From Candidatus Thorarchaeota archaeon (lineage in GTDB: Archaea; Asgardarchaeota; Thorarchaeia; Thorarchaeales; Thorarchaeaceae): a stretch of 64,000 nucleotides of DNA. The notes below the pieces were generated by a model. It did no database searches. It had not been told where the DNA came from and saw only the letters and a list, made by a program, of their open reading frames with translations. The stretch's first letter is position 1. Each line of letters begins with the position of its first letter. Both the position numbers and the translations under genes were made by a program. Of the stretch, positions 1 through 64,000 are shown one piece after another. The stretch lies in contig JAGXKG010000001.1 in the NCBI GenBank assembly GCA_018335335.1, positions 1 to 64,000 on the forward strand, in the 5' to 3' direction.

Positions 1-1038
1 AGAGGGACCTTTTCGCTCTCCCGCCTCATACTCTTCAATCCGCTTAACCGCTTTGTCGTGGATTTCCTTAAACACCTTGTAGACATTTTCTGGAACGTCG
101 ATTTCCTTATGCCATTTGACATAGTCCTTGCCTCTGAAGTCAAATACAATGGAATCCTCACGAAATGTGACATGTTCAGCACGAAGAGTTGTAGCGCCTA
201 CGGTATCGGCTTCGTCAGGGTCCTTTTCGTCTCCAACTCGCAAGCAAAGACGGTCAATCAAGTAGCATGCTGCAGCAATCATTCTGGTCTTTGCTTTGTC
301 TGAATGGAGGCCCTTGTTGATGTGAGCTCGTATCTTGTCAAGCTTTTCTCCTATCTTCAGAGCAGTATTGAATTTCTCCTCTTCTCGCTGCTGTTTGATA
401 GGGGTGCTATCATGTAACCAAACATACTTCCATTTACCCGTGAGTTTGTCTTTCCATTTTGCGATCCAGATACAATCGGGTTTCCAGACAACATCTTTCC
501 AGTCACCCTCGGGCACTTCAGCATCTGGGCTCAGATTAAGGGTTATGTCTTCATGAGAGGCGCCCTTTTTCCACCTACCACGTAAGGGATGTTTTCCCCG
601 CCCCATGAAAATGCCAGAAGGTTCAGTCATGTAGTTTGCTAGTTCCATCTTCTGTCCATTCACAATGGCGTATCCGTACTGCTCTTTGAGTTCTTCACGC
701 CGAGCTTTTCGTTCCTTCCGAGCTTCTTTCTTCTCTTCTGTTGTCATGGACTCCTTTCTAGCCCTTTCTTCCTCTACGAGCTCAATTACAGGAGAGAAGT
801 CCACATCTTCAATATCCAATGGCGGATTATGTCCGAGTGCCTTGCTAAAGTCTTTCATGAAATTCTCGACAAATACAGGATCTTCAACATAATCGGTACC
901 CTGCTTTTTTGCCCAAGCAATTGCCATCTGTTCCTGTTGTGCATTCAGCTCAACTTTCTCTCCTTTCACTTCGATTTCTATGCCGCGAGGCTCTGGGGGT
1001 TCGAGAACGATTATGCCATTGTGGTCAAGTGATTCCAT
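1..1038 (-). CDS. DNA topoisomerase IB, eukaryote type (3' end outside window)
   Basis: The first 346 residues of a type IB topoisomerase; the gene runs off the left edge of the window. The core begins near residue 121 and carries the family signature PSGIFMGRGKHPLRGRWK (140-157), followed by the segment that contacts DNA. RLCLRVGDE (263-271) supplies the first catalytic Arg (R267, equivalent to human R488), and FRGKD (301-305) supplies the Lys equivalent to human K532. The remaining Arg, the His and the Tyr nucleophile would lie outside the window. The N-terminal 120 residues are charged and include a Lys/Arg/Glu-rich helix. The ATG is preceded by a GAGG site. Enzymes of this group relax supercoils through a 3'-phosphotyrosine. 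They are universal in eukaryotes and sparse in archaea. Identity is secure; completeness cannot be judged here. Confidence 0.93.
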   Translation of the reverse strand, partial: MESLDHNGIIVLEPPEPRGIEIEVKGEKVELNAQQEQMAIAWAKKQGTDYVEDPVFVENFMKDFSKALGHNPPLDIEDVDFSPVIELVEEERARKESMTTEEKKEARKERKARREELKEQYGYAIVNGQKMELANYMTEPSGIFMGRGKHPLRGRWKKGASHEDITLNLSPDAEVPEGDWKDVVWKPDCIWIAKWKDKLTGKWKYVWLHDSTPIKQQREEEKFNTALKIGEKLDKIRAHINKGLHSDKAKTRMIAAACYLIDRLCLRVGDEKDPDEADTVGATTLRAEHVTFREDSIVFDFRGKDYVKWHKEIDVPENVYKVFKEIHDKAVKRIEEYEAGERKGPS

Positions 1039-1211
1039 GGAAATTCCTCTTTTAGAGTAAGACGATCAATCGAAGTAGTGTTGAATAGCCGTAACTGAAA
1101 TCTTCTGAAAACGTGCTGTAAAACCTGCAAACAAAAGGCTTGTGATGCTGTAGCACCCAACGCCAACAATACAGGTGCATGTAGACCACGGGAACATCTC
1201 AGTCGAATATC

Positions 1212-2612
1212 TTACTTCATACATGAATTCCTTGGCAATGCCATAATCGGCTTCCTCAATATCTGCATAACTGCGTATATCGGCAAAGGGGGAAATTTCA
1301 TACCAGTATCTCGCACCACAATACCTTGCGATGTTGTATCTGAGCATGATGATGCCTTGGAAGCAGGTAGATAGCCCATATCAGTTGCATTCCAGTTGAT
1401 GAATGCAGTAACAGCATAGTGATCAGATGCCGTATAAGCAGGCTCATCGTCAACAACTGTGGAATTGACAAAGCTGTCGACAAAGAAATCATTGGCAACT
1501 ATGTAGTCAATTCTGAAAGATACTGCTCCATCACGATGACCATAGGTGTGCCCGGGCTTTGTTGGATTCAGAGTCCTATAAACATCAGTGAAGTTGTGCA
1601 CGTTTGAAGACCGATTGCCATATACAGTGTCATTCGGATAGAGCATCATGGTCATCGGACCATACCCAAGCTCCATTCCCTCAGGTGCCAAATCGCCAGT
1701 ATCTGCAGGTGAAAATGAATTCTGATCACTAAGATAGAGGATTGGTACATTCCCAAGAGCATCCATGTAGTTGATGATGCCCTCCATCTCAACCTCTCGC
1801 CGGTAGATGTTGGTCTCCCCCTCACTTGCTTTCAGATGACCCCCAAATACATGAACTGCGGTTCCATTAATATCAACAATAGCCTCGATGAAGTCATGGG
1901 TAACATAGTAATCATCGCCATTATCAAGTGGTACCACTGAAATTTGGTTGAACTCCAGTACAGGGAATCGACTCAGTATTGCCTCCCCGGTTGTGGAATA
2001 TCGAGTGTTCTGCGCGCAGTAGGCCTCATACGGGAGTTCATCTTCGAAATACGTGTTCAGTTCACTCACTGCAGCGTTCAGACTCTCATTAGCATTGTCG
2101 TCCCAAAAGCCAGTCTCAACCACGATAAGAATATCTGGGTTCTCCAGTTTGACTACAGTCTTCCAGTCATTGTTTTTCCCGCTCTCCTTGATGTTGTACT
2201 CCATGATTTTGAACCGACCATCGAATGGAGGCCGCACCTCGTCAATATTATCAACTGATACCTCGATACTCCTCGTCGCATATTTTCCCGAGCTATCGGA
2301 TACACTAACACGAATGGTATGTTTACCGTCCGGATACTCCGTCGTGTTCCACGCGTACAGATTCGATTTGGTAACATTCCGCCCATCTATGAAGATGGTC
2401 GCGGTGAGGTTCTCTTCGTCAACAACTGAGATGTTAAGCTGTACAATGCCAGCTATTGTGGATCCGGGTTGTGGATTGATAATGCTGATAGCTGGCGCTT
2501 TGTTCTCCGGCTCCGGTTGTGGTTCAGAACCTAGATAGAAAAGAATCAGTACTGAAGATGATACTAGAAGAGCCACAATCAAAACAACAATCACAATTCT
2601 CCTAGTTTTCAT
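1212..2612 (-). CDS. Secreted or membrane-anchored endonuclease/exonuclease/phosphatase family protein
   Basis: A protein of 466 residues with an N-terminal hydrophobic anchor or signal (residues 7-27), a Pro/Glu-rich linker, an Ig-like domain (about 37-125, with the pattern ISIINPQPGSTIAG) and an EEP-type phosphohydrolase domain (about 133-410). Expected active-site elements are visible: YN near 138, the Glu in VVETGFWDD, GGHLKAS, the Asp and Asn in YLSDQNSF, and the final SDH. EEP members cleave phosphodiester or phosphomonoester bonds in nucleic acids, lipids or inositol phosphates; the substrate here is unknown. It probably acts outside the membrane. The last 50 or so residues after the SDH motif look unlike a folded domain, and a better-looking tail is readable in another frame (1066-1347), so a frame change near 1350 is possible. 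Confidence 0.8.
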   Translation of the reverse strand: MKTRRIVIVVLIVALLVSSSVLILFYLGSEPQPEPENKAPAISIINPQPGSTIAGIVQLNISVVDEENLTATIFIDGRNVTKSNLYAWNTTEYPDGKHTIRVSVSDSSGKYATRSIEVSVDNIDEVRPPFDGRFKIMEYNIKESGKNNDWKTVVKLENPDILIVVETGFWDDNANESLNAAVSELNTYFEDELPYEAYCAQNTRYSTTGEAILSRFPVLEFNQISVVPLDNGDDYYVTHDFIEAIVDINGTAVHVFGGHLKASEGETNIYRREVEMEGIINYMDALGNVPILYLSDQNSFSPADTGDLAPEGMELGYGPMTMMLYPNDTVYGNRSSNVHNFTDVYRTLNPTKPGHTYGHRDGAVSFRIDYIVANDFFVDSFVNSTVVDDEPAYTASDHYAVTAFINWNATDMGYLPASKASSCSDTTSQGIVVRDTGMKFPPLPIYAVMQILRKPIMALPRNSCMK

Positions 2613-2831
2613 CAGGATATCCTCTCAGAGCATTCTGTTATTTGTATCTAAAGCATATGAGTCGTGTGATATTGTCGAGCTATTGTCCCGGAAACTACTT
2701 TTTTCCACTATAGGAAGCCCATTTATGATGTCTAAGGATGTTTTGCGTTTCGATTGAGCAATACTCTTAAAGCATGATTTTTCTGCCGTTTACATTGATG
2801 ATGAACCAAAAGCCGGTTCCAATCTAATAAT

Positions 2832-2906
2832 GCGGCCGTTGTCAAGTGGTTAAGATTCAGGCCTTCCAAGCCTGTGACCCGGGTTCGATTCCCGGCGGCC
2901 GCACCA
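2832..2906 (+). tRNA. tRNA-Gly (UCC)
   Basis: A complete cloverleaf without intron. The acceptor strands GCGGCCG and CGGCCGC pair perfectly, the anticodon stem is CAGGC/GCCTG around the loop CTTCCAA (anticodon TCC), the T-arm is CCGGG-TTCGATT-CCCGG, the discriminator is A2903, and CCA is encoded at 2904-2906. Confidence 0.95.
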
Positions 2907-2975
2907 CGTTCTCATGTAACACAATTGCTAAGCAAACCCTATCGTGGGAGGTCTTCCCTCATAATGCGATATCGT

Positions 2976-3404
2976 TCATGTGAGTTCCAACAAGTGTAGG
3001 ACACGTTCAACCACATGCTCATCAACCCCTCTGGATTTTGCCACTCGTAGTAGTTCTTTTTTTGATGTAGCATTTCTTAACACAAGGCCTGTAAGGATGG
3101 AATTAACCTCCTCAGTAGTAACCTTACAATTCAAGAGGAATCGAGCAAACAATCTGAAAGCATGGTGTCTGATTTCAAATATCCAATACTCCTGCCAGAG
3201 TCCGAGGTTCTTTGCTCTTCCAATGGTCGGTATCAGGGATTGGAATTGTAGTGACCAGTCAATTTCAACAGAAACGTCGTTAGTGATATGCAGATTGATG
3301 GGTGACATATGTGGTACAGTCTCAAGTGCAGCCTCAAGTATGTCCTGTAGTTCTTCCTCACTCATAGTTCTGTCAAAGATGGCAGAAGCCACTATATCGA
3401 TCAT
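2976..3404 (-). CDS. Hypothetical protein, 142 aa
   Basis: I do not recognise this protein. It is mainly alpha-helical by eye, with an acidic first helix (SEEELQDILEAALE) and a helix-turn-helix-like C-terminal stretch (TSKKELLRVAKSRGVDEHVVERVLHLLE) that resembles a small helical DNA- or protein-binding motif. No membrane segment or metal site is visible. Its ATG overlaps the TGA of the upstream 82-residue reading frame (ATGA, 3401-3404), which suggests translational coupling. The two frames could also be one gene split by a frame change, because neither half looks like a complete known domain. Confidence 0.6.
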   Translation of the reverse strand: MIDIVASAIFDRTMSEEELQDILEAALETVPHMSPINLHITNDVSVEIDWSLQFQSLIPTIGRAKNLGLWQEYWIFEIRHHAFRLFARFLLNCKVTTEEVNSILTGLVLRNATSKKELLRVAKSRGVDEHVVERVLHLLELT

Positions 3405-3649
3405 ACTCTCCGAGACCCCATGCGCTGCAAATATTCGACCAATGGAACCTCAGGTGGAGGAGCATGGACAGGAGGGGAAGGCTGCATCCCAATGGAATTG
3501 AGCCGTTCGGTGAAACTCTGATTGATTAGCTCGAGACGAGTGCGTATCTGAGGCAATTTGGGGATATTCCCTGTCTTGAGTTCAGCAAGCATGTGTCTTA
3601 GTGTGTCATAAGCTGAAGGGCTCGAAACATCTTCGATATCATCTTCCAC
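3401..3649 (-). CDS. Hypothetical protein, 82 aa, coupled to the next gene
   Basis: A short acidic reading frame with a helical middle (AYDTLRHMLAELKTGNIPKLPQIRTRLELINQSF) and a proline-rich tail. It has no recognised family. It ends in a four-base ATGA overlap with the 142-residue gene at 2976-3404. That overlap is the main argument that it is translated. The alternative is that both frames are parts of one disrupted gene. Confidence 0.45.
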   Translation of the reverse strand: MEDDIEDVSSPSAYDTLRHMLAELKTGNIPKLPQIRTRLELINQSFTERLNSIGMQPSPPVHAPPPEVPLVEYLQRMGSRRV

Positions 3650-3926
3650 TTGCTAACACACCAACCACGAAGATCTTGTCCACAATATTATGGCCATCCT
3701 AAGGCAAATCACAGAAGAATAACCCTGAGAAGGATGTAAATCTTCCCCCCCAAATTCGAGAAGCAACTTAGATGCTACCGATGCATTTCTACTCTCACCT
3801 GCTAGTTAAAGACACCGAAGCGCCACCCTCGACAAAGCAGGGTTCTTGACTACCATCATCGGGACGAGATGCCTTCTAAGAAGAATGAACGGTCAGGAAC
3901 CTGCACAGTTGTTTTTGCCATGGAGG

Positions 3927-4550
3927 TCAAAAGCCCCCCCATTCGGTGAATAAGACTCCGTCAAGCCTATCACGATAGAGCAGAGTTTCTTCATCCAGGA
4001 AAACATCATGTTCGCAATTCTTCTCATAAAACACATTTTTGGTCGAGAATCTGATGTGCTCAAGTGAGGTATGAAGCTGGATAGTATGATTCTTAGTATC
4101 CGTTCCAGAGATTGTCATAGTCTCCTTGGGGTCTACCAAGAAACTACCAGCATTCAGATAGTTTTCGAGATTCACGTCTTGCGCGTATGCTTTTACTTTC
4201 TTCTTGATTTCGGTCATGCAATCCGCTCCACGCGCACGTAGGTCGCTAGCGTCCGGTGTTCTAGATGCCTCGTGCAATCGCATGCTTGGAATTAAACCTA
4301 CAACAGGTGAACACAGTACCAGTTCATAGCTGTCTCCGACTGCGCCAAACTCAGTTTCGAATACAGCGTCAAGAAAGAGAGTCAGCCCGTCATCCAAAAA
4401 AAGAACGCCTATGTGATTCTCCCTTTGCTCCAGGCGAATCCATAACGATCTTCCTGGCAGGGACAAAATCAAATCATCTCTGGAGAAGAGGGTAGTTGGC
4501 CGCCGTGTGATGGCTAGGCTATCTTCAAGAAGGGGTTGATGGTTCAGCAT
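3927..4550 (-). CDS. Hypothetical protein, 207 aa
   Basis: I do not recognise this protein. It has a mixed alpha/beta composition with beta-like segments (LWIRLEQRENHIGVLFLDDGLTLFLD), no membrane segment and no conserved metal site, and it ends in the aromatic GVLFTEWGGF. The start lies 26 bases inside the 3' end of the winged-helix gene at 4525-5064, so the two genes very probably form one transcript. A function linked to that regulator is possible but is inference only. Confidence 0.65.
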   Translation of the reverse strand: MLNHQPLLEDSLAITRRPTTLFSRDDLILSLPGRSLWIRLEQRENHIGVLFLDDGLTLFLDAVFETEFGAVGDSYELVLCSPVVGLIPSMRLHEASRTPDASDLRARGADCMTEIKKKVKAYAQDVNLENYLNAGSFLVDPKETMTISGTDTKNHTIQLHTSLEHIRFSTKNVFYEKNCEHDVFLDEETLLYRDRLDGVLFTEWGGF

Positions 4551-5064
4551 CGTTCATCTCCAACACAGAAGCCGCAATCCAGTTAAGCATTCGATGAACC
4601 AGATTACCTTTTACTGTCACGAGATAATGCCCCCTAACCCTTTTTCGTACCACATACCCTTCGTGTATCAGCTGATCAAGATGGTGTTTGAGGGCACCAC
4701 CTTTCTTGTTAACAAGAGATTCCAGCTCTGTAAATGTCATGGGTTCGTTTCCAAGTGCCCGTATAATCTTGATACGGTCTTCATTTGCAAGAGGGGTGAT
4801 CAAGTCAGCAAGCCGCTCTGCGGTTATATCCTTAGGAGCAGGGAAGCCATTCTTCGTAGATAGATTGCTGATAATACGCTTCACTCGTTGATCAAACACC
4901 GCGGTAAGCTCTTCGTGAGTAGACGATGGAATCTCAGGAAAGGCCAATTCTTGCACAGCGGAATCCTTCCTGTCTTTTCTCAGTCGATTCAATTCCTTCT
5001 GGACCTCCTGTTTGAGACCACGAAGCGTCTCAATCTCCTCATCGATATCAAATCGCTTATTCAA
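4525..5064 (-). CDS. Winged-helix (ArsR-like) transcriptional regulator with N-terminal coiled coil
   Basis: A 179-residue protein. Residues 5-35 form a charged, coiled-coil-like helix (IETLRGLKQEVQKELNRLRK). Residues about 90-170 form a winged helix of the ArsR type: LANEDRIKIIRALGNEP, then the recognition region FTELESLVNKKGGALKHHLDQL, then the wing around YVVRKRVRGHYLVTVKG. There is no ArsR-type metal-binding Cys box, so it is probably not a metal sensor of the classical kind. It is transcribed divergently from the MFS transporter gene at 5127, and the 62-base space between them is AT-rich with TATA-like stretches. Control of the transporter and of its own operon is plausible. Confidence 0.8.
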   Translation of the reverse strand: MNKRFDIDEEIETLRGLKQEVQKELNRLRKDRKDSAVQELAFPEIPSSTHEELTAVFDQRVKRIISNLSTKNGFPAPKDITAERLADLITPLANEDRIKIIRALGNEPMTFTELESLVNKKGGALKHHLDQLIHEGYVVRKRVRGHYLVTVKGNLVHRMLNWIAASVLEMNDAEPSTPS

Positions 5065-5126
5065 TGGAAAGTCACTATGTTATATTGTAGTTACATATTT
5101 ATGTATGTTACGTTATTGTGTAGTAA

Positions 5127-6305
5127 ATGATGGAAGAGAAAACAAAAAACGTTGCAATTGTAACGGTAAGCAACACAATCTCCGTTACTGCAAATGGATT
5201 ATGGATCATGTTCATCCCTCTATATCTCTCAGGTAGTGGAATGAGCCTAGCAGAGATTGGAATTGTTATTGGGTTGAGCACATTAGCAAGAGCAGTATGT
5301 CAGTTCAGTGGAGGTCTTCTCTCTGATAGGCACGGGCGAAAGCCCCTAGTAATAGCAGGAAGGTGTATCAGTATAGGCGGTATTTGTGCAGTTGCCCTTT
5401 CTGTGCATCAGGTCGACAAGCACATTTCGGCAGGAATGCTGGCAGGTATTGGATATCTCATCATTTACGCTGGAAGTGGATTGCGGGGTCCCGCTACATC
5501 GATGATTCTCATGGAAAGCAGTGAGGCCAAACACAAAGGGCGGAATTACATGGTGGCAGAACGAGTCCTTCCATCACTTCCACCTGCTCTCACAGTACTT
5601 GTAGGTTCGATGCTTTACGGAAGAGGGCAGTATGGACTCCTTGTAACCATTGGTTTGATTGGATACATATTCGCAACAATTGTAGTAGGTTTTGGCATAG
5701 AAGAGACTCTCACCACAAATGGTGCAGATTCATATTTGAAAAGGCATGCATTGTTGAAGCCTGATTGGTTCCTGGTACTCCTAACTGTGGCATTCATCCT
5801 TGACGGTGTGTCTGCACAAGGCATCTCATGGTATATTCCAATCTACTTAGAAGACCTAGGTGTGGAATTTTATGGCATCCTGATTTCTTCATCCACGGTA
5901 ATAATCGCTCTTTTCGGGCTTTTCTCGGGATATCTTGTTGACAGGTGTGGTGGTCGTTCTGCGTTGATTCCTGCTTGGCTTTTGCTATCGGTCGTGGTTT
6001 TTCTATTCGGGCTTGTGAATGATCCCGTCCTCCTACTTAGTCTATATTGCGTATGGGTCGCCTTAGATACTGTAGATACAGCAGTGCCTCCCGTATTGAT
6101 TTCAAATCACTATGTTAATTCAGAAGGAGGAACACGAATGGGATGGTTCTCATCAGTCAAGAGTGTAACACTGTTTGTAGGGCCCATTTTGAGTGGGTAC
6201 TTGGTTGTCCTTGGAGAATCGTTTCCATTCTATTTCAAGGCTATAGCGAATGGTCTGGCAGCTCTAATCATAGCAAGAATCGCTACCGATGAGAGTGATG
6301 ACTAA
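5127..6305 (+). CDS. Major facilitator superfamily transporter
   Basis: A 392-residue integral membrane protein with about 12 hydrophobic segments. The loop between helices 2 and 3 has the MFS signature GGLLSDRHGRKP (residues 56-67), and a related GYLVDRCGGRSA appears in the second half near residue 270, which fits the two-fold repeat of the family. The substrate cannot be read from sequence; the general look is of a drug-efflux or sugar/proton transporter. The start is one of two tandem ATGs at 5127 and 5130. It is divergent from a winged-helix regulator, a common arrangement for regulated efflux. Confidence 0.88.
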   Translation: MMEEKTKNVAIVTVSNTISVTANGLWIMFIPLYLSGSGMSLAEIGIVIGLSTLARAVCQFSGGLLSDRHGRKPLVIAGRCISIGGICAVALSVHQVDKHISAGMLAGIGYLIIYAGSGLRGPATSMILMESSEAKHKGRNYMVAERVLPSLPPALTVLVGSMLYGRGQYGLLVTIGLIGYIFATIVVGFGIEETLTTNGADSYLKRHALLKPDWFLVLLTVAFILDGVSAQGISWYIPIYLEDLGVEFYGILISSSTVIIALFGLFSGYLVDRCGGRSALIPAWLLLSVVVFLFGLVNDPVLLLSLYCVWVALDTVDTAVPPVLISNHYVNSEGGTRMGWFSSVKSVTLFVGPILSGYLVVLGESFPFYFKAIANGLAALIIARIATDESDD

Positions 6306-6533
6306 ACTAAATGTAACAAGCCCAAGAATCTTGTAGCATCCAGACCACGGGCAACTCAATTCGTACCACCAGGCCGGATGGACTACACCATCTTCCCTGT
6401 TTCACCCACCCCAAGCAAAGCAGTCGGTTTTAACTAAATATCAGTTCCAATCAAGGAGTGCTGAAATCTGAATAAGACTGACTACTCATAATTGGTGGGG
6501 TCATTTGCCATCTAAGCCAACCAGGTAATCAAC

Positions 6534-6788
6534 ATGGGAGCATCGATGAGAGATATGCTTAAGCACGGAAGGAAATTCGAACGGATGGGGCCCAAAAAAT
6601 CAGGCGTGTTTGTAAGAAAGATACCGCGGTCAAAGGATGAACCTGTGCATCTGGCTCTTGAAATCAACCCCCTTGATGAAGACCGGTACCCGACTAAGAA
6701 GATAGGAGTCATCATCAGGAATCAGAGCGAGCTTGATTCTTCAGAGCAACACTCTCAGAGAAGAACGTGGACAAAGTACTACAGATGA
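6534..6788 (+). CDS. Hypothetical protein, 84 aa
   Basis: A small basic protein with no recognised family. It is Lys/Arg-rich at the N-terminus, followed by what looks like a beta-rich middle (SGVFVRKIPRSKDEPVHLALEINP). There is no membrane segment. An AGG site lies about 10 bases before the ATG. It stands alone between the MFS gene and the PadR gene. The composition looks more like a real protein than the opposite strand does, but the call rests on that alone. Confidence 0.45.
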   Translation: MGASMRDMLKHGRKFERMGPKKSGVFVRKIPRSKDEPVHLALEINPLDEDRYPTKKIGVIIRNQSELDSSEQHSQRRTWTKYYR

Positions 6789-6806
6789 TTGAGAGGGTAA
6801 ACGAGA

Positions 6807-6864
6807 GGGGGCCTAGGGTTAGGGGAATCTCCCGGATTTGGGGTCCGAGGTTCCAACCCCGACC
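6807..6864 (+). other. Degenerate tRNA-Pro-like sequence
   Basis: The stretch resembles the middle of a tRNA-Pro: a D-arm-like segment, an anticodon loop TTTGGGG (anticodon TGG) closed by four pairs (CGGA/TCCG), then a T-arm-like GAGGTTCCAACCCC. It lacks a matching 3' acceptor strand, has one mismatch in each stem and does not encode CCA, unlike the five intact tRNAs here. It could be a decayed tRNA copy or chance similarity. Confidence 0.3.
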
Positions 6865-7002
6865 AAAGAAAGGCTTTGAACGCCATTATCATGACACAAT
6901 TCCTCCTGCGGATTCGACCTGTGTCTCCTACCCTGACGCCACAGAGGTCCCGTATTCAGATGGGGTGTATTTGATTTGGAGGCACTAGAACCCACTGGGA
7001 TA

Positions 7003-7389
7003 TCAGCATGTCTTGCAGTTACCTGATTTCACAACGAAAGCCTTGCATTCTTCAATGATGTCCCCGAAAGCTTGGTAGAAGTATCGGGCAGACTCGTCTC
7101 GTGCCCTTTTGCCTGATTCTGTTAGAGTGTAGATTATTTGTCGGCCGCTTCTTTCACCCTCGATAAATCCCTCTTCCCTCAAGTCCTTGATTGCGGGATA
7201 GATCGTTCCTGGTGTTGGTTTCGTACCACGGCGCTCTGCTATTTTCTCTGCAATCTGTTGACCATTCAGCGGTTCTTTTCCCACTTCCCATAGAATCTGG
7301 AAGGTGAGGAACCCTCTCATATCGCAACAATCAGGAGGGCAACATATCTCCTCATCTTCAGCATTCTTGGTGGACATGGTATCTATCAT
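7003..7389 (-). CDS. PadR-family transcriptional regulator, Cys-rich, probably metalloid responsive
   Basis: A 128-residue PadR-type winged helix: DMRGFLTFQILWEV, then NGQQIAEKIAERRG, then TPGTIYPAIKDLREEGFIEGE with the PadR signature GTIYP and a wing RSGRQIIYTLTESGK. It is preceded by a CCPPDCC cluster (residues 17-23) and ends in NCKTC, which gives thiol pairs at both ends. It is divergent from arsM, and the space between them holds several inverted repeats. Family knowledge supports DNA binding as a dimer; sensing of arsenite through the Cys pairs is inference. A second ATG four codons in (7377) is an alternative start. Confidence 0.85.
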   Translation of the reverse strand: MIDTMSTKNAEDEEICCPPDCCDMRGFLTFQILWEVGKEPLNGQQIAEKIAERRGTKPTPGTIYPAIKDLREEGFIEGERSGRQIIYTLTESGKRARDESARYFYQAFGDIIEECKAFVVKSGNCKTC

Positions 7390-7438
7390 CTCACGGGTGT
7401 CGTTCTGTATCTATGCATGTGGCAGTATACTTAAATGC

Positions 7439-7471
7439 ATATTGGACTCCCAATATATCGGACGTCCAATA
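7439..7471. promoter_or_regulatory. Nested inverted repeats between padR and arsM (likely operator)
   Basis: Three perfect inverted repeats overlap here: ATATTGG (7439-7445) with CCAATAT (7450-7456); TATTGGAC (7440-7447) with GTCCAATA (7464-7471); and the palindrome GGACGTCC (7460-7467). A TATA-like CTTAAATG lies just upstream at 7430-7437. The position between a PadR regulator and its probable target suggests a PadR operator that overlaps the promoter. Confidence 0.6.
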
Positions 7472-7494
7472 AAATCTACGGGATGTATAGAAGA

Positions 7495-8358
7495 ATGTCT
7501 GAAGAGAAGAAAGTCAGTCAGATGACCCCTGAAGAGATTAAAGATGAAGTAAAGAAGACCTATTCCAAAGTTGCAGCACGAGATACATGTTGCACAACCT
7601 CGTGTTGTTCTGGTCCGGCCAGTTCTGAGAAGCAAGAGCTGCCAGAAGCCAGCTGCTGCAGTACTCAGCCAAGAGGGGCCAATGTAGAAATCGAATCGGA
7701 TTGCTGTAGTGACGCTCAGTCCTCTAAAGTGACCAGTTATGCTAAATCATTAGGCTATGACCTATCCGACCTTCCAGATGCAGCAAGAGAATCATTTGCT
7801 GGTTGCGGGAATCCTGTAGCGTTGGCTGAACTTCGGGAAGGAGAGGTTGTTCTTGACCTAGGAAGTGGTGCAGGCTTGGATGCCTTTGTTGCTGCCAAGA
7901 AAGTAGGAGAAACAGGTCAAGTTATTGGAGTGGATATGACTCCTAAGATGTTGGATAGTGCCCGCAGAAGTGCTGTTGAAATGAATCTGAACAACATCGA
8001 GTTCAGAGAAGGCGACATAGAGCATCTCCCTGTAGAAGACAACTCTATTGACGTAGTTATCAGTAACTGCGTAATCAACCTTGCAACGGACAAGGCGCGA
8101 GTGTTCGAAGAATCCTATCGTGTGCTTCGTCCTGGTGGACGCCTTATGGTATCTGATATTGTACTGAACAAGAAACTCTCCAGGGCCGAGCGGGATGATA
8201 TCGCAAATTACACGGGATGCCTTGGTGGAGCAATCTTGGAGGAGGAATACCTCCAGCATATTCGAGATGCAGGATTCGAAGAAGCAAGGGTCACCGAGAA
8301 AGAAGACTGGGGGCGCGCGGTCAGTGTTAGAATCAGAGCTCTCAAACCGAAAGCTTGA
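7495..8358 (+). CDS. arsM: Arsenite methyltransferase
   Basis: A class I SAM-dependent methyltransferase of 287 residues. The SAM site is [14 protein letters not shown] (118-131), with GVDMTP at 145-150 and the later motif VISNCVINL (188-196). The three conserved arsenic-binding cysteines of the family are present in FAGCG (C104), SNCVIN (C192) and TGCLGG (C242). The N-terminal 75 residues carry four adjacent Cys pairs (32-33, 37-38, 54-55, 70-71), possibly extra metalloid ligands. The enzyme converts arsenite to methylated arsenicals using SAM and thiols. The ATG at 7495 was chosen because an earlier in-frame ATG at 7435 lies inside the operator. It is divergent from the Cys-rich PadR gene. 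Confidence 0.93.
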
Positions 8359-8492
8359 GTTAATATAGAAGACCATTAGAGTAAGGGCATCAGGGTGAAG
8401 ATGGGACTGTCTCCGCGCAGCCCTTACAGGCGACCTGAGAATCTTAGATTGTGGCAATAGTTTAAGCCAGAAAATGCAAGGACTCCTAGAAG

Positions 8493-10307
8493 CTACAACT
8501 GATTGCTAAAGAAGTCAATCACTTTCCCGTATTGCTGACGCACATGGTCCATCTTCTGTACACCATGGCCTGCTTCCCGCTCAACATAGATTTCAACAGG
8601 TTTGCCGAGTGACACCGCTTTCCCGGTGAATGTGTAGATTGGCTCAACGGGGCAGCGCGAGTCATTGGCCCTGTGAATTATCAGAAGGGGGTCTTCCATA
8701 TCCTCCACAAAATTGATGGCTGACCTATCGTTGTAGAGATCTCTGTTACTTTCTGGGGGCCCCTCAAAGAAATTCTCAGTGAAGCGTTTGAATATTGCAT
8801 CACCCAATCGATGCATCTCAACCCAGTCGGTTATGCCGACTATGGCCGCCCCGGCATCAAAAACTCCTGGATGTTTGGTCAACGCAAGAAATGTCATGAA
8901 TCCACCATAGCTTGCCCCGGTCACGAAGAACTTCTCAGTATCCGGATACTCCTCCTCCATGTAGTCCCGTGCCTTAAGCACGTCTTTCAAATCGTCTCCG
9001 CCAAGGTCACCTATGTTGCAGAATTGATATTCATCACCATAGCCTGTGCTTCCTCGGATGTTTGGGCAGAACACACGAAATCCTGCAGTACTATATGCTT
9101 GAATCACAATTCCCATGGCCGACCAGCTGTTTGAGAACTCCCACCAGGGACCACCATGAACGAGGATGATAATTGGATCTCCCTCCAGCTTGGGGGCATC
9201 AGGACTGGGTGGTACCTCAAAAGCAGGAATTTTCCAATCATCGAATGTTGAATAACGGAGAAACTCGGAATCTGACAGGTTGGTAGGGAAATCATGCGGC
9301 TTTGAATCTAAAATTACTTCAAAATCGCCAGAATCGATATTGTATTTTCCCACTTGAGTTGGATGTGCTGTACTGGACCACGCAATGAATAGCCGGTCGG
9401 GATTATTCTTGTCGGTCTCGATGCCGCTTATCCAGCCTTTCTTGATAGGCAGCTGAACTGGCTCATTAGAATCAAAAACATTCTCTCTATAGATCTTGGT
9501 TTCACCGTTCAGCTTGGCCGCATATACGATGTCATGAGAAGCAGGAATCCATTTGGCAATTTCATAGTCTATGCCAAGTCCGAGCTCGGTCGCTTTGGAG
9601 TATGCTATCTCGGATGTTTCCATATCCCAAACTGCAAGAGTGGGGGCCCCGGGTGCATTAGTCCAGAGAAGTAGCTTTGAACCATCACTACTCCACCCCA
9701 AATCATAATCTCGGGTTGTCTTTCCCTGTGAAATCGTATCTTTGATTTCAAATGCTTCGTAATCAATGACTTTGATGTCCATAGCAGTAGGATGATCTGC
9801 TTTCTGTTCGCTGTATGTGACAAGTGGTTTCTCAGGATTGACGAAACCCATTGCTGACATCTGGGACGTTTCGTAGATAGTAGTGGTTTCCTCTTCGGAC
9901 AGAACGAAGCGGCGAAGAGCCATTTCTGATGGTGATGAGCCATCGAAGAGTATGCTGGTGTCATCAGGTGTCCAATCCGCCTTGAAAACACGTATCGAGT
10001 CTAAGTCTACTAATAGAGAGGTCTCATACGATTCAAGGTCAGTAACATATAGGTCATGCTTCTCATTTCCCGCAGTCTCTCGAGGGAACAAGAATCGCGA
10101 ATCATCTCCTGAAAGGCTCCCAGTGGCAACTCTTTCTTCTCCCGGAGTAAGGTCAATCCATTCCTCCGGCTTTGATAGCTGAATCTGGTATACATGCGGA
10201 ACGTTATCTCTATTGCTTGAAATTAACAAGAATTCGCTATTATGAGACAATGAAACTAATTCAAGGTCCGGTACATCGAAGACATCAGAAATGTGAAACT
10301 TCCTCAT
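8493..10307 (-). CDS. S9-family serine peptidase (prolyl oligopeptidase / acylaminoacyl-peptidase type)
   Basis: A 604-residue protein with an N-terminal beta-propeller of WD/PD40-type repeats (about 1-340; for example GSLSGDDSRFLFPRE, DYDLGWSSDGSKLLLW) and a C-terminal alpha/beta-hydrolase domain. The oxyanion region is ILVHGGPWW, the nucleophile is in VTGASYGGF, the acid is in RANDSRCP and the His is in EAGHGVQ. It lacks a signal peptide, so it is probably cytosolic and degrades short peptides. It is a single gene with its own upstream region. Family assignment is secure; peptide specificity is not known. Confidence 0.93.
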   Translation of the reverse strand: MRKFHISDVFDVPDLELVSLSHNSEFLLISSNRDNVPHVYQIQLSKPEEWIDLTPGEERVATGSLSGDDSRFLFPRETAGNEKHDLYVTDLESYETSLLVDLDSIRVFKADWTPDDTSILFDGSSPSEMALRRFVLSEEETTTIYETSQMSAMGFVNPEKPLVTYSEQKADHPTAMDIKVIDYEAFEIKDTISQGKTTRDYDLGWSSDGSKLLLWTNAPGAPTLAVWDMETSEIAYSKATELGLGIDYEIAKWIPASHDIVYAAKLNGETKIYRENVFDSNEPVQLPIKKGWISGIETDKNNPDRLFIAWSSTAHPTQVGKYNIDSGDFEVILDSKPHDFPTNLSDSEFLRYSTFDDWKIPAFEVPPSPDAPKLEGDPIIILVHGGPWWEFSNSWSAMGIVIQAYSTAGFRVFCPNIRGSTGYGDEYQFCNIGDLGGDDLKDVLKARDYMEEEYPDTEKFFVTGASYGGFMTFLALTKHPGVFDAGAAIVGITDWVEMHRLGDAIFKRFTENFFEGPPESNRDLYNDRSAINFVEDMEDPLLIIHRANDSRCPVEPIYTFTGKAVSLGKPVEIYVEREAGHGVQKMDHVRQQYGKVIDFFSNQL

Positions 10308-10406
10308 TCAATGACACCCATATCGATGTAGGTTCTGTACAGTCTTATCTTCTTATCGACGAGTTGGACCGGGGACTACTAATACTCAAAAAGCAGGTAA
10401 TCGGAT

Positions 10407-10829
10407 CTACTCACGCTCAATAAGATGAACCACATTCTCGCGGCCGTCTTTGAATCTCCGCACTATGCCTTGGTCCTCAAGTCCATTCAGAAGCATTCTG
10501 ACCATGGATTGTGAGAAATCGAGTTCTTCATATATCACTTTTTGCGGGCAAGTTCCACCTTTTCGTGCAATCAACCGAAGAATCCTTTCTTCGTTTCTAG
10601 ACGAGCCGTCGAATGTATAGACTTGTGGTTGCAGGCTGCGAATCACGTCAGGAATTTTCTGTATAATGAGCACAAGAGCTGCTCCGCTGAATCCAGCCAA
10701 TACTAGAAACAGAATGCCATAGGACGAATTCGTAGGTGGTTGAATTGCTGTTACAGGGAGGCCATACTTGACAATGAAAGACTTGGCTTGGCCAGGCGAA
10801 ATATGATCTACGCTCCATACGAACCCCAT
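10407..10829 (-). CDS. Membrane-anchored winged-helix protein, possibly 5'-truncated
   Basis: From N to C: an extracellular-looking stub, one membrane span (about residues 39-58) and a cytosolic winged helix (NEERILRLIARKGGTCPQKVIYEELDFSQSMVRMLLNGLEDQGIVRR). This is a frequent archaeal architecture in which an outside beta-sandwich is joined to an inside regulator. Here the outside part is only about 35 residues. The frame stays open for about 27 further codons upstream with protein-like sequence (PEPNSNYTDGKS before the ATG) but meets a TAA at 10911-10913 without an ATG, GTG or TTG. So the gene either starts at 10829 as a short form or is the 3' remnant of a longer gene. Confidence 0.6.
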   Translation of the reverse strand: MGFVWSVDHISPGQAKSFIVKYGLPVTAIQPPTNSSYGILFLVLAGFSGAALVLIIQKIPDVIRSLQPQVYTFDGSSRNEERILRLIARKGGTCPQKVIYEELDFSQSMVRMLLNGLEDQGIVRRFKDGRENVVHLIERE

Positions 10830-11165
10830 TGATTTGCCATCAGTATAATTGGAGTTTGGCTCTGGGAAGAGCGAATCAGAATTAAAAAAGTGAAATATAC
10901 GACTTTAAAGAGTTTATATGCCCCCATTTGTGTTATTAAGGTTTATAATAATTCAAAATACTTCAATAACGAATATGAAGATTTTGGAAAAGTTGGAGAC
11001 TAGATGACTCTGAGATACGGAGAGAGCTTGCAGATGTCCGAGTAGCACTCTTTTAAAATGGGCAACTTACCAAAGAATGAATGGGTTAAGAAGGCAATTT
11101 CAGATACGGCAGTAATTATAGAAGAGGTTTTATGCGTCGCTTCAGTAATCTTTGTGAGGGGTTGC
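10830..11165. other. Intergenic stretch, AT-rich
   Basis: I see no convincing gene here. The first 80 bases extend the frame of the winged-helix gene without a start codon. Bases 10890-10985 are strongly AT-rich with several TATA-like runs and could hold promoters in either direction. The remainder shows nothing I can name. Confidence 0.4.
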
Positions 11166-11291
11166 ATGTCTGACGAAACCAAATCCATTCAATGTGAGAA
11201 GACTATTTGGTTCATAGTAGCTCTATCCCTGAGTAGTATGATTCTCGTTCTAATTCTGGCAGTGATTGCAGGAATGTGGATGCAGATGTGA
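11166..11291 (+). CDS. Small single-span membrane protein, 41 aa
   Basis: A 41-residue reading frame: a charged N-terminus (SDETKSIQCEKT) followed by a hydrophobic helix that fills the rest of the protein (IWFIVALSLSSMILVLILAV) and ends in MWMQM. The ATG at 11166 is favoured over an earlier in-frame ATG at 11058 because a GAGGGG Shine-Dalgarno sequence lies just before it. The family is unknown; a role as a small membrane subunit or regulator would be a guess. Confidence 0.45.
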   Translation: MSDETKSIQCEKTIWFIVALSLSSMILVLILAVIAGMWMQM

Positions 11292-11446
11292 AAGAGCCCG
11301 ATTAGTGGGGGATTTCTAATAACGAAAGAATGATGGTCTGTAACGAAGCAGTCTGAGTATAAGATCCGCAATAAGAGGGCTTCCACAAAGCAAAAAGGTC
11401 TTCTGACAGTTCGCTTCAACTATCATTGAAGGCCTAGTAGATTAGA

Positions 11447-12163
11447 ATGGGGGGACAGTGGGACGAGGGAAGAAATCATTGTAGAGCTTCTTGATACAGA
11501 GCTAAGAAGAGCTGCAGGCTCTAAGAAGGAGGGTTTCAGAGCAAGAACTTGGGAAAATGCAAACATAAACACTCCAACAGTCAGAGCTGTTGGAAGAACC
11601 ATTCTGAAGGATCTGAAAGATACTGGACTAGATGACATCGATTTGCTATTAGAGATGTGTGATGAGCTTCTAACCGTGGATACTTGGCCATACCGAACCA
11701 TAGCATTCCAATGGAGTTTCAGTTTCAACCGAGATATTTCTCAATCTTTGAGAGATGGGTGAAGCATCATGTCACCGGATGGGGAAGCTGTGATGATCTA
11801 TGTACCCATACAATAGGCTACTTCATTCTTGAATATCCGAAGTTCATACCGGCAGTGAAGCAGTGGGTCCACTCGGATAATCCCTTTGTCCGACGAGCGG
11901 CACCTGTTTCCTTGATCTATGCGCTTCGGAGGGGAAAGCTGTTTGAACATGCATTCGATTTAGCTAATCGATTGATGAACGATGAGAACAAGTACGTGCT
12001 TAAAGGATATGGATGGATGTTGAAGGTAGCCTCCAAGCATCACCAAGACGAGGTCTTCGAATACATCATGAAAAACAGAGCAAGAATGCCTAGACTCTCT
12101 CTGAGATATGCTATTGAGAAGATGGCAGAATCGCTGAAAAAGGCGGCAATGGCTCCTCCCTGA
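11447..12163 (+). pseudogene. DNA alkylation repair (AlkD-like HEAT-repeat) gene with two frame changes
   Basis: Three segments in two frames together give one AlkD-like protein. It opens in frame at ATG 11447, must shift near 11467 into the frame encoding REEIIVELLDTELRRAAGSK and continuing through TPTVRAVGR to WPYRTIAFQWSF, then must shift back near 11710-11725 to read QPRYFSIFERWVKHHVTGW and the CDDLCTHTIGYF motif typical of the family. The two shifts cancel out. Intact members excise alkylated bases. This may be a decayed gene or two assembly indels. The C-terminal segment alone is open from 11684 to 12163. Confidence 0.7.
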
Positions 12164-12289
12164 TAGTCTTATGTCTTCTCTTCAGCACAACATCGAAGGA
12201 CTGAAAGCACACAACGGTCCTCATAATGGGAGAAAAACGGAGTGTGTCGTGGTTTTCGTGCATAGCAAGGATAGATACGAATTACGACA

Positions 12290-12706
12290 TTATCTTCTGA
12301 GCTGTGGTTGCTGAATTCTCATATTGCTGGGATTCTCCCCTGGTTTGAGGTAGTTCCTTGCAATGATTTTTCTTTCACGATAGACATCGAATTTTGGCCT
12401 GATAGGGGTCCCTCGGAAAAGAACCATATATCTTACTTTCTTCTTGGAGAAAAATGATCTTTCTTCAACCATGAAAGAATGCCTTGGCATACCAGATAGA
12501 ATTGTTTCATTCTCCCGGTGTTTTATATGAACGGTGTGTTCTGAAACGAGTTCTCCTTCACAAGACACAAATGTGTGAAATTGACTTCCGCTTCCACCTA
12601 ACGCAGCAGCAAAATAGTGGGGAAAAACTATGTTGAAATTATGCCCTTTGTGATTCAATGCATATATTATCATCCCTTCGTCATGAGCTTCTCTAAGCCA
12701 AATCAT
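12290..12706 (-). CDS. Hypothetical protein, 138 aa
   Basis: I do not recognise this protein. It looks beta-rich with several aromatic and His residues (NHKGHNFNIVFPHYFAAALGGSGSQFHTFVSCEGE) and a basic C-terminus. No membrane segment is apparent. Its ATG overlaps the TGA of the frame at 12703-12900 (ATGA). The neighbouring frame ends WQYLLIANTPSSRGQRA, which would read smoothly into the WLREAHDEG of this one, so the pair may be a single gene with a one-base frame change. Confidence 0.5.
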   Translation of the reverse strand: MIWLREAHDEGMIIYALNHKGHNFNIVFPHYFAAALGGSGSQFHTFVSCEGELVSEHTVHIKHRENETILSGMPRHSFMVEERSFFSKKKVRYMVLFRGTPIRPKFDVYRERKIIARNYLKPGENPSNMRIQQPQLRR

Positions 12707-12900
12707 GCCCTCTGACCTCTTGAACTAGGAGTGTTGGCGATTAATAAATACTGCCATGGCTTTTCATCCCAAATCAGCCCCGTCGAATTCCCATTCCAGT
12801 TCATCATCCTTAGATGCTTTGTCGGCGCGAAAAGGGTGATGCGGCCATATTTTTCGCCTTTTCTTTGTCCATCGCTACTCCTTTCCTGCCACAAGTGCAT
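12703..12900 (-). CDS. Hypothetical protein, 65 aa, coupled to or split from the next gene
   Basis: A short basic frame rich in Trp (three residues) with a beta-like C-terminal half. It has no recognised family. It shares a four-base ATGA overlap with the 138-residue gene downstream. It is kept because of that overlap; it could equally be the 5' part of a frameshifted gene. Confidence 0.38.
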   Translation of the reverse strand: MHLWQERSSDGQRKGEKYGRITLFAPTKHLRMMNWNGNSTGLIWDEKPWQYLLIANTPSSRGQRA

Positions 12901-13009
12901 CAGAATCTACATAGGTAGATGATGACTTCCCACAATGTTGGTCCACAACTGAAAGATATCCGTTGGTATGATATTCAAAAAGAGATGAGGGGGTAAAGCC
13001 CCCCTCTTA

Positions 13010-13537
13010 CTAGTATTCGTTCTCAAATTCTTCGTCCTTTGATGCGCCGCTATCACGAGAAGACAAGCAGGAGGGTAGGCTTGGGATCTTCTCAGTCCAC
13101 CACCAGCCTTTTCCTGCCTCCAAGTACATCGGGACTTTCATCACAGAGATGAGTACTTCCCACATGTTGGCTATCACAATCACGAAGACTATGAATATCC
13201 AGAAGATATTGGTCACCAAGGAGAGATTTAATTCGACACCTATGATTGTATCAAGCTCCTCAAGACTCATCAGCATCCACTGATTGAGCTCACCATCAAA
13301 GACGTATACTTGTTCTACCGGCCATGGCACATTGATTAGGAATAGAGTCAAAATGACCCAGCCTGCTGCAACAAGGGCCTGAACAACTAAGTTGACGTTG
13401 TTTTCACCATACAGGAAGAATAGGAGGCCCTTCAGTCCGTCGAATAGAACCAAAGCAATCCCAGCATGAAGAAAAACAAGGAAACTCTCCGCGAAGATGA
13501 GCTGAATCGCAGGATGGAGTAGGACTATAGTAAACAC
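13010..13537 (-). CDS. Hypothetical membrane protein, 175 aa
   Basis: Hydrophobic segments lie at about residues 2-35 (probably two helices), 36-72 and 107-130, and a hydrophilic, acidic tail begins near 145 (ends DEEFENEY). The start codon is GTG. I do not recognise the family. It lies just downstream of the multi-PAS histidine kinase on the same strand (57 bases away), so it may share its transcript and could be a membrane partner, but nothing in the sequence proves this. Confidence 0.6.
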   Translation of the reverse strand: MFTIVLLHPAIQLIFAESFLVFLHAGIALVLFDGLKGLLFFLYGENNVNLVVQALVAAGWVILTLFLINVPWPVEQVYVFDGELNQWMLMSLEELDTIIGVELNLSLVTNIFWIFIVFVIVIANMWEVLISVMKVPMYLEAGKGWWWTEKIPSLPSCLSSRDSGASKDEEFENEY

Positions 13538-13594
13538 TAGATTCGTCTTAGGCGCCAGAAGTTACAACGCAGTTTGGGGAATGCTCACAATATC

Positions 13595-15772
13595 TTACAG
13601 TACAGGTATTTTGATTTCGAAGGTTGTAGGATCCGTATTGGTTAAATCAATGCTCCAGCCATGAGCGTGAATAATTCTTTTGACGATACGAAGGCCAAAG
13701 CCATGCTTTTTTGTTCCCAGCCAATTAGCATCCCTAAAAACTTCATCTTTCAAGTCTTCCGGGAAAGGTTCTCCATCATTTGAGATTTCAATGGTTATCG
13801 TGCTTCCGTTCTCATAACCTACAACCTCAATATGCTTGGCATTGCCATGTTTCAAAGCGTTGTCCATTATGTTTTGAAAAACCTGCGTCAGTTTAGTGGC
13901 GTCCCCTGACACTACTGGCAGATTCTTGGATGTGAAAGTAACAGAGGGAGGTAATTGTGAACCTGCAACAGCAGTAACAACACTACCAAGGTCAACTGGT
14001 TCGGGATCCTTTATAATAACACCCGAATCAGCCAATTTTACTGAGTGAACGGTCAGCTTGTTCAGTTCGGCAATAAGTTCTTTGATTTTCGCTGCATACT
14101 CTCCGTCCCCATATTCCCCCCATAACTCAACGTTGGCTGCTATTTTGTGCAGATAGTTTTTGATATCATGGCTCATGTGATGTGCGAACCTACTCAGTTC
14201 CTCTCTCTGCCGTTGGATACGTTCAGTAGCCTGTTTTTCTTCAGTGATGTCAATCATGACGGCTTCAACAAATCCTTCATCATGATACGCGCGAAAGAAG
14301 AAACGCCCCCAGAACTGTGAACCATCTTTTCGCGCCACAGGTATATCCATGACGGTCCTTTCTTTGGCTTCCAGAAGTTCAATGATACTTTCGCGGTCTT
14401 CTGGATTAGTGTAAAACGCGTTTGTTGTAGTTTGATTTGCGAGGGTTTCTTCACGATTAGTATAGCCAATCATTCTTGCGGCTCGTTCATTACACTCCAA
14501 AATCCTTCCAGACCCCAATTCAGATCGGAATAATCCTACAAGGGCATTGTTGTAAAGACGTTGATATCTTGCCCTGCTCCGTTCAAGGGCTCTCTCGAAT
14601 TTTACGAGGTCGGTGATATCGATGATTTGATTGAGGTAACCCTTGATTTCATCCCGTGAGTGTTTCTTCAGGGGTGCCGCTATGGCTTCCAAATGGATTG
14701 TACCTGTCTTACTGGTTTTAGATAAATTGGGCTCGTCGGTTGTGTCGAAATCGAAGCTAACAGAATACCGGACTGTATCCCCCTGTTTTAGCGCTTCTTT
14801 CACCCGGTCAGGTGTATTCTTATCTTCAAAGATATTGAAATCGAGTAGTGTATCAAGTGAATCTAGTCCAAACAAATCTAGGGTGGCTTGATTGGCACGG
14901 ATAAGGTTCCCAGACGCATCGAAGATCTCAATGGCTATCGGTGAGCTGTCAAAAATTCCTCTGAAAAGTGCTTCACTTTCACGAAGAGCCTGTTCAGCAC
15001 GCTTTCGCTCATCTATGTCCTCAACGAAAGCAATATCATATTTGAAGTCACCATGTTCATCATAAACAAGAGATACGGTCAAGCGTCCCCAGAAAATGCT
15101 TCCGTCTTTCTTAATGAAACGTTTCTTCATTTGGTAAGAGTCTTCATTGTTCTGAATAGCCTTCTCAACTAGCTTCTTGTCTTTCTCCCAATCATCAGGA
15201 TGGGAGAAATCTATGACATTCAGCTCCAAAAGGTCATCCAATTCGTATCCAAGCATATCAGCCAATGCCCAGTTTGCTTGTAGCATATTGTCATTTTTGT
15301 CAACTATTGTCATGCCAATAGCGCCCTGTTCAAAGACTGTCCTGAACCGCTCTTCACTAGCATCAAGGTCTGCTTTGAGCTGTTTCTTTGCAGCTAGCTC
15401 TCGTATATGATGGGCAACCTCGGTATATACTCCCTTGATTTTGACAGGGTCTTTTCGTATATAGTGATCAGCACCAAGATTCAGTGCTTTAACTGCTGTC
15501 TCCTCCCGGCCATAACCCGTAAGGATAATGATTGGGGTCTCAATTCCTCTTCTCCGAGCCTCACCAAGAAAATCAAGTCCAGAATCTACTTGGGGCCCAA
15601 GGTCGATTCCGCTAACCACAACATCGATATTTTTCTCTGCCAGACATTCCAACGCTTCTTGAGGGGAAGCAGATAAAGTGAACTGAAAACTGGGGTTCTC
15701 CTTTCCAAGGAGCTCTTTCGCAAGTAATAGAGTCTCGTGGTCATCACTCAGGAGAAGCACATCTATGCTCAT
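13595..15772 (-). CDS. Multi-PAS sensor histidine kinase with degenerate receiver domain
   Basis: A soluble 725-residue protein: an N-terminal receiver-like domain (1-120), three PAS domains (about 140-260, 268-390, 400-515; for example EERFRTVFEQGAIGMTIVD), then a His-kinase core. The H-box is FAHHMSHDIKNYL (His535), the N-box is NIMDNALKHGN, and the ATP lid contains GFGL. In the receiver domain the acidic pair (SDD, 9-11), the Thr (ILTG) and the Lys (K107) are kept, but the phosphoacceptor Asp is Gly55 (VVVSGIDLG). It therefore looks like a pseudo-receiver rather than a phosphate acceptor. There is no membrane span, so it probably senses an internal signal such as redox or a ligand. No partner response regulator is next to it. 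Confidence 0.92.
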   Translation of the reverse strand: MSIDVLLLSDDHETLLLAKELLGKENPSFQFTLSASPQEALECLAEKNIDVVVSGIDLGPQVDSGLDFLGEARRRGIETPIIILTGYGREETAVKALNLGADHYIRKDPVKIKGVYTEVAHHIRELAAKKQLKADLDASEERFRTVFEQGAIGMTIVDKNDNMLQANWALADMLGYELDDLLELNVIDFSHPDDWEKDKKLVEKAIQNNEDSYQMKKRFIKKDGSIFWGRLTVSLVYDEHGDFKYDIAFVEDIDERKRAEQALRESEALFRGIFDSSPIAIEIFDASGNLIRANQATLDLFGLDSLDTLLDFNIFEDKNTPDRVKEALKQGDTVRYSVSFDFDTTDEPNLSKTSKTGTIHLEAIAAPLKKHSRDEIKGYLNQIIDITDLVKFERALERSRARYQRLYNNALVGLFRSELGSGRILECNERAARMIGYTNREETLANQTTTNAFYTNPEDRESIIELLEAKERTVMDIPVARKDGSQFWGRFFFRAYHDEGFVEAVMIDITEEKQATERIQRQREELSRFAHHMSHDIKNYLHKIAANVELWGEYGDGEYAAKIKELIAELNKLTVHSVKLADSGVIIKDPEPVDLGSVVTAVAGSQLPPSVTFTSKNLPVVSGDATKLTQVFQNIMDNALKHGNAKHIEVVGYENGSTITIEISNDGEPFPEDLKDEVFRDANWLGTKKHGFGLRIVKRIIHAHGWSIDLTNTDPTTFEIKIPVL

Positions 15773-16088
15773 TATTCAGTTTCCACCAGTAACTGCCGCA
15801 GGTGTGGCATAATTGATGATAATAGGACGAATATTATTGTTATTCAGCTCTAGTCACCCTTCGTACCAAATCGATAGCTACATGAAGGAAAGCATTCACA
15901 TATGAACAATAAAAATCTCCATCACAATCAACTTATGTGATAAAAATCCCTCCTAGAATATAGTTTAGATGATGGCGTGCTGAATCGAGTATGTTCCTCA
16001 GGATGATACGGGTTTGATTTGTGCTAGCGGCGACACGACTTTTTCGGTGGTTTGCTGGAAATGATAGAATCAGTCATTTCTCACTACT
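15773..16088. other. Intergenic stretch without visible gene
   Basis: About 316 bases between the kinase and SixA genes. It is AT-rich in its first two thirds and presumably holds the kinase promoter. I see no tRNA, strong hairpin or protein-like frame in it. Confidence 0.5.
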
Positions 16089-16553
16089 TTAGGAGAGCAT
16101 CTCAGGAGTAATAACGAAACGAATTGACCATGCGCCATCTTTCTCTTCGAGACAGTTGATTCCAGCGTTTCGTACTGATAAGATGTGTTCTTCCTCATCA
16201 CCGATTACTAGGAAGCTCGCCAAGCGACTCATATATGGTAAATGACCAACAAGCATTAGAATACGATCAGTTTCTGCTATATGTTCACCCCATTTACGTG
16301 GATTATCGAGCGGACCCAATCCCTCAGCCTGTTTAACACCCTCGGAAGGCGTTAGTTCGTCTGCTAAGATCCTAGCTGTCTGTCTCGCTCTTGTTTTTCC
16401 ACTGTGGAGAATCTGGTCAACTGAAATGTCCAACTGCTGAGCTGCATACTTAGCCATTCGAGAAATGTTGTCCCGGCCTTCTTTTGAAAGCGGACGAGCT
16501 TCATCTTCTTCCTCGGATAGTGCTTCTGCATGTTGAACTAGGTAGACCCTCAT
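16089..16553 (-). CDS. sixA: Phosphohistidine phosphatase SixA-like (histidine phosphatase superfamily)
   Basis: A 154-residue protein. It starts MRVYLVQHAEALSEEEDEARPLSKEG, the SixA-type variant in which the catalytic RHG is QHA; the nucleophile His is kept. Further family elements are SGKTRARQTA near 50 and LVGHLPYMSRL near 100 with the second His. SixA enzymes remove phosphate from phosphohistidine on signalling proteins. The ATG at 16553 was chosen because homology begins there; an upstream in-frame ATG adds 30 unrelated residues. A role opposing the nearby kinase is possible but not shown. Confidence 0.85.
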   Translation of the reverse strand: MRVYLVQHAEALSEEEDEARPLSKEGRDNISRMAKYAAQQLDISVDQILHSGKTRARQTARILADELTPSEGVKQAEGLGPLDNPRKWGEHIAETDRILMLVGHLPYMSRLASFLVIGDEEEHILSVRNAGINCLEEKDGAWSIRFVITPEMLS

Positions 16554-16683
16554 CTTTTGTACACCATTCTTGAATAAAGGACGGCGACAAATTTGTAGTT
16601 GGTCATTTCCGAAATGGAGATAGACGAGAGGGTTATGACCCACCGAAATTTGAGACTATTGTAAGATTTCAAAACCACAGCGA

Positions 16684-17574
16684 CTATTTTGGATGGGTAA
16701 ACAGCCATTCTAAGAGGCCAGTACCTTCTTCGTTAGTTTCTGTATTCCGGTGGAGAGCCATATTTTCAAATAGCTCAGTCCGTCCCTTGTTAAAATCCCG
16801 TTCGAAGCGAATGAAGCTACTTTGTGAAAGAGTACAGGATTCAATTTCATAGATGCTACCATCAGAACCATGAACTATCGTAACCGCTCCAAAGGGTATT
16901 TCCTTCTTATCCTTGAGATATTCTGTTTCGAGCTCTACTTTTTCAATAGGAACATGACCATCCTTATTCGAAATTGCACCTGATGGGTAAAACTCGCCGT
17001 CAACGAAATCTCTCCTAAGACCAATGGAGAAGTCCTTGAATTGAGCATGAAATGCATACCAAGCATCAATATGCCAATTGCGATACCCCCAGCTTTTGTC
17101 GCGCTCGCCATAGCCTTCGAAGTTCAGCTCACGTCCATCTGGTAGATTGATGTATCCGTTTACCCTTCCCGACTGCTCAAAGTGGCCTTCCCATGACGTC
17201 CCACTTCCCTCACCAAAATCATAGCAGGAAAAGCGACCTTCCCAAGAGAGTTCAACAGAAATGTCACTTCGATTGTAAGATAAGACCCATTTCTTCAGTG
17301 GATCCACAAGTTCATACGATAACACCGAATCGCCGATACCATCAAGGTCTTGTACAACCTCTCCGTCGGGCTCTATGAAATATACTTCTCGTTTGTCATC
17401 ATAGAAGAGAACAAACACAAGCTCTCGCTTCTGTTGATTTGGAAGAAGGCCAATTGTACTGAATCCGGATACTTCTGACTCAGCATCCACCCAGTTGAAG
17501 TAGTAGCTTTCTCTCCAATCCTTTCGGTCACCAGCTTCATGCAGAAATTCGTCATCTTTAGTAATTGAAGGCAT
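16684..17574 (-). CDS. Protein resembling the CrtC/AttH (hydroxyneurosporene synthase-like) beta-barrel superfamily
   Basis: A 296-residue, Trp- and Tyr-rich, beta-rich soluble protein. Segments such as WRESYYFNWVD, FEGYGERDKSWGYRNW and WYAFHAQFKDFSIGL recall the lipocalin-like double barrels of carotenoid 1,2-hydratase and AttH. The GxGxRDKSWG-like motif is the best evidence. Such proteins bind or hydrate hydrophobic substrates; no carotenoid genes are nearby, so the substrate is unknown. It sits 24 bases downstream of the 385-residue gene, and the two very probably form an operon. Confidence 0.55.
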   Translation of the reverse strand: MPSITKDDEFLHEAGDRKDWRESYYFNWVDAESEVSGFSTIGLLPNQQKRELVFVLFYDDKREVYFIEPDGEVVQDLDGIGDSVLSYELVDPLKKWVLSYNRSDISVELSWEGRFSCYDFGEGSGTSWEGHFEQSGRVNGYINLPDGRELNFEGYGERDKSWGYRNWHIDAWYAFHAQFKDFSIGLRRDFVDGEFYPSGAISNKDGHVPIEKVELETEYLKDKKEIPFGAVTIVHGSDGSIYEIESCTLSQSSFIRFERDFNKGRTELFENMALHRNTETNEEGTGLLEWLFTHPK

Positions 17575-17598
17575 ATCAATAGCACTCCGTATCGAATA

Positions 17599-18756
17599 TC
17601 ATTCAGGGAGGAGGTAAAGTGTGGGATCTTTCTCCATTTCTTCGTCGAACCTGCCGAATCGGATGAAGGCAGGATCGGCATCATTTTCCATAAAGAATGG
17701 TATGTATTTCTCTTTGACTGCTTCAGAGATGTTCCATTCGAATTCATCTGTAACTCCTACGGCATCAGTGTACCTTGCCAAGCCTCTCCAATATGCCATA
17801 GCACCAGCAAGCATGAGCTCCTGCTTATCCCACTGAGCGAATTTCATGTATAGCTCTGCTTGTGCAGCATCAGCGGCTTCAGCATACTCAGATAGGTCAC
17901 CTATGTCTAGTGGAACGATATTAGCATTCTTTTTGGTATAAGTGGTTATGCCGGTTACATGACCGGAATAGTTGCTCGGTTCAATGGTCATCGTACCGAC
18001 ATCGTTGAAGGTTGCCTCTACGTCTTCAAGAGTCATTGCAACCCCAAGAGAAGAAGTAGGAAGCTCGGCATCGGTAGCAGACCAAGGCAGCCAAGGACTT
18101 CCTTTGCCATCATGAAGGCGGGTATATTCTGATACCACAAGAACCTCATGGTCATTGACGGGATACGGACCATGATCGACAATCTTCGCCCTGGCATCGC
18201 ACTCGTCTATGAACGCATACAAATCAACAGAGCCAAGAGCCCTTCGCACAGATTTTGTTTGTTGTTCATTGGTCGATTGTCGGTTCTCCAACAGCCAATC
18301 GATTGTTTCTTGTTCAAATGCAAGATTACGATAGCCAGATTTCGCAACTGTAGGCTCTCCAGTATTGAAGTAACTAGTAGCAAGGCGATACCAGGCATCT
18401 AGCATCCATTTCCATTGTTTCCTTTTCTCTTCTGGTTCTTGTAAGGGGTCACTGTCGTATTCATTGAAAATCATCCCCATTCGCCCAAGGGACCAGTACA
18501 GCCAGCAGTAGGTGATACTTAAAGCGTGAATATCCGAAAGCAGTTTCTTGCTCTTATTTGCGAGCTCTTCTGGAGAGATTTCAGAAAACACACGCTTCAT
18601 GAGATCATACTGATTGTAGTAGCAGTGATAACAAGATAGGCTGATATATTCAGAAATAGGGAAAAGTTTCGATTCTAAGAGGCCACGCTCGGCTAACACA
18701 TCACCGAATACATTAGAGATGTGTCGAATTAGGGAGTTCGTCTTTTGGATGTTCAC
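17599..18756 (-). CDS. Hypothetical protein, 385 aa, operon partner of the CrtC/AttH-like gene
   Basis: I do not recognise this protein. The N-terminal half looks helical and aromatic (ITYCWLYWSLGRMGMIF, WKWMLDAWYRLATSYF), the middle has an acidic/Pro-rich region, and the C-terminal half is again helical (WDKQELMLAGAMAYWRGLARYTD). There is no signal peptide, membrane span or obvious catalytic motif. The GTG start follows an AGGTGA site. It is the first gene of a probable two-gene operon; a palindrome TGGAATATTCCA lies about 70 bases upstream. Confidence 0.7.
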   Translation of the reverse strand: MNIQKTNSLIRHISNVFGDVLAERGLLESKLFPISEYISLSCYHCYYNQYDLMKRVFSEISPEELANKSKKLLSDIHALSITYCWLYWSLGRMGMIFNEYDSDPLQEPEEKRKQWKWMLDAWYRLATSYFNTGEPTVAKSGYRNLAFEQETIDWLLENRQSTNEQQTKSVRRALGSVDLYAFIDECDARAKIVDHGPYPVNDHEVLVVSEYTRLHDGKGSPWLPWSATDAELPTSSLGVAMTLEDVEATFNDVGTMTIEPSNYSGHVTGITTYTKKNANIVPLDIGDLSEYAEAADAAQAELYMKFAQWDKQELMLAGAMAYWRGLARYTDAVGVTDEFEWNISEAVKEKYIPFFMENDADPAFIRFGRFDEEMEKDPTLYLLPE

Positions 18757-18827
18757 AGTCTTTCACCTAAGAATTGAAGTCGTATGTAGGATTCAAGAGC
18801 GCCCGTTCCAAGCTATTAAACATTATA

Positions 18828-18839
18828 TGGAATATTCCA
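18828..18839. promoter_or_regulatory. 12-bp perfect palindrome in divergent intergenic region
   Basis: TGGAATATTCCA lies between the divergent genes starting at 18756 (minus) and 18967 (plus), in an AT-rich stretch with TATA-like runs on both strands. The position fits a dimeric repressor site. Confidence 0.35.
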
Positions 18840-18966
18840 CACTATTTCGTCAAGATTCTATTATATCATATGATTTTAGTGTTTAAGCGAGTCTGTTCAG
18901 AATCTGAGTCATCACTCTTTTTAGTGAATAAAGACCGAAAATCGGAAAGCCAATACTCAGGATGGA

Positions 18967-19326
18967 ATGCTAACAGTGAAGAAAATCGGAAAGGGTCAAA
19001 TATCACTTGACGTTCGAGCTGAAGGCGAGATTAGGTACATAACGTCCGTACAAGAGGTTGTCGACCTTTGGAAAGAAGGAGCAGAAGGGAAAATAGCTCT
19101 TGTCGATGATGCAGGAACTACGACACTATCACCTGTGCTTTCGAAACTCGCTGGGGTTGTCTGTACATCAGGAGGTCTTGGTTCTCATCTTGCCATAGTG
19201 ACAAGGGAATTTGATATACCAGCGTTGATGGGGTTAGAACTAGAGAATCCAGAGTCATTGGATAAATCGCGGGTTGCAATTGAGCCAGATGGCGGTACAT
19301 CGGGCACATTGATCTCATTGGACTGA
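18967..19326 (+). CDS. PEP-utilizing enzyme mobile (phosphohistidine) domain protein
   Basis: A stand-alone 119-residue swivelling domain of the PEP synthase/PPDK family. The signature is CTSGGLGSHLAIVTREFDIPALMG (66-89) with the phosphorylatable His74. In full-length dikinases this domain carries phosphate from the ATP-binding domain to the substrate domain. Here it is a separate protein encoded 31 bases upstream of the gene for the ATP-binding domain, in reverse order compared with the fused enzymes. Confidence 0.88.
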   Translation: MLTVKKIGKGQISLDVRAEGEIRYITSVQEVVDLWKEGAEGKIALVDDAGTTTLSPVLSKLAGVVCTSGGLGSHLAIVTREFDIPALMGLELENPESLDKSRVAIEPDGGTSGTLISLD

Positions 19327-19357
19327 GCGTAAGTTTGTTTGTCTATCATTACCACAC

Positions 19358-20368
19358 ATGAAAGAGTTGCAGGGCATTATGGAAAACTTGGAGAGACTAG
19401 AAGAATTGACAATTGTCCCAATTAGTAGAATTTCCCGATCGGATATTGAAATGCATGGTGGAAAAGCCGCAAATCTCGCTCGTCTTCATAGAATGGGGAT
19501 AAATGTGCCACAGGGTTTCTCAGTTTCGAGCAGTGTATTCACTGATATGGTCATATCAAATCCTGAAGCTCAAGAACTAATCAAAATCATCAGCGATTCA
19601 AATGACATTGATGCTATACTCACGTATACATCTGATCTGCAGAAGATTATAGAGAATATTAAGATTCCAAAGGGAACACGCTCCAAGATTCTGGGGGCAT
19701 ATAGAAATCTCAGGAAAAAATCTAGGCAAGAAGAGCCGAATTTTGCCATTCGATCTTCTGCCACCGTCGAAGATAGGGATGATTTTTCTTTTGCGGGGCA
19801 GGCACGAAGCTTTCTCTGTGTCTCAAAAGAGGGAGATATTCTGGATTGCATTAAGGGGGTTTGGGCATCATCTTTCACACCACAAGCCGTGTTCTACTTG
19901 CGTGATAACAATGTGCATTTATCAACGGCAAAAATGGCTACAGTAGTTCAGGAAATGATTCCGGCAGACGTATCAGGTGTGATGTTCACGGCGAATGTAA
20001 TCTCGAAGAATACAGATGAGATTCTGCTGAATGCCACATGGGGGCTTGGTGAAACGCTTGTTTCAGGGCAGGTAGTTCCCGATACATACGTGGTGGGAAA
20101 ACAGAATCTGGAGGTATTAGAGCAAAGACTGGGTTCCAAGAAGAGAATGTGTATTCCTGAAACCTCAGAAAAGGGTAGACATGTCAAGATTGTCGAAACA
20201 CCACAATCGAAGAAAGACATGCATTCACTGACATGCAAGGAAATCAAGAACTTAGCCCAAATCGGGCTTCAAATTGAACGGTGTTTCGAATCTGCCCAAG
20301 ATATAGAGTGGTGTCTCAATGACAGCGAAGTAGCTATCGTACAAAGCAGGCCGATAACCACAATCTAG
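19358..20368 (+). CDS. PEP synthase/PPDK-type ATP-binding domain protein
   Basis: A 336-residue protein homologous to the N-terminal nucleotide-binding part of PEP synthase. Motifs in order: MHGGKAANLARL (about 31-42), FAIRSSATVEDRDDFSFAGQ (about 128-147), VQEMIPADVSGVMFTAN (about 197-213), LLNATWGLGETLVSGQVVPD (about 224-243), and AQDIEWCLND with IVQSRPI at the end. These bind ATP and make the phosphohistidine on the partner. The PEP/pyruvate TIM-barrel domain is absent from both this gene and the one before it. Similar split pairs exist in other dikinases such as phenylphosphate synthase. The substrate is unknown. An internal Met at 19379 is a possible start. Confidence 0.88.
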   Translation: MKELQGIMENLERLEELTIVPISRISRSDIEMHGGKAANLARLHRMGINVPQGFSVSSSVFTDMVISNPEAQELIKIISDSNDIDAILTYTSDLQKIIENIKIPKGTRSKILGAYRNLRKKSRQEEPNFAIRSSATVEDRDDFSFAGQARSFLCVSKEGDILDCIKGVWASSFTPQAVFYLRDNNVHLSTAKMATVVQEMIPADVSGVMFTANVISKNTDEILLNATWGLGETLVSGQVVPDTYVVGKQNLEVLEQRLGSKKRMCIPETSEKGRHVKIVETPQSKKDMHSLTCKEIKNLAQIGLQIERCFESAQDIEWCLNDSEVAIVQSRPITTI

Positions 20369-20655
20369 TACTCTTGCGTCATCATATGAAGGGATTCGCC
20401 CGGTTTGACCGTAATTGCATTCTCCGGACAAGCTTCTACACATTTCATACAGCCCATACAGAGTGAAGGCCAAACTGGAGTAATTTTCCATCGGTCAGGA
20501 TTGTATGGATCGGGATGATCTTCAAGTGTAGGATGCATCAGGAACACTGCAGGGTCGCAAATCTGCAAACACTTCCTGCATTCCCGTGGGTCAACATTCA
20601 CACCCTCTTCGTAGCCACATTTGTTGTAGTCAATTGTGATTTCTGTCTTCGCCAT
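20365..20655 (-). CDS. 4Fe-4S ferredoxin-like protein, 96 aa
   Basis: A small iron-sulfur protein. One cluster motif is the classical CMGCMKCVEACPENA (residues 67-81). A second is spread out: a lone Cys at 13, then CRKCLQICDP (24-33). The spacing between the two sites is longer than in bacterial-type ferredoxins. It lies 12 bases downstream of the larger Fe-S protein gene, so the two are likely to act together in electron transfer. Its last codons overlap the 3' end of the convergent dikinase gene by four bases. Confidence 0.85.
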   Translation of the reverse strand: MAKTEITIDYNKCGYEEGVNVDPRECRKCLQICDPAVFLMHPTLEDHPDPYNPDRWKITPVWPSLCMGCMKCVEACPENAITVKPGESLHMMTQEY

Positions 20656-20667
20656 ATTCGTTCCCCC

Positions 20668-21531
20668 TTAGTAGTTACCCGCCTGGCCAGGAACCTCTTC
20701 CCGAGGGACCAGCTTGAGTGCATCAAAATTACAGGCGTGTCTACAGACGCCGCAGCCAAAGCATTTGTCCAAATCGACTATGACTCTATCTATGGAAGGC
20801 AAGTAGCGAAGAGCGTTGAACTGACACATTTTGACGCATTGACCGCAGCCTTCGCACAGGTCAGGATCAATGCTGATGACATACTCAGCTTTGTAGACCG
20901 TCTTGAGACCGAAGTCATTTCGAAGACGCAAGCCACCACATTCGGGGCTTTCACAAGAACAAATTGCGTTGATGTACGGTACTGGCTGGAACCAAACCGA
21001 TGCCACATATCCCTTCTTGTTGTGTTCTTCAAGAGCTTCAATGGCCTCCTCACGATCCAGTTGCCATTTTTCATCGACCGGAATATATCGGTCTAATTTC
21101 GGAATAATCTCACTCAATGCACCGAAATTGATGCATACAGCATCCTTTACTCCTCGCTGCATGTACCGACAAACACAGTAGTTCTTGATAATGGTCGGGG
21201 CAGCCAAGTTTCCAAGGATATGCTGTGCATCTTCCATTGGGATAACCTGTCCGAAGTGGCCATCTCCCCGAATCGGGTTTCGCCCGTGTGATTCACTATG
21301 AATCTGTCGTTCTGCTGCAGCTCGTACAACACGCCCTATTATGGGCATCTGCATTTTGTATCCGAGTCCAACAGAGTTGAAACCCATGATTTTACGAATG
21401 AACAGCTGCTCCATGTATTTCCATTGTTCTTCGAGGTAGGGCTTGAGCTGGTCGCCCAGTTCCTCAGAGTAGTTCTTGGCGTTCATGTACCATTTGCCGC
21501 CTGCTCCATGCTTCATACACCATTGGCACAC
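20668..21531 (-). CDS. Iron-sulfur protein with two 4Fe-4S motifs and a Cys-rich N-terminal part
   Basis: A 287-residue protein. The C-terminal third is a two-cluster ferredoxin domain with CEGCGQCVKMC (about 221-231) and CFGCGVCRHAC (about 252-262); the residue after the last Cys is not Pro in either. Before it come extra cysteine groups (MCQWC at the start, NYCVCRYMQRGVKDAVC near 118-134, ICSCESPEC near 190-198). The middle is helical with no transmembrane span. The GTG start is preceded by AAGGAG. It probably passes electrons to a larger oxidoreductase encoded elsewhere. I cannot name the partner. Confidence 0.82.
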   Translation of the reverse strand: MCQWCMKHGAGGKWYMNAKNYSEELGDQLKPYLEEQWKYMEQLFIRKIMGFNSVGLGYKMQMPIIGRVVRAAAERQIHSESHGRNPIRGDGHFGQVIPMEDAQHILGNLAAPTIIKNYCVCRYMQRGVKDAVCINFGALSEIIPKLDRYIPVDEKWQLDREEAIEALEEHNKKGYVASVWFQPVPYINAICSCESPECGGLRLRNDFGLKTVYKAEYVISIDPDLCEGCGQCVKMCQFNALRYLPSIDRVIVDLDKCFGCGVCRHACNFDALKLVPREEVPGQAGNY

Positions 21532-21655
21532 TGTGATTCAGGTCTCCTTAGCAGAAGTAGTAGGCCTAGAAGGGGGATATAAGCGTCCCGAGTACGTAGT
21601 GAATATTTTCGACAGAATGCGAAGTTTGGAGGGTACTATCAGAAAGGGTAAACCT

Positions 21656-22372
21656 TCAAAGGGGGGTGGATTCGAAGCGACTATCTGCAACTGCAACCTG
21701 TTCGCTGTACAACCAAAGCATCATTGAAGAAACATGCCATGCCATCATGGTTTCAGTATCCAATCGGACAGTTTCATCAAACAATCCTAGTGTTTCTCTA
21801 GTCAAATCCCCATGCGGGAATGCTCCCACGCCGAAGATTACAGGTTTAGATGAATCTTCTGGAATCATGGCTTTCAGTCGTCGGAGGGTTATCCTTTCTC
21901 CCTCCTCCTCAGCCAGAATCGATACAGAATCATCACCCTTCAAATCATCAAGAAGACCTTCAAGATTCGACCGCGTTATCGTCAACAACGGCTCGCCCGT
22001 CGGAGGGACTTGTCCTTCAACTAGTAGCTGTTCCATCAACCCAATGAATCGGTCATAGTTACGTGGAAGACGAACTTCAGGATTTACCTCTATAATCCGT
22101 CCATCCTGTAAATGGATATATACTGATAGAAGTCCTTCTTTGCATAATGGGGTCTCAAGTACTGAAAGAAGCGTGAGGAAAGTGATGTCCGGGCGCCCCC
22201 GTTTTTCATGATTTGGTAATCGAGTCATAACCCGGCCGTGATAACTCTGATCGAGTAGAACCTCATCTGGTTTCTTTCCTCTTTTTCCAGCATAGCTTTG
22301 AACATCTTTTAATGCAGTAAGTCTGCTTGGAACAAGTTCAATTGCGCTCTCCAATAGTAGCAGGTGAAGCAT
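21656..22372 (-). CDS. nep1: 16S rRNA pseudouridine N1-methyltransferase Nep1 (Emg1)
   Basis: A 238-residue SPOUT-fold enzyme. Family motifs: LLLESAIELVP at the N-terminus, PDEVLLDQSYHGRVM (35-49), KRGRPDITFLTLLSVLETPL (57-76), then RLPRNYDRFIGLMEQLL (101-117) and the SAM-binding knot near VIFGVGAFPHGDL. It methylates the hypermodified pseudouridine in helix 35 of small-subunit rRNA and helps 40S/30S assembly. It is divergent from rnp4; the start regions face each other across about 80 bases. Confidence 0.94.
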   Translation of the reverse strand: MLHLLLLESAIELVPSRLTALKDVQSYAGKRGKKPDEVLLDQSYHGRVMTRLPNHEKRGRPDITFLTLLSVLETPLCKEGLLSVYIHLQDGRIIEVNPEVRLPRNYDRFIGLMEQLLVEGQVPPTGEPLLTITRSNLEGLLDDLKGDDSVSILAEEEGERITLRRLKAMIPEDSSKPVIFGVGAFPHGDLTRETLGLFDETVRLDTETMMAWHVSSMMLWLYSEQVAVADSRFESTPL

Positions 22373-22449
22373 CGTTACTCGATAGTGTATACATTACGAA
22401 CGTTTTAAGCAATACCAAAGAAAACTCCTCTGTGGAATGTGAACTCTCA

Positions 22450-22773
22450 ATGGGACGACGAATATCTAGGGGTCAGCTGAGAAAGCTTGCAAAGACGAGA
22501 ATCCGAATCCTTTGGAAGAAAGCCAAAGAAGTAGCCAAAGAGGACCCGGACTTGGCAAGTGACTATGTTAATACAGCTAAGAAAATCGCCCAAAAGGCAC
22601 GAATAAGTCTTCCACAAAAAATCACCAGACGAATCTGCAAAAAATGTGATGCGGTGCTTATTCCAGGGAGAAGTGCACGTTTCCGTATCAGAAATAATCG
22701 TAGCACGCATCTGACAGTAACTTGTTTGCATTGTGGCACTATCAGGCGTCTTCCTGTCACAAACCAAACTTAA
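22450..22773 (+). CDS. rnp4: Ribonuclease P protein component 4 (Rpp21/Rpr2)
   Basis: A 107-residue zinc-ribbon protein. A basic helix (ISRGQLRKLAKTRIRILWKKAKEVA) is followed by CKKCD and CLHCG, which form the zinc ribbon with the basic linker RSARFRIRNNRSTHLTV between them. It binds the RNase P RNA together with Rpp29. The ATG at 22450 (MGRRISRG) is preferred over an upstream in-frame start because homology begins there. It is the first gene of the long ribosomal operon. Confidence 0.9.
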   Translation: MGRRISRGQLRKLAKTRIRILWKKAKEVAKEDPDLASDYVNTAKKIAQKARISLPQKITRRICKKCDAVLIPGRSARFRIRNNRSTHLTVTCLHCGTIRRLPVTNQT

Positions 22774-22797
22774 TCAGGACGCAGGAACGCAGAGTAT

Positions 22798-23085
22798 ATG
22801 ATGGTAATGACACACCAGAAGGCACCAGATGAGTATTCCATAGGCCTAGCTTGGCAAGAGCCTGCCCTCCTTCAGATAGGAAAATCAGGATTGTCAGAAG
22901 GAGTAGTAAAGGAAGCAAAAAGGTTATTGAAGAGTCATGAATATGTCAAGCTGCGATTGCTTCGAAGTGCACGCGTACAGGCAGAATCTAAAAAAGAAAT
23001 ACTCAAGAGCCTATGCGAACAAACTGGCGCTACCCTTATAGGTACCAGAGGGCATACTGGCCTGATTTACAAGAGTCGAAAGTAA
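22798..23085 (+). CDS. YhbY/CRM-domain RNA-binding protein
   Basis: A 95-residue protein of the CRM (YhbY) family. Characteristic are LLQIGKSGLSEGVVKEAKRLLKSHEYVKLRLL with the GKSGLSE version of the family GKxGLT loop, and the final TGATLIGTRGHTGLIYK with a GxxG-like loop. In other organisms such proteins bind pre-ribosomal RNA. The N-terminus has three Met codons (22798, 22801, 22807), so the exact start is uncertain. It is located between rnp4 and eS19, its usual archaeal neighbourhood. Confidence 0.85.
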   Translation: MMVMTHQKAPDEYSIGLAWQEPALLQIGKSGLSEGVVKEAKRLLKSHEYVKLRLLRSARVQAESKKEILKSLCEQTGATLIGTRGHTGLIYKSRK

Positions 23086-23188
23086 AAGCTTTTATTTACA
23101 CTCTAAAGTTGCGATTTCAGGCTTTTGAGTTAGCCCATCGGCCCAGTTAGGATGCGGTGCCCCTCAAACAAAATGGAGAAAAACAAAA

Positions 23189-23641
23189 TTGCCTACAGTC
23201 TACGATATTCCCGCAAATATCCTCATAGAGAGACTCTCGGAGGAACTCAAATCAAGAGATGAAATTAAACCTCCAGAGTGGTCGTACTATGTTAAAACAG
23301 GGGTACATAAGGAGAGATCTCCCGATGACCCAGATTGGTGGTACACACGCTGTGCGGCCGTATTGCGAAAAGTCTACCTTGAAGGGCCTATAGGCACTGA
23401 GAAGCTTAGAATCCATTTTGGTGGAAAAAGAAGAAACGGAAGCAGACCTAACAAATTCAGTAAAGGTAGTGGTTCAATTATCAGGAATGTACTTCAACAG
23501 CTTGAAAAAGCTGGCTTCGTTGAGACAGAAAAGCGAGAAGGTCGGGTCGTAACCAGTATAGGCCACTCGTACTTAGATCGACTTTCCGCAGTTATAAAGA
23601 AAGAATTGGAGAAAGCCATTCCTGAACTAGAGAACTACTAA
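23189..23641 (+). CDS. rps19e: Small ribosomal subunit protein eS19
   Basis: A 150-residue protein with strong eS19 motifs: TVYDIPANILIERL, PPEWSYYVKTGVHKERSP, DWWYTRCAAVLRKVYL, GPIGTEKLRIHFGGKRRNG and IIRNVLQQLEKAGFVE. It takes part in small-subunit head assembly. The start is TTG at 23189; no in-frame ATG exists nearby, and a GGAG sequence lies about 10 bases upstream. Confidence 0.95.
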   Translation: MPTVYDIPANILIERLSEELKSRDEIKPPEWSYYVKTGVHKERSPDDPDWWYTRCAAVLRKVYLEGPIGTEKLRIHFGGKRRNGSRPNKFSKGSGSIIRNVLQQLEKAGFVETEKREGRVVTSIGHSYLDRLSAVIKKELEKAIPELENY

Positions 23642-23665
23642 TCCTTGTATTGGTGTTGATGAAAA

Positions 23666-23995
23666 ATGAGTGATGATGAGCTTGAGGAAATCAGGCAGAA
23701 GAAGCTCGAAGCTCTAAAGGAGCAGGCTTCGCAAGGACAGGCACGCGAAGAACAAATGGCTGAGGCTGAAGCTAAGAAACAGGCAATTCTTCGACAAATT
23801 CTCACTCCAGAAGCCAGGCAGCGACTCTCTAATATCAAACTGGTTAAGCCTCAATTTGCGGAGCAAATCGAACTTCAGTTAATTCAGATTGCGAGCTCGG
23901 GTCGGCTGAAAGGTAGGATAGACGACGAAAAGCTCAAATCACTTCTGAAGCAACTCCAAGGCAAGGAAAGAGAGCGAAAAATCAATTTCAGATAA
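23666..23995 (+). CDS. PDCD5/TFAR19-like DNA-binding protein
   Basis: A 109-residue, largely helical protein. [14 protein letters not shown] at the N-terminus and [21 protein letters not shown] (44-64) are diagnostic of the PDCD5 family, and the tail is Lys/Arg-rich. In archaea the gene regularly follows eS19, as it does here (24-base gap). The family binds nucleic acid and, in eukaryotes, the CCT chaperonin; its archaeal role is poorly known. Confidence 0.92.
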
Positions 23996-24017
23996 ACATA
24001 GAATCAAGGTGTTTCAA

Positions 24018-24173
24018 ATGGCAAGAAACAAACCACTCGGAAAGAAACTGAGAATGGCAAAAGCAATGAAATCCAATAGCTCAGTTCCTACATGGGTAAT
24101 CCTCAAGACTGACGGAAAGGTCCGAAGGACACCCGCTCAAAGGAATTGGCGACGGACTAAACTGAAACCGTAA
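24018..24173 (+). CDS. rpl39e: Large ribosomal subunit protein eL39
   Basis: A 51-residue, strongly basic protein: [20 protein letters not shown], then [13 protein letters not shown] and the typical ending [10 protein letters not shown]. It lines the polypeptide exit tunnel, where eukaryotes and archaea have it in place of part of bacterial uL23. An ATG at 24018 follows AAGGTG. It lies between PDCD5 and eL31 as in many archaea. Confidence 0.95.
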
Positions 24174-24189
24174 CAGGGGATGTAGATTA

Positions 24190-24726
24190 TTGAGTCCACC
24201 GGAAGAAGCTTCAGGAGATGAATCTCCAGCAGAAGAAGAAGAACTAGAACTCGAGGAACCAGAAAAAATGGAAGACGAAGATTTGGAGGAACTCGAGGAT
24301 TTAGATTTGGAAGATGAAGAGCTCGAGGATTTGGGTCTAGAAGATGAAGAGATGGGGGATCTCGATGAGATTGAAGGGTTAGAAGATATTGAAGCCCCAG
24401 TTGAAGAAATCGAGGGCGAGATAGAAGAAGAGCTCGAACCAACGGAAGAAGTACTTCCGGAAGAAGAGATTATCGATGAGCGAATTTACACTGTACCCCT
24501 CCGGAAAGTGTACTGGAGTGGTAGTAAGCGCAAGAGAGCAAATAGAGCAGTAAAGGAAGTCAAACGGTTTGTAGAACGGCATATGAAACCTGACTTTCTA
24601 CTCATTGAACAAGAAGTAAATCAGAAGATTTGGTCCCGCGGAATTGAAAAACCGCCCAGAAAAGTCAGGATAAGAGCAACAAAAGATGCAGAGAATCTTG
24701 TTAGAGTGTATCTTGCAGAGGGGTAA
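24190..24726 (+). CDS. rpl31e: Large ribosomal subunit protein eL31 with long acidic N-terminal extension
   Basis: A 178-residue protein in which only the last 85 or so residues are eL31 (DERIYTVPLRKVYWSGSKRKRANRAVKEVKRFVERHMKPD, ending RVYLAEG). Residues 1-95 are almost entirely Glu, Asp and Leu, with repeated DLEELEDL-type units. The start is TTG at 24190, 16 bases after the eL39 stop. The acidic part is in frame, has the same codon style as the rest and has no stop. It resembles the acidic tails of stalk proteins more than any eL31 I know. eL31 sits near the tunnel exit, so the extension could contact SRP, NAC or the translocon; that is inference. Confidence 0.9.
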   Translation: MSPPEEASGDESPAEEEELELEEPEKMEDEDLEELEDLDLEDEELEDLGLEDEEMGDLDEIEGLEDIEAPVEEIEGEIEEELEPTEEVLPEEEIIDERIYTVPLRKVYWSGSKRKRANRAVKEVKRFVERHMKPDFLLIEQEVNQKIWSRGIEKPPRKVRIRATKDAENLVRVYLAEG

Positions 24727-24732
24727 TCCAAT

Positions 24733-25398
24733 ATGATCGCCCGGTTTAATTTTGAGGGCGATCCTAACGTAGGCGCATTCGCACTAACAACGGATAGGAT
24801 GGTTTTCACATCACCAAATATGTCACCCAAATCAATGGATGCCATTGAACGTATCTTCAATTTACCCTTGATTCAATCAACTGTTGCCACAACTGATGCT
24901 GTTGGCTTCTTCACAGCCGCGAATTCATCGGGCATCCTGGTCCCATATACTATTACAGATGAAGAGCTGGAGACAATCAAGGAATCTACAGACCTCCCTG
25001 TGGATTGGATTGATAGCAAGATGACAGCTCTAGGCAATGTCATTCTCTGTAATGACAAGGGCGCAATTTGTCATCCACAGTTCGATGATTCAGCAAGAAA
25101 AACAATGGAAGATATATTGGATGTGGAAGTACTACCAGGGGAGATTGCAAATCTTCCTATTGTTGGAGCTACTACAGTTGCAACAAATGTCGGAGCAGTG
25201 ACTCACCCCTTAGCCACAGAAGAAGAGGTTCAGCAAATATCCGAGATATTAAAAGTGGAATGTGAAGTGGCGACAGTAAACAGAGGGAGCCCTTACACCA
25301 GTCTAGGTGTTTTGGCAAACTCAGATAGCATGATTACAGGCTCTGATACAACAGGTGTCGAGCTAGCGCATCTAAGTCAGGTATTAGGTTTCGTGTAA
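24733..25398 (+). CDS. eif6: Translation initiation factor 6 (anti-association factor)
   Basis: A 221-residue protein with the five-fold repeated eIF6 propeller pattern: NVGAFALTTDRMVF, STVATTDAVGFFTAANSSGILVP, LGNVILCNDKGAICHP, TTVATNVGAVTHPL and SLGVLANSDSMITGSDTTGVEL. It binds the large subunit at uL14 and prevents premature joining with the small subunit. It begins seven bases after eL31, which fits translational coupling. Confidence 0.95.
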   Translation: MIARFNFEGDPNVGAFALTTDRMVFTSPNMSPKSMDAIERIFNLPLIQSTVATTDAVGFFTAANSSGILVPYTITDEELETIKESTDLPVDWIDSKMTALGNVILCNDKGAICHPQFDDSARKTMEDILDVEVLPGEIANLPIVGATTVATNVGAVTHPLATEEEVQQISEILKVECEVATVNRGSPYTSLGVLANSDSMITGSDTTGVELAHLSQVLGFV

Positions 25399-25419
25399 GC
25401 ATAGAATAAGGTGATTTCA

Positions 25420-25665
25420 GTGAGTCCCAAAGTTTGGCGTGCAAAAGGAAAATACAACAAGAAAGGCAGGACATTTCGCTTTGAGAAAGAAATGATAGCA
25501 CCGAAGCCGTCTCATGTTGAGGAGAAAATCCTTTCCGAATTAGGTAGTCGGCACAGGGTGAAAAGAAGAAACATCGATATTTCTAAAATAGAAGAAGTCA
25601 AACCAGAGGAAGTCACTGATTTGGAGATTAGAAGGATATTGGGTGTAGAGAGTGAATTCGAATGA
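25420..25665 (+). CDS. rpl18a: Large ribosomal subunit protein eL20 (L18a/LX)
   Basis: An 81-residue protein: SPKVWRAKGKYNKKGRTFRFEKEMIAPKPSHVEEKILSELGSRHRVKRRNI and the ending VTDLEIRRILG. The GTG at 25420 was chosen because an AGGTGA site precedes it at the right distance; a GTG at 25411 would overlap that site. The last four bases overlap the prefoldin start (ATGA). Confidence 0.92.
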   Translation: MSPKVWRAKGKYNKKGRTFRFEKEMIAPKPSHVEEKILSELGSRHRVKRRNIDISKIEEVKPEEVTDLEIRRILGVESEFE

Positions 25666-26099
25666 GTCAACAGGATAAGCAGGAACAACTTCAGCAATTA
25701 TATGCGCAACAGCAGATGGCCGAGTCCAATGCAAATGCACTCCAAGAACATATCGAGTTGCTTCAGGCATATCTACAAGAGTACAGATCAGGCCTTGAGG
25801 TTCTCAAGAAGATAGAGGATAAGGATGCGGGCGAAGATATGCTGATGAATATTGGAGGCAATATTTTCGTTCGAGCTCGTTTGTTGGATGCTGAAACGGT
25901 TATCCGCGAGGTTGGTAGCGGCGTTCGAATAGAGCAGGACGCTCAGGAGGCGAAAGCGTCAGTCGAGGATTCATTATCTCAGCTGCAGGAGCGGTCTGGT
26001 TCCCTATCTGCTCAATACGAGAAGCTGGTCACTCAGGCTCAAGCACTCAATACCCAAATCAGACAATTGGTTGCTCAAATGCGGCAACCGGGGGAATAG
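25662..26099 (+). CDS. pfdA: Prefoldin alpha subunit
   Basis: A 145-residue protein with two long coiled-coil helices (about 1-45 and 90-140) joined by the short beta-hairpin region MNIGGNIFVRARLLDAETVIREVGSGV, the normal plan for the alpha subunit. It combines with beta subunits to hand unfolded proteins to the thermosome. It is located between eL20 and ftsY, which is the standard archaeal order. Confidence 0.93.
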   Translation: MSQQDKQEQLQQLYAQQQMAESNANALQEHIELLQAYLQEYRSGLEVLKKIEDKDAGEDMLMNIGGNIFVRARLLDAETVIREVGSGVRIEQDAQEAKASVEDSLSQLQERSGSLSAQYEKLVTQAQALNTQIRQLVAQMRQPGE

Positions 26100-26103
26100 A
26101 TGT

Positions 26104-27009
26104 TTGTTCGATAATCTCCGCAGCGCAATTGATACTGCAGTTACCAAGGCTACTACAAAAGAGCTAGATGAAGAGAATCTTTCTGATGCCGTATGGGAGT
26201 TACAGTTGTTACTCATACAGAATGATGTTGCTGTGGAGGTAGCTGAACGCATTTGTGAATTAACAAAACAGGAATTATTGGGAAGAAGAACTGGCAGACT
26301 TGAGAACCTTACGAAATTGTTCCAAGAAGCAGTTTATGATTCGGTCCTCGAAGTGCTCGAACCTGAAGAGCAACTTGATGTCTTAGAATTCGCCAAGAAA
26401 CGAAAAAAAGAAGGAAAAACCACAACAATTCTTTTCGTCGGTGTCAACGGGACCGGCAAAACAACCACCCTTGCAAAAATGGGTCATTTCTTGAAAAAGC
26501 ATGGTTTCTCCGTTGTTATTGCTGCCGCCGATACATTTCGAGCCGGTAGTATAGAGCAACTCCAAAAGCACGCTGATCGGCTGGGAGTGAAAGTAATCAA
26601 GCAGGATTACGGAAGTGATGCCGCAGCAATTGCATATGATGCTGTCGCACATGCTAAGGCAAAAGGCCTTGATGTAGTTCTCATTGATACAGCGGGTCGA
26701 ATGCAAAGCAACAAGAATCTGCTCGAAGAGATGAAGAAAATAGCCAGAGTTTCTGAACCAGACTTGAAACTCTTTGTCGGCGACGCTCTGGCAGGAAATG
26801 ATGCAGCATCTCAAGCAAAGAAGTTCCACGAAGCAATCGGAATAGATGGTGCCATCCTAACTAAAATCGACGCGGGCCCTTCTGGTGGAGCTGCATTATC
26901 AATTACCTATGTCACGGGAAGACCAATTGTTTACGTCGGGATTGGTCAGGAATACAAAGACTTGAGGAAATTCAATCCAGAATGGTTCGCCGAGAGACTT
27001 GTTGGCTAG
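26104..27009 (+). CDS. ftsY: Signal recognition particle receptor FtsY
   Basis: A 301-residue SRP GTPase. An N-domain (about 1-95) is followed by the G-domain: G1 GVNGTGKTTTLAKM near 110-123, DTFRAGSIEQLQ, G3 DTAGRMQSNKNLLEEM, GDALAGND, TKIDAGPSGGAALS and the closing YVGIGQEYKDLRKF. It docks ribosome-SRP complexes at the membrane. The TTG at 26104, four bases after the prefoldin stop and preceded by GGGGGAAT, gives the natural N-terminus FDNLRSAID. An ATG at 26071 lies within prefoldin and adds unrelated residues. The archaeal FtsY here lacks a long acidic domain. Confidence 0.95.
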   Translation: MFDNLRSAIDTAVTKATTKELDEENLSDAVWELQLLLIQNDVAVEVAERICELTKQELLGRRTGRLENLTKLFQEAVYDSVLEVLEPEEQLDVLEFAKKRKKEGKTTTILFVGVNGTGKTTTLAKMGHFLKKHGFSVVIAAADTFRAGSIEQLQKHADRLGVKVIKQDYGSDAAAIAYDAVAHAKAKGLDVVLIDTAGRMQSNKNLLEEMKKIARVSEPDLKLFVGDALAGNDAASQAKKFHEAIGIDGAILTKIDAGPSGGAALSITYVTGRPIVYVGIGQEYKDLRKFNPEWFAERLVG

Positions 27010-27151
27010 AAAATGAAATGAACTCTTTGTTGAGTTAGATTAATTCTCCGCTCCGTCTCAATGATGTCACTGAAATTGACGATGTGAACATGTTTATTAC
27101 TTTCTTGAAGGTTCATTTGGATTAGACAAAATTAATTTCGAGGTAATAACC

Positions 27152-28075
27152 GTGAGTCTGAAAGGTAGGCACTTCGTTGACCTCTACGATTGGCAGAGAG
27201 ACGAATTAAGAAAGATACTAGATAAGAGCTATGAGCTTAAAGAGAAGCTCAAGAATGGAGAGGCCCATCGTTTGTTGGAAAACAAATCTCTAGCAATGAT
27301 TTTCATGAAGTCAAGTACACGAACTAGAACTTCATTTGAAGTGGGTATGACCCAGCTTGGTGGCCACGCCTTGTACCTAGGCAAGAGTGGGACGCAGCTG
27401 GCACGTGGAGAAACAATTGGTGATACGGCAAAGGTACTGAGTAGGTATTGTGATGGTATCATGGCACGCGTATATGCGCATAGTGACATTACGGGACTTG
27501 CTGAGCATGCCACGGTTCCCGTAATCAATGGTCTCACTGATTTCCTTCACCCATGTCAAATAGCCGCTGACTTGTTCACAATAGAAGAGAACAAAGATGA
27601 ACTGGAAGGACTGAAGATTACATATGTCGGTGATTCGAACAACGTCAGCAATTCAATCATGCAAGGCTGTACTATTATGGGAATGGATGTCACAATTGGC
27701 TCGCCCAAGGATCACACACCAGAAGAGGAAATAATGGAGCGAGCTGAGGAGCTCAGCGAAAAACATGGTACAGACCTTCAGATTGTCAACGATCCTATCG
27801 AAGCAGTCAAGGACGCAGACGTCATCTATACTGACACGTTCTTCAGTATGGGAGAAGAAAGAAGCAAGGAAGAGACAGATAGACTGATGCCATTCCAGAT
27901 CAATAAGGAACTGGTGAGTCATGCTAAACCAGACGTGATAGTCATGCATTGCTTACCAGCTCATCGCGAAGAAGAAATCACAAGTGAGGTAATGGATGGC
28001 CCCCACTCGGTTGTCTTCGACCAAGCTGAGAACAGGATGCACGTTCAGAAAGCGATTCTTGCATTGTTGATGTAA
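27152..28075 (+). CDS. argF: Ornithine carbamoyltransferase
   Basis: A 307-residue transcarbamylase. The carbamoyl phosphate site is SSTRTRTSFE (53-62), followed by HPCQIAADL (133-141), GDSNNVSNS, the SMGEE region in TDTFFSMGEERSKEE and HCLPAHREEEIT with the active-site Cys. The SMG and HCLP motifs favour ornithine over aspartate as substrate. The GTG start follows a GAGGT site. No other arginine gene lies nearby; the next gene, 12 bases on, is a PfkB-type kinase. Confidence 0.93.
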   Translation: MSLKGRHFVDLYDWQRDELRKILDKSYELKEKLKNGEAHRLLENKSLAMIFMKSSTRTRTSFEVGMTQLGGHALYLGKSGTQLARGETIGDTAKVLSRYCDGIMARVYAHSDITGLAEHATVPVINGLTDFLHPCQIAADLFTIEENKDELEGLKITYVGDSNNVSNSIMQGCTIMGMDVTIGSPKDHTPEEEIMERAEELSEKHGTDLQIVNDPIEAVKDADVIYTDTFFSMGEERSKEETDRLMPFQINKELVSHAKPDVIVMHCLPAHREEEITSEVMDGPHSVVFDQAENRMHVQKAILALLM

Positions 28076-28087
28076 GAGGTTGATTGT

Positions 28088-29023
28088 TTGGGCGTAGAAG
28101 TTGTAGCATGCGGTAAAATCAATATCGACATCATGATGGATGTTGATGAGCTTCCGAAAGGAGCTCAACACATCATGGCAAATTCCAGCAGTATATCTGT
28201 TGGAGGGTCAGCTGCCAACTTCGCAGTGCATTCCGCTCGTCTGGGAGTGAAGACCAAACTAGTCGCATGCGTTGGTGATGACTTATACGGCCAAGACGCA
28301 ACCAAGACAATCTCTGAGAAAGGGGTTGACACTAGCATGGTTCAAACCATAGCAGGTCAACCTACCGGTCTCTTTTTCCTTGTAAGAAAGGGCGAACAGT
28401 CAAGATTCATAATTGCTGAAGCGGGAGCCAATGAACAACTTGAAGAAGTCACCCTCCGAAGGAAGAAAGTTGCAACTGCAAGAACGATTCATATTGCCGG
28501 CGGCTTTCCAAAGATTATATCGGAGGTTGCAAGAATAACAACTTCAGAAGGAATAGTATTATCCCTAGACCCTGGTCGTAAAGCTAAGAATATTGATTTT
28601 TCAACTATTCTGCCCTATATTGATCTTCTCTTTCTAAATGAAGAGGAGCTTCGCAGTTACTTCAATATGGAACCTACAGAAAAACATCTGAAGGTGCTTG
28701 GTAAGAAGGTGCCGGGCATTATTGTCGTCAAACGGGGGGGAAAAGGTACTATGGCAACAAACGGATTCGAGTTCTATGAATCTAAAGCGTTCGAAGTAGC
28801 AGTAGCGGATACGCTCGGTGCTGGTGATGCCTTTGCAGCAGGATTCATCACAGCATGGACTAGATCTGAGGATATAGAGTTAGCATTGCATATGGGTAAT
28901 GCAGTTGCTGCGTTAACAATTGAGGAGACGGGGGCACAAAACGGACCAACTCTGAAACAGACGCACGAACTTCTCTCTCAGTATGGAATCAATACAGATC
29001 CTATTCTTCGGACGTTAAGATGA
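28088..29023 (+). CDS. PfkB/ribokinase-family carbohydrate or nucleoside kinase
   Basis: A 311-residue kinase. It has the N-terminal ACGKINIDIMMDVDELPKG, the substrate-binding SVGGSAANFAVHSARLG, the PfkB signature 1-like region and the C-terminal signature ADTLGAGDAFAAGFITAW (about 239-256) with the catalytic Asp and anion hole. The substrate (ribose, fructose, nucleoside) cannot be read from sequence. The TTG start at 28088 follows AGAGG. It probably forms an operon with argF. Confidence 0.9.
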   Translation: MGVEVVACGKINIDIMMDVDELPKGAQHIMANSSSISVGGSAANFAVHSARLGVKTKLVACVGDDLYGQDATKTISEKGVDTSMVQTIAGQPTGLFFLVRKGEQSRFIIAEAGANEQLEEVTLRRKKVATARTIHIAGGFPKIISEVARITTSEGIVLSLDPGRKAKNIDFSTILPYIDLLFLNEEELRSYFNMEPTEKHLKVLGKKVPGIIVVKRGGKGTMATNGFEFYESKAFEVAVADTLGAGDAFAAGFITAWTRSEDIELALHMGNAVAALTIEETGAQNGPTLKQTHELLSQYGINTDPILRTLR

Positions 29024-29122
29024 CGCACTGACGAAATTACCCGGGCGTATATTACCCCGAGAATATTCTGGTTTTTGTTTCAATGTAATCTGGATAATCA
29101 TAGTCCGAAATAGGTGATAGTG

Positions 29123-30256
29123 ATGCATCCGCTTGTTGAAGGAGTTCTAAACGAATCCCCGAGTAGTGAAGACGCAAGAAGAACGAGGGCGAAGAGAACA
29201 CATACTCGATCTTCTACTAGTGATGATGAGCTTGCAGACCTTCTTGAGACAGCCAGTGCGAGAATACTCGTAGTTGGTGTAGGTGGCGCGGGCAATAATG
29301 CAGTCACTAGGTTGATGGAAGTAGGAGTAGAGGGGGCAGAAACTATGGCGGTAAATACAGACGCCCAAGATCTTTACTTCTCAAATTCGCATCACAAGCT
29401 ACTCTTGGGCAAGGAAACATGTGGAGGACTAGGTGCAGGAAATGATCCCGATTTGGGTGAAGCAGCCGCTGTTGAAACCTATGAAGTTATAGAAGAAGTT
29501 GTTGGCGGGGACCTAGTTTTCATCACTGCAGGAATGGGTGGAGGAACAGGAACAGGCGCAGCACCCCATATTGCAAAGGCAGCAAAGGAAAATGGTGCAC
29601 TAACTGTCGCCATTGTCTGTCTTCCTTTTGAAGTGGAAGGACGAACTCGGAAGAAGAATGCTCAGCGCGGACTTAATGGTTTGATGGAACACGTTGATAC
29701 CCTGATAGCAATACCAAACGAGAAACTATTGGAAATCGCACCAGATTTGTCATTACCCGAAGCATTCATGGTCGCTGATGAGATACTTGTTAGGGCAGTA
29801 AAAGGAATAGCTGAGTTGATATCTAGACCGGGACTTGTTAACCTTGATTTTGCGGATGTTCGTACAACTATGAAGAATGGAGGGGTCTCCATTATCGCTT
29901 TAGGAGAAGGGGAAGGAGAGGACAGAGCTGAAAAAGCAGTCTTCAATGCACTGCGCAACCCCTTGATTGATGTATCAATAGAAAATGCCAGGAATATACT
30001 CATCAATGTAAGTGGTAGCACCGACCTCCAGTTACAAGAAGCGAAACATGTTGTGGAATTGATAACAGAGCAGGTCAATCCAAACGCTGAAGTTATCTAT
30101 GGAGCACTTATTCAACCCGAGTTGGAGAACAAACTCAGAGTTACTGTAATAGCTTCCGGGGTTAAATCACCTTGGATTATCAATTCACGTTCTGAACCAG
30201 TAACGCCACTTGCTGAAGATTTGAAAGACGAACTTGACCTTCCAAAAATCGAGTGA
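29123..30256 (+). CDS. ftsZ: Cell division GTPase FtsZ
   Basis: A 377-residue FtsZ. The GTPase domain shows [28 protein letters not shown], the tubulin signature [12 protein letters not shown] (about 136-147), and [13 protein letters not shown]-like [13 protein letters not shown], followed by the activation domain with [15 protein letters not shown]. The N-terminus has about 45 extra Arg/Ser-rich residues. It assembles the Z-ring. The ATG at 29123 is preceded by AGGTGAT. The order ftsZ-secE-spt5-L11 is typical of many archaea. Confidence 0.96.
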
Positions 30257-30353
30257 ATCATAGACCGTTGCTCAGAAAGCATTAAAAGAGAACCTTGATT
30301 GGCAACGATGGATGTCACCGACCGAGAAGCATTTGCTAACAAAGACGTGAATT

Positions 30354-30542
30354 ATGATGGGTATAGCAGATTTCATTCGTGAAGCGAGACGGATCTTGAA
30401 GCTAGCTACGAAACCATCCAAAGACGAGATTTGGTTGAGTGCAAGAATCAGTCTCCTAGCCATGGTTCTTGTGGGCATATTAGCATTCATAATCCAAACT
30501 CTGATGGCAATCATAACTCAAAACTGGCAACAATCTGGCTAA
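30354..30542 (+). CDS. secE: Preprotein translocase subunit SecE (Sec61 gamma)
   Basis: A 62-residue protein: an amphipathic N-terminal helix (ADFIREARRILKLATKPSKDEIW) with the conserved P-S-K-D/E element, followed by a single membrane span (SLLAMVLVGILAFIIQTLMA). It clamps SecY/Sec61 alpha. Located between ftsZ and spt5, its usual position. Confidence 0.9.
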   Translation: MMGIADFIREARRILKLATKPSKDEIWLSARISLLAMVLVGILAFIIQTLMAIITQNWQQSG

Positions 30543-30578
30543 TCGGTATCAAGCCATATATCCCTAGAGGTCTTGTAT

Positions 30579-31214
30579 ATGCAGTCCGCGGGCAACATTT
30601 ATGCAGTACGAACTACAATTGGACAGGAGAAGAGCGTTGCAGATTTGATTAAAACTGCCGTGACCAGTGCAAATGACATCTGGGTATGTCCATTTTGTGA
30701 AAAGGAATTTGACTTCAAGGATGATGCACAGGAGCATATAGAGGAGTGCCAGCTAGCCGAAGAAGAAGCTGCTCCCGAACGTGTATTGGAAAACAAGCTT
30801 TTGGGGCGGGTTAAAGCTGTTCTTGTGCCCGGTACTCTCAGAGGCTATATTTTCCTCGAAACCACGGAATTTAGGGATGTGGAATTGGTAATCCAAGGAA
30901 TTCCCCATGTACGAGGCCGCGTTGGTGGAAAGGTGACACTTGAAGAAATTGACAAGTTCCTTGTACCTCCACCAGCTGCAGAGGGTATTTCAGTTGGCGA
31001 TCTCGTAGAGATTATTTCTGGGGCGTTCAAAGGTGAACGAGCTAAGGTAGTAAGAGTCGAATCAGCAAAAGGAGAATTGATTCTAGAATTACTTGACAGC
31101 CCCCATACGATTCCAATAAGGGTGCATGCAGACTTCGCCAAGCTTGTTGAAAAAGCGGAACCCGAAGAGGGTGAAGAGAAGGAGGAAGAAGAGGGCGGCT
31201 TCTGGGCGAAGTAG
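30579..31214 (+). CDS. spt5: Transcription elongation factor Spt5/NusG with zinc-finger-like insertion
   Basis: A 211-residue protein with an NGN domain and a KOW domain. NGN begins NIYAVRTTIGQEKSVADLI and resumes at RVKAVLVPGTLRGYIFLET; the KOW element is SVGDLVEIISGAFKGERAKVVR. Between the first helix and the following strand of the NGN domain there is an insertion of about 45 residues with WVCPFCEKEFDFKDDAQEHIEEC, which looks like a C2HC-type zinc finger (C37, C40, H53, C57). An acidic tail rich in Glu follows KOW. The factor binds the RNA polymerase clamp with Spt4. The ATG at 30579 follows a GAGG site. The insertion is absent from ordinary archaeal Spt5. Confidence 0.93.
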   Translation: MQSAGNIYAVRTTIGQEKSVADLIKTAVTSANDIWVCPFCEKEFDFKDDAQEHIEECQLAEEEAAPERVLENKLLGRVKAVLVPGTLRGYIFLETTEFRDVELVIQGIPHVRGRVGGKVTLEEIDKFLVPPPAAEGISVGDLVEIISGAFKGERAKVVRVESAKGELILELLDSPHTIPIRVHADFAKLVEKAEPEEGEEKEEEEGGFWAK

Positions 31215-31245
31215 ATTGAAGCAAGCATACAACAACTAGTCCACA

Positions 31246-31448
31246 ATGCTTAAAAACCGAATTCAAGGCAACCACCTTGTAACTCCTTAATCTGACATGA
31301 ACGCATAGACGTCATGTCTGGGGTGATGAAAAGTGATAACCGATGCAGTAGATTTTGCCAAATGTAAATCTAATTTTCAATGGCAGGTCGAACGATTTCT
31401 CAGACAACTATGTCTGATGATACAACTGCATAAGGAGTCGTGTTTGAA
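31246..31448 (+). promoter_or_regulatory. Promoter and structured leader of the L11-L1-L10-P1 operon
   Basis: A TATA-like GCTTAAAAACC at about 31245-31255 would give a leader of roughly 170 bases. It contains a hairpin CAAGG(6)CCTTG at 31264-31279, a stronger inverted repeat GACATGA/TCATGTC at 31294-31300 and 31312-31318, and a possible 13-codon reading frame at 31326-31367 with its own GGGGTG site. Operons of this type are autogenously controlled in other organisms, so a regulatory leader is plausible. Confidence 0.45.
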
Positions 31449-31955
31449 ATGAGTGAAGCGAATAAGATAACTGTAGATGCTATGGTGGAAGGCGGAAAAG
31501 CCTCTGGTGGGCCTCCAATAGGTCCCGCTCTAGGTCCAACTGGTGTCAATATCTACCAAGTAGTACAGAAGATTAACGAAGTGACCCAACCTTACGAAGG
31601 GCTGAAGGTACCTGTTACCATCATTGTGGATCCATCTTCCAAGGAATTTGAAGTCGAGGTAGGAACACCTCCAACAAGTGCACTCATACTCAAAGAAGTG
31701 GAGGCACCACAGGGTTCTGGCGAACCAAACCTGTCTAAAGTTGGAGACATAAGTATTGAACAGCTGAAAAAAGTTGCAAAGGGTAAAGCAAACGACTTGA
31801 CTGCATTAAATATGAAAGCTGCTGTTCTAACTGTAGCCGGTACTTGTGTATCAATGGGTGTTACGATTGAAGGAAAAGAGCCCAAGGTGTTCCAAGAAGA
31901 GGTGGGCAACGGCGAGTGGGATGATGAGCTCAATGAGCCATTTAGGGAGGAATAA
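31449..31955 (+). CDS. rpl11: Large ribosomal subunit protein uL11
   Basis: A 168-residue protein: GGKASGGPPIGPALGPTGVNIYQVVQKINE (the proline-rich uL11 signature), the linker, then TPPTSALILKEVEAPQGSGEPN and the rRNA-binding C-domain. It forms the base of the stalk and the GTPase centre. The ATG at 31449 is used; a GTG at 31440 in the same frame is close to the AGGAG site and is an alternative. The next gene starts four bases after its stop. Confidence 0.95.
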   Translation: MSEANKITVDAMVEGGKASGGPPIGPALGPTGVNIYQVVQKINEVTQPYEGLKVPVTIIVDPSSKEFEVEVGTPPTSALILKEVEAPQGSGEPNLSKVGDISIEQLKKVAKGKANDLTALNMKAAVLTVAGTCVSMGVTIEGKEPKVFQEEVGNGEWDDELNEPFREE

Positions 31956-31958
31956 AGA

Positions 31959-32615
31959 ATGGCTTACGATTTTCCCGACATAAAAAAGACAGTATCCGAG
32001 GCAAGAGAGAAGGGAGTGGCCCGAGAAATCAACTTCGAACAGAGCTTTGACACTGCTGTCAACTTCAGGACAAAAGAGATCGACATGTCAGATCCGGAAA
32101 ACCGATTTAACGAAGAGCTGATTCTTCCAAATGATTTGTATCCACCATCGAAAGTAGCTGCTTTTGGGGATGGAGAATTCGCTGAAAACGCGAAAGCAGC
32201 TGGCGTATCTAGAGTCATCTCCAAGGATGAGATAGCAGAAATAGGAGAGGACAAAAGCAAGCAGAAAGCAGTCGTCAAAGAATTTGATTTCTTCATTGCT
32301 GCCCGAGACGCTATGCCCCTAGTTGGTAGGTACTTAGGACAGTTACTAGGTCCACGGGGAAAAATGCCCAAGCCATACCCACCCGAAGCTGATCTTGGTG
32401 GTGTTGTCCAACAGTATCAAAGAACGGTCAGAATCAGAATGAGGAATACTCCAACCTTCCATGTCAAGGTTGGTCATGAACGAATGAATGACGAACAGAT
32501 TGCTGAAAACACGGACGCTGTGATCGACTTCGTAAGAGACAAAGGGTTAGCACGGAGAATAGATAGCGTTTACGTGAAAACAACGATGGGGCCAGCAATT
32601 GAGGTACCACGGTAA
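31959..32615 (+). CDS. rpl1: Large ribosomal subunit protein uL1
   Basis: A 218-residue protein. Conserved elements are NFEQSFDTAVNFRTKEID-like N-terminus, the middle domain with PLVGRYLGQLLGPRGKMPKPYPP and the ending VYVKTTMGPAIEVPR. It forms the L1 stalk and helps release the E-site tRNA. In other archaea uL1 represses its own operon by binding the mRNA. Confidence 0.95.
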   Translation: MAYDFPDIKKTVSEAREKGVAREINFEQSFDTAVNFRTKEIDMSDPENRFNEELILPNDLYPPSKVAAFGDGEFAENAKAAGVSRVISKDEIAEIGEDKSKQKAVVKEFDFFIAARDAMPLVGRYLGQLLGPRGKMPKPYPPEADLGGVVQQYQRTVRIRMRNTPTFHVKVGHERMNDEQIAENTDAVIDFVRDKGLARRIDSVYVKTTMGPAIEVPR

Positions 32616-32627
32616 GAGGTGAGATCA

Positions 32628-33647
32628 GTGACTGTATATGAACACGATGTTCCACAATGGAAGAAAGATACTGTAAACAAGCTAAGTGATATGATTGAAG
32701 ACAGTGAGATGGTTGGTCTTGTAAATGTTGAAGGCGTTGGTGCCAAACAAATGCATGGTATTCGAGAGAGCCTCAGAGGCTCAGCTGTTATCAAGATGGC
32801 ACGAAATACCCTCATGAAAAGGGCCATCGAGAAGGTGAACAAAGAAGGAATCCAGAAACTGGAGGATCATGTGAAAGGACCCGTCGCCTTTGTCTTTAGT
32901 AATCAGAATCCGTTCAGGCTTAGTCAGTTCCTAAAAGAGAACAAAGCTGCAGCACCGGCAAAGGGTGGACAGGTTACACCAAAAGACATCATTGTACCAT
33001 CAATGAACACAGGTGTTGCACCAGGTCCCTTCATCAGTGAGTTAGCAGCCCTTGATATCCCCTCCCGTGTGAAAGGCGGTGTTATTCATATCACCGAAGA
33101 AACCGTCGCGGTTGAAGCAGGGGAAATTGTCTCCAATGCCATGTCACAGATGCTCGGAAGACTGGGCATAGAACCCATGGAATTGCAGCTGAAACTCATT
33201 GCTGCATATACTGATGGCACGCTTCTGACAGAGGATGTACTTGAGATTGATCTTCAGGATATATTCAAGGAAGTCGTTGTTGGCCACCAATTCGCAGTTA
33301 ACTTGTCAATCAATGCAGGGTATCCAACGGCGGATACTATTCCGATGGTTATAGCCAAGGCAGATATAGAAGCCAAGAGCCTAGCTCTGAGCACCGGCTT
33401 CGTGGTACCAGATATGATAGGCGAGTTTCTTGCGAAAGCCAACGCAGAATCACTAGCACTAGCAAAGCAATTAGCTAACGAGAACCCGGACGCAATACCC
33501 TCAGAAATCATTGATGAGATCAGTTCTGTCCCAGCTGCATCTCCAGCGCAGCAACCTCAGGAAGAAGAGGTTGCTGAGAGCGAAGATGAAGAGGTGGAGG
33601 ACGAAGAAGTAGAGGCAACCGAAGGCCTAGGATCAATGTTCGGATAA
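32628..33647 (+). CDS. rpl10: Large ribosomal subunit stalk protein uL10 (P0)
   Basis: A 339-residue P0-type protein: RNA-binding domain with VGLVNVEGVGAKQMHGIRESLRG and KMARNTLMKRAIE, the insertion domain, helical spine for P1 binding, and an acidic C-terminus that ends GLGSMFG. The ending is shared with P1 and recruits translation factors. GTG at 32628 was chosen because GAGGTGA lies at the right distance; a GTG nine bases earlier overlaps that site. Confidence 0.94.
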   Translation: MTVYEHDVPQWKKDTVNKLSDMIEDSEMVGLVNVEGVGAKQMHGIRESLRGSAVIKMARNTLMKRAIEKVNKEGIQKLEDHVKGPVAFVFSNQNPFRLSQFLKENKAAAPAKGGQVTPKDIIVPSMNTGVAPGPFISELAALDIPSRVKGGVIHITEETVAVEAGEIVSNAMSQMLGRLGIEPMELQLKLIAAYTDGTLLTEDVLEIDLQDIFKEVVVGHQFAVNLSINAGYPTADTIPMVIAKADIEAKSLALSTGFVVPDMIGEFLAKANAESLALAKQLANENPDAIPSEIIDEISSVPAASPAQQPQEEEVAESEDEEVEDEEVEATEGLGSMFG

Positions 33648-33674
33648 TAGCATAACTTAGAGAGGTATCAAGAG

Positions 33675-33980
33675 ATGGAATATGTATACGCAGCACTACT
33701 GCTTCACAAAGCAGGCAAAAAGATAGATTCAGAGAACATGGAGGCCGTCCTTAGTGCGGCTGACGTAGAAGCTGACCAGGGTAGAATTAAAGCCCTGATT
33801 GCAGCTCTCGAGGGTGTCGATATTGAAGATGCACTGAAGAGTGCAGCAATGCCAGCTGCACCTGCTGCAGGTGCTGGCGAAGGCCCAACTGAAGAGCCTG
33901 CTGAAGAAGAGGAAGAAGAGGAAGAGGAAGAAGAAGACGAAGATGAAGCTACTGAAGGATTGGGCAGCCTATTTGGCTAG
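33675..33980 (+). CDS. rpl12: Large ribosomal subunit stalk protein P1 (archaeal L12)
   Basis: A 101-residue protein: [32 protein letters not shown] (dimerization domain), an Ala/Pro hinge, then an acidic run of Glu and the C-terminal GLGSLFG. Several copies bind P0 and recruit elongation factors. It ends the operon; a T-run follows 74 bases later. Confidence 0.94.
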
Positions 33981-34053
33981 AACAGTTCTAAAAGCTCATC
34001 TCCTTCCCGATTTCAATGGGCAGAGGCCGCAAGCTTTCTGCTCAACACCCTGA

Positions 34054-34060
34054 TTTTTTT
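34054..34060 (+). terminator. Oligo-T stretch after the L11-P1 operon
   Basis: Seven consecutive T follow about 75 bases after the P1 stop codon. Archaeal RNA polymerase terminates at such T-runs without needing a hairpin. The position at the end of the operon supports the call. Confidence 0.5.
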
Positions 34061-34140
34061 CCAGAGCAATTTTCAAGTACGCTAAAGTAGATTAAAGGTA
34101 CACTATATGTTTTTCAAAAGGTAGTAATGGTGAACTGAAA

Positions 34141-34923
34141 TTGCAGATTGTGTACCACCCCGATATGGCGGAATCCTACGATAGAACACCAGCAGGGGCA
34201 CCTGGAAGATTAGACACGGCAGTGGAGATTCTCAGCAATAGTGAGAATTACGAATTCGTGGAACCGAAGCCTGCAACGAAGAAACAAATACGGTATGCAC
34301 ATGACCCAACTCATGTCGAGAATGTAGTGAAGGAAGGCTATGGGGATTCCAACGGGGTGGTGTATCAACTCGCGGCACTGGCCGCGGGAGGAGCAATTAA
34401 AGCTGGACATATCGCAGCAGAAGGCGATCTCTCATTTGCTCTTGTTAGGCCACCTGGTCATCATGCTTCACGACGGGGATATTGGGGCTTCTGCTACTTC
34501 AACAATGTAGCAATATCATTGTTGGATTTGAGGGAGAAGGGAATCATAGACTCAGCATTCATTCTCGACTTCGATCTCCACACGGGGGATGGCACCATCA
34601 ATATTCTTGGAAATGATGATGCTTTTGTGATACTCAATCCTAGAAGCAAAGGAGATGAGGTTTATCTTTCCGAAGTGAAAGAAGCATTCTCAAACAGTCC
34701 CTCCGTTGATATAATCGTTGCTTCTGCAGGCTTCGACCAGTACGAAGAGGACTGGGGTGGGAATCTATCAACCGAGGCTTTTCACGAACTCGGACATCTT
34801 ATGAGTGAGTTCGCGAGGGAAAAATGCAAAGGGCGTCGATATGGAGTGCTCGAAGGGGGTTACAACCATGAAGACCTCGGACTCAATGTTGATGCGTTCT
34901 GTAGAGGATTGATGACGAACTAG
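34141..34923 (+). CDS. Histone deacetylase-family (acetoin utilization/acetylpolyamine) hydrolase
   Basis: A 260-residue zinc-dependent deacetylase. RPPGHHASRRGYWGFCYFNNVA carries the active-site His pair, DFDLHTGDGT the first zinc ligands, ASAGFDQYEEDWGG a further Asp ligand and EGGYN the Gly-rich end. The family removes acetyl groups from lysine or polyamines. The protein is shorter than many members (about 340) and lacks some C-terminal helices. The TTG start follows GGTGA. Confidence 0.92.
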   Translation: MQIVYHPDMAESYDRTPAGAPGRLDTAVEILSNSENYEFVEPKPATKKQIRYAHDPTHVENVVKEGYGDSNGVVYQLAALAAGGAIKAGHIAAEGDLSFALVRPPGHHASRRGYWGFCYFNNVAISLLDLREKGIIDSAFILDFDLHTGDGTINILGNDDAFVILNPRSKGDEVYLSEVKEAFSNSPSVDIIVASAGFDQYEEDWGGNLSTEAFHELGHLMSEFAREKCKGRRYGVLEGGYNHEDLGLNVDAFCRGLMTN

Positions 34924-35014
34924 GTTTCCTGCAAATCTCCCCTCCCTCCCGATTATTTAGAAAGCAGTATCCATAGACGTAGAGGATTTACGTCGCTAAC
35001 CAGGGATTTGTACG

Positions 35015-35208
35015 ATGAGTAACTTATCCAAGAGAAAGGAAATGTATGTGGGTCTAGGGATATTCTTGGTGCAGCTGCAGGAGTTTTGCTGTTTATTCTA
35101 GCAAATCAGGCATGGTACATTGGAGCCGGAGTACGAATAGGGTTGGTTCTTGGGGCTATCTTAGAGTCACTTCAGAGCGATGGGTCGGAATCAACCGAAT
35201 CCGAATAG
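35015..35208 (+). pseudogene. Small membrane-protein gene with a one-base frame change
   Basis: ATG at 35015 opens MSNLSKRKEMYVGLGIFLV, which then stops, while a second frame continues with GAAAGVLLFILANQAWYIGAG, then VRIGLVLGAIL, and ends SESTESE at 35208. The two overlap near 35070 and would make a 64-residue protein with two hydrophobic helices if one base were added. It is either a decayed gene or a sequencing indel. I do not recognise the family. Confidence 0.5.
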
Positions 35209-35312
35209 ATATCTGTGTTGCGTCCAAGAATCTCAAGCACTTTATAAACTTCCTACAAACGAACTTCACGACCTTAAATCTTCAATCACAGTATCAGATC
35301 CTGTGAGATACG

Positions 35313-35558
35313 ATGCATTTCCCATTACTGAGCCCGCTTACGAACTTCGCTGAGATGATTACGATGTATTTTGCTGAGATTTGGGACTTTCTCATCTTCA
35401 TTGGATACTCATCTGCAGTCATAGTTGTTCTAACAGGCGCGATCCTGTGGTTTACCGAAGCAAACCCAAAGAGAGGGAAAGGTCTCGTCTTTGGAGGTAT
35501 TGTACTTGCCATCGTTGTGCAGTACTTCGTTACCTACCCGCCTTCTTTTGTTGTATAG
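35313..35558 (+). CDS. Small membrane protein, 81 aa
   Basis: Two clear hydrophobic segments (about residues 25-46 and 58-75) are separated by a short polar loop with NPKRGKG. The family is unknown; the size and topology resemble many small membrane proteins. An internal ATG at 35355 would give a 67-residue version. It lies next to another small membrane frame (35015-35208), which may be functionally linked. Confidence 0.45.
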   Translation: MHFPLLSPLTNFAEMITMYFAEIWDFLIFIGYSSAVIVVLTGAILWFTEANPKRGKGLVFGGIVLAIVVQYFVTYPPSFVV

Positions 35559-35679
35559 TAAATAACTCATACCATGCCTATAAGGAGCATTCCCATACAC
35601 ATTCAATGTCATAGTATCGAATGAGTTCATTACTAGGCGGAAAGCTTTATGACGACATAGACTTCAGTTGATTTTGAAT

Positions 35680-35812
35680 GGGCCGGTTGCCTAGCCCGGA
35701 TAGGGCACCAGCCTTCTATAGGTCGCCAAGGTGGCCTGAAGAAAGTTGGATTTCGAGGGTTCTTGGCCTTTGATTTCCAAAGGCCAGCCCAAAAGTCCCT
35801 CCCGGCCCGCCA
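35680..35812 (+). tRNA. tRNA-Arg (UCU) with two introns
   Basis: The acceptor strands GGGCCGG (35680-35686) and CCGGCCC (35802-35808) pair perfectly, with G discriminator and encoded CCA. The D-stem is GCCT/GGGC. The anticodon stem CCAGC/GTTGG only forms if about 25 bases (35719-35743), which fold as a hairpin, are removed after the loop CTTCTA; this is the canonical 37/38 site. The T-stem GAGGG (35755-35759)/CCCTC (35797-35801) only forms if a second intron of about 30 bases (around 35763-35792, with an 8-bp stem GGCCTTTG/CAAAGGCC) is removed from the T-loop, leaving TTCAAGT. Exact borders may vary by a few bases. Confidence 0.85.
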
Positions 35813-35860
35813 TTTCAAGCAGAGTTCATTCCGAAAGCCATCTACGAGGGCCTCTGACTT

Positions 35861-37591
35861 TCAAAGTGAGAAGTCCATCGTTGATAAGGAATTTACCAAC
35901 CACTCTGGCAGCTCAATACCCACGGATTCTTGGAGGCTTTTTTCTGTCTTTGAACCCGAGGCTATCTTGAGGCGAGCAGCTCGTTTGGAACCAATCCCGG
36001 GAATAGCGCGCCACTGCCTCAAACTCATTTCTTTGGGATTGATAGGATATGGAAGGACCGTAAGGCTTCTGGGTCCATGATCAACCACTACGAGGTCCAT
36101 TTGGTGAGTATAATGGCGTCCATTCGGCATATGGCATAATAATGGATACGCTCCAAGGGGCCGTAGCAGTAGATTCTTCCCGCGTTGGGCCTCAACAAAA
36201 GCAGATCGGATGACTGTGCCTTGTGGTGCAATTCGCTGAATCATAGGAAGGTCGATTCGTTCACGAACCTCGGTTTTATGACAGTAGAATTCATGATGCT
36301 CTAACCTGGTTTCGCCCATACCACATGCCCGGGTACCGGGGACGTGAATCACTTGACGGATATTGATTCTTCGAAGCATCAGACCTTCCTGCAGTATCCT
36401 ATGGAGATAATCCATATTGTACTTGATAGTTCGAGTGGTCTCGCCTGGAAGACCATATAACAGGTTAATTCCAGGTAGCAGATGTGGTAAACCACGACCT
36501 ACTCGTTCGGCACCAACTTCATTGAGTATCCGGATAGCCCGGATGATTTCTTCACCCGAAGCCTTGAGGTTGTTTTCCTTGACAACCTTTGGATCAAAAG
36601 ATTCGACACCGAACGCAGCCACATCTCCTGGGGTATGATATTTCACGATGATTTCCGCAACTTCTTTGCTTTCTTCAGGATGATGAGCTATTGTACCCGG
36701 GTTCACATTGTCAATATGAAGTACCTCCAAATCCGGGGCTACCGACCGGATTCCGGAGAAAAGACGCTCAATCGTATGTGGACACGGAGTTGGGAATTCT
36801 TCTATGCCCATCTCCTCGGAGCCATATGTGAAAAGATCGGGTTGGTTTCCTATACGAAAAGCACGAACACCCTGTTGATATAAGGATTCAACTTCTCGTA
36901 GTATTGCATCCACTGATCGCTGTCGAGGTGGTCCTTGTAGGGATTCAATACAAAATGAGCACCCACCAGTCAGGTATCTGGGGCAGCCCGAATAGGTTTC
37001 AATTTCACAAATTAGATGATTCTTCGAATGATCTGGATGCTGGTTTACGATGCGTGTTCCTTTGATTACGGATTCCTCGAATTTCTCATAGCTGTCTCGC
37101 TCCAATGAGCATTCTAGGTCCTTTGGATGATTGTTTCCTGTAAGGTACTCATCCAAGACTACCTCCACATCGCCATCGACTATACAATCAAAGGGAGGAG
37201 AAAGAGCATCAGGGCTCAGCGCCCGTTTTCCGCCCTCAAGACCACAGCCGAATCTTGCCCAAGGACCAACCAACATTTTCGGCACAGTTGCTATTAACGT
37301 TGAAGAGAAAATCTTCTTTGCTTCTCGAACCGATATCGGGTTTCCACCAAGATACTTGCCAGGAACAATCATACCAGCAATGAGAATGAGCAGGTCAGCT
37401 GATGCCCATTTCTTCACAAGATTTTTCTGATTATTTCGTATATCATCGATGGTCTGATAGACAATATCCGTGTCAGAGAATTGCCTCCAGATGGCACCTG
37501 CTACGTATCGGGGATAGGTTGCTAGGTAAGGTGGAACACCCAAACATGTGGGTTCGTCAACATACCCATCAATAATGAAAACCCGTTCCAG
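35861..37591 (-). CDS. Radical SAM enzyme with C-terminal helix-hairpin-helix (COG1031 type)
   Basis: The Fe-S motif is CPRYLTGGCSFC (C-x7-C-x2-C), followed by family-typical segments FRIGNQPDLFTYG, HIDNVNPGTIA, AAFGVESFDPKVVKENNLKA and GINLLYGLPGETTRT. The end has a helix-hairpin-helix (WRAIPGIGSKRAARL), which suggests nucleic-acid binding. The function is unknown. The first ordinary start is TTG at 37543, but the conserved N-terminal segment VFIIDGYVDEPTC lies upstream of it in the same frame. The only codon that could open the full frame is CTG at 37591, five bases after the thiL stop and behind AGGGGTGA. I use that start tentatively. Confidence 0.85.
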   Translation of the reverse strand: MERVFIIDGYVDEPTCLGVPPYLATYPRYVAGAIWRQFSDTDIVYQTIDDIRNNQKNLVKKWASADLLILIAGMIVPGKYLGGNPISVREAKKIFSSTLIATVPKMLVGPWARFGCGLEGGKRALSPDALSPPFDCIVDGDVEVVLDEYLTGNNHPKDLECSLERDSYEKFEESVIKGTRIVNQHPDHSKNHLICEIETYSGCPRYLTGGCSFCIESLQGPPRQRSVDAILREVESLYQQGVRAFRIGNQPDLFTYGSEEMGIEEFPTPCPHTIERLFSGIRSVAPDLEVLHIDNVNPGTIAHHPEESKEVAEIIVKYHTPGDVAAFGVESFDPKVVKENNLKASGEEIIRAIRILNEVGAERVGRGLPHLLPGINLLYGLPGETTRTIKYNMDYLHRILQEGLMLRRINIRQVIHVPGTRACGMGETRLEHHEFYCHKTEVRERIDLPMIQRIAPQGTVIRSAFVEAQRGKNLLLRPLGAYPLLCHMPNGRHYTHQMDLVVVDHGPRSLTVLPYPINPKEMSLRQWRAIPGIGSKRAARLKIASGSKTEKSLQESVGIELPEWLVNSLSTMDFSL

Positions 37592-37596
37592 TCAAT

Positions 37597-38586
37597 TCAC
37601 CCCTTCTTCAAAACATCATAGCCTTTTGCGGGAATCGCTCTTTCATGAGAGTCACCCACATATCTAACTCCTGAACCTTCTTCGACATGACCAATAGGCA
37701 TCAGTTTCGTATGCTTTCGTTTTGCGATTGCAACTGCGTCATCCCACCCTTCTGTTGGGATTGTGAGCGCAAGACTGAATTCCTCACCGCCCTGCATGAC
37801 AACACCAATGAGATCAAGATTGTGTTTCTTCGCAAATTTCTCGACACCAGCAGCAACAGGCAATTCATCTATCAAAAAGAGAGAACCGCTTTGTTCCGAG
37901 AGGGTATTTAAGGTGATACCAAGACCATCACTGCTGTCCATAGAAGAGTGGACCAAGGAAACTTTGGAAAGCTCCGAAACTATGTGAAGGTGAATATCTG
38001 GCTTGTATGCCGCCTTAATAGCCTGATTCCGTAGTTTCTCTTCGGCAGAATAACCCTCTAATAATACTTTGAAAGCAACAGAACTCAAGCCGAATGTGTC
38101 AGTAACCGCTATGATATCACCGGGTTGTGCGTCACTTCTCGTCACGATTCGTGGTGGTGAGGCAGTTCCAATACCAACACCTGTTAGAACAATCTCCTTT
38201 GAATAGCCCAAATCGCCTCCAAGAAACGGCACATCAGACTTGAGACAATACTGTGAGAATCCGCGGATACACTCATGCATGGATTCGGTTTCGGAATCAT
38301 TTCCAACACATGCGGACAGAAGCATTCCACGGGGAGAGGCACCTTTGGCAGCCAAATCACTGAGTGTCATCACTGCTGTCTTTCTTCCAGATTGTGCATA
38401 ACTCATCCCTGGAAGCTTGTCAGTACTTGTTACGAAGGTGTCTACATTGATGACTATGCTCTCGTTTTCATTCAGGGGGATATCCGATGCATCATCGTCG
38501 AAATCAAGTCGTGATCCGGGAATCTTTCGTACGAGATACTTAATTTGTGACAGGAATTCCCGTTCACCTATATCCTCGCTTTCCAT
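37597..38586 (-). CDS. thiL: Thiamine-monophosphate kinase
   Basis: A 329-residue ThiL: GEREFLSQI at the N-terminus, DDDASDIPLNENESIVINVDTFV, the segment SDLAAKGASPRGMLLSAC, FLGGDLGYSKEIVLTGVGIG, RSDAQPGDIIAVTDTFG and SSDGLGITLNTLSEQSG near the end. It makes thiamine pyrophosphate from thiamine phosphate with ATP. The ATG at 38586 (MESEDIGE) was chosen; an upstream in-frame ATG at 38679 would place the start inside tRNA-Thr. It probably forms a transcript with the radical SAM gene. Confidence 0.92.
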   Translation of the reverse strand: MESEDIGEREFLSQIKYLVRKIPGSRLDFDDDASDIPLNENESIVINVDTFVTSTDKLPGMSYAQSGRKTAVMTLSDLAAKGASPRGMLLSACVGNDSETESMHECIRGFSQYCLKSDVPFLGGDLGYSKEIVLTGVGIGTASPPRIVTRSDAQPGDIIAVTDTFGLSSVAFKVLLEGYSAEEKLRNQAIKAAYKPDIHLHIVSELSKVSLVHSSMDSSDGLGITLNTLSEQSGSLFLIDELPVAAGVEKFAKKHNLDLIGVVMQGGEEFSLALTIPTEGWDDAVAIAKRKHTKLMPIGHVEEGSGVRYVGDSHERAIPAKGYDVLKKG

Positions 38587-38665
38587 TGTTGGACTCCACG
38601 ACTGGCTCTCTGAAGTGTAATGATAAATGTTTATAACCACACTAACGGCACACGGCATCAGAAGG

Positions 38666-38771
38666 GCCTCGGTGGCCAAGTGGTTGAAGGCGTCTGCTTC
38701 GTAAGCAGAAAACCGCGGGTTCGAATTCCATCATAAAATATGTGTGGACGAAACTCCCGCCCGGGGCTCCA
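38666..38771 (+). tRNA. tRNA-Thr (CGU) with T-loop intron
   Basis: The acceptor is GCCTCGG (38666-38672)/CCGGGGC (38761-38767) with T discriminator and encoded CCA. The D-arm is GCC...GGC, and the anticodon stem TCTGC/GCAGA surrounds TTCGTAA (anticodon CGT, 38700-38702) without an intron there. The T-stem GCGGG (38715-38719)/CCCGC (38756-38760) needs removal of about 29 bases (near 38726-38754) from the T-loop, which then reads TTCGAAT. Without that removal neither the T-stem nor the acceptor fits a cloverleaf. Confidence 0.85.
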
Positions 38772-38864
38772 TCCTATTCTGCTCTGTACATAGTGAGCTA
38801 TGTACATTTCACAGATGTTATCAGTGTAAATTCCCAAGTATAAAGAAGTAGGAGGTGAACAAGT

Positions 38865-38948
38865 TTGAACGATACGGAATGTAAGAAAAAGAAGAAAAAA
38901 GAACGCGATCTTCCACCATTAGAGTGGTTTGCGGCTATCACAAGATAG
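38865..38948 (+). CDS. Possible 27-aa lysine-rich microprotein
   Basis: A TTG-initiated reading frame directly behind a strong AGGAGGTGA site: MNDTECKKKKKKERDLPP, then LEWFAAITR. The full Shine-Dalgarno sequence and TATA-like CAAGTATAAAGAAG upstream are the only support. On the opposite strand a 40-residue basic frame (38939-39061) overlaps it. I know of no family. Confidence 0.3.
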   Translation: MNDTECKKKKKKERDLPPLEWFAAITR

Positions 38949-39120
38949 GCGACAGCGTTCTTAGTTTAGCTAAATCATTATCTGTTGGCGAAGCATTGCT
39001 TCGCTTCTCTCGGGCTTTCCCCTTTTTCCTACCGTTTCTGTTTCTTCTGTTCATTGCCATCCCGAAAAGGTAAAAAGTATCACTTGCCCCGCTAGGTCTG
39101 CGAACCTACTAATCTCATAT

Positions 39121-39238
39121 GCGGAGGTTACCAAGTCAGGCCAAAGGTGCTAGACCGAGGCTCTAGAGTGTTGAAGTAGCCTTTCAACATGGGCACTCTC
39201 GTAGGAGTCCGCGAGTTCAAATCTCGCCCTCCGCACCA
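39121..39238 (+). tRNA. tRNA-Leu (GAG) with intron in the variable region
   Basis: The acceptor GCGGAGG/CCTCCGC is perfect, with A discriminator and CCA (39236-39238). The D-arm with CAGGCCAAAGG is typical of Leu. The anticodon stem CTAGA (39150-39154)/TCTAG (39162-39166) encloses CCGAGGC, anticodon GAG; position 33 is C instead of the usual U. The T-arm is GCGAG-TTCAAAT-CTCGC. Between the anticodon arm and the T-arm there are 44 bases, against about 15 expected; about 29 of them (near 39167-39196) contain a hairpin TGTTGAA/TTCAACA flanked by AGTG/CACT and are best read as an intron, which leaves a normal class II variable arm CTC-GTAG-GAG. Confidence 0.8.
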
Positions 39239-39339
39239 CTTTTCCATTTTGTTTGCATTGAAAGAAGGTTAACATTTACAACCATGACAAGCTATAAAGG
39301 CAGTTTTCGGGGCTTTCCATCGTAAGCGGAGAAGGAAAG

Positions 39340-40338
39340 ATGAAAGCTCCACAGATTGGAATCGTTGGCGCTGGCAACATGGGCCAGATACATGCGAGAG
39401 TGCTACACAACGTACGCGCTCTTTCTGCGGTTGCTGATATTGATAAAGACAAGGCGGCACAGATTGCCAGCAAATATGGCGTCGATGCCTTCGAAAGCTA
39501 TGAAGCAATGATAGAAAGTAAACAGGTTGACGGAGTCATAATCTCAACTCCAACGTCTACTCATGCTGAGATAGCACAAGCAATAGCCGAGAAATATGAT
39601 AAGGTTAGGGGAATCCTGATTGAAAAACCGCTGGCCAGCACCCTTGAGGATGCAAAAAGAGTGGCAAAGGTTCTAAAAGAAAAGGGGATAGGAGTTGTCG
39701 TCTCACATTCTGAAATTTACAATCCTGTGGTTGATAGAGCACTTGATTTGATTAACAATGGGACTATTGGAGATCCCAGAACTATCATTCATGATCGAAG
39801 AGGTCATGTCCAACCAAGTAGGATTCCATCACTTGGTGATGTGTTTCAAGATATCGGAGTGCATGATTTCGATATAATGGCCCGGATTAGTCATGGCAGA
39901 GGAACCCTGTATGCGCAGGGTCATAAGAAGGAGGGTGTGTTCAATTCTGCAACAGTCATGATTGAATTCGAAAACGGTACGGAGCATGTATTCCATCTTT
40001 CACGTCAGTATGCAGGCAGAAGGCGAAGCATGGATGTTTCGGGGGAAAAAGGGAATCTTATCCTCGATTTGTTTGGTCAGATAATCAAGTTGCAGGATCT
40101 GGACGAAGAGCCCTCGGCCGATAGCCAGACGATTCATCTACCAGAAAGGGGTGCCACAATCAAGGTCTACGGTGAACCAGTGCAAGAGGTCATAAATGAT
40201 TTTCTTGGCAGTATAGAAACCGGAAAAGCACCACGAGTGGGCCTTGATGATGGTGTTGCAGCCCTGAAAATTGTAGAAGCGGCAAGAGAAAGCGCAAATA
40301 CGGGTAAGATAGTGGATCTCAATATTGATCCGAGGTAA
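39340..40338 (+). CDS. Gfo/Idh/MocA-family NAD(P)-dependent oxidoreductase
   Basis: A 332-residue protein. The Rossmann site is IGIVGAGNMGQIHARVL (7-23), VIISTPTSTHAEIA follows, the family motif ILIEKPLAS (about 93-101) is present, and DIGVHDFDIMARIS carries the substrate-side Asp and His. Such enzymes oxidise or reduce sugars, inositol or biliverdin-like substrates; the substrate cannot be told here. The last codons overlap the 3' end of the convergent e-MtaB gene by 20 bases. Confidence 0.9.
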   Translation: MKAPQIGIVGAGNMGQIHARVLHNVRALSAVADIDKDKAAQIASKYGVDAFESYEAMIESKQVDGVIISTPTSTHAEIAQAIAEKYDKVRGILIEKPLASTLEDAKRVAKVLKEKGIGVVVSHSEIYNPVVDRALDLINNGTIGDPRTIIHDRRGHVQPSRIPSLGDVFQDIGVHDFDIMARISHGRGTLYAQGHKKEGVFNSATVMIEFENGTEHVFHLSRQYAGRRRSMDVSGEKGNLILDLFGQIIKLQDLDEEPSADSQTIHLPERGATIKVYGEPVQEVINDFLGSIETGKAPRVGLDDGVAALKIVEAARESANTGKIVDLNIDPR

Positions 40339-41620
40339 TGACGTTTCCTGATAAGTACGTCCTATGCGCCTTGGTGATTTTCACCTTCACAGTCTCACCT
40401 ATGTCGATGTTTTCATTATGTAAGATAACAGGTACATATGAGGGGTTGCGTCCCATGAGTCCACCTTTTGAGCCATATTGGGTTACAATGACAGGACCAG
40501 TCCAATCGACCCATGCTCTATGATTAGCAAGGTTCAGTCTAGCTACCAAATTCGTTAGCTTTCTGCTTCTCTGCTTTTTCACCTGAGTGTCAACTTTCTG
40601 ATCAGACATAGACGCCTTTGTGTTAGGGCGGTCGCCATATTTTGAAATGTTCACTAAAGCAGGTCTGTATTGTTTGAGCGCCGCCAAGGTGTCATGAAAA
40701 TCATTGTCCGTTTCACCAGGAAATCCAGCTATTACATCGGTAGCAATGGTTGCCAGTGGAATCTGTTTCCGGATGCGTTCTACTGCGTTACCCCACTCTT
40801 CAACAGTATATCGACGGTTCATTCTGGCCAGAACCTCATTACTTCCGGATTGAAGGGGCATGTGGAAGAAGTTGAAATAATGGTCTGAAGCCATCACGCG
40901 TGTCATATCATCCAAGAACAGCGAAACTAGATTCGGATTGAACATGCCCAGTCTAAAGCGATGGTTTCCGCTTAGAGTATCGAGTTTCTGTAATAGTTGA
41001 AGAAGGTTTGTCCCCCGGTCATGACCATATACACCGGAATCTTGCGAGGTTAGCCGGATTTCACAGTAACCCCTCTTGATACACTTCTGAGCGAGTTTGA
41101 CGATTTTCTCAATGCTATAGCTTCTGACGTGTCCTCTGGCAAACTTAACAGCACAATACGCACAATTGCCAAGACAACCCTCACAGATGGGAATTGTACA
41201 AATGACCGAATTGGGAGGGAGACACAGGGAATCAATCTTGGGCGTATCCTTGGAAGAGCCGAGTTTCACGATGCCTCTTTTACCATCCATAATGGCTCTC
41301 AGGGAGAAAGGTATGGAATGAATCGACTGAGGAGTATGTATCGCCGCAAAATTTGGAATTGCTCGTTTGATTCTCTTCAAGGAGATTTTGGGAAGACAAC
41401 CTGTTGCGATGACAGGTGTGCCAATCTGAGAAAGTTCTTTCAGCCGATGGATAATTCGGTCCTCAGTTGGCTCCTTGACGCCACAGGTGTTGACAATTAT
41501 CACTTCGGCATCTTCTTGATTGAAGACTTGTTGTGCCCCCATGCTGTTAAGAACTCCCGCTATTACATCGGAATCAGCATCATTAAGAGAGCAACCGTAA
41601 GTTTCAATGTAGTATTTCAC
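40319..41620 (-). CDS. tRNA threonylcarbamoyladenosine methylthiotransferase (e-MtaB/CDKAL1 type)
   Basis: A 433-residue radical SAM methylthiotransferase. The N-terminal UPF0004 domain has YIETYGCSLNDADSD and NTCGVKEPTEDRI, the radical SAM cluster is CEGCLGNCAYCAVKFARG, and further motifs are LTSQDSGVYGHDRG, MPLQSGSNEVLARMNRRYT and ATDVIAGFPGETDNDF. A TRAM domain closes the protein. It converts t6A37 of tRNA to ms2t6A. GTG at 41620 was chosen because it overlaps the stop of the upstream MoaD-like gene (GTGA) and follows an AAGGTGA site. Confidence 0.92.
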   Translation of the reverse strand: MKYYIETYGCSLNDADSDVIAGVLNSMGAQQVFNQEDAEVIIVNTCGVKEPTEDRIIHRLKELSQIGTPVIATGCLPKISLKRIKRAIPNFAAIHTPQSIHSIPFSLRAIMDGKRGIVKLGSSKDTPKIDSLCLPPNSVICTIPICEGCLGNCAYCAVKFARGHVRSYSIEKIVKLAQKCIKRGYCEIRLTSQDSGVYGHDRGTNLLQLLQKLDTLSGNHRFRLGMFNPNLVSLFLDDMTRVMASDHYFNFFHMPLQSGSNEVLARMNRRYTVEEWGNAVERIRKQIPLATIATDVIAGFPGETDNDFHDTLAALKQYRPALVNISKYGDRPNTKASMSDQKVDTQVKKQRSRKLTNLVARLNLANHRAWVDWTGPVIVTQYGSKGGLMGRNPSYVPVILHNENIDIGETVKVKITKAHRTYLSGNVITSDQY

Positions 41621-41919
41621 GTCCAGTTGCAATCACCTTCACCACCTTGGATATGAGGGAGCAATACGATTTCGTCTCCGTCATGAAGCTTTGTATCCTC
41701 ACCCTCAAGACTTTCCACACTTGTCTTGTTAAGCATCAAAATGAGGTTGCCGCTGAGTTTCCCCTCGGTCATGAAAATATGCCGTACTTCCTCCTCACTT
41801 TTCTCCAGAACTTCATCTAAAGCATCCCCAACAGTTGCTCCTTCATTCAGGTCTAGAACCATTTCCTTCTTCCCTATTTTTCTTCTGAGGGTACCAAGGG
41901 GTTTGAAACGGACTTGCAT
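41617..41919 (-). CDS. MoaD/ThiS-like ubiquitin-fold protein with C-terminal tail after Gly-Gly
   Basis: A 100-residue beta-grasp protein: MQVRFKPLGTLRRKIGKKE, LNEGATVGDALDEVLEK, ILMLNKTSVESLEG and LHDGDEIVLLPHIQGG. MoaD, ThiS and SAMP proteins end at Gly-Gly so that the C-terminus can be adenylated. Here the Gly92-Gly93 pair is followed by EGDCNWT, so either the tail is removed by a protease or the protein does not work as a sulfur carrier. The stop overlaps the start of e-MtaB by four bases, which suggests a link to tRNA thiolation. Confidence 0.85.
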   Translation of the reverse strand: MQVRFKPLGTLRRKIGKKEMVLDLNEGATVGDALDEVLEKSEEEVRHIFMTEGKLSGNLILMLNKTSVESLEGEDTKLHDGDEIVLLPHIQGGEGDCNWT

Positions 41920-41950
41920 ACGCCTATCAGACAGAGCTTGAAATGGTAGA

Positions 41951-42331
41951 CTATTCAGCCTTTTGATAGTGCTGAATCATATCTTCAACAAGATTATCAG
42001 CCACATCAACAATCTGAGTAATCTCAGCCTTTGTCGCATCATCGTAATGGATACCAACTGTTACAACCGCCGGGGCATGCAATGCTTTGCATATCTTCTC
42101 AGCTGCAGAGTTTGCAATGATATAGTCTTTGTGCCCAGGAAGAGCCATAGTATTCACACTCGTAGTTGAAGCATCACGATAGTGACTTTGCGTTTGATAT
42201 GCAGTGGCTACTCCCCCGATGTGGTGTTCGTCTCCACCATATATGCACACGAGGTAATCATTCCCAATTCTCTTAGCATCAAGAAAAATCATATGGCGGC
42301 CGGCCTCTTTCTTAAGGGTTAGTTGGGCCAT
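41951..42331 (-). CDS. Protein resembling the LpdD-like prenylated-flavin chaperone domain
   Basis: A 126-residue protein. IGNDYLVCIYGGDEHHIGGVATA, the middle ALPGHKDYIIANSAAEKICKAL and VVTVGIHYDDATKAEITQIV match my memory of the small LpdD family associated with UbiD-type decarboxylases, which has the GGxxHIGAVA and GIHYD motifs. No UbiD or UbiX gene is nearby, so the role is uncertain. It is followed on the same strand by the MoaD-like gene. Confidence 0.65.
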   Translation of the reverse strand: MAQLTLKKEAGRHMIFLDAKRIGNDYLVCIYGGDEHHIGGVATAYQTQSHYRDASTTSVNTMALPGHKDYIIANSAAEKICKALHAPAVVTVGIHYDDATKAEITQIVDVADNLVEDMIQHYQKAE

Positions 42332-42384
42332 CTTACCTTCATCTCTAGCTAATATGATATTGATAGAAGACTAGAATAAATTAT

Positions 42385-43947
42385 TCATTCTTCATCCTTG
42401 CCTTCGGATAGCCGCTCCTGAAACATCCTCCAAGACAGTGTGAGGGTCCTTGGATGAGCGGCACGATACTCGTCTAACTTTCTAAATGCAGTCGAGTGTG
42501 GTGCGTTCTTAACTTTCTCAGGTGTCTCATAGGCCTCTTTGGAAATGGTTTCCATAGCATCTATGAAGGTGTCAAGCTCTTCTTTGGATTCGGTTTCAGT
42601 TGGCTCAATCATAAGAGCCTCGTCAACAATCTGAGGGAAATATACGGTAGGTGCATGCACACCAAAATCAAGAAGGCGCTTTCCAATGTGCATAGCTGTG
42701 ACACCAGTATCTTCCTTCATCTGTTGTGCGGAAATTACACACTCATGTTTTCGAGGTGCCTCTTGAGAATATGGCAGATTGAAGCCTTTGATTTGCTCAA
42801 TGCGTCTGGCACAGTAGTTGGCATTCAGAACAGCAAGTTTCGATGCTTCTTTCAGGCCATCAGCACCAAGGGCATAGATATACGAATAGGCTCGTACAAG
42901 AACACCGAAGTTCCCAAAGAAACCATGAACCTTCCCAATCGAGTTAGGATAATCGTAGTCCAAATCAAAACTGTCGTCTGCTTTCCTCACGATGCGTGGA
43001 ATGGGTAAGAATTCAGTAAGCTTGTCCTTCACACCAACTGGCCCCGCACCCGGCCCGCCACCTCCATGAGGGGTAGACATCGTCTTGTGCAGGTTCATGT
43101 GAACAATATCAAATCCCATATCTCCAGGTCTTGTCATTCCCATAATCGCATTCAAGTTTGCACCATCATAGTACAACAACCCCCCTTCGTCATGAACTGT
43201 AGCTGCTATTTCATTGATGTCTTTCTCAAACATACCGATAGTATTGGGATTCGTTAGCATCAAGCCCGCTGTTTTGGGCCCTACGGCGTCTTTCAATGCG
43301 TCCGTATCAACTAATCCTTCATCACTCGAAGGTAGTACAACTACATCAAATCCAGCCATAGCAGCTGAGGCGGGGTTAGTTCCATGAGCAGAATCGGGTG
43401 TGAGTATTTCAGACCGTTGCTCGCATTCCTCTGTTACACAACGGTGATATTCTCTGATAAGCAGCACACCCGTTAGTTCACCTTGAGCGCCTGCCGCTGG
43501 CTGTAATGTAACTGCATCCATACCAGAAAGCTCACCTAACCATTTCTCAAGCTCCCACATCAGTTCCAAAGCACCTTGAGCAGTTGATGTATCCTGGAAT
43601 GGATGGATGTTGGCGAATCCACTTAACGAGGCGCATCGATTATTGATAACGGGATTGTATTTCATAGTACAGCTGCCTAGTGGATAGGTGCCCTGAGTTA
43701 CCGAGTAGTTCATCTGTGAGAGACGAGTAAAATGCCTGACTATCTGTGGCTCCGAGATTTCAGGGATTTCAGGACGCTTTTTCCGTTGCATCTTTTGAGA
43801 AACCAATTCATCAACTGATCCTAGTTCTTTAACGATTTCATCTTCTGGGGCAGGGAACCAGTGACCAACTTGACCAGGGGTAGACTTTTCAAAAAGAAGG
43901 GGAACGTCCCATTTTGCTTGCCTGTAACGTCGTTCGTCTTTCGTCAA
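42385..43947 (-). CDS. gcvPB: Glycine dehydrogenase (decarboxylating) subunit 2
   Basis: A 520-residue PLP enzyme, the beta half of the split P-protein. The Lys that binds PLP is in MNLHKTMSTPHGGGGPGAGP; LGSCTMKYNP near residue 92 and HGTNPASAAMAGFDVV are further family motifs. With GcvPA it decarboxylates glycine and passes the aminomethyl group to the H-protein. TTG start at 43947, two bases after the gcvPA stop. The other cleavage system genes are not in the window. Confidence 0.95.
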   Translation of the reverse strand: MTKDERRYRQAKWDVPLLFEKSTPGQVGHWFPAPEDEIVKELGSVDELVSQKMQRKKRPEIPEISEPQIVRHFTRLSQMNYSVTQGTYPLGSCTMKYNPVINNRCASLSGFANIHPFQDTSTAQGALELMWELEKWLGELSGMDAVTLQPAAGAQGELTGVLLIREYHRCVTEECEQRSEILTPDSAHGTNPASAAMAGFDVVVLPSSDEGLVDTDALKDAVGPKTAGLMLTNPNTIGMFEKDINEIAATVHDEGGLLYYDGANLNAIMGMTRPGDMGFDIVHMNLHKTMSTPHGGGGPGAGPVGVKDKLTEFLPIPRIVRKADDSFDLDYDYPNSIGKVHGFFGNFGVLVRAYSYIYALGADGLKEASKLAVLNANYCARRIEQIKGFNLPYSQEAPRKHECVISAQQMKEDTGVTAMHIGKRLLDFGVHAPTVYFPQIVDEALMIEPTETESKEELDTFIDAMETISKEAYETPEKVKNAPHSTAFRKLDEYRAAHPRTLTLSWRMFQERLSEGKDEE

Positions 43948-43949
43948 TA

Positions 43950-45347
43950 CTATGCAACCTCCTCAGTGAGATATTCTTCAACAGTTTGGACAAACTCGTC
44001 GATATCCTGTTTTCCATGCAGTTCGGTAACGCAAACCAGAAGAGATTCACCAAAATCTAGAAAACTATCAGAAAGAATGGTACCTCCGTGAATGCCCCGT
44101 TCCAACAATCCTTCATGCACATCTTGTGCCGTAGTATCCTCAAACCTGACAGCAAATTCCTTCCAAATTGAAGAACCAACCGCTGGAGCTACTATCCCAT
44201 CTAGTTCATTCAGCTTCTTGGCTGCATAATTTGAGTTGTATGCGATAGTTTTGCTCATTTGTTCCAAACCGGATGGTGTAAGAAGTGAAAGGTATACTGC
44301 TGCAGTTACTGCCATGAGGGCTTGGTTGGAACAGATGTTACTCGTTGCTTTTTCTCTTCTAATATGCTGCTCCCTAGGAACCAGTGTTAGGACGTATCCG
44401 CGTTCATAAGGTTCCTCCTTGGTCTGGGTTAGACCAACAAGGCGACCAGGCATCTGACGTATCACCCTTGTTCCCCCCTTGCAGCCGAATATCCCAAGCA
44501 ACGGTCCTCCACATGAAACAGGTGAGCCAAGAGGCTGGCCTTCTGCAATCACTATATCAGCATCATAGTCTCCCGGAGGGCGGATAAGACCTAGTGAAAG
44601 AACATCCACACCTGCAATGAGTAGCGATCCAGCGTCATGAACTAATCTATTAATCTGGTCCACCTGCTCTTCAATAACGCCCAAGTACGATGGATTCTCG
44701 ATGTAGACCCCCGAAACGTCATCATCAAGCTTGGATTCCAAATCATCAAGTATCAGCAGCCCACTTCTGGGATCTTGTTTCACTTTCTCAACTTCGATAT
44801 CCGCAGATTCACAATATGTTTCCAGAACGGTTAGGTGGTTTGGGTTCATATATTGTGGAACAAGAAACCGTGGACGTTTCCGCTTTATTCGAGAGGCCAT
44901 CCTCGCAGCCTCACCAAGTGCACTGGCCATATCATACATACTACTATTGACAACATCGATTTGTAGAATCTCTGCGAGTAGGCTTTGATACTCAAAGAGG
45001 GTCTGTAACATACCTTGACTTATTTCTGCTTGGTAGCTTGTGTAGGAAGTGACAAACTCCGAACGGTTGGCCAAAGCAGGAACAGCTGCTGGTATGTAAT
45101 GCATATCTACGCCAGCCCCCAGAAAGTTCTTACCATCTGTTGGTTCTACATTCTTGGAGGCAAGTGCCGTCAATCTGCGGTTTACTTCTTCTTCAGTATG
45201 TGATGTGGGCAAGTCCAACTTTTTCTCAAGCCGGAATTTCTCAGGTATATCACTGAAAAGACTTCCAATGTTCTTGGCACCGATAGATTCTAGCATCTCT
45301 TTCTTGTTTTCTACAGTTATAGGAAGGTATGGATGATTTCGTTTCAT
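43950..45347 (-). CDS. gcvPA: Glycine dehydrogenase (decarboxylating) subunit 1
   Basis: A 465-residue protein, the alpha half of the split P-protein: YLPITVENKKEMLESIGAKNI, SLFSDIPEKFRL, FLGAGVDMHYIPAAVP, SYQAEISQGMLQTLFEYQSLLAEI and GGPLLGIFGCK. It has the fold of a PLP enzyme but no catalytic Lys; the active site is made with GcvPB. The ATG follows GGAGG. It is the first gene of a two-gene operon. Confidence 0.95.
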   Translation of the reverse strand: MKRNHPYLPITVENKKEMLESIGAKNIGSLFSDIPEKFRLEKKLDLPTSHTEEEVNRRLTALASKNVEPTDGKNFLGAGVDMHYIPAAVPALANRSEFVTSYTSYQAEISQGMLQTLFEYQSLLAEILQIDVVNSSMYDMASALGEAARMASRIKRKRPRFLVPQYMNPNHLTVLETYCESADIEVEKVKQDPRSGLLILDDLESKLDDDVSGVYIENPSYLGVIEEQVDQINRLVHDAGSLLIAGVDVLSLGLIRPPGDYDADIVIAEGQPLGSPVSCGGPLLGIFGCKGGTRVIRQMPGRLVGLTQTKEEPYERGYVLTLVPREQHIRREKATSNICSNQALMAVTAAVYLSLLTPSGLEQMSKTIAYNSNYAAKKLNELDGIVAPAVGSSIWKEFAVRFEDTTAQDVHEGLLERGIHGGTILSDSFLDFGESLLVCVTELHGKQDIDEFVQTVEEYLTEEVA

Positions 45348-45493
45348 TCATCTTCCTCCGGAGAGGTTTGTCCCAGTTCCACCAACTTGATTGTGGCAAA
45401 TTAGCTTTCCCATCTAACAAGGTACTGTTGGTCATGCATTTACATCATTCTTAAATTGTGATACCATGAAAATTCCTCATAGGAGAAACCAAA

Positions 45494-45814
45494 GTGAAGC
45501 GTTGGCTTATGGACATCCTAGCATGTCCAGTTAAACAGTGTAGAAGCAGTCTCAATCTCAAAGTACTCGAGTCACATATGATTCAAACCGATGAGGGGGA
45601 AATCGAAGAAATTGATGCTGCACTTATCACGTGTCCCAAGTGTGGGCGCTGGTATCCAGTTATCGATGGGATAGCATGTATGCTTCCTGACAATCTTAGA
45701 AAAGAGGGAAAACAGAAAACTGAGGAAACCGCATTTCTGAAGGAATGGGAGGAGAAAATCCCTGCTGAAATCATTGCTGAGGGAATACCATTTGGATTAG
45801 AGAGAGAAGAATGA
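45494..45814 (+). CDS. Trm112-like methyltransferase-activating zinc protein
   Basis: A 106-residue protein. MDILACPVKQC near the start and ALITCPKCGRWYPVIDGIACML (about 43-64) match the Trm112/YcaR family, whose members bind and stabilise class I methyltransferases for tRNA, rRNA and release factor. The final 35 residues are charged and helical. The first Cys pair is C-x4-C (CPVKQC), a wider spacing than the usual C-x2-C. The GTG start at 45494 follows AGGAGAAACC. Confidence 0.85.
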   Translation: MKRWLMDILACPVKQCRSSLNLKVLESHMIQTDEGEIEEIDAALITCPKCGRWYPVIDGIACMLPDNLRKEGKQKTEETAFLKEWEEKIPAEIIAEGIPFGLEREE

Positions 45815-45993
45815 AGAATCAAACTGCAGCAAGAATCGTTCAAAATGCTTAGTTCAAATCGTAACTCACTGCTAAAGCCTTAGATGTGCAACATATCATT
45901 CAGAAACAGTAATATTGAAAGCAGTCGTGGACTCGAAACAAGATAGATGATTTGCCTACTTCATCACGAGGTATATCATCTATAATATAGCCT

Positions 45994-46069
45994 AGCCCTG
46001 TAGTGTAGCGGTCAATCATTTCGGGTTTTGGTCCCGGAGACCCAGGTTCGAATCCTGGCAGGGCTACCA
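45994..46069 (+). tRNA. tRNA-Gln (UUG)
   Basis: No intron. The acceptor is AGCCCTG/CAGGGCT, the anticodon arm TCGGG-TTTTGGT-CCCGG (anticodon TTG), the T-arm CCAGG-TTCGAAT-CCTGG, the discriminator A46066, and CCA is encoded at 46067-46069. The next gene on the other strand ends only two bases away. Confidence 0.94.
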
Positions 46070-46071
46070 TC

Positions 46072-46926
46072 TTACCCTTTTTCGTGTACGCTGAGGTCGG
46101 TAGGTTCTTTCATCTGCACCTTGAACAATCGTTTCACTTCTGTAAGGACTAATCGATCACCATTCACAACCACATCTATGGAGACCTGATTCTGTAAGCC
46201 CGAAGTGGTCAGTTTCTTTTCTAGTATAGTCTGAACCTGAAAAACACCAGCAGGATTATCCATATGAACGGTGATGAGTAAAGCCCGATCCTCACCACGG
46301 TCAAGCATAACATCTTTGATGGCAAGCGCACTGACACTATGAATGTCAACTTTCCCCTTCTGGAACGGCACTATCGTGCGGCCTTTCGTCATATCACATC
46401 CATCACCGATTTTCGTGATGCCGGCCTCCAATGTCAGGCACTGGGTATCATCATCATGGGCGTATATCCCATGGAGAATGAAACTCAGAATATCAGCGGC
46501 CTTGGCAGGGTCTTCATACATTTCATCAAGCTTTGGCCCAAGAATAGGACTGGCAAGTTGCATGGCAGAAATCGCGTGTTCTTGGCGATGAACAACCATA
46601 CCAATATCATGCAAATACGCAGAAGCAAGCACGATCATTCGTGCGTCGTCTGTATCTCCCAGGTTTTCAGCAACGATGTTTGGTTTGAAAGTATCATCAA
46701 GAATATCAAAAACTCGTAGGGCGTTCCATGTTGCTACTTCTGCATGTACCGGACCATGGTCAGTGTATCCCAGACGCGACACTGCCATTCGATTGGCAGC
46801 GCGAAGATAGGATTGAATCTTGGGGGATGTCTTTAGAAAATCGTACAGTTCATAGGCTTTCGTATCTGAAGAAAGAAGATCGCCTGCTGAAATAGCATCA
46901 CGATCTAATGATTTGTCATTGTTCAT
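46072..46926 (-). CDS. HD-domain metal-dependent phosphohydrolase
   Basis: A 284-residue protein. The HD pattern is DHGPVHAEVATWNA, then ASAYLHDIGMVVHRQEHAI (the HD pair), later FILHGIYAHDDD and KIGDGCDMTKGR. These supply metal-binding His and Asp. The C-terminal 90 residues are beta-rich, perhaps a regulatory domain. Substrates of such enzymes range from nucleotides to cyclic nucleotides. The ATG at 46926 (MNNDKSL) was preferred to an ATG 16 codons upstream because the extra residues look unlike protein. Confidence 0.83.
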   Translation of the reverse strand: MNNDKSLDRDAISAGDLLSSDTKAYELYDFLKTSPKIQSYLRAANRMAVSRLGYTDHGPVHAEVATWNALRVFDILDDTFKPNIVAENLGDTDDARMIVLASAYLHDIGMVVHRQEHAISAMQLASPILGPKLDEMYEDPAKAADILSFILHGIYAHDDDTQCLTLEAGITKIGDGCDMTKGRTIVPFQKGKVDIHSVSALAIKDVMLDRGEDRALLITVHMDNPAGVFQVQTILEKKLTTSGLQNQVSIDVVVNGDRLVLTEVKRLFKVQMKEPTDLSVHEKG

Positions 46927-47075
46927 CGATAAACCGCCTCCAAAGAGGGGCATCAACCCACGGAATGGTGCCAATTAAATATTTCACAATGTAGTTTAGC
47001 AGGCGGGTCTATTCTTAGCTGGAAAGAGCCTTCCACGTTCATTGGGAGTTCCTCCCGCGGTTTAGGCTCGTTCCC

Positions 47076-50051
47076 TTACATTTCTCCTGCTGCTTCTTCA
47101 ATGGATAGGAGAATCCTATCTATCGCGCTCGTGGCTTCCTTTATTGTCTTCAAGTAGTCTTGTCGCGACTTCTCAAATGCAGCTCTGCTAATGCGCTGCT
47201 TCTTCTTCCTCCGAAGTAGTTGTCGCAATCCAGCCTTGGCCCCTTCAACTTTCTCGTTTTCCATCTCGAGTTGCGCAATCATATCACGATACTTGGAGCC
47301 ATGAGAAATCAGCTCATCCTTCACCGATGGAAGCTCACTGTCTATGTCCTCAAGCTTGGACTTGATGTCTTTTTCGCGAATCATGTATTCTTTCTTAGAC
47401 ACTTTCCCTCTTCTTCTTGAGGCTTGAAGCTTCTCCAAGTCCATCTCAAGCGCCGTCTTCCTCGAATACATATCCGCAAACTCTCTGAGGAGTTCGGGTG
47501 GAGCTCCAACTTGTCTGCGTACTTTTTCAGTTGATTTGCCTACGACAGGAACGGGACCCTTGGGTCGTATCTTGCGATAGGATACATAGGCCGTGGCAAC
47601 CAAACCAATGATGAATGCGAATATCAGTGGCCTCGCTACAATTCCAATAGCCAAGTTATACACAAGTCGTACTTCAGGTGGATTATACTGTGTTGTATTG
47701 AAAACCGTGTAGCGAAGTGTTGTATCAAAGGCACCGTAAAGCAATCGGTAGTTTCCTGAGGTATCAACAACTGAGATTGAAGTAGAGAGGACAAGGTCAA
47801 CTGTGTGTTTCTCTACAAGAATATGGCTCAAAGTACCCATAGGTAGTTCAAGTAGACTTCCACCGGGGGAGGAACTTGTATACGCATCCAGTTTCACGAA
47901 ATAATCAATTTTGAAAGTATAATCCCACCCAGGTTTGAACTTACCCTCACCAAAACGGTCGCTCTGTAGATTTATCGTTAGTTCGACCGATTCATTGAAC
48001 TCGTGCTCTGCAGTTTTTTGCGAATCTGCAAGTATGCCTACTTTGTCATGAATTCGAATACCTGACGCGTAGGCGGGAATTTCGAAAGCTAGTTTATCCT
48101 CGTTTGCGGTTCCGATATTGTGTATTGAAATCTCTTCGGTGTAGACCAACCAACCCCAAGAGTTCAATTTCACGTTTGTACTCCGATCCGCTGTCAGATA
48201 TGGTGTATAGGAGCTCATGTTCAGAGTGAACATCTCACAAGTCATTGGTTCCAGGTTCTCAGTAGTATCATCGACTCTATCACTAGCCAAAGAATCTCCA
48301 CTTCGGAGATTCGTGGTCAAGCTGGCCCGTCTCAGAACATAAGGAACAACGGGATATCTCAAAAAGCTAAGTTCGAAGATATTTCCCTCCTCCTCGAGAA
48401 ATGTGTGAAGGGAATGGAAGTACATCACAGATGTGAAGTTGTATATCTCTTCGACAGAAACAGGCTCAAAGAAATGCAGCCTCCAATGCATGAGATCCGC
48501 TTCATTAGATACTCGAACTATTTCGATTTCACGATCATTTGCATCGGTAGCTGAGATTGAAAGGAAATAAGGCTCCCATCTAGTGGGTAAGAACACCTCA
48601 ATCGAGTTGATGGGGGCTGATCCGTTATTCCTGACAGAGAAGGTGTCCTCCACCTTTGTCTGATGGTGCTCCAAGGTACTAACGGTTCGTGATACCCTCA
48701 ATCGCATCCCAAGCAGAGGAATCTGTGGCCAGTAGAATATCACATCAACTGATGCAATACTAGATACATTGGATGCATCTGTAGCATTGAACCAGATAGT
48801 ATGTGTTCCATTATCATAATCCGATAGGTCAGTCTTGGATTCCCAGAAATCAGACTTGAAATTGCGATAGAATTCAATCCATTCTCCATCATCAACTCTG
48901 TAGTAGCATCTTCGGACTAATCCATCATCGGACGCGTTCACCTTCAAGGTTGTAACTAAGCCAAGTATTGCATTCGGTTCAGGATTGATTATCTCCAAAA
49001 CGGGTACGGTGTTTGATATAATTTGCATATTTAGTGGCTTTGTCCATTCTGTATGCTGAACAGGAAGCGAACTAAAATCATCATTCGGTCCACGAAGAAG
49101 AACAAAAGGAAACCGTGCATCTGTCGTGTTATACAAAGGAATGTCATAAGGATCTGTGCTATTCATCCGAACGAAGTATTCAACCTGTGTTGTTCCGCCA
49201 ACCAGACTTGCATTTGCGGAGAGTATTCTACTTTGGTTGGTGTCTGGAAGATGCTGAAAAGTACTGATACCATACTCATCACTGTACTCGATTGAACTCT
49301 GGTTCGCAGGACTATCAAAAATGTAATTGATACGTCTTAGTGTGATAACGTATTCCAGGTCCTTTCCGTACATGGGATGTCTAGGGTCATTATAGGCTTT
49401 TTCGGCTGGAATTATGAAATGGCGCTGTTCGCCAATACGCATTCCGATGATTTGGTCGATGTAAGGATTGAGAAGAGCGTTCTTTTCAGCAACTTCGGGC
49501 CTCAAATCGCCAATAGGGGTTTCAGAGTCATCACCTGGTGCACTTCCTTCTTCCAGAAGAGTTCCATTCCGAGTATAGAGCTTGTAATCTACAGTGACCA
49601 CATCATTTGGGGTTACCCGCTGATAGCTCGATAATGGGGTACCAGTAGCAGTTCCATATACTAAGTCACTACCATTGAGACCATCTGTACTGAATTTGCC
49701 GGTTTGATTCTTCCATCCAAGTGCCAGCCAACCAGATGTTGAGGCTGACAATCCAACGTAGAGAATGGACGAATCATGCTCAAAAAATACCGTCATACCG
49801 GTTGCGGAATCAGTATAGTTTCGGCTATACTCTGTTGGGTCTATGATTCCATCTGCATACCCGTAGTGGGTATCTACATACGGAATCGATAGGTTCACGG
49901 GGGAATCCGCAGCCGATGCGAAATCTACAGGTTCATCATCAAACGCGGAATTATCCCAGCCGTGCGGATGAGACATGGTTGTCGCCATGCTGCTGGCAAA
50001 GAGTAATACCAGTAGTGCGAGTGTCACCGACCGTCTATGGAACATGCTCAA
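47076..50051 (-). CDS. Ribophorin I-like membrane protein fused to DOMON-like and FKBP domains
   Basis: A 991-residue secreted or membrane protein. A signal peptide (1-27) is followed by a DOMON-like domain (about 65-140; ILYVGLSASTSGWLALGWK), an FKBP-type peptidyl-prolyl isomerase domain (about 145-245; VTVDYKLYTRNGTLLEEGS, IGMRIGEQRHFIIPAEKAY), an Ig-like domain (350-440), then a region (452-800) that resembles ribophorin I (OST1): RTVSTLEHHQTKVEDTFSVRNNG and TPYLTADRSTNVKLNSWGW, followed by TEEISIHNIG. It has one membrane span (800-824) and a basic, coiled-coil cytosolic tail (850-991), like ribophorin I. Many N-x-S/T sequons lie outside. TTG at 50051 or ATG at 50045 starts it. I infer an oligosaccharyltransferase-associated role; the fusion to FKBP would couple folding to glycosylation. 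Confidence 0.75.
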   Translation of the reverse strand: MSMFHRRSVTLALLVLLFASSMATTMSHPHGWDNSAFDDEPVDFASAADSPVNLSIPYVDTHYGYADGIIDPTEYSRNYTDSATGMTVFFEHDSSILYVGLSASTSGWLALGWKNQTGKFSTDGLNGSDLVYGTATGTPLSSYQRVTPNDVVTVDYKLYTRNGTLLEEGSAPGDDSETPIGDLRPEVAEKNALLNPYIDQIIGMRIGEQRHFIIPAEKAYNDPRHPMYGKDLEYVITLRRINYIFDSPANQSSIEYSDEYGISTFQHLPDTNQSRILSANASLVGGTTQVEYFVRMNSTDPYDIPLYNTTDARFPFVLLRGPNDDFSSLPVQHTEWTKPLNMQIISNTVPVLEIINPEPNAILGLVTTLKVNASDDGLVRRCYYRVDDGEWIEFYRNFKSDFWESKTDLSDYDNGTHTIWFNATDASNVSSIASVDVIFYWPQIPLLGMRLRVSRTVSTLEHHQTKVEDTFSVRNNGSAPINSIEVFLPTRWEPYFLSISATDANDREIEIVRVSNEADLMHWRLHFFEPVSVEEIYNFTSVMYFHSLHTFLEEEGNIFELSFLRYPVVPYVLRRASLTTNLRSGDSLASDRVDDTTENLEPMTCEMFTLNMSSYTPYLTADRSTNVKLNSWGWLVYTEEISIHNIGTANEDKLAFEIPAYASGIRIHDKVGILADSQKTAEHEFNESVELTINLQSDRFGEGKFKPGWDYTFKIDYFVKLDAYTSSSPGGSLLELPMGTLSHILVEKHTVDLVLSTSISVVDTSGNYRLLYGAFDTTLRYTVFNTTQYNPPEVRLVYNLAIGIVARPLIFAFIIGLVATAYVSYRKIRPKGPVPVVGKSTEKVRRQVGAPPELLREFADMYSRKTALEMDLEKLQASRRRGKVSKKEYMIREKDIKSKLEDIDSELPSVKDELISHGSKYRDMIAQLEMENEKVEGAKAGLRQLLRRKKKQRISRAAFEKSRQDYLKTIKEATSAIDRILLSIEEAAGEM

Positions 50052-50223
50052 GATATGATCACCATGGTTTACTTATTCGTGAAAGCCCAGTTTACAATCA
50101 GGATGCTTCACGAACAATCCGCCCATCTTGTGTTTGGTTAAAATAGTTTCGGACAATACAAGCGCCGTACAATCATTGGTTCCTAGAGAAGTATTAAAAG
50201 GAGACAGAAATTGACCGTGATGT

Positions 50224-51258
50224 GTGAGGTATGAGCTCTTGTTCACCATTCTGATAGCATTTCTCATATCGATGATAGTTATGATGGTGTTTCTACCAAT
50301 CACGATAGAAATGTTAAAGGAAAAGAACAAACTAGCTGAAGACGTTCACAAGAAAGACAAGCAGATGATTCCCAAAGGTGGAGGATTTATTCTACTGTTC
50401 GCTATTGTCGCCTCGTTGTTAATTATTGTCGGTTACTCCACATTCCTCATGCAGAATGCGGTTAATCCGGCCATACTTGGTGCATTGGTATCGATATTAA
50501 TGGCAGGAATGGTCGGCCTCTTGGATGATAACCTAGATTTCAGGGATAGAGCAAAAATCGTTTTGCCCCTCGTAGCGTCCATTCCCCTTATGGCACTCAA
50601 TGTCGGAACAACAACAATGTCGATACCACTCATAGGAGATATCAATCTGCAGTTGGCGTATCCATTAGTAGTGGTGCCTCTCATGACGACATTCATCGTT
50701 GATAGTACAAACATGTATGGCGGGATGAATGGACTCGAAACTGGACTCAGTATCGTGAATTCATCAGCAATAGTACTCTATACATTATTGACCCCAATAC
50801 TCACAGGAAAGGTCCTCGTTCAACATCAAATGGATGGAGCAACAATTGCAGCTGCATTATGTGGGGCTTCGGTTGTATTCTTTGTATTCAACAAGTACCC
50901 AGCAAAAATCTTGCCAGGAGATGTTGGAAGATTGCCAATAGGAGCAGCTATGGCCGCCTCCTTAATCATAGGTAATATGGATCGACTAGCTGTGATACTG
51001 TACTTGCCTTTCTTGCTGAATTTCATGATGTATCTTGTATATAGACTGAAAGTAAAGAGAACAGGAATGGATTACCAGAAATTCGCAAAGCCAAAGGAAG
51101 ATGGTAGTCTTGCTGTTATTGGTCCATATACCATGTATTGGTTGCTCCCCCACTTGTTTGGAAATGTAACCGAGAAGAAGAATGTATCTTTCTTGATTGT
51201 TTTGCAGGCCATATTAGCGTACGGAGGGGTCATTCTCTTACTTGTGGGTGGAATCTAA
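50224..51258 (+). CDS. GlcNAc-1-phosphate transferase-like enzyme (Alg7/AglH, glycosyltransferase family 4)
   Basis: A 344-residue polytopic membrane enzyme (about 10 helices). KKDKQMIPKGGGFILLF near residue 40, GMVGLLDDNLDFRDRAK, the Asp-rich DSTNMYGGMNGLETG and KYPAKILPGDVGRLPIG are the family's nucleotide/metal and substrate motifs. It transfers sugar-1-phosphate from a UDP-sugar to a polyprenyl (dolichyl) phosphate, the first step in N-glycan assembly. It is divergent from the ribophorin I-like gene with 172 bases between the two starts. The GTG start is uncertain; a TTG at 50239 is an alternative. Confidence 0.88.
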   Translation: MRYELLFTILIAFLISMIVMMVFLPITIEMLKEKNKLAEDVHKKDKQMIPKGGGFILLFAIVASLLIIVGYSTFLMQNAVNPAILGALVSILMAGMVGLLDDNLDFRDRAKIVLPLVASIPLMALNVGTTTMSIPLIGDINLQLAYPLVVVPLMTTFIVDSTNMYGGMNGLETGLSIVNSSAIVLYTLLTPILTGKVLVQHQMDGATIAAALCGASVVFFVFNKYPAKILPGDVGRLPIGAAMAASLIIGNMDRLAVILYLPFLLNFMMYLVYRLKVKRTGMDYQKFAKPKEDGSLAVIGPYTMYWLLPHLFGNVTEKKNVSFLIVLQAILAYGGVILLLVGGI

Positions 51259-51270
51259 CGGGGAACTAGA

Positions 51271-52323
51271 TTAAGCTATCTTATCTGGAAGATAAACGTC
51301 AACGACATAATCCATACCATGACGACTGAATGCCTGTTGTTCGGCCTTCTTTCGTAAATCTTTGAAATCGTCAATATATGCCTGCCATTTTGAATCCGCG
51401 TATCGAACGTCTCGTTTAAGCTCATCCAGACGTTTCATATCTGCATCAGTCATTGATTCAGTTGACAAATCATAGTTCACAATATCAGAAGCTGTAACAC
51501 CAATCCAGTGAGCTTCTGGTATGGTCAGACCACGTATATGAGCTGAACTCGCACTTCCACAAATAATCACCCGAGCAATATGAAGTCCCCACGGGTCACC
51601 GTCAGTGAATATGTACAATGGAAGCCCTAGAGTTTCATGAAGCCGTTTCATCAACCGTCGTGTCGAACGAGGAGGTTGGCCGCCAAGTTGAACAAGAACG
51701 GCATTGAATTTCTCCCATGCTCTCGTTTCAATAAGACGAGAAAACATGCCACCAGATTCCAAAGCAAGAATTAGCTCTGCTTCTGTTTCTAATGGTTCTG
51801 CAGTCATGAGAGCTGGGCCTACTGGCAAACCATCCGGGCTAATAGTGAGGTCTACTTCACGACCCTCATATCCCGGAACAGTGTATTCCATAGTAACACG
51901 CCCATATATTGAGGAATGTTCCTCAGGAAAAATCCCAAAATCTTCGCGAGCCATCCCCGTAAGGGATTCCAAATCAGCAACGATTCTGTCTGATTCTGAT
52001 TGACTAGAGAAATTGATACCTTCACCCTCACTCGAGTAGTAGAGATCTCTGAGTGAGCTAGTACGCTGTGCACTGAGAAGCTTCTTTGCAAAAGCCGCTA
52101 CCCACATCAATTGAGAGAAGCTTTTGATGTGTTTGATATTTTTGGAATCCCGCGTAATACGGGAGTCACCAAGAACAAATTGTCCTTTTGTCTTGTCGAA
52201 GACGATGTTTCCGGTAGTCCGGTCAGGAAGTTCTAGAGTAGGAAACTCGCCTTCACGAAGTGAATCCAAAATCTGCTTACCCAGGTTCTTCAGAGCCTTC
52301 TGAGCATCATCGAATTCAGACAT
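51271..52323 (-). CDS. top6A: DNA topoisomerase VI subunit A
   Basis: A 350-residue Spo11-like protein. The catalytic Tyr is in the 5Y-CAP region SSLRDLYYSSEGEG (Tyr-Tyr near 108), and the TOPRIM metal site shows LVQLGGQPPRSTRRL followed by LPLYIFTDGDPWGLHIA with DGDPWG. It cuts both DNA strands. ATG at 52323 (MSEFDDAQ) was chosen: it overlaps the top6B stop by eight bases. The gene order top6B-top6A matches other archaea. Confidence 0.95.
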   Translation of the reverse strand: MSEFDDAQKALKNLGKQILDSLREGEFPTLELPDRTTGNIVFDKTKGQFVLGDSRITRDSKNIKHIKSFSQLMWVAAFAKKLLSAQRTSSLRDLYYSSEGEGINFSSQSESDRIVADLESLTGMAREDFGIFPEEHSSIYGRVTMEYTVPGYEGREVDLTISPDGLPVGPALMTAEPLETEAELILALESGGMFSRLIETRAWEKFNAVLVQLGGQPPRSTRRLMKRLHETLGLPLYIFTDGDPWGLHIARVIICGSASSAHIRGLTIPEAHWIGVTASDIVNYDLSTESMTDADMKRLDELKRDVRYADSKWQAYIDDFKDLRKKAEQQAFSRHGMDYVVDVYLPDKIA

Positions 52324-53830
52324 CAAGGTCCACCTCGAAGAGCTGTTCAACCAAAGAGCGAACTGGGGGTACCTCATCCTCTTCTGAGAGCTCTGCTCCA
52401 AGTTCAGCAATAAGGGAGAGCTGCCGAGAATACCCTTTTGCTTCCTTTAATCTTTGAGCTCGTTTTTTCTTCTTCTTCGTCATTCGACGCAGGCATCTAC
52501 CAAGTTCTTTGTAGAGTAAAGCTAGATGAGATTCGATTTTCTCTTCAGTTGCCACTGACTGTTTGCCAGCAGCTTTGTAAGGAACTCGCGTTGAGCAGAA
52601 ATGAACAAACAAACCGACTTCTCTCGATTTGGCAAGACCGTACCTAGACCAATCAACTTCGTTGAGAGTCTTTGTCATCACATCTTCACTGGCATCATAG
52701 AGAAGAGGAACTCTATTTGTGAAGCGGAACAATGCAGGAAGTTTCGCTTTCCGCAGTCTACCGCCAATAGCAATTACCCCCTCAACAATGAATGGATGAC
52801 CACCCCATTCTGATGGCCCCTTCTGCGCATATCCAGCATCCACCGCATCATATGTTTCAAGAACGGCATTCATGAACGGTTTCTCGCCTATTGGGCTGAG
52901 AGAATCGATGGTTGGACAACCTAACCCATTGAAGTTTTGAAGAGCTGTACTTAGGCGGTTTATATCAGACCGCTCGAAATCACCAACTTCCCGTTGGGGA
53001 TCCATAGCAAGGAATTCAACTATTTTTGAAGAAGTAACGCGACCAACCTGCTGGAATGATTTCTGAAGGAACTCCTGAAGTGATGACTGAGCGCGTTTTT
53101 TGATTAGTCTTCGAAGTAGCTCCATATCGGCAGCATGGGGATGAGGTTTTGCCAAAGCAGGAGGGGTGGGCAATGTATCACAGGATGGGTGTATGGAGAA
53201 CTCCTGTTCGCCATCTCTTACAAGTTCGATATAAGAATGGGGAGTGGAGATAGAAGTCAGTCTAAGGTAATCAACTACTCGGTCATATGCTCTTGCAACT
53301 GCACCCTTCATGCTGATGCGAACCGATGTGCCGACTTTGTTTCGATTGACCGAGTTTGAAGATACAATAATAGGCCTGTTTTTTTCAACATCAATGAGAA
53401 GTTCATAGGTCCTCCCTGCCTCCTCGTTCTCTGTGCAGGTGTATATCATAACAGGAGTTTCTGTGGTTATCTGGCCGTAGAGCACAGCCATTGTTACTCC
53501 AAGCCCAAAAGTACCGCGTCTCTGGCGAGAGAGATACTTGCTACCGTAGAGAACTCTACCAAATGAATCAGCTACATGCGCATGAGGAATGCCTTCACCA
53601 TTATCGGATACCGTGATAGTTACAACCCCCGAAGGGGATTCATCGATTTCCACCGTAATCTCAGGTCTCTTACGTGCGTCCTCGCAAGAATCAAGACTGT
53701 TCTCTATCAGCTCACGGACTGTAGAATACACAGCTTGTGTAGGATTACCAAATCCTGCCATCTGGCGGTTCCGATAGAAGAACTCCGCTGGTGAAATGCT
53801 AGCGAATACTTTGTTTGGATTTCGAGGCAT
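52316..53830 (-). CDS. top6B: DNA topoisomerase VI subunit B
   Basis: A 504-residue GHKL ATPase: FASISPAEFFYRNRQMAGF, VRELIENSLDSCEDA (Asn for Mg), VSDNGEGIPHAHV and RRGTFGLGVTMAVLYGQ. The transducer domain with a conserved Lys follows, and the C-terminal part is Lys/Arg-rich (RRMTKKKKKRAQRL). It opens and closes the gate for strand passage. The ATG at 53830 (MPRNPNKVF) gives the family's usual N-terminus. Confidence 0.95.
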   Translation of the reverse strand: MPRNPNKVFASISPAEFFYRNRQMAGFGNPTQAVYSTVRELIENSLDSCEDARKRPEITVEIDESPSGVVTITVSDNGEGIPHAHVADSFGRVLYGSKYLSRQRRGTFGLGVTMAVLYGQITTETPVMIYTCTENEEAGRTYELLIDVEKNRPIIVSSNSVNRNKVGTSVRISMKGAVARAYDRVVDYLRLTSISTPHSYIELVRDGEQEFSIHPSCDTLPTPPALAKPHPHAADMELLRRLIKKRAQSSLQEFLQKSFQQVGRVTSSKIVEFLAMDPQREVGDFERSDINRLSTALQNFNGLGCPTIDSLSPIGEKPFMNAVLETYDAVDAGYAQKGPSEWGGHPFIVEGVIAIGGRLRKAKLPALFRFTNRVPLLYDASEDVMTKTLNEVDWSRYGLAKSREVGLFVHFCSTRVPYKAAGKQSVATEEKIESHLALLYKELGRCLRRMTKKKKKRAQRLKEAKGYSRQLSLIAELGAELSEEDEVPPVRSLVEQLFEVDLDV

Positions 53831-53895
53831 TCTACTCCAAACAACCATTGATTGGCGAGATTATAGGATTCAGTATTATAACGAAGCCGCCCAGA

Positions 53896-54462
53896 TTAGA
53901 ATTCGGAATTTTCCCAAATCTGTGCTTTATAGCGATTCAAGTCGCGCCGCATACTTTCTAGCCTAGAATAGACCGAACTATGAGGTACACCAGAAATCAG
54001 CATATCGATAGCCTTCCGAGCATAGTCAAGACCGGGATAATAGCCAATGATTGAGACTGTATAGCCATAAACAGAAATCATTGTTTCAGTAGTTTGTTCA
54101 ATGATTTTGCGCGTCTTGCCATCCTCCCCGATGATTCTGCCAGCAACCCTTCTGATTTGACGACGGGATGAACCGACAATATCTCGTAGTGAGATTATCA
54201 CAAGGCGGGCATCATCGTCCATAAGTGTGAATGCGTTTCTTGGGCTAAAGCCCCGAGCCATGGCACGGATAATATTTCGAGCCTTCCACGCAAGCACAGG
54301 ATCCTCTGAGTCTTTACGGCCGGTAAGAGTGACTACTCCCTCGTCAGAGATTTCCACATCAACATTCGTCATGTTTTCCAATCGACTCTTGACTTTGCCA
54401 TCTTGACCTATGATTACCCCGATTCGGTCACGGGGCACTTTTACGGATTCTTGGAATAGCAT
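53896..54462 (-). CDS. KH-domain RNA-binding protein (Dim2/Pno1-like, Krr1 family)
   Basis: A 188-residue protein with two KH domains: VKVPRDRIGVIIGQDGKVKSRLENM (GQDG loop) and RQIRRVAGRIIGEDGKTRKIIEQTT (GEDG loop), with the Dim2-type RAMARGFSPRNAFTLM between them. It binds the 3' end of pre-16S rRNA and aIF2 in other archaea. The ATG at 54462 follows directly on the Rio1 stop (TAG-T-ATG); an ATG at 54474 would lie inside rio1. The order aIF1A-rio1-dim2-top6B-top6A is conserved in many archaea. Confidence 0.92.
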   Translation of the reverse strand: MLFQESVKVPRDRIGVIIGQDGKVKSRLENMTNVDVEISDEGVVTLTGRKDSEDPVLAWKARNIIRAMARGFSPRNAFTLMDDDARLVIISLRDIVGSSRRQIRRVAGRIIGEDGKTRKIIEQTTETMISVYGYTVSIIGYYPGLDYARKAIDMLISGVPHSSVYSRLESMRRDLNRYKAQIWENSEF

Positions 54463-54463
54463 A

Positions 54464-55267
54464 CTACTTTTCATCTCCAGAGGATACAATTTCTTCAACC
54501 ATTGTGGCCGGGTCTTCGGTTTCAACACCCAGACGACCAAAGTAGCGGGCAAGGTTTTCAATGTCCCGAAATAGGAACTCTTTCGCATGGGGGTGCGCTT
54601 TCAGGACAGCTTGCGAAACATCAATGAGCACAGGTCCACCGTACCACATGATGTTGAACTCACTTAAGTCAGCATGAACAATTTCGGCGTCTCGGTATCC
54701 ACGAAGAACCATATCCATGATTTCATTGAACACTTCACCAGGTTCAGGAATTTCTATGTCCTTGAGAAGGGGTGCTTGTAGACCCTCTTCGTCATCTCCA
54801 ATGAATTTCATGATCAGTACATTGCGTTTCACGGCAATTGGTTCAGGCACTTTCACTCCTGCTTCATGAAATCTTAGGAGGTTTTTGAACTCCTTGTTAG
54901 CCCACTGAGGAATCAATGATCTTGCACCAGTTCCAACTCGCTTGAAGCGAGGGTCACCAGCAATGTATTTCTGCATATACTCCTTTTGTGCTGTAGTCAT
55001 GCGGTAAATCTTGATAGCAACATATGTTCCATCTCGTTTCTGACCGCGATAGACATTCGCTTCTTTGCCTGCGCTGATAACGCCATGTACAGCATCAATG
55101 ACCCCACGATTCAGAAGATTATATAACACTTTGAGCGTGGGTGGATCGATTACACCCTCTACAACTTTTAGTTCATCAGAGTCCTTTCTCTTCTTGCGGT
55201 CCTCGTCTTCTTGTGCTTTTTCAAACCGGGAGAGAATGTCTTCATAATCTTCTTCCCGTCGCGCCAT
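54464..55267 (-). CDS. rio1: RIO1-type serine/threonine protein kinase
   Basis: A 267-residue atypical kinase: the nucleotide loop is GVISAGKEANVYRG, the Lys is in VAIKIYRM, the RIO hinge region is VLIMKFIGDDEEG, and the catalytic HADLSEFNIMW and metal-binding LIDVSQAV follow. It acts in late small-subunit maturation. Located between aIF1A and Dim2. The start could be ATG at 55267 or 55273. Confidence 0.95.
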   Translation of the reverse strand: MARREEDYEDILSRFEKAQEDEDRKKRKDSDELKVVEGVIDPPTLKVLYNLLNRGVIDAVHGVISAGKEANVYRGQKRDGTYVAIKIYRMTTAQKEYMQKYIAGDPRFKRVGTGARSLIPQWANKEFKNLLRFHEAGVKVPEPIAVKRNVLIMKFIGDDEEGLQAPLLKDIEIPEPGEVFNEIMDMVLRGYRDAEIVHADLSEFNIMWYGGPVLIDVSQAVLKAHPHAKEFLFRDIENLARYFGRLGVETEDPATMVEEIVSSGDEK

Positions 55268-55352
55268 ATCCATCCTACCTAATCATCTAATCATGTTTTG
55301 ACCCTAAGAAGAGAAAACTAGAGATCAAAATGCAACGGTCTTTTTGGGTATT

Positions 55353-55670
55353 CTAGAACATTTCCAAGATGCCTTTCCGTTCTAGCCAATCGACTTCATT
55401 GCCTTTGTATCGCCAAACGACATCACATTTCTCATCGCTTTGAAAAGACCAAGGCACAATTAATACTGTATCTCCAACACGCATCCAGATTCGCTTTTTC
55501 ATACGGCCGGGTATTCGACCAACTCGCATCTCGCCATCCTCACAGCGAACCCTGACACGGTCATGCCCCAACATCTGGACTATTATAGCAAACTGCTCGC
55601 CCTCTGATCTATGGGGCGTACGTACGCGCATTGGTTGGTCTTCATCATTTGATCTATTCCCACGGGCCAA
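55353..55670 (-). CDS. aif1A: Translation initiation factor aIF1A
   Basis: A 105-residue OB-fold protein: RVRTPHRSEGEQFAIIVQMLGHDRVRVRCEDG, RIPGRMKKRIWMRVGD and VLIVPWSFQSDEKCDVVWRY. It binds the A-site and helps initiator tRNA placement. It has the short basic N-terminal tail and lacks the long eukaryotic C-tail. Confidence 0.95.
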   Translation of the reverse strand: MARGNRSNDEDQPMRVRTPHRSEGEQFAIIVQMLGHDRVRVRCEDGEMRVGRIPGRMKKRIWMRVGDTVLIVPWSFQSDEKCDVVWRYKGNEVDWLERKGILEMF

Positions 55671-55926
55671 AACGACATCTCCAAGGTCAACTAGAGTATT
55701 ATCTGACCTTGCGAAAAGCTTCTGCAGAGGACATTTAAGGGTTGCTGAATATCACACGGAAATCTCATTCTCCAATGAGGGTTTCATCAGAGATTTGAGA
55801 TTCAGAAAATCTCTCAAGGATGGCAAAGAGCCACAATGACAGACTAATACACAAACGTTTCACACATTCGATGGGACTGAAAGGAACAAGGTTATGATGA
55901 TATTTCCGAGAGAACGGGCGTTGTTC

Positions 55927-57015
55927 TCATGTTGTGTTAACTGGCTGCGGAATATAGTACAGCCTGCCCTGTAGTTTGACCGCCCATATTTTGTCTCCAT
56001 TCTCCAAATCAGAGGTCAACGAGTCCCCGGGTAAATTCTCAACTTCATACGTTTGGGAGTTCATCAGCTGAATTGGTTCTCCATACGCCTTGGAGATGAC
56101 CATATACTCTTGCTTGTCGGATTCCGGGGCAAGAAACTGAATCTCTTGCCATTTACTACTCCGTGGTGATACTGTGAATTCGCTTTTGTCTTCGAAATTG
56201 TAACAGACTAGACCTCCCCGCCCCATAGAACGGACTTGACAAGGGTCACCAGCAACGTCCACAAAATCACCTTCCTTGAAATGGGGCAACCGGAGGAGTA
56301 TAGTTGTTCGATATTTCTCCTTTCCATCGGATTCTTGACCAATCAGTTTGTATGTTTGCTTGCGAGCAGCCATGTAACGTGATTCCAAATCATCAGCAAT
56401 CAGTCTGCACAGATGATTTGACCCAATCTTAAGATCAATGCCATATTTGGTTCGAGTGACCTCATTTATGTATGCCATACTATCTTTGCCATATTCTCCA
56501 ATTGTCAAGTCTGTTGCTGTATCAAGGATTTCGTCTTCTTCTGCCTTGGTGAGTTTTCGATCATCCGCACGAATCTGCAATATTGCCTCATGGTATCCCC
56601 CTCTCATCATTCCACAGCTGTCACAAGTTCCGTAGTCAAGTCTGACTTCGACATCGTGTGTTTCGGTATGGGAGGGTAATTCAGAATGTGAACTTCCTTG
56701 AGCAACTATTTCAATGTACAAAACTCGATCCAATCTCTTTTTCTGTATCACAGAATAGGTCACGTTTTCACCAAGTACTTCAACATCATTATCAAGAAGA
56801 ATCTGCAACTGAAGGGCAACAAGTTCCTCCGGGCTTGATATCCGTTCTGTAATTTGTCTCCAGCGACCGTGCATCTTGATAGCACCACATCTCTCGCAGA
56901 TGAGCATTCGTAGAGGTGTTTCTACCTCGAGAAGAGGATGCTCGTTATTGTAGCACTCCTCACATAAACCCTCGACAACTGCGGGTTTACCACACAGGTA
57001 GCAGGGAGGCCTCAC
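55927..57015 (-). CDS. nmd3: NMD3-like 60S/50S export or maturation protein
   Basis: A 362-residue protein. The N-terminus has four Cys-x2-Cys pairs of the treble-clef type: CYLCGKPAVVEGLCEECYNN, CERCGAIKMHGRW and TCDSCGMMRGGYHEAILQIRA. The eIF5A-like domains follow (GIDLKIGSNHLCRLIADDL and the final 120 beta-rich residues). Archaeal NMD3 members have about 230-360 residues, so the C-terminal part is well developed. The function in archaea is not settled. Confidence 0.93.
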   Translation of the reverse strand: MRPPCYLCGKPAVVEGLCEECYNNEHPLLEVETPLRMLICERCGAIKMHGRWRQITERISSPEELVALQLQILLDNDVEVLGENVTYSVIQKKRLDRVLYIEIVAQGSSHSELPSHTETHDVEVRLDYGTCDSCGMMRGGYHEAILQIRADDRKLTKAEEDEILDTATDLTIGEYGKDSMAYINEVTRTKYGIDLKIGSNHLCRLIADDLESRYMAARKQTYKLIGQESDGKEKYRTTILLRLPHFKEGDFVDVAGDPCQVRSMGRGGLVCYNFEDKSEFTVSPRSSKWQEIQFLAPESDKQEYMVISKAYGEPIQLMNSQTYEVENLPGDSLTSDLENGDKIWAVKLQGRLYYIPQPVNTT

Positions 57016-57200
57016 TATAATCAGCTCATCTCAGACTATGTCAGCTTTGCTTTAAAGTCGCCGGATATCTAACAATTTTGTGATTAACTACTAGTTACAC
57101 AGAGCTGTACAGGGAGAAATTCGGCAACAAAACATGCTTTACCCTGCTCGAAAAATTATTTATACCAAAAAGTAAGGCAAATTAGCTATTCTTGTAACAT

Positions 57201-57503
57201 TTACAACTCTACCCATTGAGCATGTGGGTGACCCTGAATATCTACGACCGCATCTTTGTGAACCATTCCCGCTTCGATAGCAGCATCAACAGTGGTTTTC
57301 CCTACCATGTTTGCAATGGTGGCTTTCTCAAGATGCTTAAGACACTCTTCGATGTGGACCAGTTTGTCGCCGTAAAACTCCTCGCTGACCGTGAATTCAA
57401 GGTCTCCTTTAATCAATGTCTTATTCAGCAGGGCCTTGTCACACATGGCGACCATGTAATGATCGATGGTCTCGCGGACCCGCATATAAACCTCCATCGT
57501 CAT
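57201..57503 (-). CDS. DUF424 family protein
   Basis: A 100-residue protein that follows aIF2-beta on the same strand, separated by 10 bases. The start MTMEVYMRVRET is preceded by GGAAGTGA. Conserved parts are VAMCDKALLNKTLIKGDLEFTVSEEFYGDKLV and ATIANMVGKTTVDAAIEAGMVHKDAVVDIQGHPHAQ, which match DUF424. The function is unknown; the frequent neighbourhood with aIF2-beta points to translation. Confidence 0.9.
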   Translation of the reverse strand: MTMEVYMRVRETIDHYMVAMCDKALLNKTLIKGDLEFTVSEEFYGDKLVHIEECLKHLEKATIANMVGKTTVDAAIEAGMVHKDAVVDIQGHPHAQWVEL

Positions 57504-57513
57504 TTCACTTCCT

Positions 57514-57927
57514 TCAAACAGGTCGAATTGATGTACGTGCTCCGCATGCTGAACAGCGCAAGTAGTAGGCGTTTTTCTCTTTCTCCATGTGAGTATCAGG
57601 TCTGCCACATACAGGACATATTACGTAATCTTGGATGTACTCTTCCAGTACATCTTGCACATTATGCGAGTAAAATTTTCCATTGAAAATGGCATTTCCA
57701 CCTTCAATCGTCCCTGCGGTAGCTAGCTGGCCAGATACATATTTCAGTACCTCCTTTCCAGGACGATTCAAGACATCTACTATTTCTTGGAAATTTTGCC
57801 AGATAGTCCTATTACCTTGGACTATTAGCTGAACATCCGGCACTTGGAAACGTTCGCCAGATTTGTCAAATGCATCTTTAGGGACCTGAGACCGTCCTCG
57901 TTTCAGGAGGCTATCATATTCTTCCAT
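57514..57927 (-). CDS. aif2b: Translation initiation factor aIF2 beta subunit
   Basis: A 137-residue protein starting MEEYDSLLKRGRSQVP, with the central NRTIWQNFQEIVDVLNRP and YVSGQLATAGTIEGGNAIFNGKF and the C-terminal zinc ribbon CPVCGRPDTHMEKEKNAYYLRCSACGA. It binds aIF2-gamma. The ATG at 57927 has a GGAG site; a GTG at 57972 that overlaps the RPA stop by four bases would add 15 residues. Confidence 0.94.
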   Translation of the reverse strand: MEEYDSLLKRGRSQVPKDAFDKSGERFQVPDVQLIVQGNRTIWQNFQEIVDVLNRPGKEVLKYVSGQLATAGTIEGGNAIFNGKFYSHNVQDVLEEYIQDYVICPVCGRPDTHMEKEKNAYYLRCSACGARTSIRPV

Positions 57928-57968
57928 ATTATATTTCTCTCCATTCTCCTTTATTGAAGCTTCTGTTC

Positions 57969-58676
57969 TCACATGGGTAGATATACGCCCATTTCCTTTT
58001 CGCGAATCTTGTTTTTATCCAGTAAATCGATTACTTTCAGCTGAATTTCCACTTTATCTTCACCCTTTGACACGAAATACTCGAATATCTCTTGCATTGT
58101 AATGCCGTCTTTACCAGCTGAGTTTTGAATGAATTGCAGAATTTTCTCAGAAAGGGTGGCAGCTGTATCGCCTTCATCGGCATATGATTCAAGCGTGCTT
58201 TCAGTAGAGACAGCATCATCTGATTTAGATTGTAGCTGTGATTGTTCTTCAGGGGGAGTTTCTAGGGTAGAAATACCAGCTCGCGTAAGCATTGCTCGAT
58301 ACCTCTCAAGCAGATGTACTGTCATGACGTTAGAATTCCCAACTTCCTGCGTTATTTCAGGTACGATGTATGTCTCATCTTCATACTCCCGGATTTTCCC
58401 GACAACAAGCATAAGCTTGGCCTCCGGGGTATTTTCGAGCAAAGCAGCTTCGGTACCCCAAGCTTTAGCCCTGATTGTTTCAGTACCATCATCAATTGTT
58501 ATACTTGCAAAATTGCCATCACCCGTGTATTTGTTAACAACAAAGCCAAGTACTACTACACGGCGAAGCTCTACACCATGTGGGGATACAACATGGGGGC
58601 CATTCTCTTCATCGTATCTGCCATTTACTATATCACTTACACAGGCTCTAACAGCAGTCATTCGTTCAGCCATCAT
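57969..58676 (-). CDS. RPA32-like single-stranded DNA-binding protein (OB fold plus winged helix)
   Basis: A 235-residue protein. One OB fold (about 35-130; RRVVVLGFVVNKYTGDGNFASITIDDGTETIRAKAWG) is followed by a Ser/Glu-rich linker and a C-terminal winged helix (about 165-232; LQFIQNSAGKDGITMQEIFEYFVSKGEDKVEIQLKVIDLLD). This is the plan of eukaryotic RPA2. It binds ssDNA during replication and repair. No Rpa1 partner is seen in the window. Confidence 0.88.
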   Translation of the reverse strand: MMAERMTAVRACVSDIVNGRYDEENGPHVVSPHGVELRRVVVLGFVVNKYTGDGNFASITIDDGTETIRAKAWGTEAALLENTPEAKLMLVVGKIREYEDETYIVPEITQEVGNSNVMTVHLLERYRAMLTRAGISTLETPPEEQSQLQSKSDDAVSTESTLESYADEGDTAATLSEKILQFIQNSAGKDGITMQEIFEYFVSKGEDKVEIQLKVIDLLDKNKIREKEMGVYLPM

Positions 58677-58784
58677 CTTGATTCACCGTGTACAACATCG
58701 TATTGGTAAGACCGTATTTATGATATCCCCTTGAAAGGCATTCTTGAATGTTTGTGATTGTACCGGTTTTATGTAGATCTTCAG

Positions 58785-59819
58785 CTAGAAGAAATCTTCT
58801 AACGCACTCTGTCGAGTGGTATCGCGAATCTTTTCTAATGATGCTTCCAGCCTCTCAAGCGAGCTATCTACCCGACTTCTGCTAAAATCGTGCTCATTAC
58901 ACAAGATAGTTCGAATGCCATCAAAATTTGGATCCTCCCACTCTGGTGCTTCGACCGTTGCTTGAGGAGATCTCAAGAAGATGCTACGAATCTGTTCATA
59001 AGGAAAATCAAAATCATAGTCAGTAGCTGATTCAATTTCCTCCAGAGTGCCATGTTTCTTCACCAGCTTCAACGCAGTCTTGGGACCAATGCCTTTAGGG
59101 GAATCATTGTAATCAGTACCGATGAGAATAGCTATATCTATCAACTGTTCCTGACTGATTTCAAGCAGTCGGAGGTTAAGGTCAAGATCAATGAGTTCCG
59201 GCTCGATAGTGATATAACCGCTAGAAGAGCGGGATCTTCTACGTCCGGATATAGTCAAATTTCTTATCATTCTCGGACAGCCGTAAAGTAGTGAATCGTT
59301 ATCTTGGCTTGCACTTGCCCAGACCAAGTTCTCTTGTACAAGTTGAGCGGCTAACGCTTCTCCTTCGGAGGGTGCTTGTATATGAGGTATACCGAGAGCA
59401 GAAAGTAGCTCCTTACTATCAATAACCATCTCTTCAGTGAGTTTGGAGCTTGCTTGAGCCGCCTTTCGAGCATCTTCCATACGACCTTCTTCCTTTGCCT
59501 TTTTCCATTCTTTTCGGGCTTCTTTTCGCACCATTCGTCTACGTTCGATTTCTTCAGATTTTAGCTGAGGGGGCTCACCATCAAAGACATACACGGGATG
59601 GATGCCCTTCTCAAGCAGATTGATATTTCGGTAGAAGAGCCCACTGAGATGACTTGTTACCCGCCCTTTTCGGTCTTTGAGGGGGGTGCCATCAACCTGA
59701 CGGATTATCGCCAAGAAGGAGTATATAGAATTGAAAGCATCTACTGCAATCTCACGACCAGATAAATCTGATAGTGAGAGTGTCTCAGCCTGGACGATTG
59801 CTCCAAGTTTCGTACCCAT
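58785..59819 (-). CDS. fen1: Flap endonuclease 1
   Basis: A 344-residue nuclease: N-domain with GREIAVDAFNSIYSFLAIIRQVDGTPLKD and YVFDGEPPQLK, I-domain with APSEGEALAAQLVQENLVWASASQDNDSLLYG (metal-binding acidic residues), and the helix-hairpin-helix IGTDYNDSPKGIGPKTALKLVKKHG. The last residues QSALEDFF (337-344) are a classic PIP box for binding PCNA. It removes 5' flaps in lagging-strand maturation. Its N-terminus is MGTKLGAIV, which fits the family start. Confidence 0.96.
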   Translation of the reverse strand: MGTKLGAIVQAETLSLSDLSGREIAVDAFNSIYSFLAIIRQVDGTPLKDRKGRVTSHLSGLFYRNINLLEKGIHPVYVFDGEPPQLKSEEIERRRMVRKEARKEWKKAKEEGRMEDARKAAQASSKLTEEMVIDSKELLSALGIPHIQAPSEGEALAAQLVQENLVWASASQDNDSLLYGCPRMIRNLTISGRRRSRSSSGYITIEPELIDLDLNLRLLEISQEQLIDIAILIGTDYNDSPKGIGPKTALKLVKKHGTLEEIESATDYDFDFPYEQIRSIFLRSPQATVEAPEWEDPNFDGIRTILCNEHDFSRSRVDSSLERLEASLEKIRDTTRQSALEDFF

Positions 59820-60006
59820 GTTCGTATCTCCGGGTTATGCTAACATGACAACACAATATAGGCATAAATCATTGGTGCCAAAGAAATCCATGTAAACAAG
59901 GGCGGGCATTTTGCAGCTTACCCTTCGGTAGGTTTATAATTATTCCAAGACTGGCCCAATCTGTCCAGAGCGACTGAAAATACCGATTGGTGATAATTTG
60001 TCGTCT

Positions 60007-60174
60007 ATGAAAGCTATAAGATGTACCTCATGCCATCATTCCATTTCACCCAAAGAAAACAGCGTCAAGTTTCGATGCCCTTCATGTGGAGAATTCATTA
60101 TATGGCGTTGCGAGAATTGCAGACGTTTTTCCATTGATTATACGTGCCCCAATTGTGGCTTTGAAGGGCCCTAA
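60007..60174 (+). CDS. Zinc-ribbon RNA-binding protein (HVO_2753 type)
   Basis: A 55-residue protein with four Cys-x2-Cys knuckles: CTSC, CPSC, CENC and CPNC, connected by [21 protein letters not shown] and [13 protein letters not shown]. These would bind two zinc ions. It immediately precedes aEF1-beta, the normal archaeal neighbour, with a gap of 20 bases. Confidence 0.9.
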
Positions 60175-60194
60175 ATTAGACAAGAGGATTACAA

Positions 60195-60461
60195 ATGGCA
60201 CGAGTGATAATCACACTAAAGGTCATGCCCGAGGATGTAGATATCGATCAAGAGGCACTACTAGAGAAGATAAAAGAGAATATCCCAAAAGGTACTGATG
60301 TGCGAGCAACCGAAATAGTACCGGTAGCATTCGGTCTGAAAGCAATTAGGATGAATGTTGCTAGGGAGGAATCAATGGGGGGCACAGAAGATATCGAAGA
60401 AGCCATAATGGACATTGAGGGTATAGCCCAAGTCGAAGTAGAACGCGTATCAAGAATGTAA
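60195..60461 (+). CDS. aef1b: Translation elongation factor aEF1 beta
   Basis: An 88-residue nucleotide exchange factor: RVIITLKVMPEDVDIDQEALLEKI, VRATEIVPVAFGLKAIRM and GGTEDIEEAIMDIEGIAQVEVERVSRM. It replaces GDP with GTP on aEF1-alpha. Located after the zinc-ribbon gene. Confidence 0.95.
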   Translation: MARVIITLKVMPEDVDIDQEALLEKIKENIPKGTDVRATEIVPVAFGLKAIRMNVAREESMGGTEDIEEAIMDIEGIAQVEVERVSRM

Positions 60462-60697
60462 GCAGGAATCTCCTATAGCGCAAATTAAATCAGGCGAGAA
60501 TAGTCCATAGAAGGTATATTCTTATCAAGAAATGTGAGGAATACTATCCTGAACGATGGTTTCTTTCGCCGAACATGAAGTATGTTCACTGAAAGATGTC
60601 TAGACTAGACTATCGCTACGGAAAACCTCATTAGCAGTTGAACTGGTTGAAAACTGTGCGGCAGTTGAGGCATGCCAAATATTGTCCTCAGTTCTAG

Positions 60698-62920
<2,223 letters not shown>

Positions 62921-62940
62921 AGGAAGGAGAACCTTAGTAT

Positions 62941-63204
62941 ATGAGCGAAACTTGGACAGCAATTCCACTGCGAAATTTGATAGTCACTATCTTGAGAAAG
63001 CGCCATGGTGTCATACTTAATGACGAGCTGAACCGGGCGATACGAAAGGAGTGGGGAAAAGAACCCAGTCGTTCTGAGATGAACGCGGCTCTTATGCAGC
63101 TTGAAATCAATGGAATCGTACATGTTAGTCAAATCACAAAAACTAAGCGTCGAATCGAAATAGTTAAGGATGGGCTAGAGTTTCTGGCTGTTGATGAAGA
63201 CTGA
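62941..63204 (+). CDS. Small winged-helix-like protein
   Basis: An 87-residue protein. The pattern LRNLIVTILRKRHGVILNDELNRAIRKEW followed by SRSEMNAALMQLEINGIVHVSQITKTKRRIEIV looks like a winged helix with a wing near 65-75. It is 20 bases downstream of cdc48 and 15 bases upstream of ribL, so the three are likely to be one transcript. The function is unknown. Confidence 0.75.
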   Translation: MSETWTAIPLRNLIVTILRKRHGVILNDELNRAIRKEWGKEPSRSEMNAALMQLEINGIVHVSQITKTKRRIEIVKDGLEFLAVDED

Positions 63205-63219
63205 ACCGGGTTGATAGGT

Positions 63220-63690
63220 ATGACCCGAAGCAAGATCCTTGCAGCTGGAAAATTCGACATATTGCATCTAGGTCATCTCGCGTACCTAAGACAAGCAAAG
63301 GAACTAGCGGGTTCAGATGGACAATTAGTGGTAGTTATTGCACGAGATGATACCATCGAACGGGAAAGAGGGGCACCGCCAGTGTTTCCACAGGAACAGA
63401 GACAGCATCTTGTTGAGGCTCTAGAAATGGTTGATAAGGCGGTTATAGGCTACGATAATGAAGACCATGCAGCCATTGTCATAGACATCAAGCCGGATAT
63501 AGTGGCTCTGGGATACGATCAGAACGCGAATGAGAAATATCTCAAGAAGCGAATGAGTGAGGCAGGGCTTGAAGTAAGAATCGTCAGATTGGATAAGAAG
63601 AAGGCTGACGGACTGTGTTCTTCCACTGAAATCAGAAAGCGCATTATTGCATATTACAAAGAAAATGGCAGTATTCCAGGAATGGAATAG
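63220..63690 (+). CDS. ribL: FAD synthase, RibL type (nucleotidyltransferase)
   Basis: A 156-residue cytidylyltransferase-like enzyme: GKFDILHLGHLAYLRQAKEL (HxGH nucleotide motif), VVVIARDDTIERERGAPPVFPQEQR, DIVALGYDQNANEKYLKKR and the end with SSTEIRKRI. It transfers AMP from ATP to FMN. ATG at 63220 was chosen because GGTATGACC follows the winged-helix stop; a TTG at 63211 would add MIG. Confidence 0.9.
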   Translation: MTRSKILAAGKFDILHLGHLAYLRQAKELAGSDGQLVVVIARDDTIERERGAPPVFPQEQRQHLVEALEMVDKAVIGYDNEDHAAIVIDIKPDIVALGYDQNANEKYLKKRMSEAGLEVRIVRLDKKKADGLCSSTEIRKRIIAYYKENGSIPGME

Positions 63691-63706
63691 CAACCAAGTC
63701 TCACAC

Positions 63707-63994
63707 TCAAAGGACTAATTCTCCACGTTCTTCAGCTTTCTGTATTACCATATCCCGAGTCCGCCTTCGATCTACTTCCTTCTTCCAGATTGCATAAGCA
63801 ATTCCAACGAATGCAAAGAGCAAACCTAGGCCAATGAAAGTAAGCCAACCAAATGGAAAATGCCCGGAAAAATCCTCAAGTGGTTGATGGACGAAATACG
63901 GCCAATTGACGAACACTCCAAATGTATAGAGTAATCCAACAATTGTTATTTGCTTAAGGTACCCTATGGCTTGCTCATCTTTATCAAACATCAA
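63707..63994 (-). CDS. Small membrane protein, 95 aa
   Basis: Two hydrophobic segments (about 17-33 and 48-68) with a charged C-terminal tail (KKEVDRRRTRDMVIQKAEERGELVL). I do not recognise the family. The start is at the very right edge of the window (TTG 63994 or ATG 63991), so the gene may begin further right. Confidence 0.65.
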   Translation of the reverse strand: MMFDKDEQAIGYLKQITIVGLLYTFGVFVNWPYFVHQPLEDFSGHFPFGWLTFIGLGLLFAFVGIAYAIWKKEVDRRRTRDMVIQKAEERGELVL

Positions 63995-64000
63995 GCAAAG

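Follow-up and report, generated by a model that had tools for sequence, protein, structure and literature searches.

A tRNA-Arg(UCU) gene of Thorarchaeota with a canonical anticodon-loop intron and a predicted T-loop intron

Results

Anatomy of the tRNA-Arg(UCU) locus

The window, by which we mean the whole 64,000-nucleotide stretch of DNA analysed here, carries on its forward strand a tRNA-Arg(UCU) gene that extends from the 5' strand of the acceptor stem at 35680 to an encoded CCA ending at 35812. The first exon (35680-35718, tRNA positions 1-37) contains the anticodon UCU at 35715-35717 and is kept in relatives. It is followed by a 25-nt intron at position 37/38 (35719-35743), a second exon with positions 38-56 (35744-35762), a 30-nt intron in the T-loop at position 56/57 (35763-35792), and a third exon with positions 57-73 and the CCA (35793-35812). 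Exons 2 and 3 were assigned from the sequence and from ARAGORN run on the spliced form. The first intron rests on the sequence, an intron-removal solver, an energy evaluation and its exact absence from the syntenic gene of a relative (G011), and the second on the sequence, ARAGORN on the spliced form, the energy evaluation and a set of related introns described below. Removal of both introns leaves a 78-nt tRNA that ARAGORN calls tRNA-Arg(tct), with 7 of 7 acceptor pairs, 5 of 5 T-stem pairs (GAGGG/CCCUC), the anticodon loop CUUCUAA and a 7-nt T-loop, UUCAAGU, which fits UUCRANN. An earlier note on this DNA had given the isotype, the anticodon, two introns with their positions and approximate sizes, and the coordinates of the gene, all of which are right, the coordinates to the base, and had described the acceptor and T-stems as perfect once both inserts are taken out, as they indeed are.

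The same note had warned that standard tRNA finders could miss such a gene, and two of them do: at the unspliced locus there is no ARAGORN call, even with introns allowed, and no Rfam match at the gathering threshold. ARAGORN again reports nothing when only the T-loop insert is retained in the sequence. Chance does not account for the locus: with the intron-removal solver it scores 23.2, as compared with at most 15.4 in 200 first-order Markov shuffles and at most 8.7 in 200 random segments of the window, save one segment at 24.5 that we interpret as an intact tRNA gene elsewhere in the window. The unspliced RNA is also predicted to fold more stably than its shuffles (z = -5.4, 200 shuffles). 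Some 30-40 bp upstream of the tRNA, at 35637-35651 on the same strand, lies a putative BRE/TATA-like promoter, GCGGAAAGCTTTATG; the syntenic Arg(UCU) orthologues examined (G001, G002, G004, G006, G007, G011, G015, G021) all have this sequence, or one much like it, at 36-43 bp upstream.

Intron borders and folding

The first intron lies one nucleotide 3' of the anticodon, the canonical position, and its borders form a strict bulge-helix-bulge (hBHBh') with an outer helix CCAGC/GUUGG, a central helix CUUC/GAAG, bulges UAU and AAA of 3 nt each, and an inner helix of at least 7 bp. At the second intron, G51-U54 (GGGU) pairs with GCCC of the intron to give the central helix, the bulges are UCU and AAA, and a 9-bp inner helix carries the apical pentaloop AUUUC; this motif is classed as relaxed (HBh') because it is without an outer helix. 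The inspection of intron borders for bulge-helix-bulge motifs that had been proposed for this gene thus gives a strict motif at 37/38 and a relaxed one at 56/57. The T-loop intron motif and the T-stem compete for pairing, and the energy evaluation places the spliceable conformer (-58.7 kcal/mol) and the closed-T-stem conformer (-58.5 kcal/mol) at nearly equal values.

Presence and absence of introns in orthologues

We compared the gene of the window's genome (G000) with that of a genome of the same genus (G001) and with syntenic genes of further relatives, orthology being confirmed by a neighbouring radical-SAM gene, deacetylase-like gene or small ORF. The congener keeps both introns and all stems, and the tRNA is 96% identical between the two genomes while the flanks are only 75% and 67% identical. 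Outside the genus, the syntenic gene of G011 has no intron, those of G007, G021 and G002 have the 37/38 intron alone, and those of G004, G006 and G015 (L057, L055, L056) combine a D-loop intron with the 37/38 intron. Relatives without introns show the predicted spliced form, and the G007 orthologue, which is without the T-loop insert, has the same T-loop UUCAAGU. From this pattern it follows that, among the orthologues examined, the Arg T-loop intron is confined to the window's genus. First-pass matches in G008:C117, G007:C208, G009, G016, G019, G024 and G035 proved to be tRNA-Arg(CCU) genes and were left out of the orthologue set.

Related T-loop introns

Many genera of the family also have a 30-nt intron at 56/57 in their tRNA-Lys(CUU), and other genera lack precisely this insert. 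Ten 56/57 introns, one from Arg and nine from Lys, are all 30 nt long and align without gaps; the 9-bp inner helix is kept although 8 of its 9 pairs have changed in both partners, their covariation score was reached by 0 of 500 shuffles, and in all ten the 3' end pairs to G51-U54 with 3-nt bulges. The Arg intron of G000 and the Lys(CUU) intron of G001 are identical at 29 of 30 positions. When either of the two is compared with the remaining 56/57 introns, 11-24 of 30 positions agree (11-23 for the Arg intron), and the near-identity of the Arg and Lys pair points to intron transfer. Its direction, though uncertain, was most likely from Lys to Arg, which is the simplest reading of these sequences. 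The uncertainty comes from the Lys(CUU) gene of G000 itself, which today carries another T-loop intron, at 59/60.

An alternative, which concerns the origin only and which we regard as unlikely, is that the Arg T-loop intron arose independently and came to resemble that of Lys through structural constraint on 30-nt 56/57 introns. Length, pentaloop and a 3' GCC motif are common to 56/57 introns of many isotypes, and some likeness between Arg and Lys would therefore be expected without transfer; the gap between the identities just given and the confinement of the Arg intron to one genus among the orthologues examined both argue against independent origin and for transfer.

With a covariance model of the T-arm plus intron (R1), 56/57 introns came to light in several more tRNAs of the family, namely those for Val, Arg(GCG), Glu, Phe, Tyr, Ala and Met(CAU); in the wider phylum the model picked up introns at 58/59 or 59/60. 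No match above 44 bits falls outside the window's own family, and in 16 other archaeal genomes scores did not exceed 37 bits. The raw tally of this model, 121 of 227 phylum genomes, is not an intron count, because real T-loop introns (matches of about 50-60 nt) are mixed in it with intronless T-arms (28-nt matches).

Two further observations concern tRNA-Lys(CUU). In G094 and G017 (L183, L195), a different intron at about 53/54-54/55 of the T-arm stands in place of the T-loop intron of relatives. In G128 and G022 (L192, L194), partial 5' pieces of the gene, with a 30/31 intron and no recognisable 3' end, are repeated near fuller copies, and may be degenerate duplicates or attachment-site remnants.

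Other tRNA introns of the genome

Among the tRNA loci of G000 found by Rfam and DNA searches, 37 genes were decoded, several by hand, and 23 of them have introns; borders at repeated bases may shift by a few positions. Seven T-loop introns were decoded, at 56/57 in Arg(UCU), at 59/60 in Lys(CUU), Lys(UUU), Thr(CGU) and Ser(CGA), and at 58/59 in Met/Ile(CAU) and Ser(UGA). The earlier note had placed T-loop introns mainly in some Crenarchaeota, and here the context needs correcting: the host is a member of the Thorarchaeota (Asgard), where such introns are not rare. Its lineage was read from the alignment of the endonuclease alpha subunit described below; the radical-SAM neighbour of Arg(UCU) had found no relatives among named genomes. 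One of the seven lies 2.9 kb downstream of Arg(UCU), in tRNA-Thr(CGU) (38666-38771, forward strand), whose 29-nt intron at 59/60 (38726-38754) has a strict bulge-helix-bulge; this gene gives a partial Rfam match and is missed by ARAGORN. A tRNA-Leu(GAG) gene with an intron near the anticodon or variable arm follows at 39121-39235 on the forward strand.

The tRNA-Lys(CUU) genes of G000 (L215, G000:C1:159559-159752, reverse strand) and G001 (L170) each contain four introns, at 22/23, at 30/31, in the variable region, where the cut sites are uncertain, and in the T-loop (59/60 in G000, 56/57 in G001). Three introns per tRNA has been stated as the archaeal maximum (PMC8450103, PMC4033280).

Among introns of tRNA-Lys(CUU) and T-loop introns across the family, 55 lie at 30/31, in the variable region or at 56/57, and 47 of these have an apical pentaloop of the form R-N-Y-N-C, as compared with 4 of 25 at 37/38 (Fisher p = 3e-9, to be read with caution given the relatedness of the sequences and a motif definition that followed their inspection). 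The pentaloop is conserved though the intron stems have changed almost completely. We suggest, tentatively and with more doubt than conviction, that Thorarchaeota might carry a mobile family of noncanonical tRNA introns of about 30 nt, marked by this pentaloop (typically AUUUC or ACUUC) and moving between isotypes and between sites at 30/31, in the variable region and in the T-loop. If so, the four introns of a single tRNA-Lys gene would result from such movement, and a conserved loop on changed stems would mean that some factor of mobility or processing recognises the loop as such.

Is this the only tRNA for AGA?

The earlier note had named a second complete tRNA-Arg(UCU) gene, combined with a lack of expression of the present locus, as a finding that would count against its reading. 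A search of G000, a MAG of 176 contigs and 97% completeness, with the spliced sequence found no further tRNA-Arg(UCU), and the other Arg tRNAs decoded have the anticodons UCG, CCG, CCU and GCG. The locus is thus very probably the cell's only gene of this kind, a strong claim that stops short of absolute since, at this completeness and number of contigs, an intronless second Arg(UCU) could sit on missing sequence. Among the Arg codons of 45 window ORFs, AGA is the most frequent, with 221 of 15,251 codons.

These observations bear on whether the gene could be a pseudogene, killed by the T-loop insertion, with AGA being read by another tRNA. The silence of ARAGORN and Rfam at the locus and the incompleteness of the MAG would fit such a reading, yet we consider it very improbable: another Arg(UCU) was not found in a genome where AGA is common, the congener preserves introns and stems while the flanks diverge, and the same type of insertion recurs in many isotypes with base-pair compensation.

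Splicing endonuclease and ligase

The earlier note had also pointed to the endonuclease subunits of the genome, and these turn out to be of the heteromeric type, with a predicted broad-specificity loop. G000 has two EndA paralogues, alpha (G000:C18:27123) and beta (G000:C1:235855), as well as a gene for the ligase RtcB. A search of 119 phylum genomes detected EndA in every one, usually in the form of two genes. The closest matches of alpha are Candidatus Thorarchaeota records and A. pernix 3p1z, the latter in a near full-length alignment of 182 bits, and across the Crenarchaea-specific loop IRKPKSPDF of alpha aligns without gaps to VEKPRGADF of A. pernix, as judged from the alignment alone. 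In 30 of 30 phylum members examined, Lys48-Pro49 is invariant and followed by Lys or Arg (K-P-[K/R]), in keeping with the loop type, in which a conserved Lys precedes Pro or Val and then Lys or Arg; the catalytic residues Tyr131, His139 and Lys170 are likewise invariant. When beta is aligned to M. jannaschii EndA, Ala stands at the position of the catalytic His, while Tyr and Lys are kept. The beta gene (L041:5565-7435) overlaps the start of the next, ATPase-like gene, a possible operon. Experiments on the A. pernix and ARMAN-2 enzymes have linked this loop to broad specificity (PMC6379350, PMC12397907), and, if the link carries over, the endonuclease of the window's genome would be of broad specificity as well.

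We also consider it very improbable that the gene is real but spliced at 37/38 alone, with the T-loop hairpin retained after maturation to lengthen the T-arm: the T-stem is able to form around the insert, but in syntenic and paralogous genes that lack the insert the T-loop is precisely the one predicted for the spliced tRNA, the 3' end of the insert keeps the G51-U54 helix and 3-nt bulges in all ten aligned introns, and the cell has an endonuclease of the predicted broad-specificity type.

Discussion

We are highly confident that the tRNA-Arg(UCU) gene at this locus, in all likelihood the only one of the cell, is functional and that its transcript is a pre-tRNA from which proteins splice two introns. 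For this, the alpha-beta endonuclease would cut both introns between the second and third nucleotide of the 3-nt bulges, and the Lys-Pro-Lys loop may be what lets it cut the T-loop intron, the motif of which is without an outer helix. RtcB would then join the exons, and the excised introns would be released in circular form or be degraded. Gain of the T-loop intron presumably took place in the window's genus, most likely by copying of the homologous 56/57 intron of tRNA-Lys(CUU).

Asgard archaea are relatives of eukaryotes. T-loop introns, the exchange of introns between tRNAs and the "Crenarchaea-specific" endonuclease loop, to the extent that exchange and loop function can be read from sequence, are now placed in this group, and the orthologue series shows single introns coming and going. 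Common tRNA finders overlook essential tRNAs in genomes of this kind, and "missing" tRNAs in Asgard MAGs may therefore be unrecognised multi-intron genes.

The two-intron arrangement of Arg(UCU) has known precedents, both in the introns of Thermoproteales and, since 2024, in noncanonical Asgard tRNA introns, while the four introns of tRNA-Lys(CUU) and the apical pentaloop shared by noncanonical introns are possibly new. As cited in PMC4090602, Pyrobaculum islandicum tRNA-Pro(UGG) has introns at 25/26, 37/38 and 56/57 (Sugahara 2007), and it thus resembles Arg(UCU) in joining a 37/38 and a 56/57 T-loop intron, with motifs of the bulge-helix-bulge type, in one archaeal gene; it differs in belonging to the Thermoproteales, as opposed to Asgard archaea, and in having the third intron at 25/26 where the Thorarchaeota gene has two in all. 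In the Asgard Atabeyarchaeia and Freyarchaeia, 92-95% of tRNA genes are reported to contain introns, often multiple and at noncanonical positions (PMC11291895); these are other Asgard lineages, and the main text of that report makes no mention of T-loop introns or the splicing endonuclease. The (alpha-beta)2 endonuclease of A. pernix (PDB 3P1Z/3AJV; PMC6379350, PMC12397907) likewise consists of two paralogous subunits with a K-P-[K/R] loop in the catalytic one, whereas the proteins of the window's genome are Asgard and known here from sequence, their heterotetramer assembly and activity being predicted. Lastly, Thermoproteales are known to have introns at 56/57 and 59/60, tRNAs with three introns, and transposition of introns (PMC4090602, PMC4033280), and there, as in our case, near-identical introns occur in tRNA genes of different isotypes; here, the two genes are Arg(UCU) and Lys(CUU) within one Thorarchaeota genus, and both introns lie at 56/57.

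Follow-up and report, generated by a model that had tools for sequence, protein, structure and literature searches.

Which protein is encoded by the long frame at positions 47076-50051, on the reverse strand of the 64,000-nucleotide stretch of Thorarchaeal DNA analysed here (the window), and is the union of an oligosaccharyltransferase (OST) subunit with FKBP and DOMON domains that it seems to contain a genuine one? Asgard OST1 (ribophorin I) is already known (PMC10307638, PMC11417166, PMC8813620), and the fusion bears on the question of what roles eukaryote-like translocon parts such as OST1 have in Asgard archaea before any ER. Its fusion to FKBP and DOMON is apparently undescribed, and we found no description of an OST1-FKBP or OST1-DOMON fusion in the open-licence literature on the Asgard translocon, Thorarchaeal ribophorin or Asgard DOMON. 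The frame was read without an internal stop, and its layout from N to C terminus is a signal peptide, a DOMON domain with an inserted FKBP, a Big_7 Ig-like domain, an OST1 fold, a membrane span and a cytosolic four-helix bundle. The features of the gene and of two neighbours are as follows.

47076..50051, reverse strand: whole gene, DOMON(FKBP)-Ig-OST1 fusion of 991 aa with a TTG start (open reading frame; full-length homologues in the same family)
49971..50051, reverse strand: signal peptide, residues 1-27 (hydrophobic segment 8-27; helix 4-19 in the model)
49623..49901, reverse strand: DOMON first half, residues 51-143 (Pfam DOMON positions 7-76; alignment to uninterrupted Asgard DOMON proteins; column counts)
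49320..49622, reverse strand: FKBP domain, residues 144-244, inserted in DOMON (Pfam FKBP_C; model; best PDB matches all FKBPs; active-site map)
49017..49319, reverse strand: DOMON second half, residues 245-345 (directly follows the first half in uninterrupted Asgard DOMONs; paralogue match)
48741..49004, reverse strand: Big_7 Ig-like domain, residues 350-437 (Pfam PF17957)
48252..48710, reverse strand: OST1 beta domain 1, residues 448-600 (family profile to human and yeast OST1; Foldseek to 8b6l_O and others)
47652..48251, reverse strand: OST1 beta domain 2, residues 601-800 (Pfam Ribophorin_I 653-761; family profile; Foldseek)
47568..47633, reverse strand: membrane span, residues 807-828 (hydropathy; helix in the model)
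47091..47498, reverse strand: cytosolic four-helix bundle, residues 852-987 (match to 8whn_A; four helices in the model)
50224..51258, forward strand: divergent neighbour, glycosyltransferase family 4 (MraY/Alg7-like sugar-phosphate transferase; Pfam PF00953, 2.3e-26; synteny)
45494..45814, forward strand: Trm112-like gene, conserved near OST1 (Pfam Trm112p, 4.8e-9; synteny)

The C-terminal half is an OST1 homologue

A preliminary description of this DNA had likened residues 452-800 to ribophorin I, and the family profile to human and yeast OST1, fold matches, synteny and distribution all bear the likeness out. Pfam Ribophorin_I (PF04597) matched the window protein alone at residues 653-761 with E 2.9e-5 and 23.8 bits against a cut-off of 25, and it matched 17 of the 28 members of the alignment, the best at 4.9e-32. 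A profile of these 28 Asgard relatives, which includes other Asgard OST1s besides the Thorarchaeal ones, matched human OST1 (6s7o_E) across its length (E 2.8e-43), the helix bundle of Lokiarchaeal OST1 (8whn; E 7.9e-36) and yeast OST1 (6c26; 1e-14), the following match reaching only 0.015. The same bundle, 8whn, was the one significant OST1 match of a Thorarchaeal-only profile (E 1.4e-10); what the preliminary description took for a basic coiled coil is a four-helix bundle. A six-frame Pfam Ribophorin_I scan of the genome of origin returned nothing at E 0.001, and it is uninformative, as the control genomes were silent too.

The proposed comparison with the OST1 structure points the same way. 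We modelled the 991-aa protein with AlphaFold2, using an input alignment that pooled other Asgard OST1s with Thorarchaeal sequences (pLDDT 80.9; mostly about 90 in the OST1 part), and the best seven Foldseek matches of this model in the PDB were all human or yeast OST1 (8b6l_O at E 7.8e-28; TM to target 0.51-0.66), whereas the next ones, to integrins, were weaker by almost eight orders of magnitude. Neither of the two outcomes that would have spoken against an OST1, no significant profile match or a structure unlike the OST1 fold, was thus observed. The single membrane span reported after the ribophorin I-like region is seen in hydropathy (around 796-828) and as helix 807-828 in the model, and the reported signal peptide in a hydrophobic N terminus at residues 8-27. 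Like human RPN1, yeast Ost1 and the OST1 of Lokiarchaeal MK-D1 (607 aa), the protein combines a pair of beta domains with a single membrane span and a four-helix bundle in the cytosol; yeast Ost1 differs in being a shorter chain whose match to the Thorarchaeal protein ends at the membrane span, and eukaryotic and MK-D1 OST1 are without the Thorarchaeal 450-residue DOMON(FKBP)-Ig extension. The helix bundles of MK-D1 and human OST1 bind the ribosome (PMC11417166).

Gene order lends positional support to OST1 orthology. Next to OST1 is the glycosyltransferase family 4 neighbour (on which NCBIfam MraY scores far below its cut-off); HD-domain, Trm112 and glycine-cleavage P genes follow on one flank and topoisomerase VI on the opposite one, an order that is kept across Thorarchaeota. 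Parts of it recur in other Asgard families, where OST1 is near Trm112 and the glycosyltransferase (L032, L035, L036, L039), the glycosyltransferase alone (L034) or a glycine-cleavage P pair (L028-L031, L033). Because profiles, fold matches of the AlphaFold model and gene order agree, we conclude that the C-terminal half is an OST1 homologue with the OST1 fold. It is the sole OST1 match detected in its genome, which also holds TRAP-beta-like matches and a single STT3 match (a 931-aa frame, C1:163690-166482) on the same contig, about 115-120 kb from OST1 and some 3.5 kb from an OST3/6-like gene. We also observed that glycine-cleavage genes lie beside OST genes twice in this genome, as a gcvP pair near OST1 (window positions 42385-45347; also in several other Asgard families) and as gcvT-gcvH between STT3 and OST3/6 (L081:5691-12505).

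Domain organisation of the N-terminal head

Both domains reported upstream of the OST1 part, DOMON and FKBP, are present, but the FKBP is nested in the DOMON instead of following it. Pfam FKBP_C (PF00254) matched residues 145-238 of the window protein at E 2.6e-5, above the Pfam cut-off, which settles the profile check proposed for residues 145-245, and it matched 30 of 30 relatives (best 3.4e-12). The N-terminal region was modelled as one confident unit (pLDDT 90.5, pTM 0.86), and the top 50 Foldseek matches of this model were all FKBPs, with no DOMON structure among them. Pfam DOMON matched the window protein weakly (E 0.0016-0.0032; about 19 bits against a cut-off of 32.7) and 12 of the 30 relatives (best 3.7e-6), and its positions 7-76 precede the FKBP in the window protein, while in a paralogue positions 67-117 follow it.

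The nesting was revealed by uninterrupted DOMON proteins of other Asgard genomes, which align to the two halves in order, only a short spacer apart, with E-values that refer to a small set of fetched sequences. In L101 the DOMON halves fall at 66-114 and 132-194 while the family profile skips from position 70 to 196, and the same jump is repeated in a second DOMON copy of that protein; L107, a Pfam-certified Asgard DOMON (6.7e-15), gave a continuous match to the family profile from which the FKBP had been excised (i-E 2.3e-11). Joining the DOMON halves in single sequences brought no clear rise in Pfam score (19.1 to 19.3 bits; 3 of 9 matched DOMON), and the placement of the FKBP within the DOMON, not beside it, is shown by the alignment to uninterrupted Asgard DOMONs and not by these joined-half scores. 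L101 (L101:1631-4714, G088:C202) is itself 1028 aa long and carries roughly three uninterrupted DOMON-like domains in tandem.

DOMON domains bind haem or sugars, and haem is no requirement for a DOMON, that of dopamine beta-hydroxylase likewise lacking it (PMC4846438). The Thorarchaeal domain shares a DOMON profile and a beta-rich predicted structure with the N-domain of that enzyme, the cytochrome domain of cellobiose dehydrogenase and CYBDOM, but unlike these it is interrupted by a complete FKBP and is without the haem-ligand Met. At the position of this residue (motif GLNGSD in the window protein), which we equated by eye with M90 of plant CYBDOM (PMC10784544), L or I is found in all 30 relatives, while H333 of the second half is kept in 27 of 30. 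The DOMON is thus likely without haem, and a haem-binding DOMON with a redox role is disfavoured. The preliminary description had not included the Big_7 domain, which Pfam PF17957 places at residues 350-419 (E 3.4e-7, 31.3 bits against a cut-off of 24.1; 1.8e-8 with a shorter query).

We mapped the FKBP pocket against FKBP12, with FKBP2 and an FKBP11 sequence confirmed against 9n9j_A alongside. In the alignment of 30 sequences, FKBP12 Y26 and Y82 are kept as Y156 and Y220 (30/30 each), and I56, W59 and F99 correspond to L194 (30/30), Y197 (29/30) and Y234 (28/30), whereas D37 is replaced by Q or E, F36 by L, I or V and F46 by a polar residue. Since D37 and F46 are replaced in this way, the site is partly degenerate and catalysis may be weak or absent. 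In a tree of 94 columns with a midpoint root, in which only the split counts and FKBP11 is not among the sequences, the inserted FKBPs are monophyletic (99/99), and a 99/98 branch unites them with Asgard SP-FKBP-TM proteins, apart from cytosolic Asgard FKBPs and human FKBP12 and FKBP2. No second extracytoplasmic FKBP was found in the genome of origin, its sole other FKBP match being of the long cytosolic archaeal type.

A 586-aa paralogue (L042:6129-7886, G019:C125) has a signal peptide, then DOMON(FKBP) and one or more Ig-like regions, and a membrane span at the C terminus, with no OST1 part. It is apparently a late duplicate of the head of the fusion; as an ancestral unfused module it was rejected, its FKBP falling inside the Thorarchaeal radiation beside the fusion of the same genome, with modest support (90/78).

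Distribution and conservation of the fusion

OST1 was found in 220 of the 228 genomes of the phylum. In the family to which the window belongs (Thorarchaeota), 44 of 47 genomes have an OST1 match; 39 of these 44 copies are full-length fusions and five are cut, four of the latter with N-terminal pieces on other contigs. The full-length homologues, of 47-92% identity, come from many genera, some of them in near-complete contigs, and have the same flanking genes. A search for the same architecture in other Asgard genomes had been proposed, and it returned these 39 Thorarchaeal copies and none elsewhere: among the matches listed for the 228 genomes, the OST1 frames of other families are of about 570-710 aa without the extension, and none outside the Thorarchaeal family has the N-terminal module. 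Evidence for this absence is strong, not exhaustive. A scan of named genomes gave only two matches, both Thorarchaeota, because it relied on exact peptide patterns. The fusion is therefore a fixed trait of the Thorarchaeal lineage. Its conservation across dozens of genomes, at identities as low as about 47%, together with the low dN/dS of every domain (0.03-0.16), confirms that it is real and not due to chance, and one gain on the Thorarchaeal stem is the parsimonious account. Two single-contig genomes (G021, G167) had no OST1 match at all and are possibly frameshifted assemblies.

Purifying selection acts in every domain (dN/dS 0.025-0.16 between the window species and its congener), with 0.16 in the FKBP and the lowest value, 0.025, in the helix bundle. 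Mean pairwise identity is 0.69 in the helix bundle, 0.63 in the DOMON first half, 0.58 in the FKBP and 0.45-0.48 in the OST1 beta domains.

Possible roles of the fused protein

OST1 is the non-catalytic OST subunit, which in relatives connects the enzyme with the translocating ribosome. We consider it probable, with due reserve, that Thorarchaeal OST1 retains its part at the translocon and has gained an extracytoplasmic folding or quality-control head. Of the four elements of this proposal the best supported is that the 991-aa protein would be the OST1 subunit of the single STT3-type OST detected in the cell, followed by a docking of the ribosome by the helix bundle, with the head on the outer side of the membrane, close to the translocon exit and to the active site of the OST; the full-length model (pTM 0.51) does not fix how head and OST body are arranged. 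Next in support, the FKBP would bind emerging chains at segments that contain proline and work as a prolyl isomerase or as a holding chaperone; folding and the accessibility of sequons would thereby be dealt with together. Least supported is that the DOMON might bind a partner protein or else a sugar, perhaps the newly attached glycan, in the manner of malectin, which in eukaryotes acts in glycoprotein quality control while bound to ribophorin I (PMC9144812). The likeness to the malectin-ribophorin I complex lies in a beta-sandwich that is linked to OST1 and is a candidate for carbohydrate binding, though for the Thorarchaeal domain such binding is only a possibility and a guess; malectin is encoded separately and belongs to a different family, and no homology to the Thorarchaeal DOMON is claimed. 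The fusion may thus join glycosylation with folding, as had been suggested, and a lineage-wide covalent OST1-FKBP fusion is natural evidence of functional coupling between the two outside the membrane.

The coupling was apparently reached independently of the human FKBP11-OST-A arrangement reported in 2025. FKBP11 (PDB 9n9j), which ranks ninth among the Foldseek matches of the N-terminal model, is recruited to the OST-A/Sec61 translocon; its authors regard it as an adaptor rather than an isomerase, its nominal catalytic site being buried by CCDC134, and argue against a role as nascent-chain isomerase (PMC12804085). Both proteins would place an extracytoplasmic FKBP beside the OST at a ribosome-bound translocon, which is known for FKBP11 and proposed here for the Thorarchaeal protein. 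The comparison is of working alone, since FKBP11 is a separate single-span protein (SP-FKBP-TM-basic tail) and the Thorarchaeal FKBP an insert in an OST1 fusion. A bolder version of the folding head, which we put forward tentatively and would not favour as it stands, is that of a co-translocational machine in one polypeptide, in which a cytosolic ribosome dock and an OST subunit are combined, outside the membrane, with a DOMON that reads glycans and encloses an FKBP chaperone, the head having been recruited to OST1 at the membrane of an ER-less cell as an independent parallel of FKBP11 and malectin.

The main rival to a folding head is an adaptor without catalysis, or a structural spacer, whose FKBP and DOMON would not act on prolines or glycans but would bind a partner, be it an S-layer protein, a factor specific to certain clients or another subunit of the translocon; human FKBP11 is a ribosome-binding adaptor with a buried site (PMC12804085). 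The loss of the FKBP12 D37 and F46 positions and the missing haem-ligand Met (30/30) also speak for an adaptor, but most aromatic or hydrophobic positions of the FKBP pocket are invariant or nearly so in the 30 sequences, and purifying selection acts on the domain (dN/dS 0.16). Moreover, the position equivalent to W59 of FKBP12 is variable among FKBPs regarded as active, such as SlyD, and we hold the adaptor to be a possible but somewhat unlikely account of the head.

A descendant of OST1 that has left the OST and serves as a stand-alone Thorarchaeal surface protein would fit the OST1 beta domains being less conserved (0.45-0.48) than the DOMON first half, the FKBP and the helix bundle. It is nevertheless improbable, as the genome has no other OST1 match, OST1 has kept its place beside a gene of lipid-linked-sugar type, the ribosome-binding bundle is the most constrained part, and STT3 and OST3/6-like genes are present. 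An artefact of assembly or binning can practically be dismissed: the genomes, as far as the named ones show, are metagenome-assembled, but recurrence in 39 genomes of many genera, with stop-free full-length frames and the same flanking genes, refutes it.

The fusion offers protein parts that can be tested, namely the soluble head (residues about 51-445), the OST body and the ribosome-binding tail. Separate SP-FKBP-TM proteins, of about 180-260 aa and many with a cytosolic zinc-ribbon or basic tail, are encoded in several other Asgard families (L082:1216-1890, L085:64-705, L086:908-1669, L087:899-1576, L088:994-1530, L089:637-1338, L090-L092). Some of them (for example L082, L085 and L087) have the same FKBP subtype as the fusion, with a YT.P.H.LYG-like motif, and are likewise extracytoplasmic and membrane-anchored, but they are stand-alone proteins (about 160-260 aa in this comparison) without DOMON, Ig or OST1 parts. 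With the layout of human FKBP11, the separate Asgard proteins are candidate translocon FKBPs.
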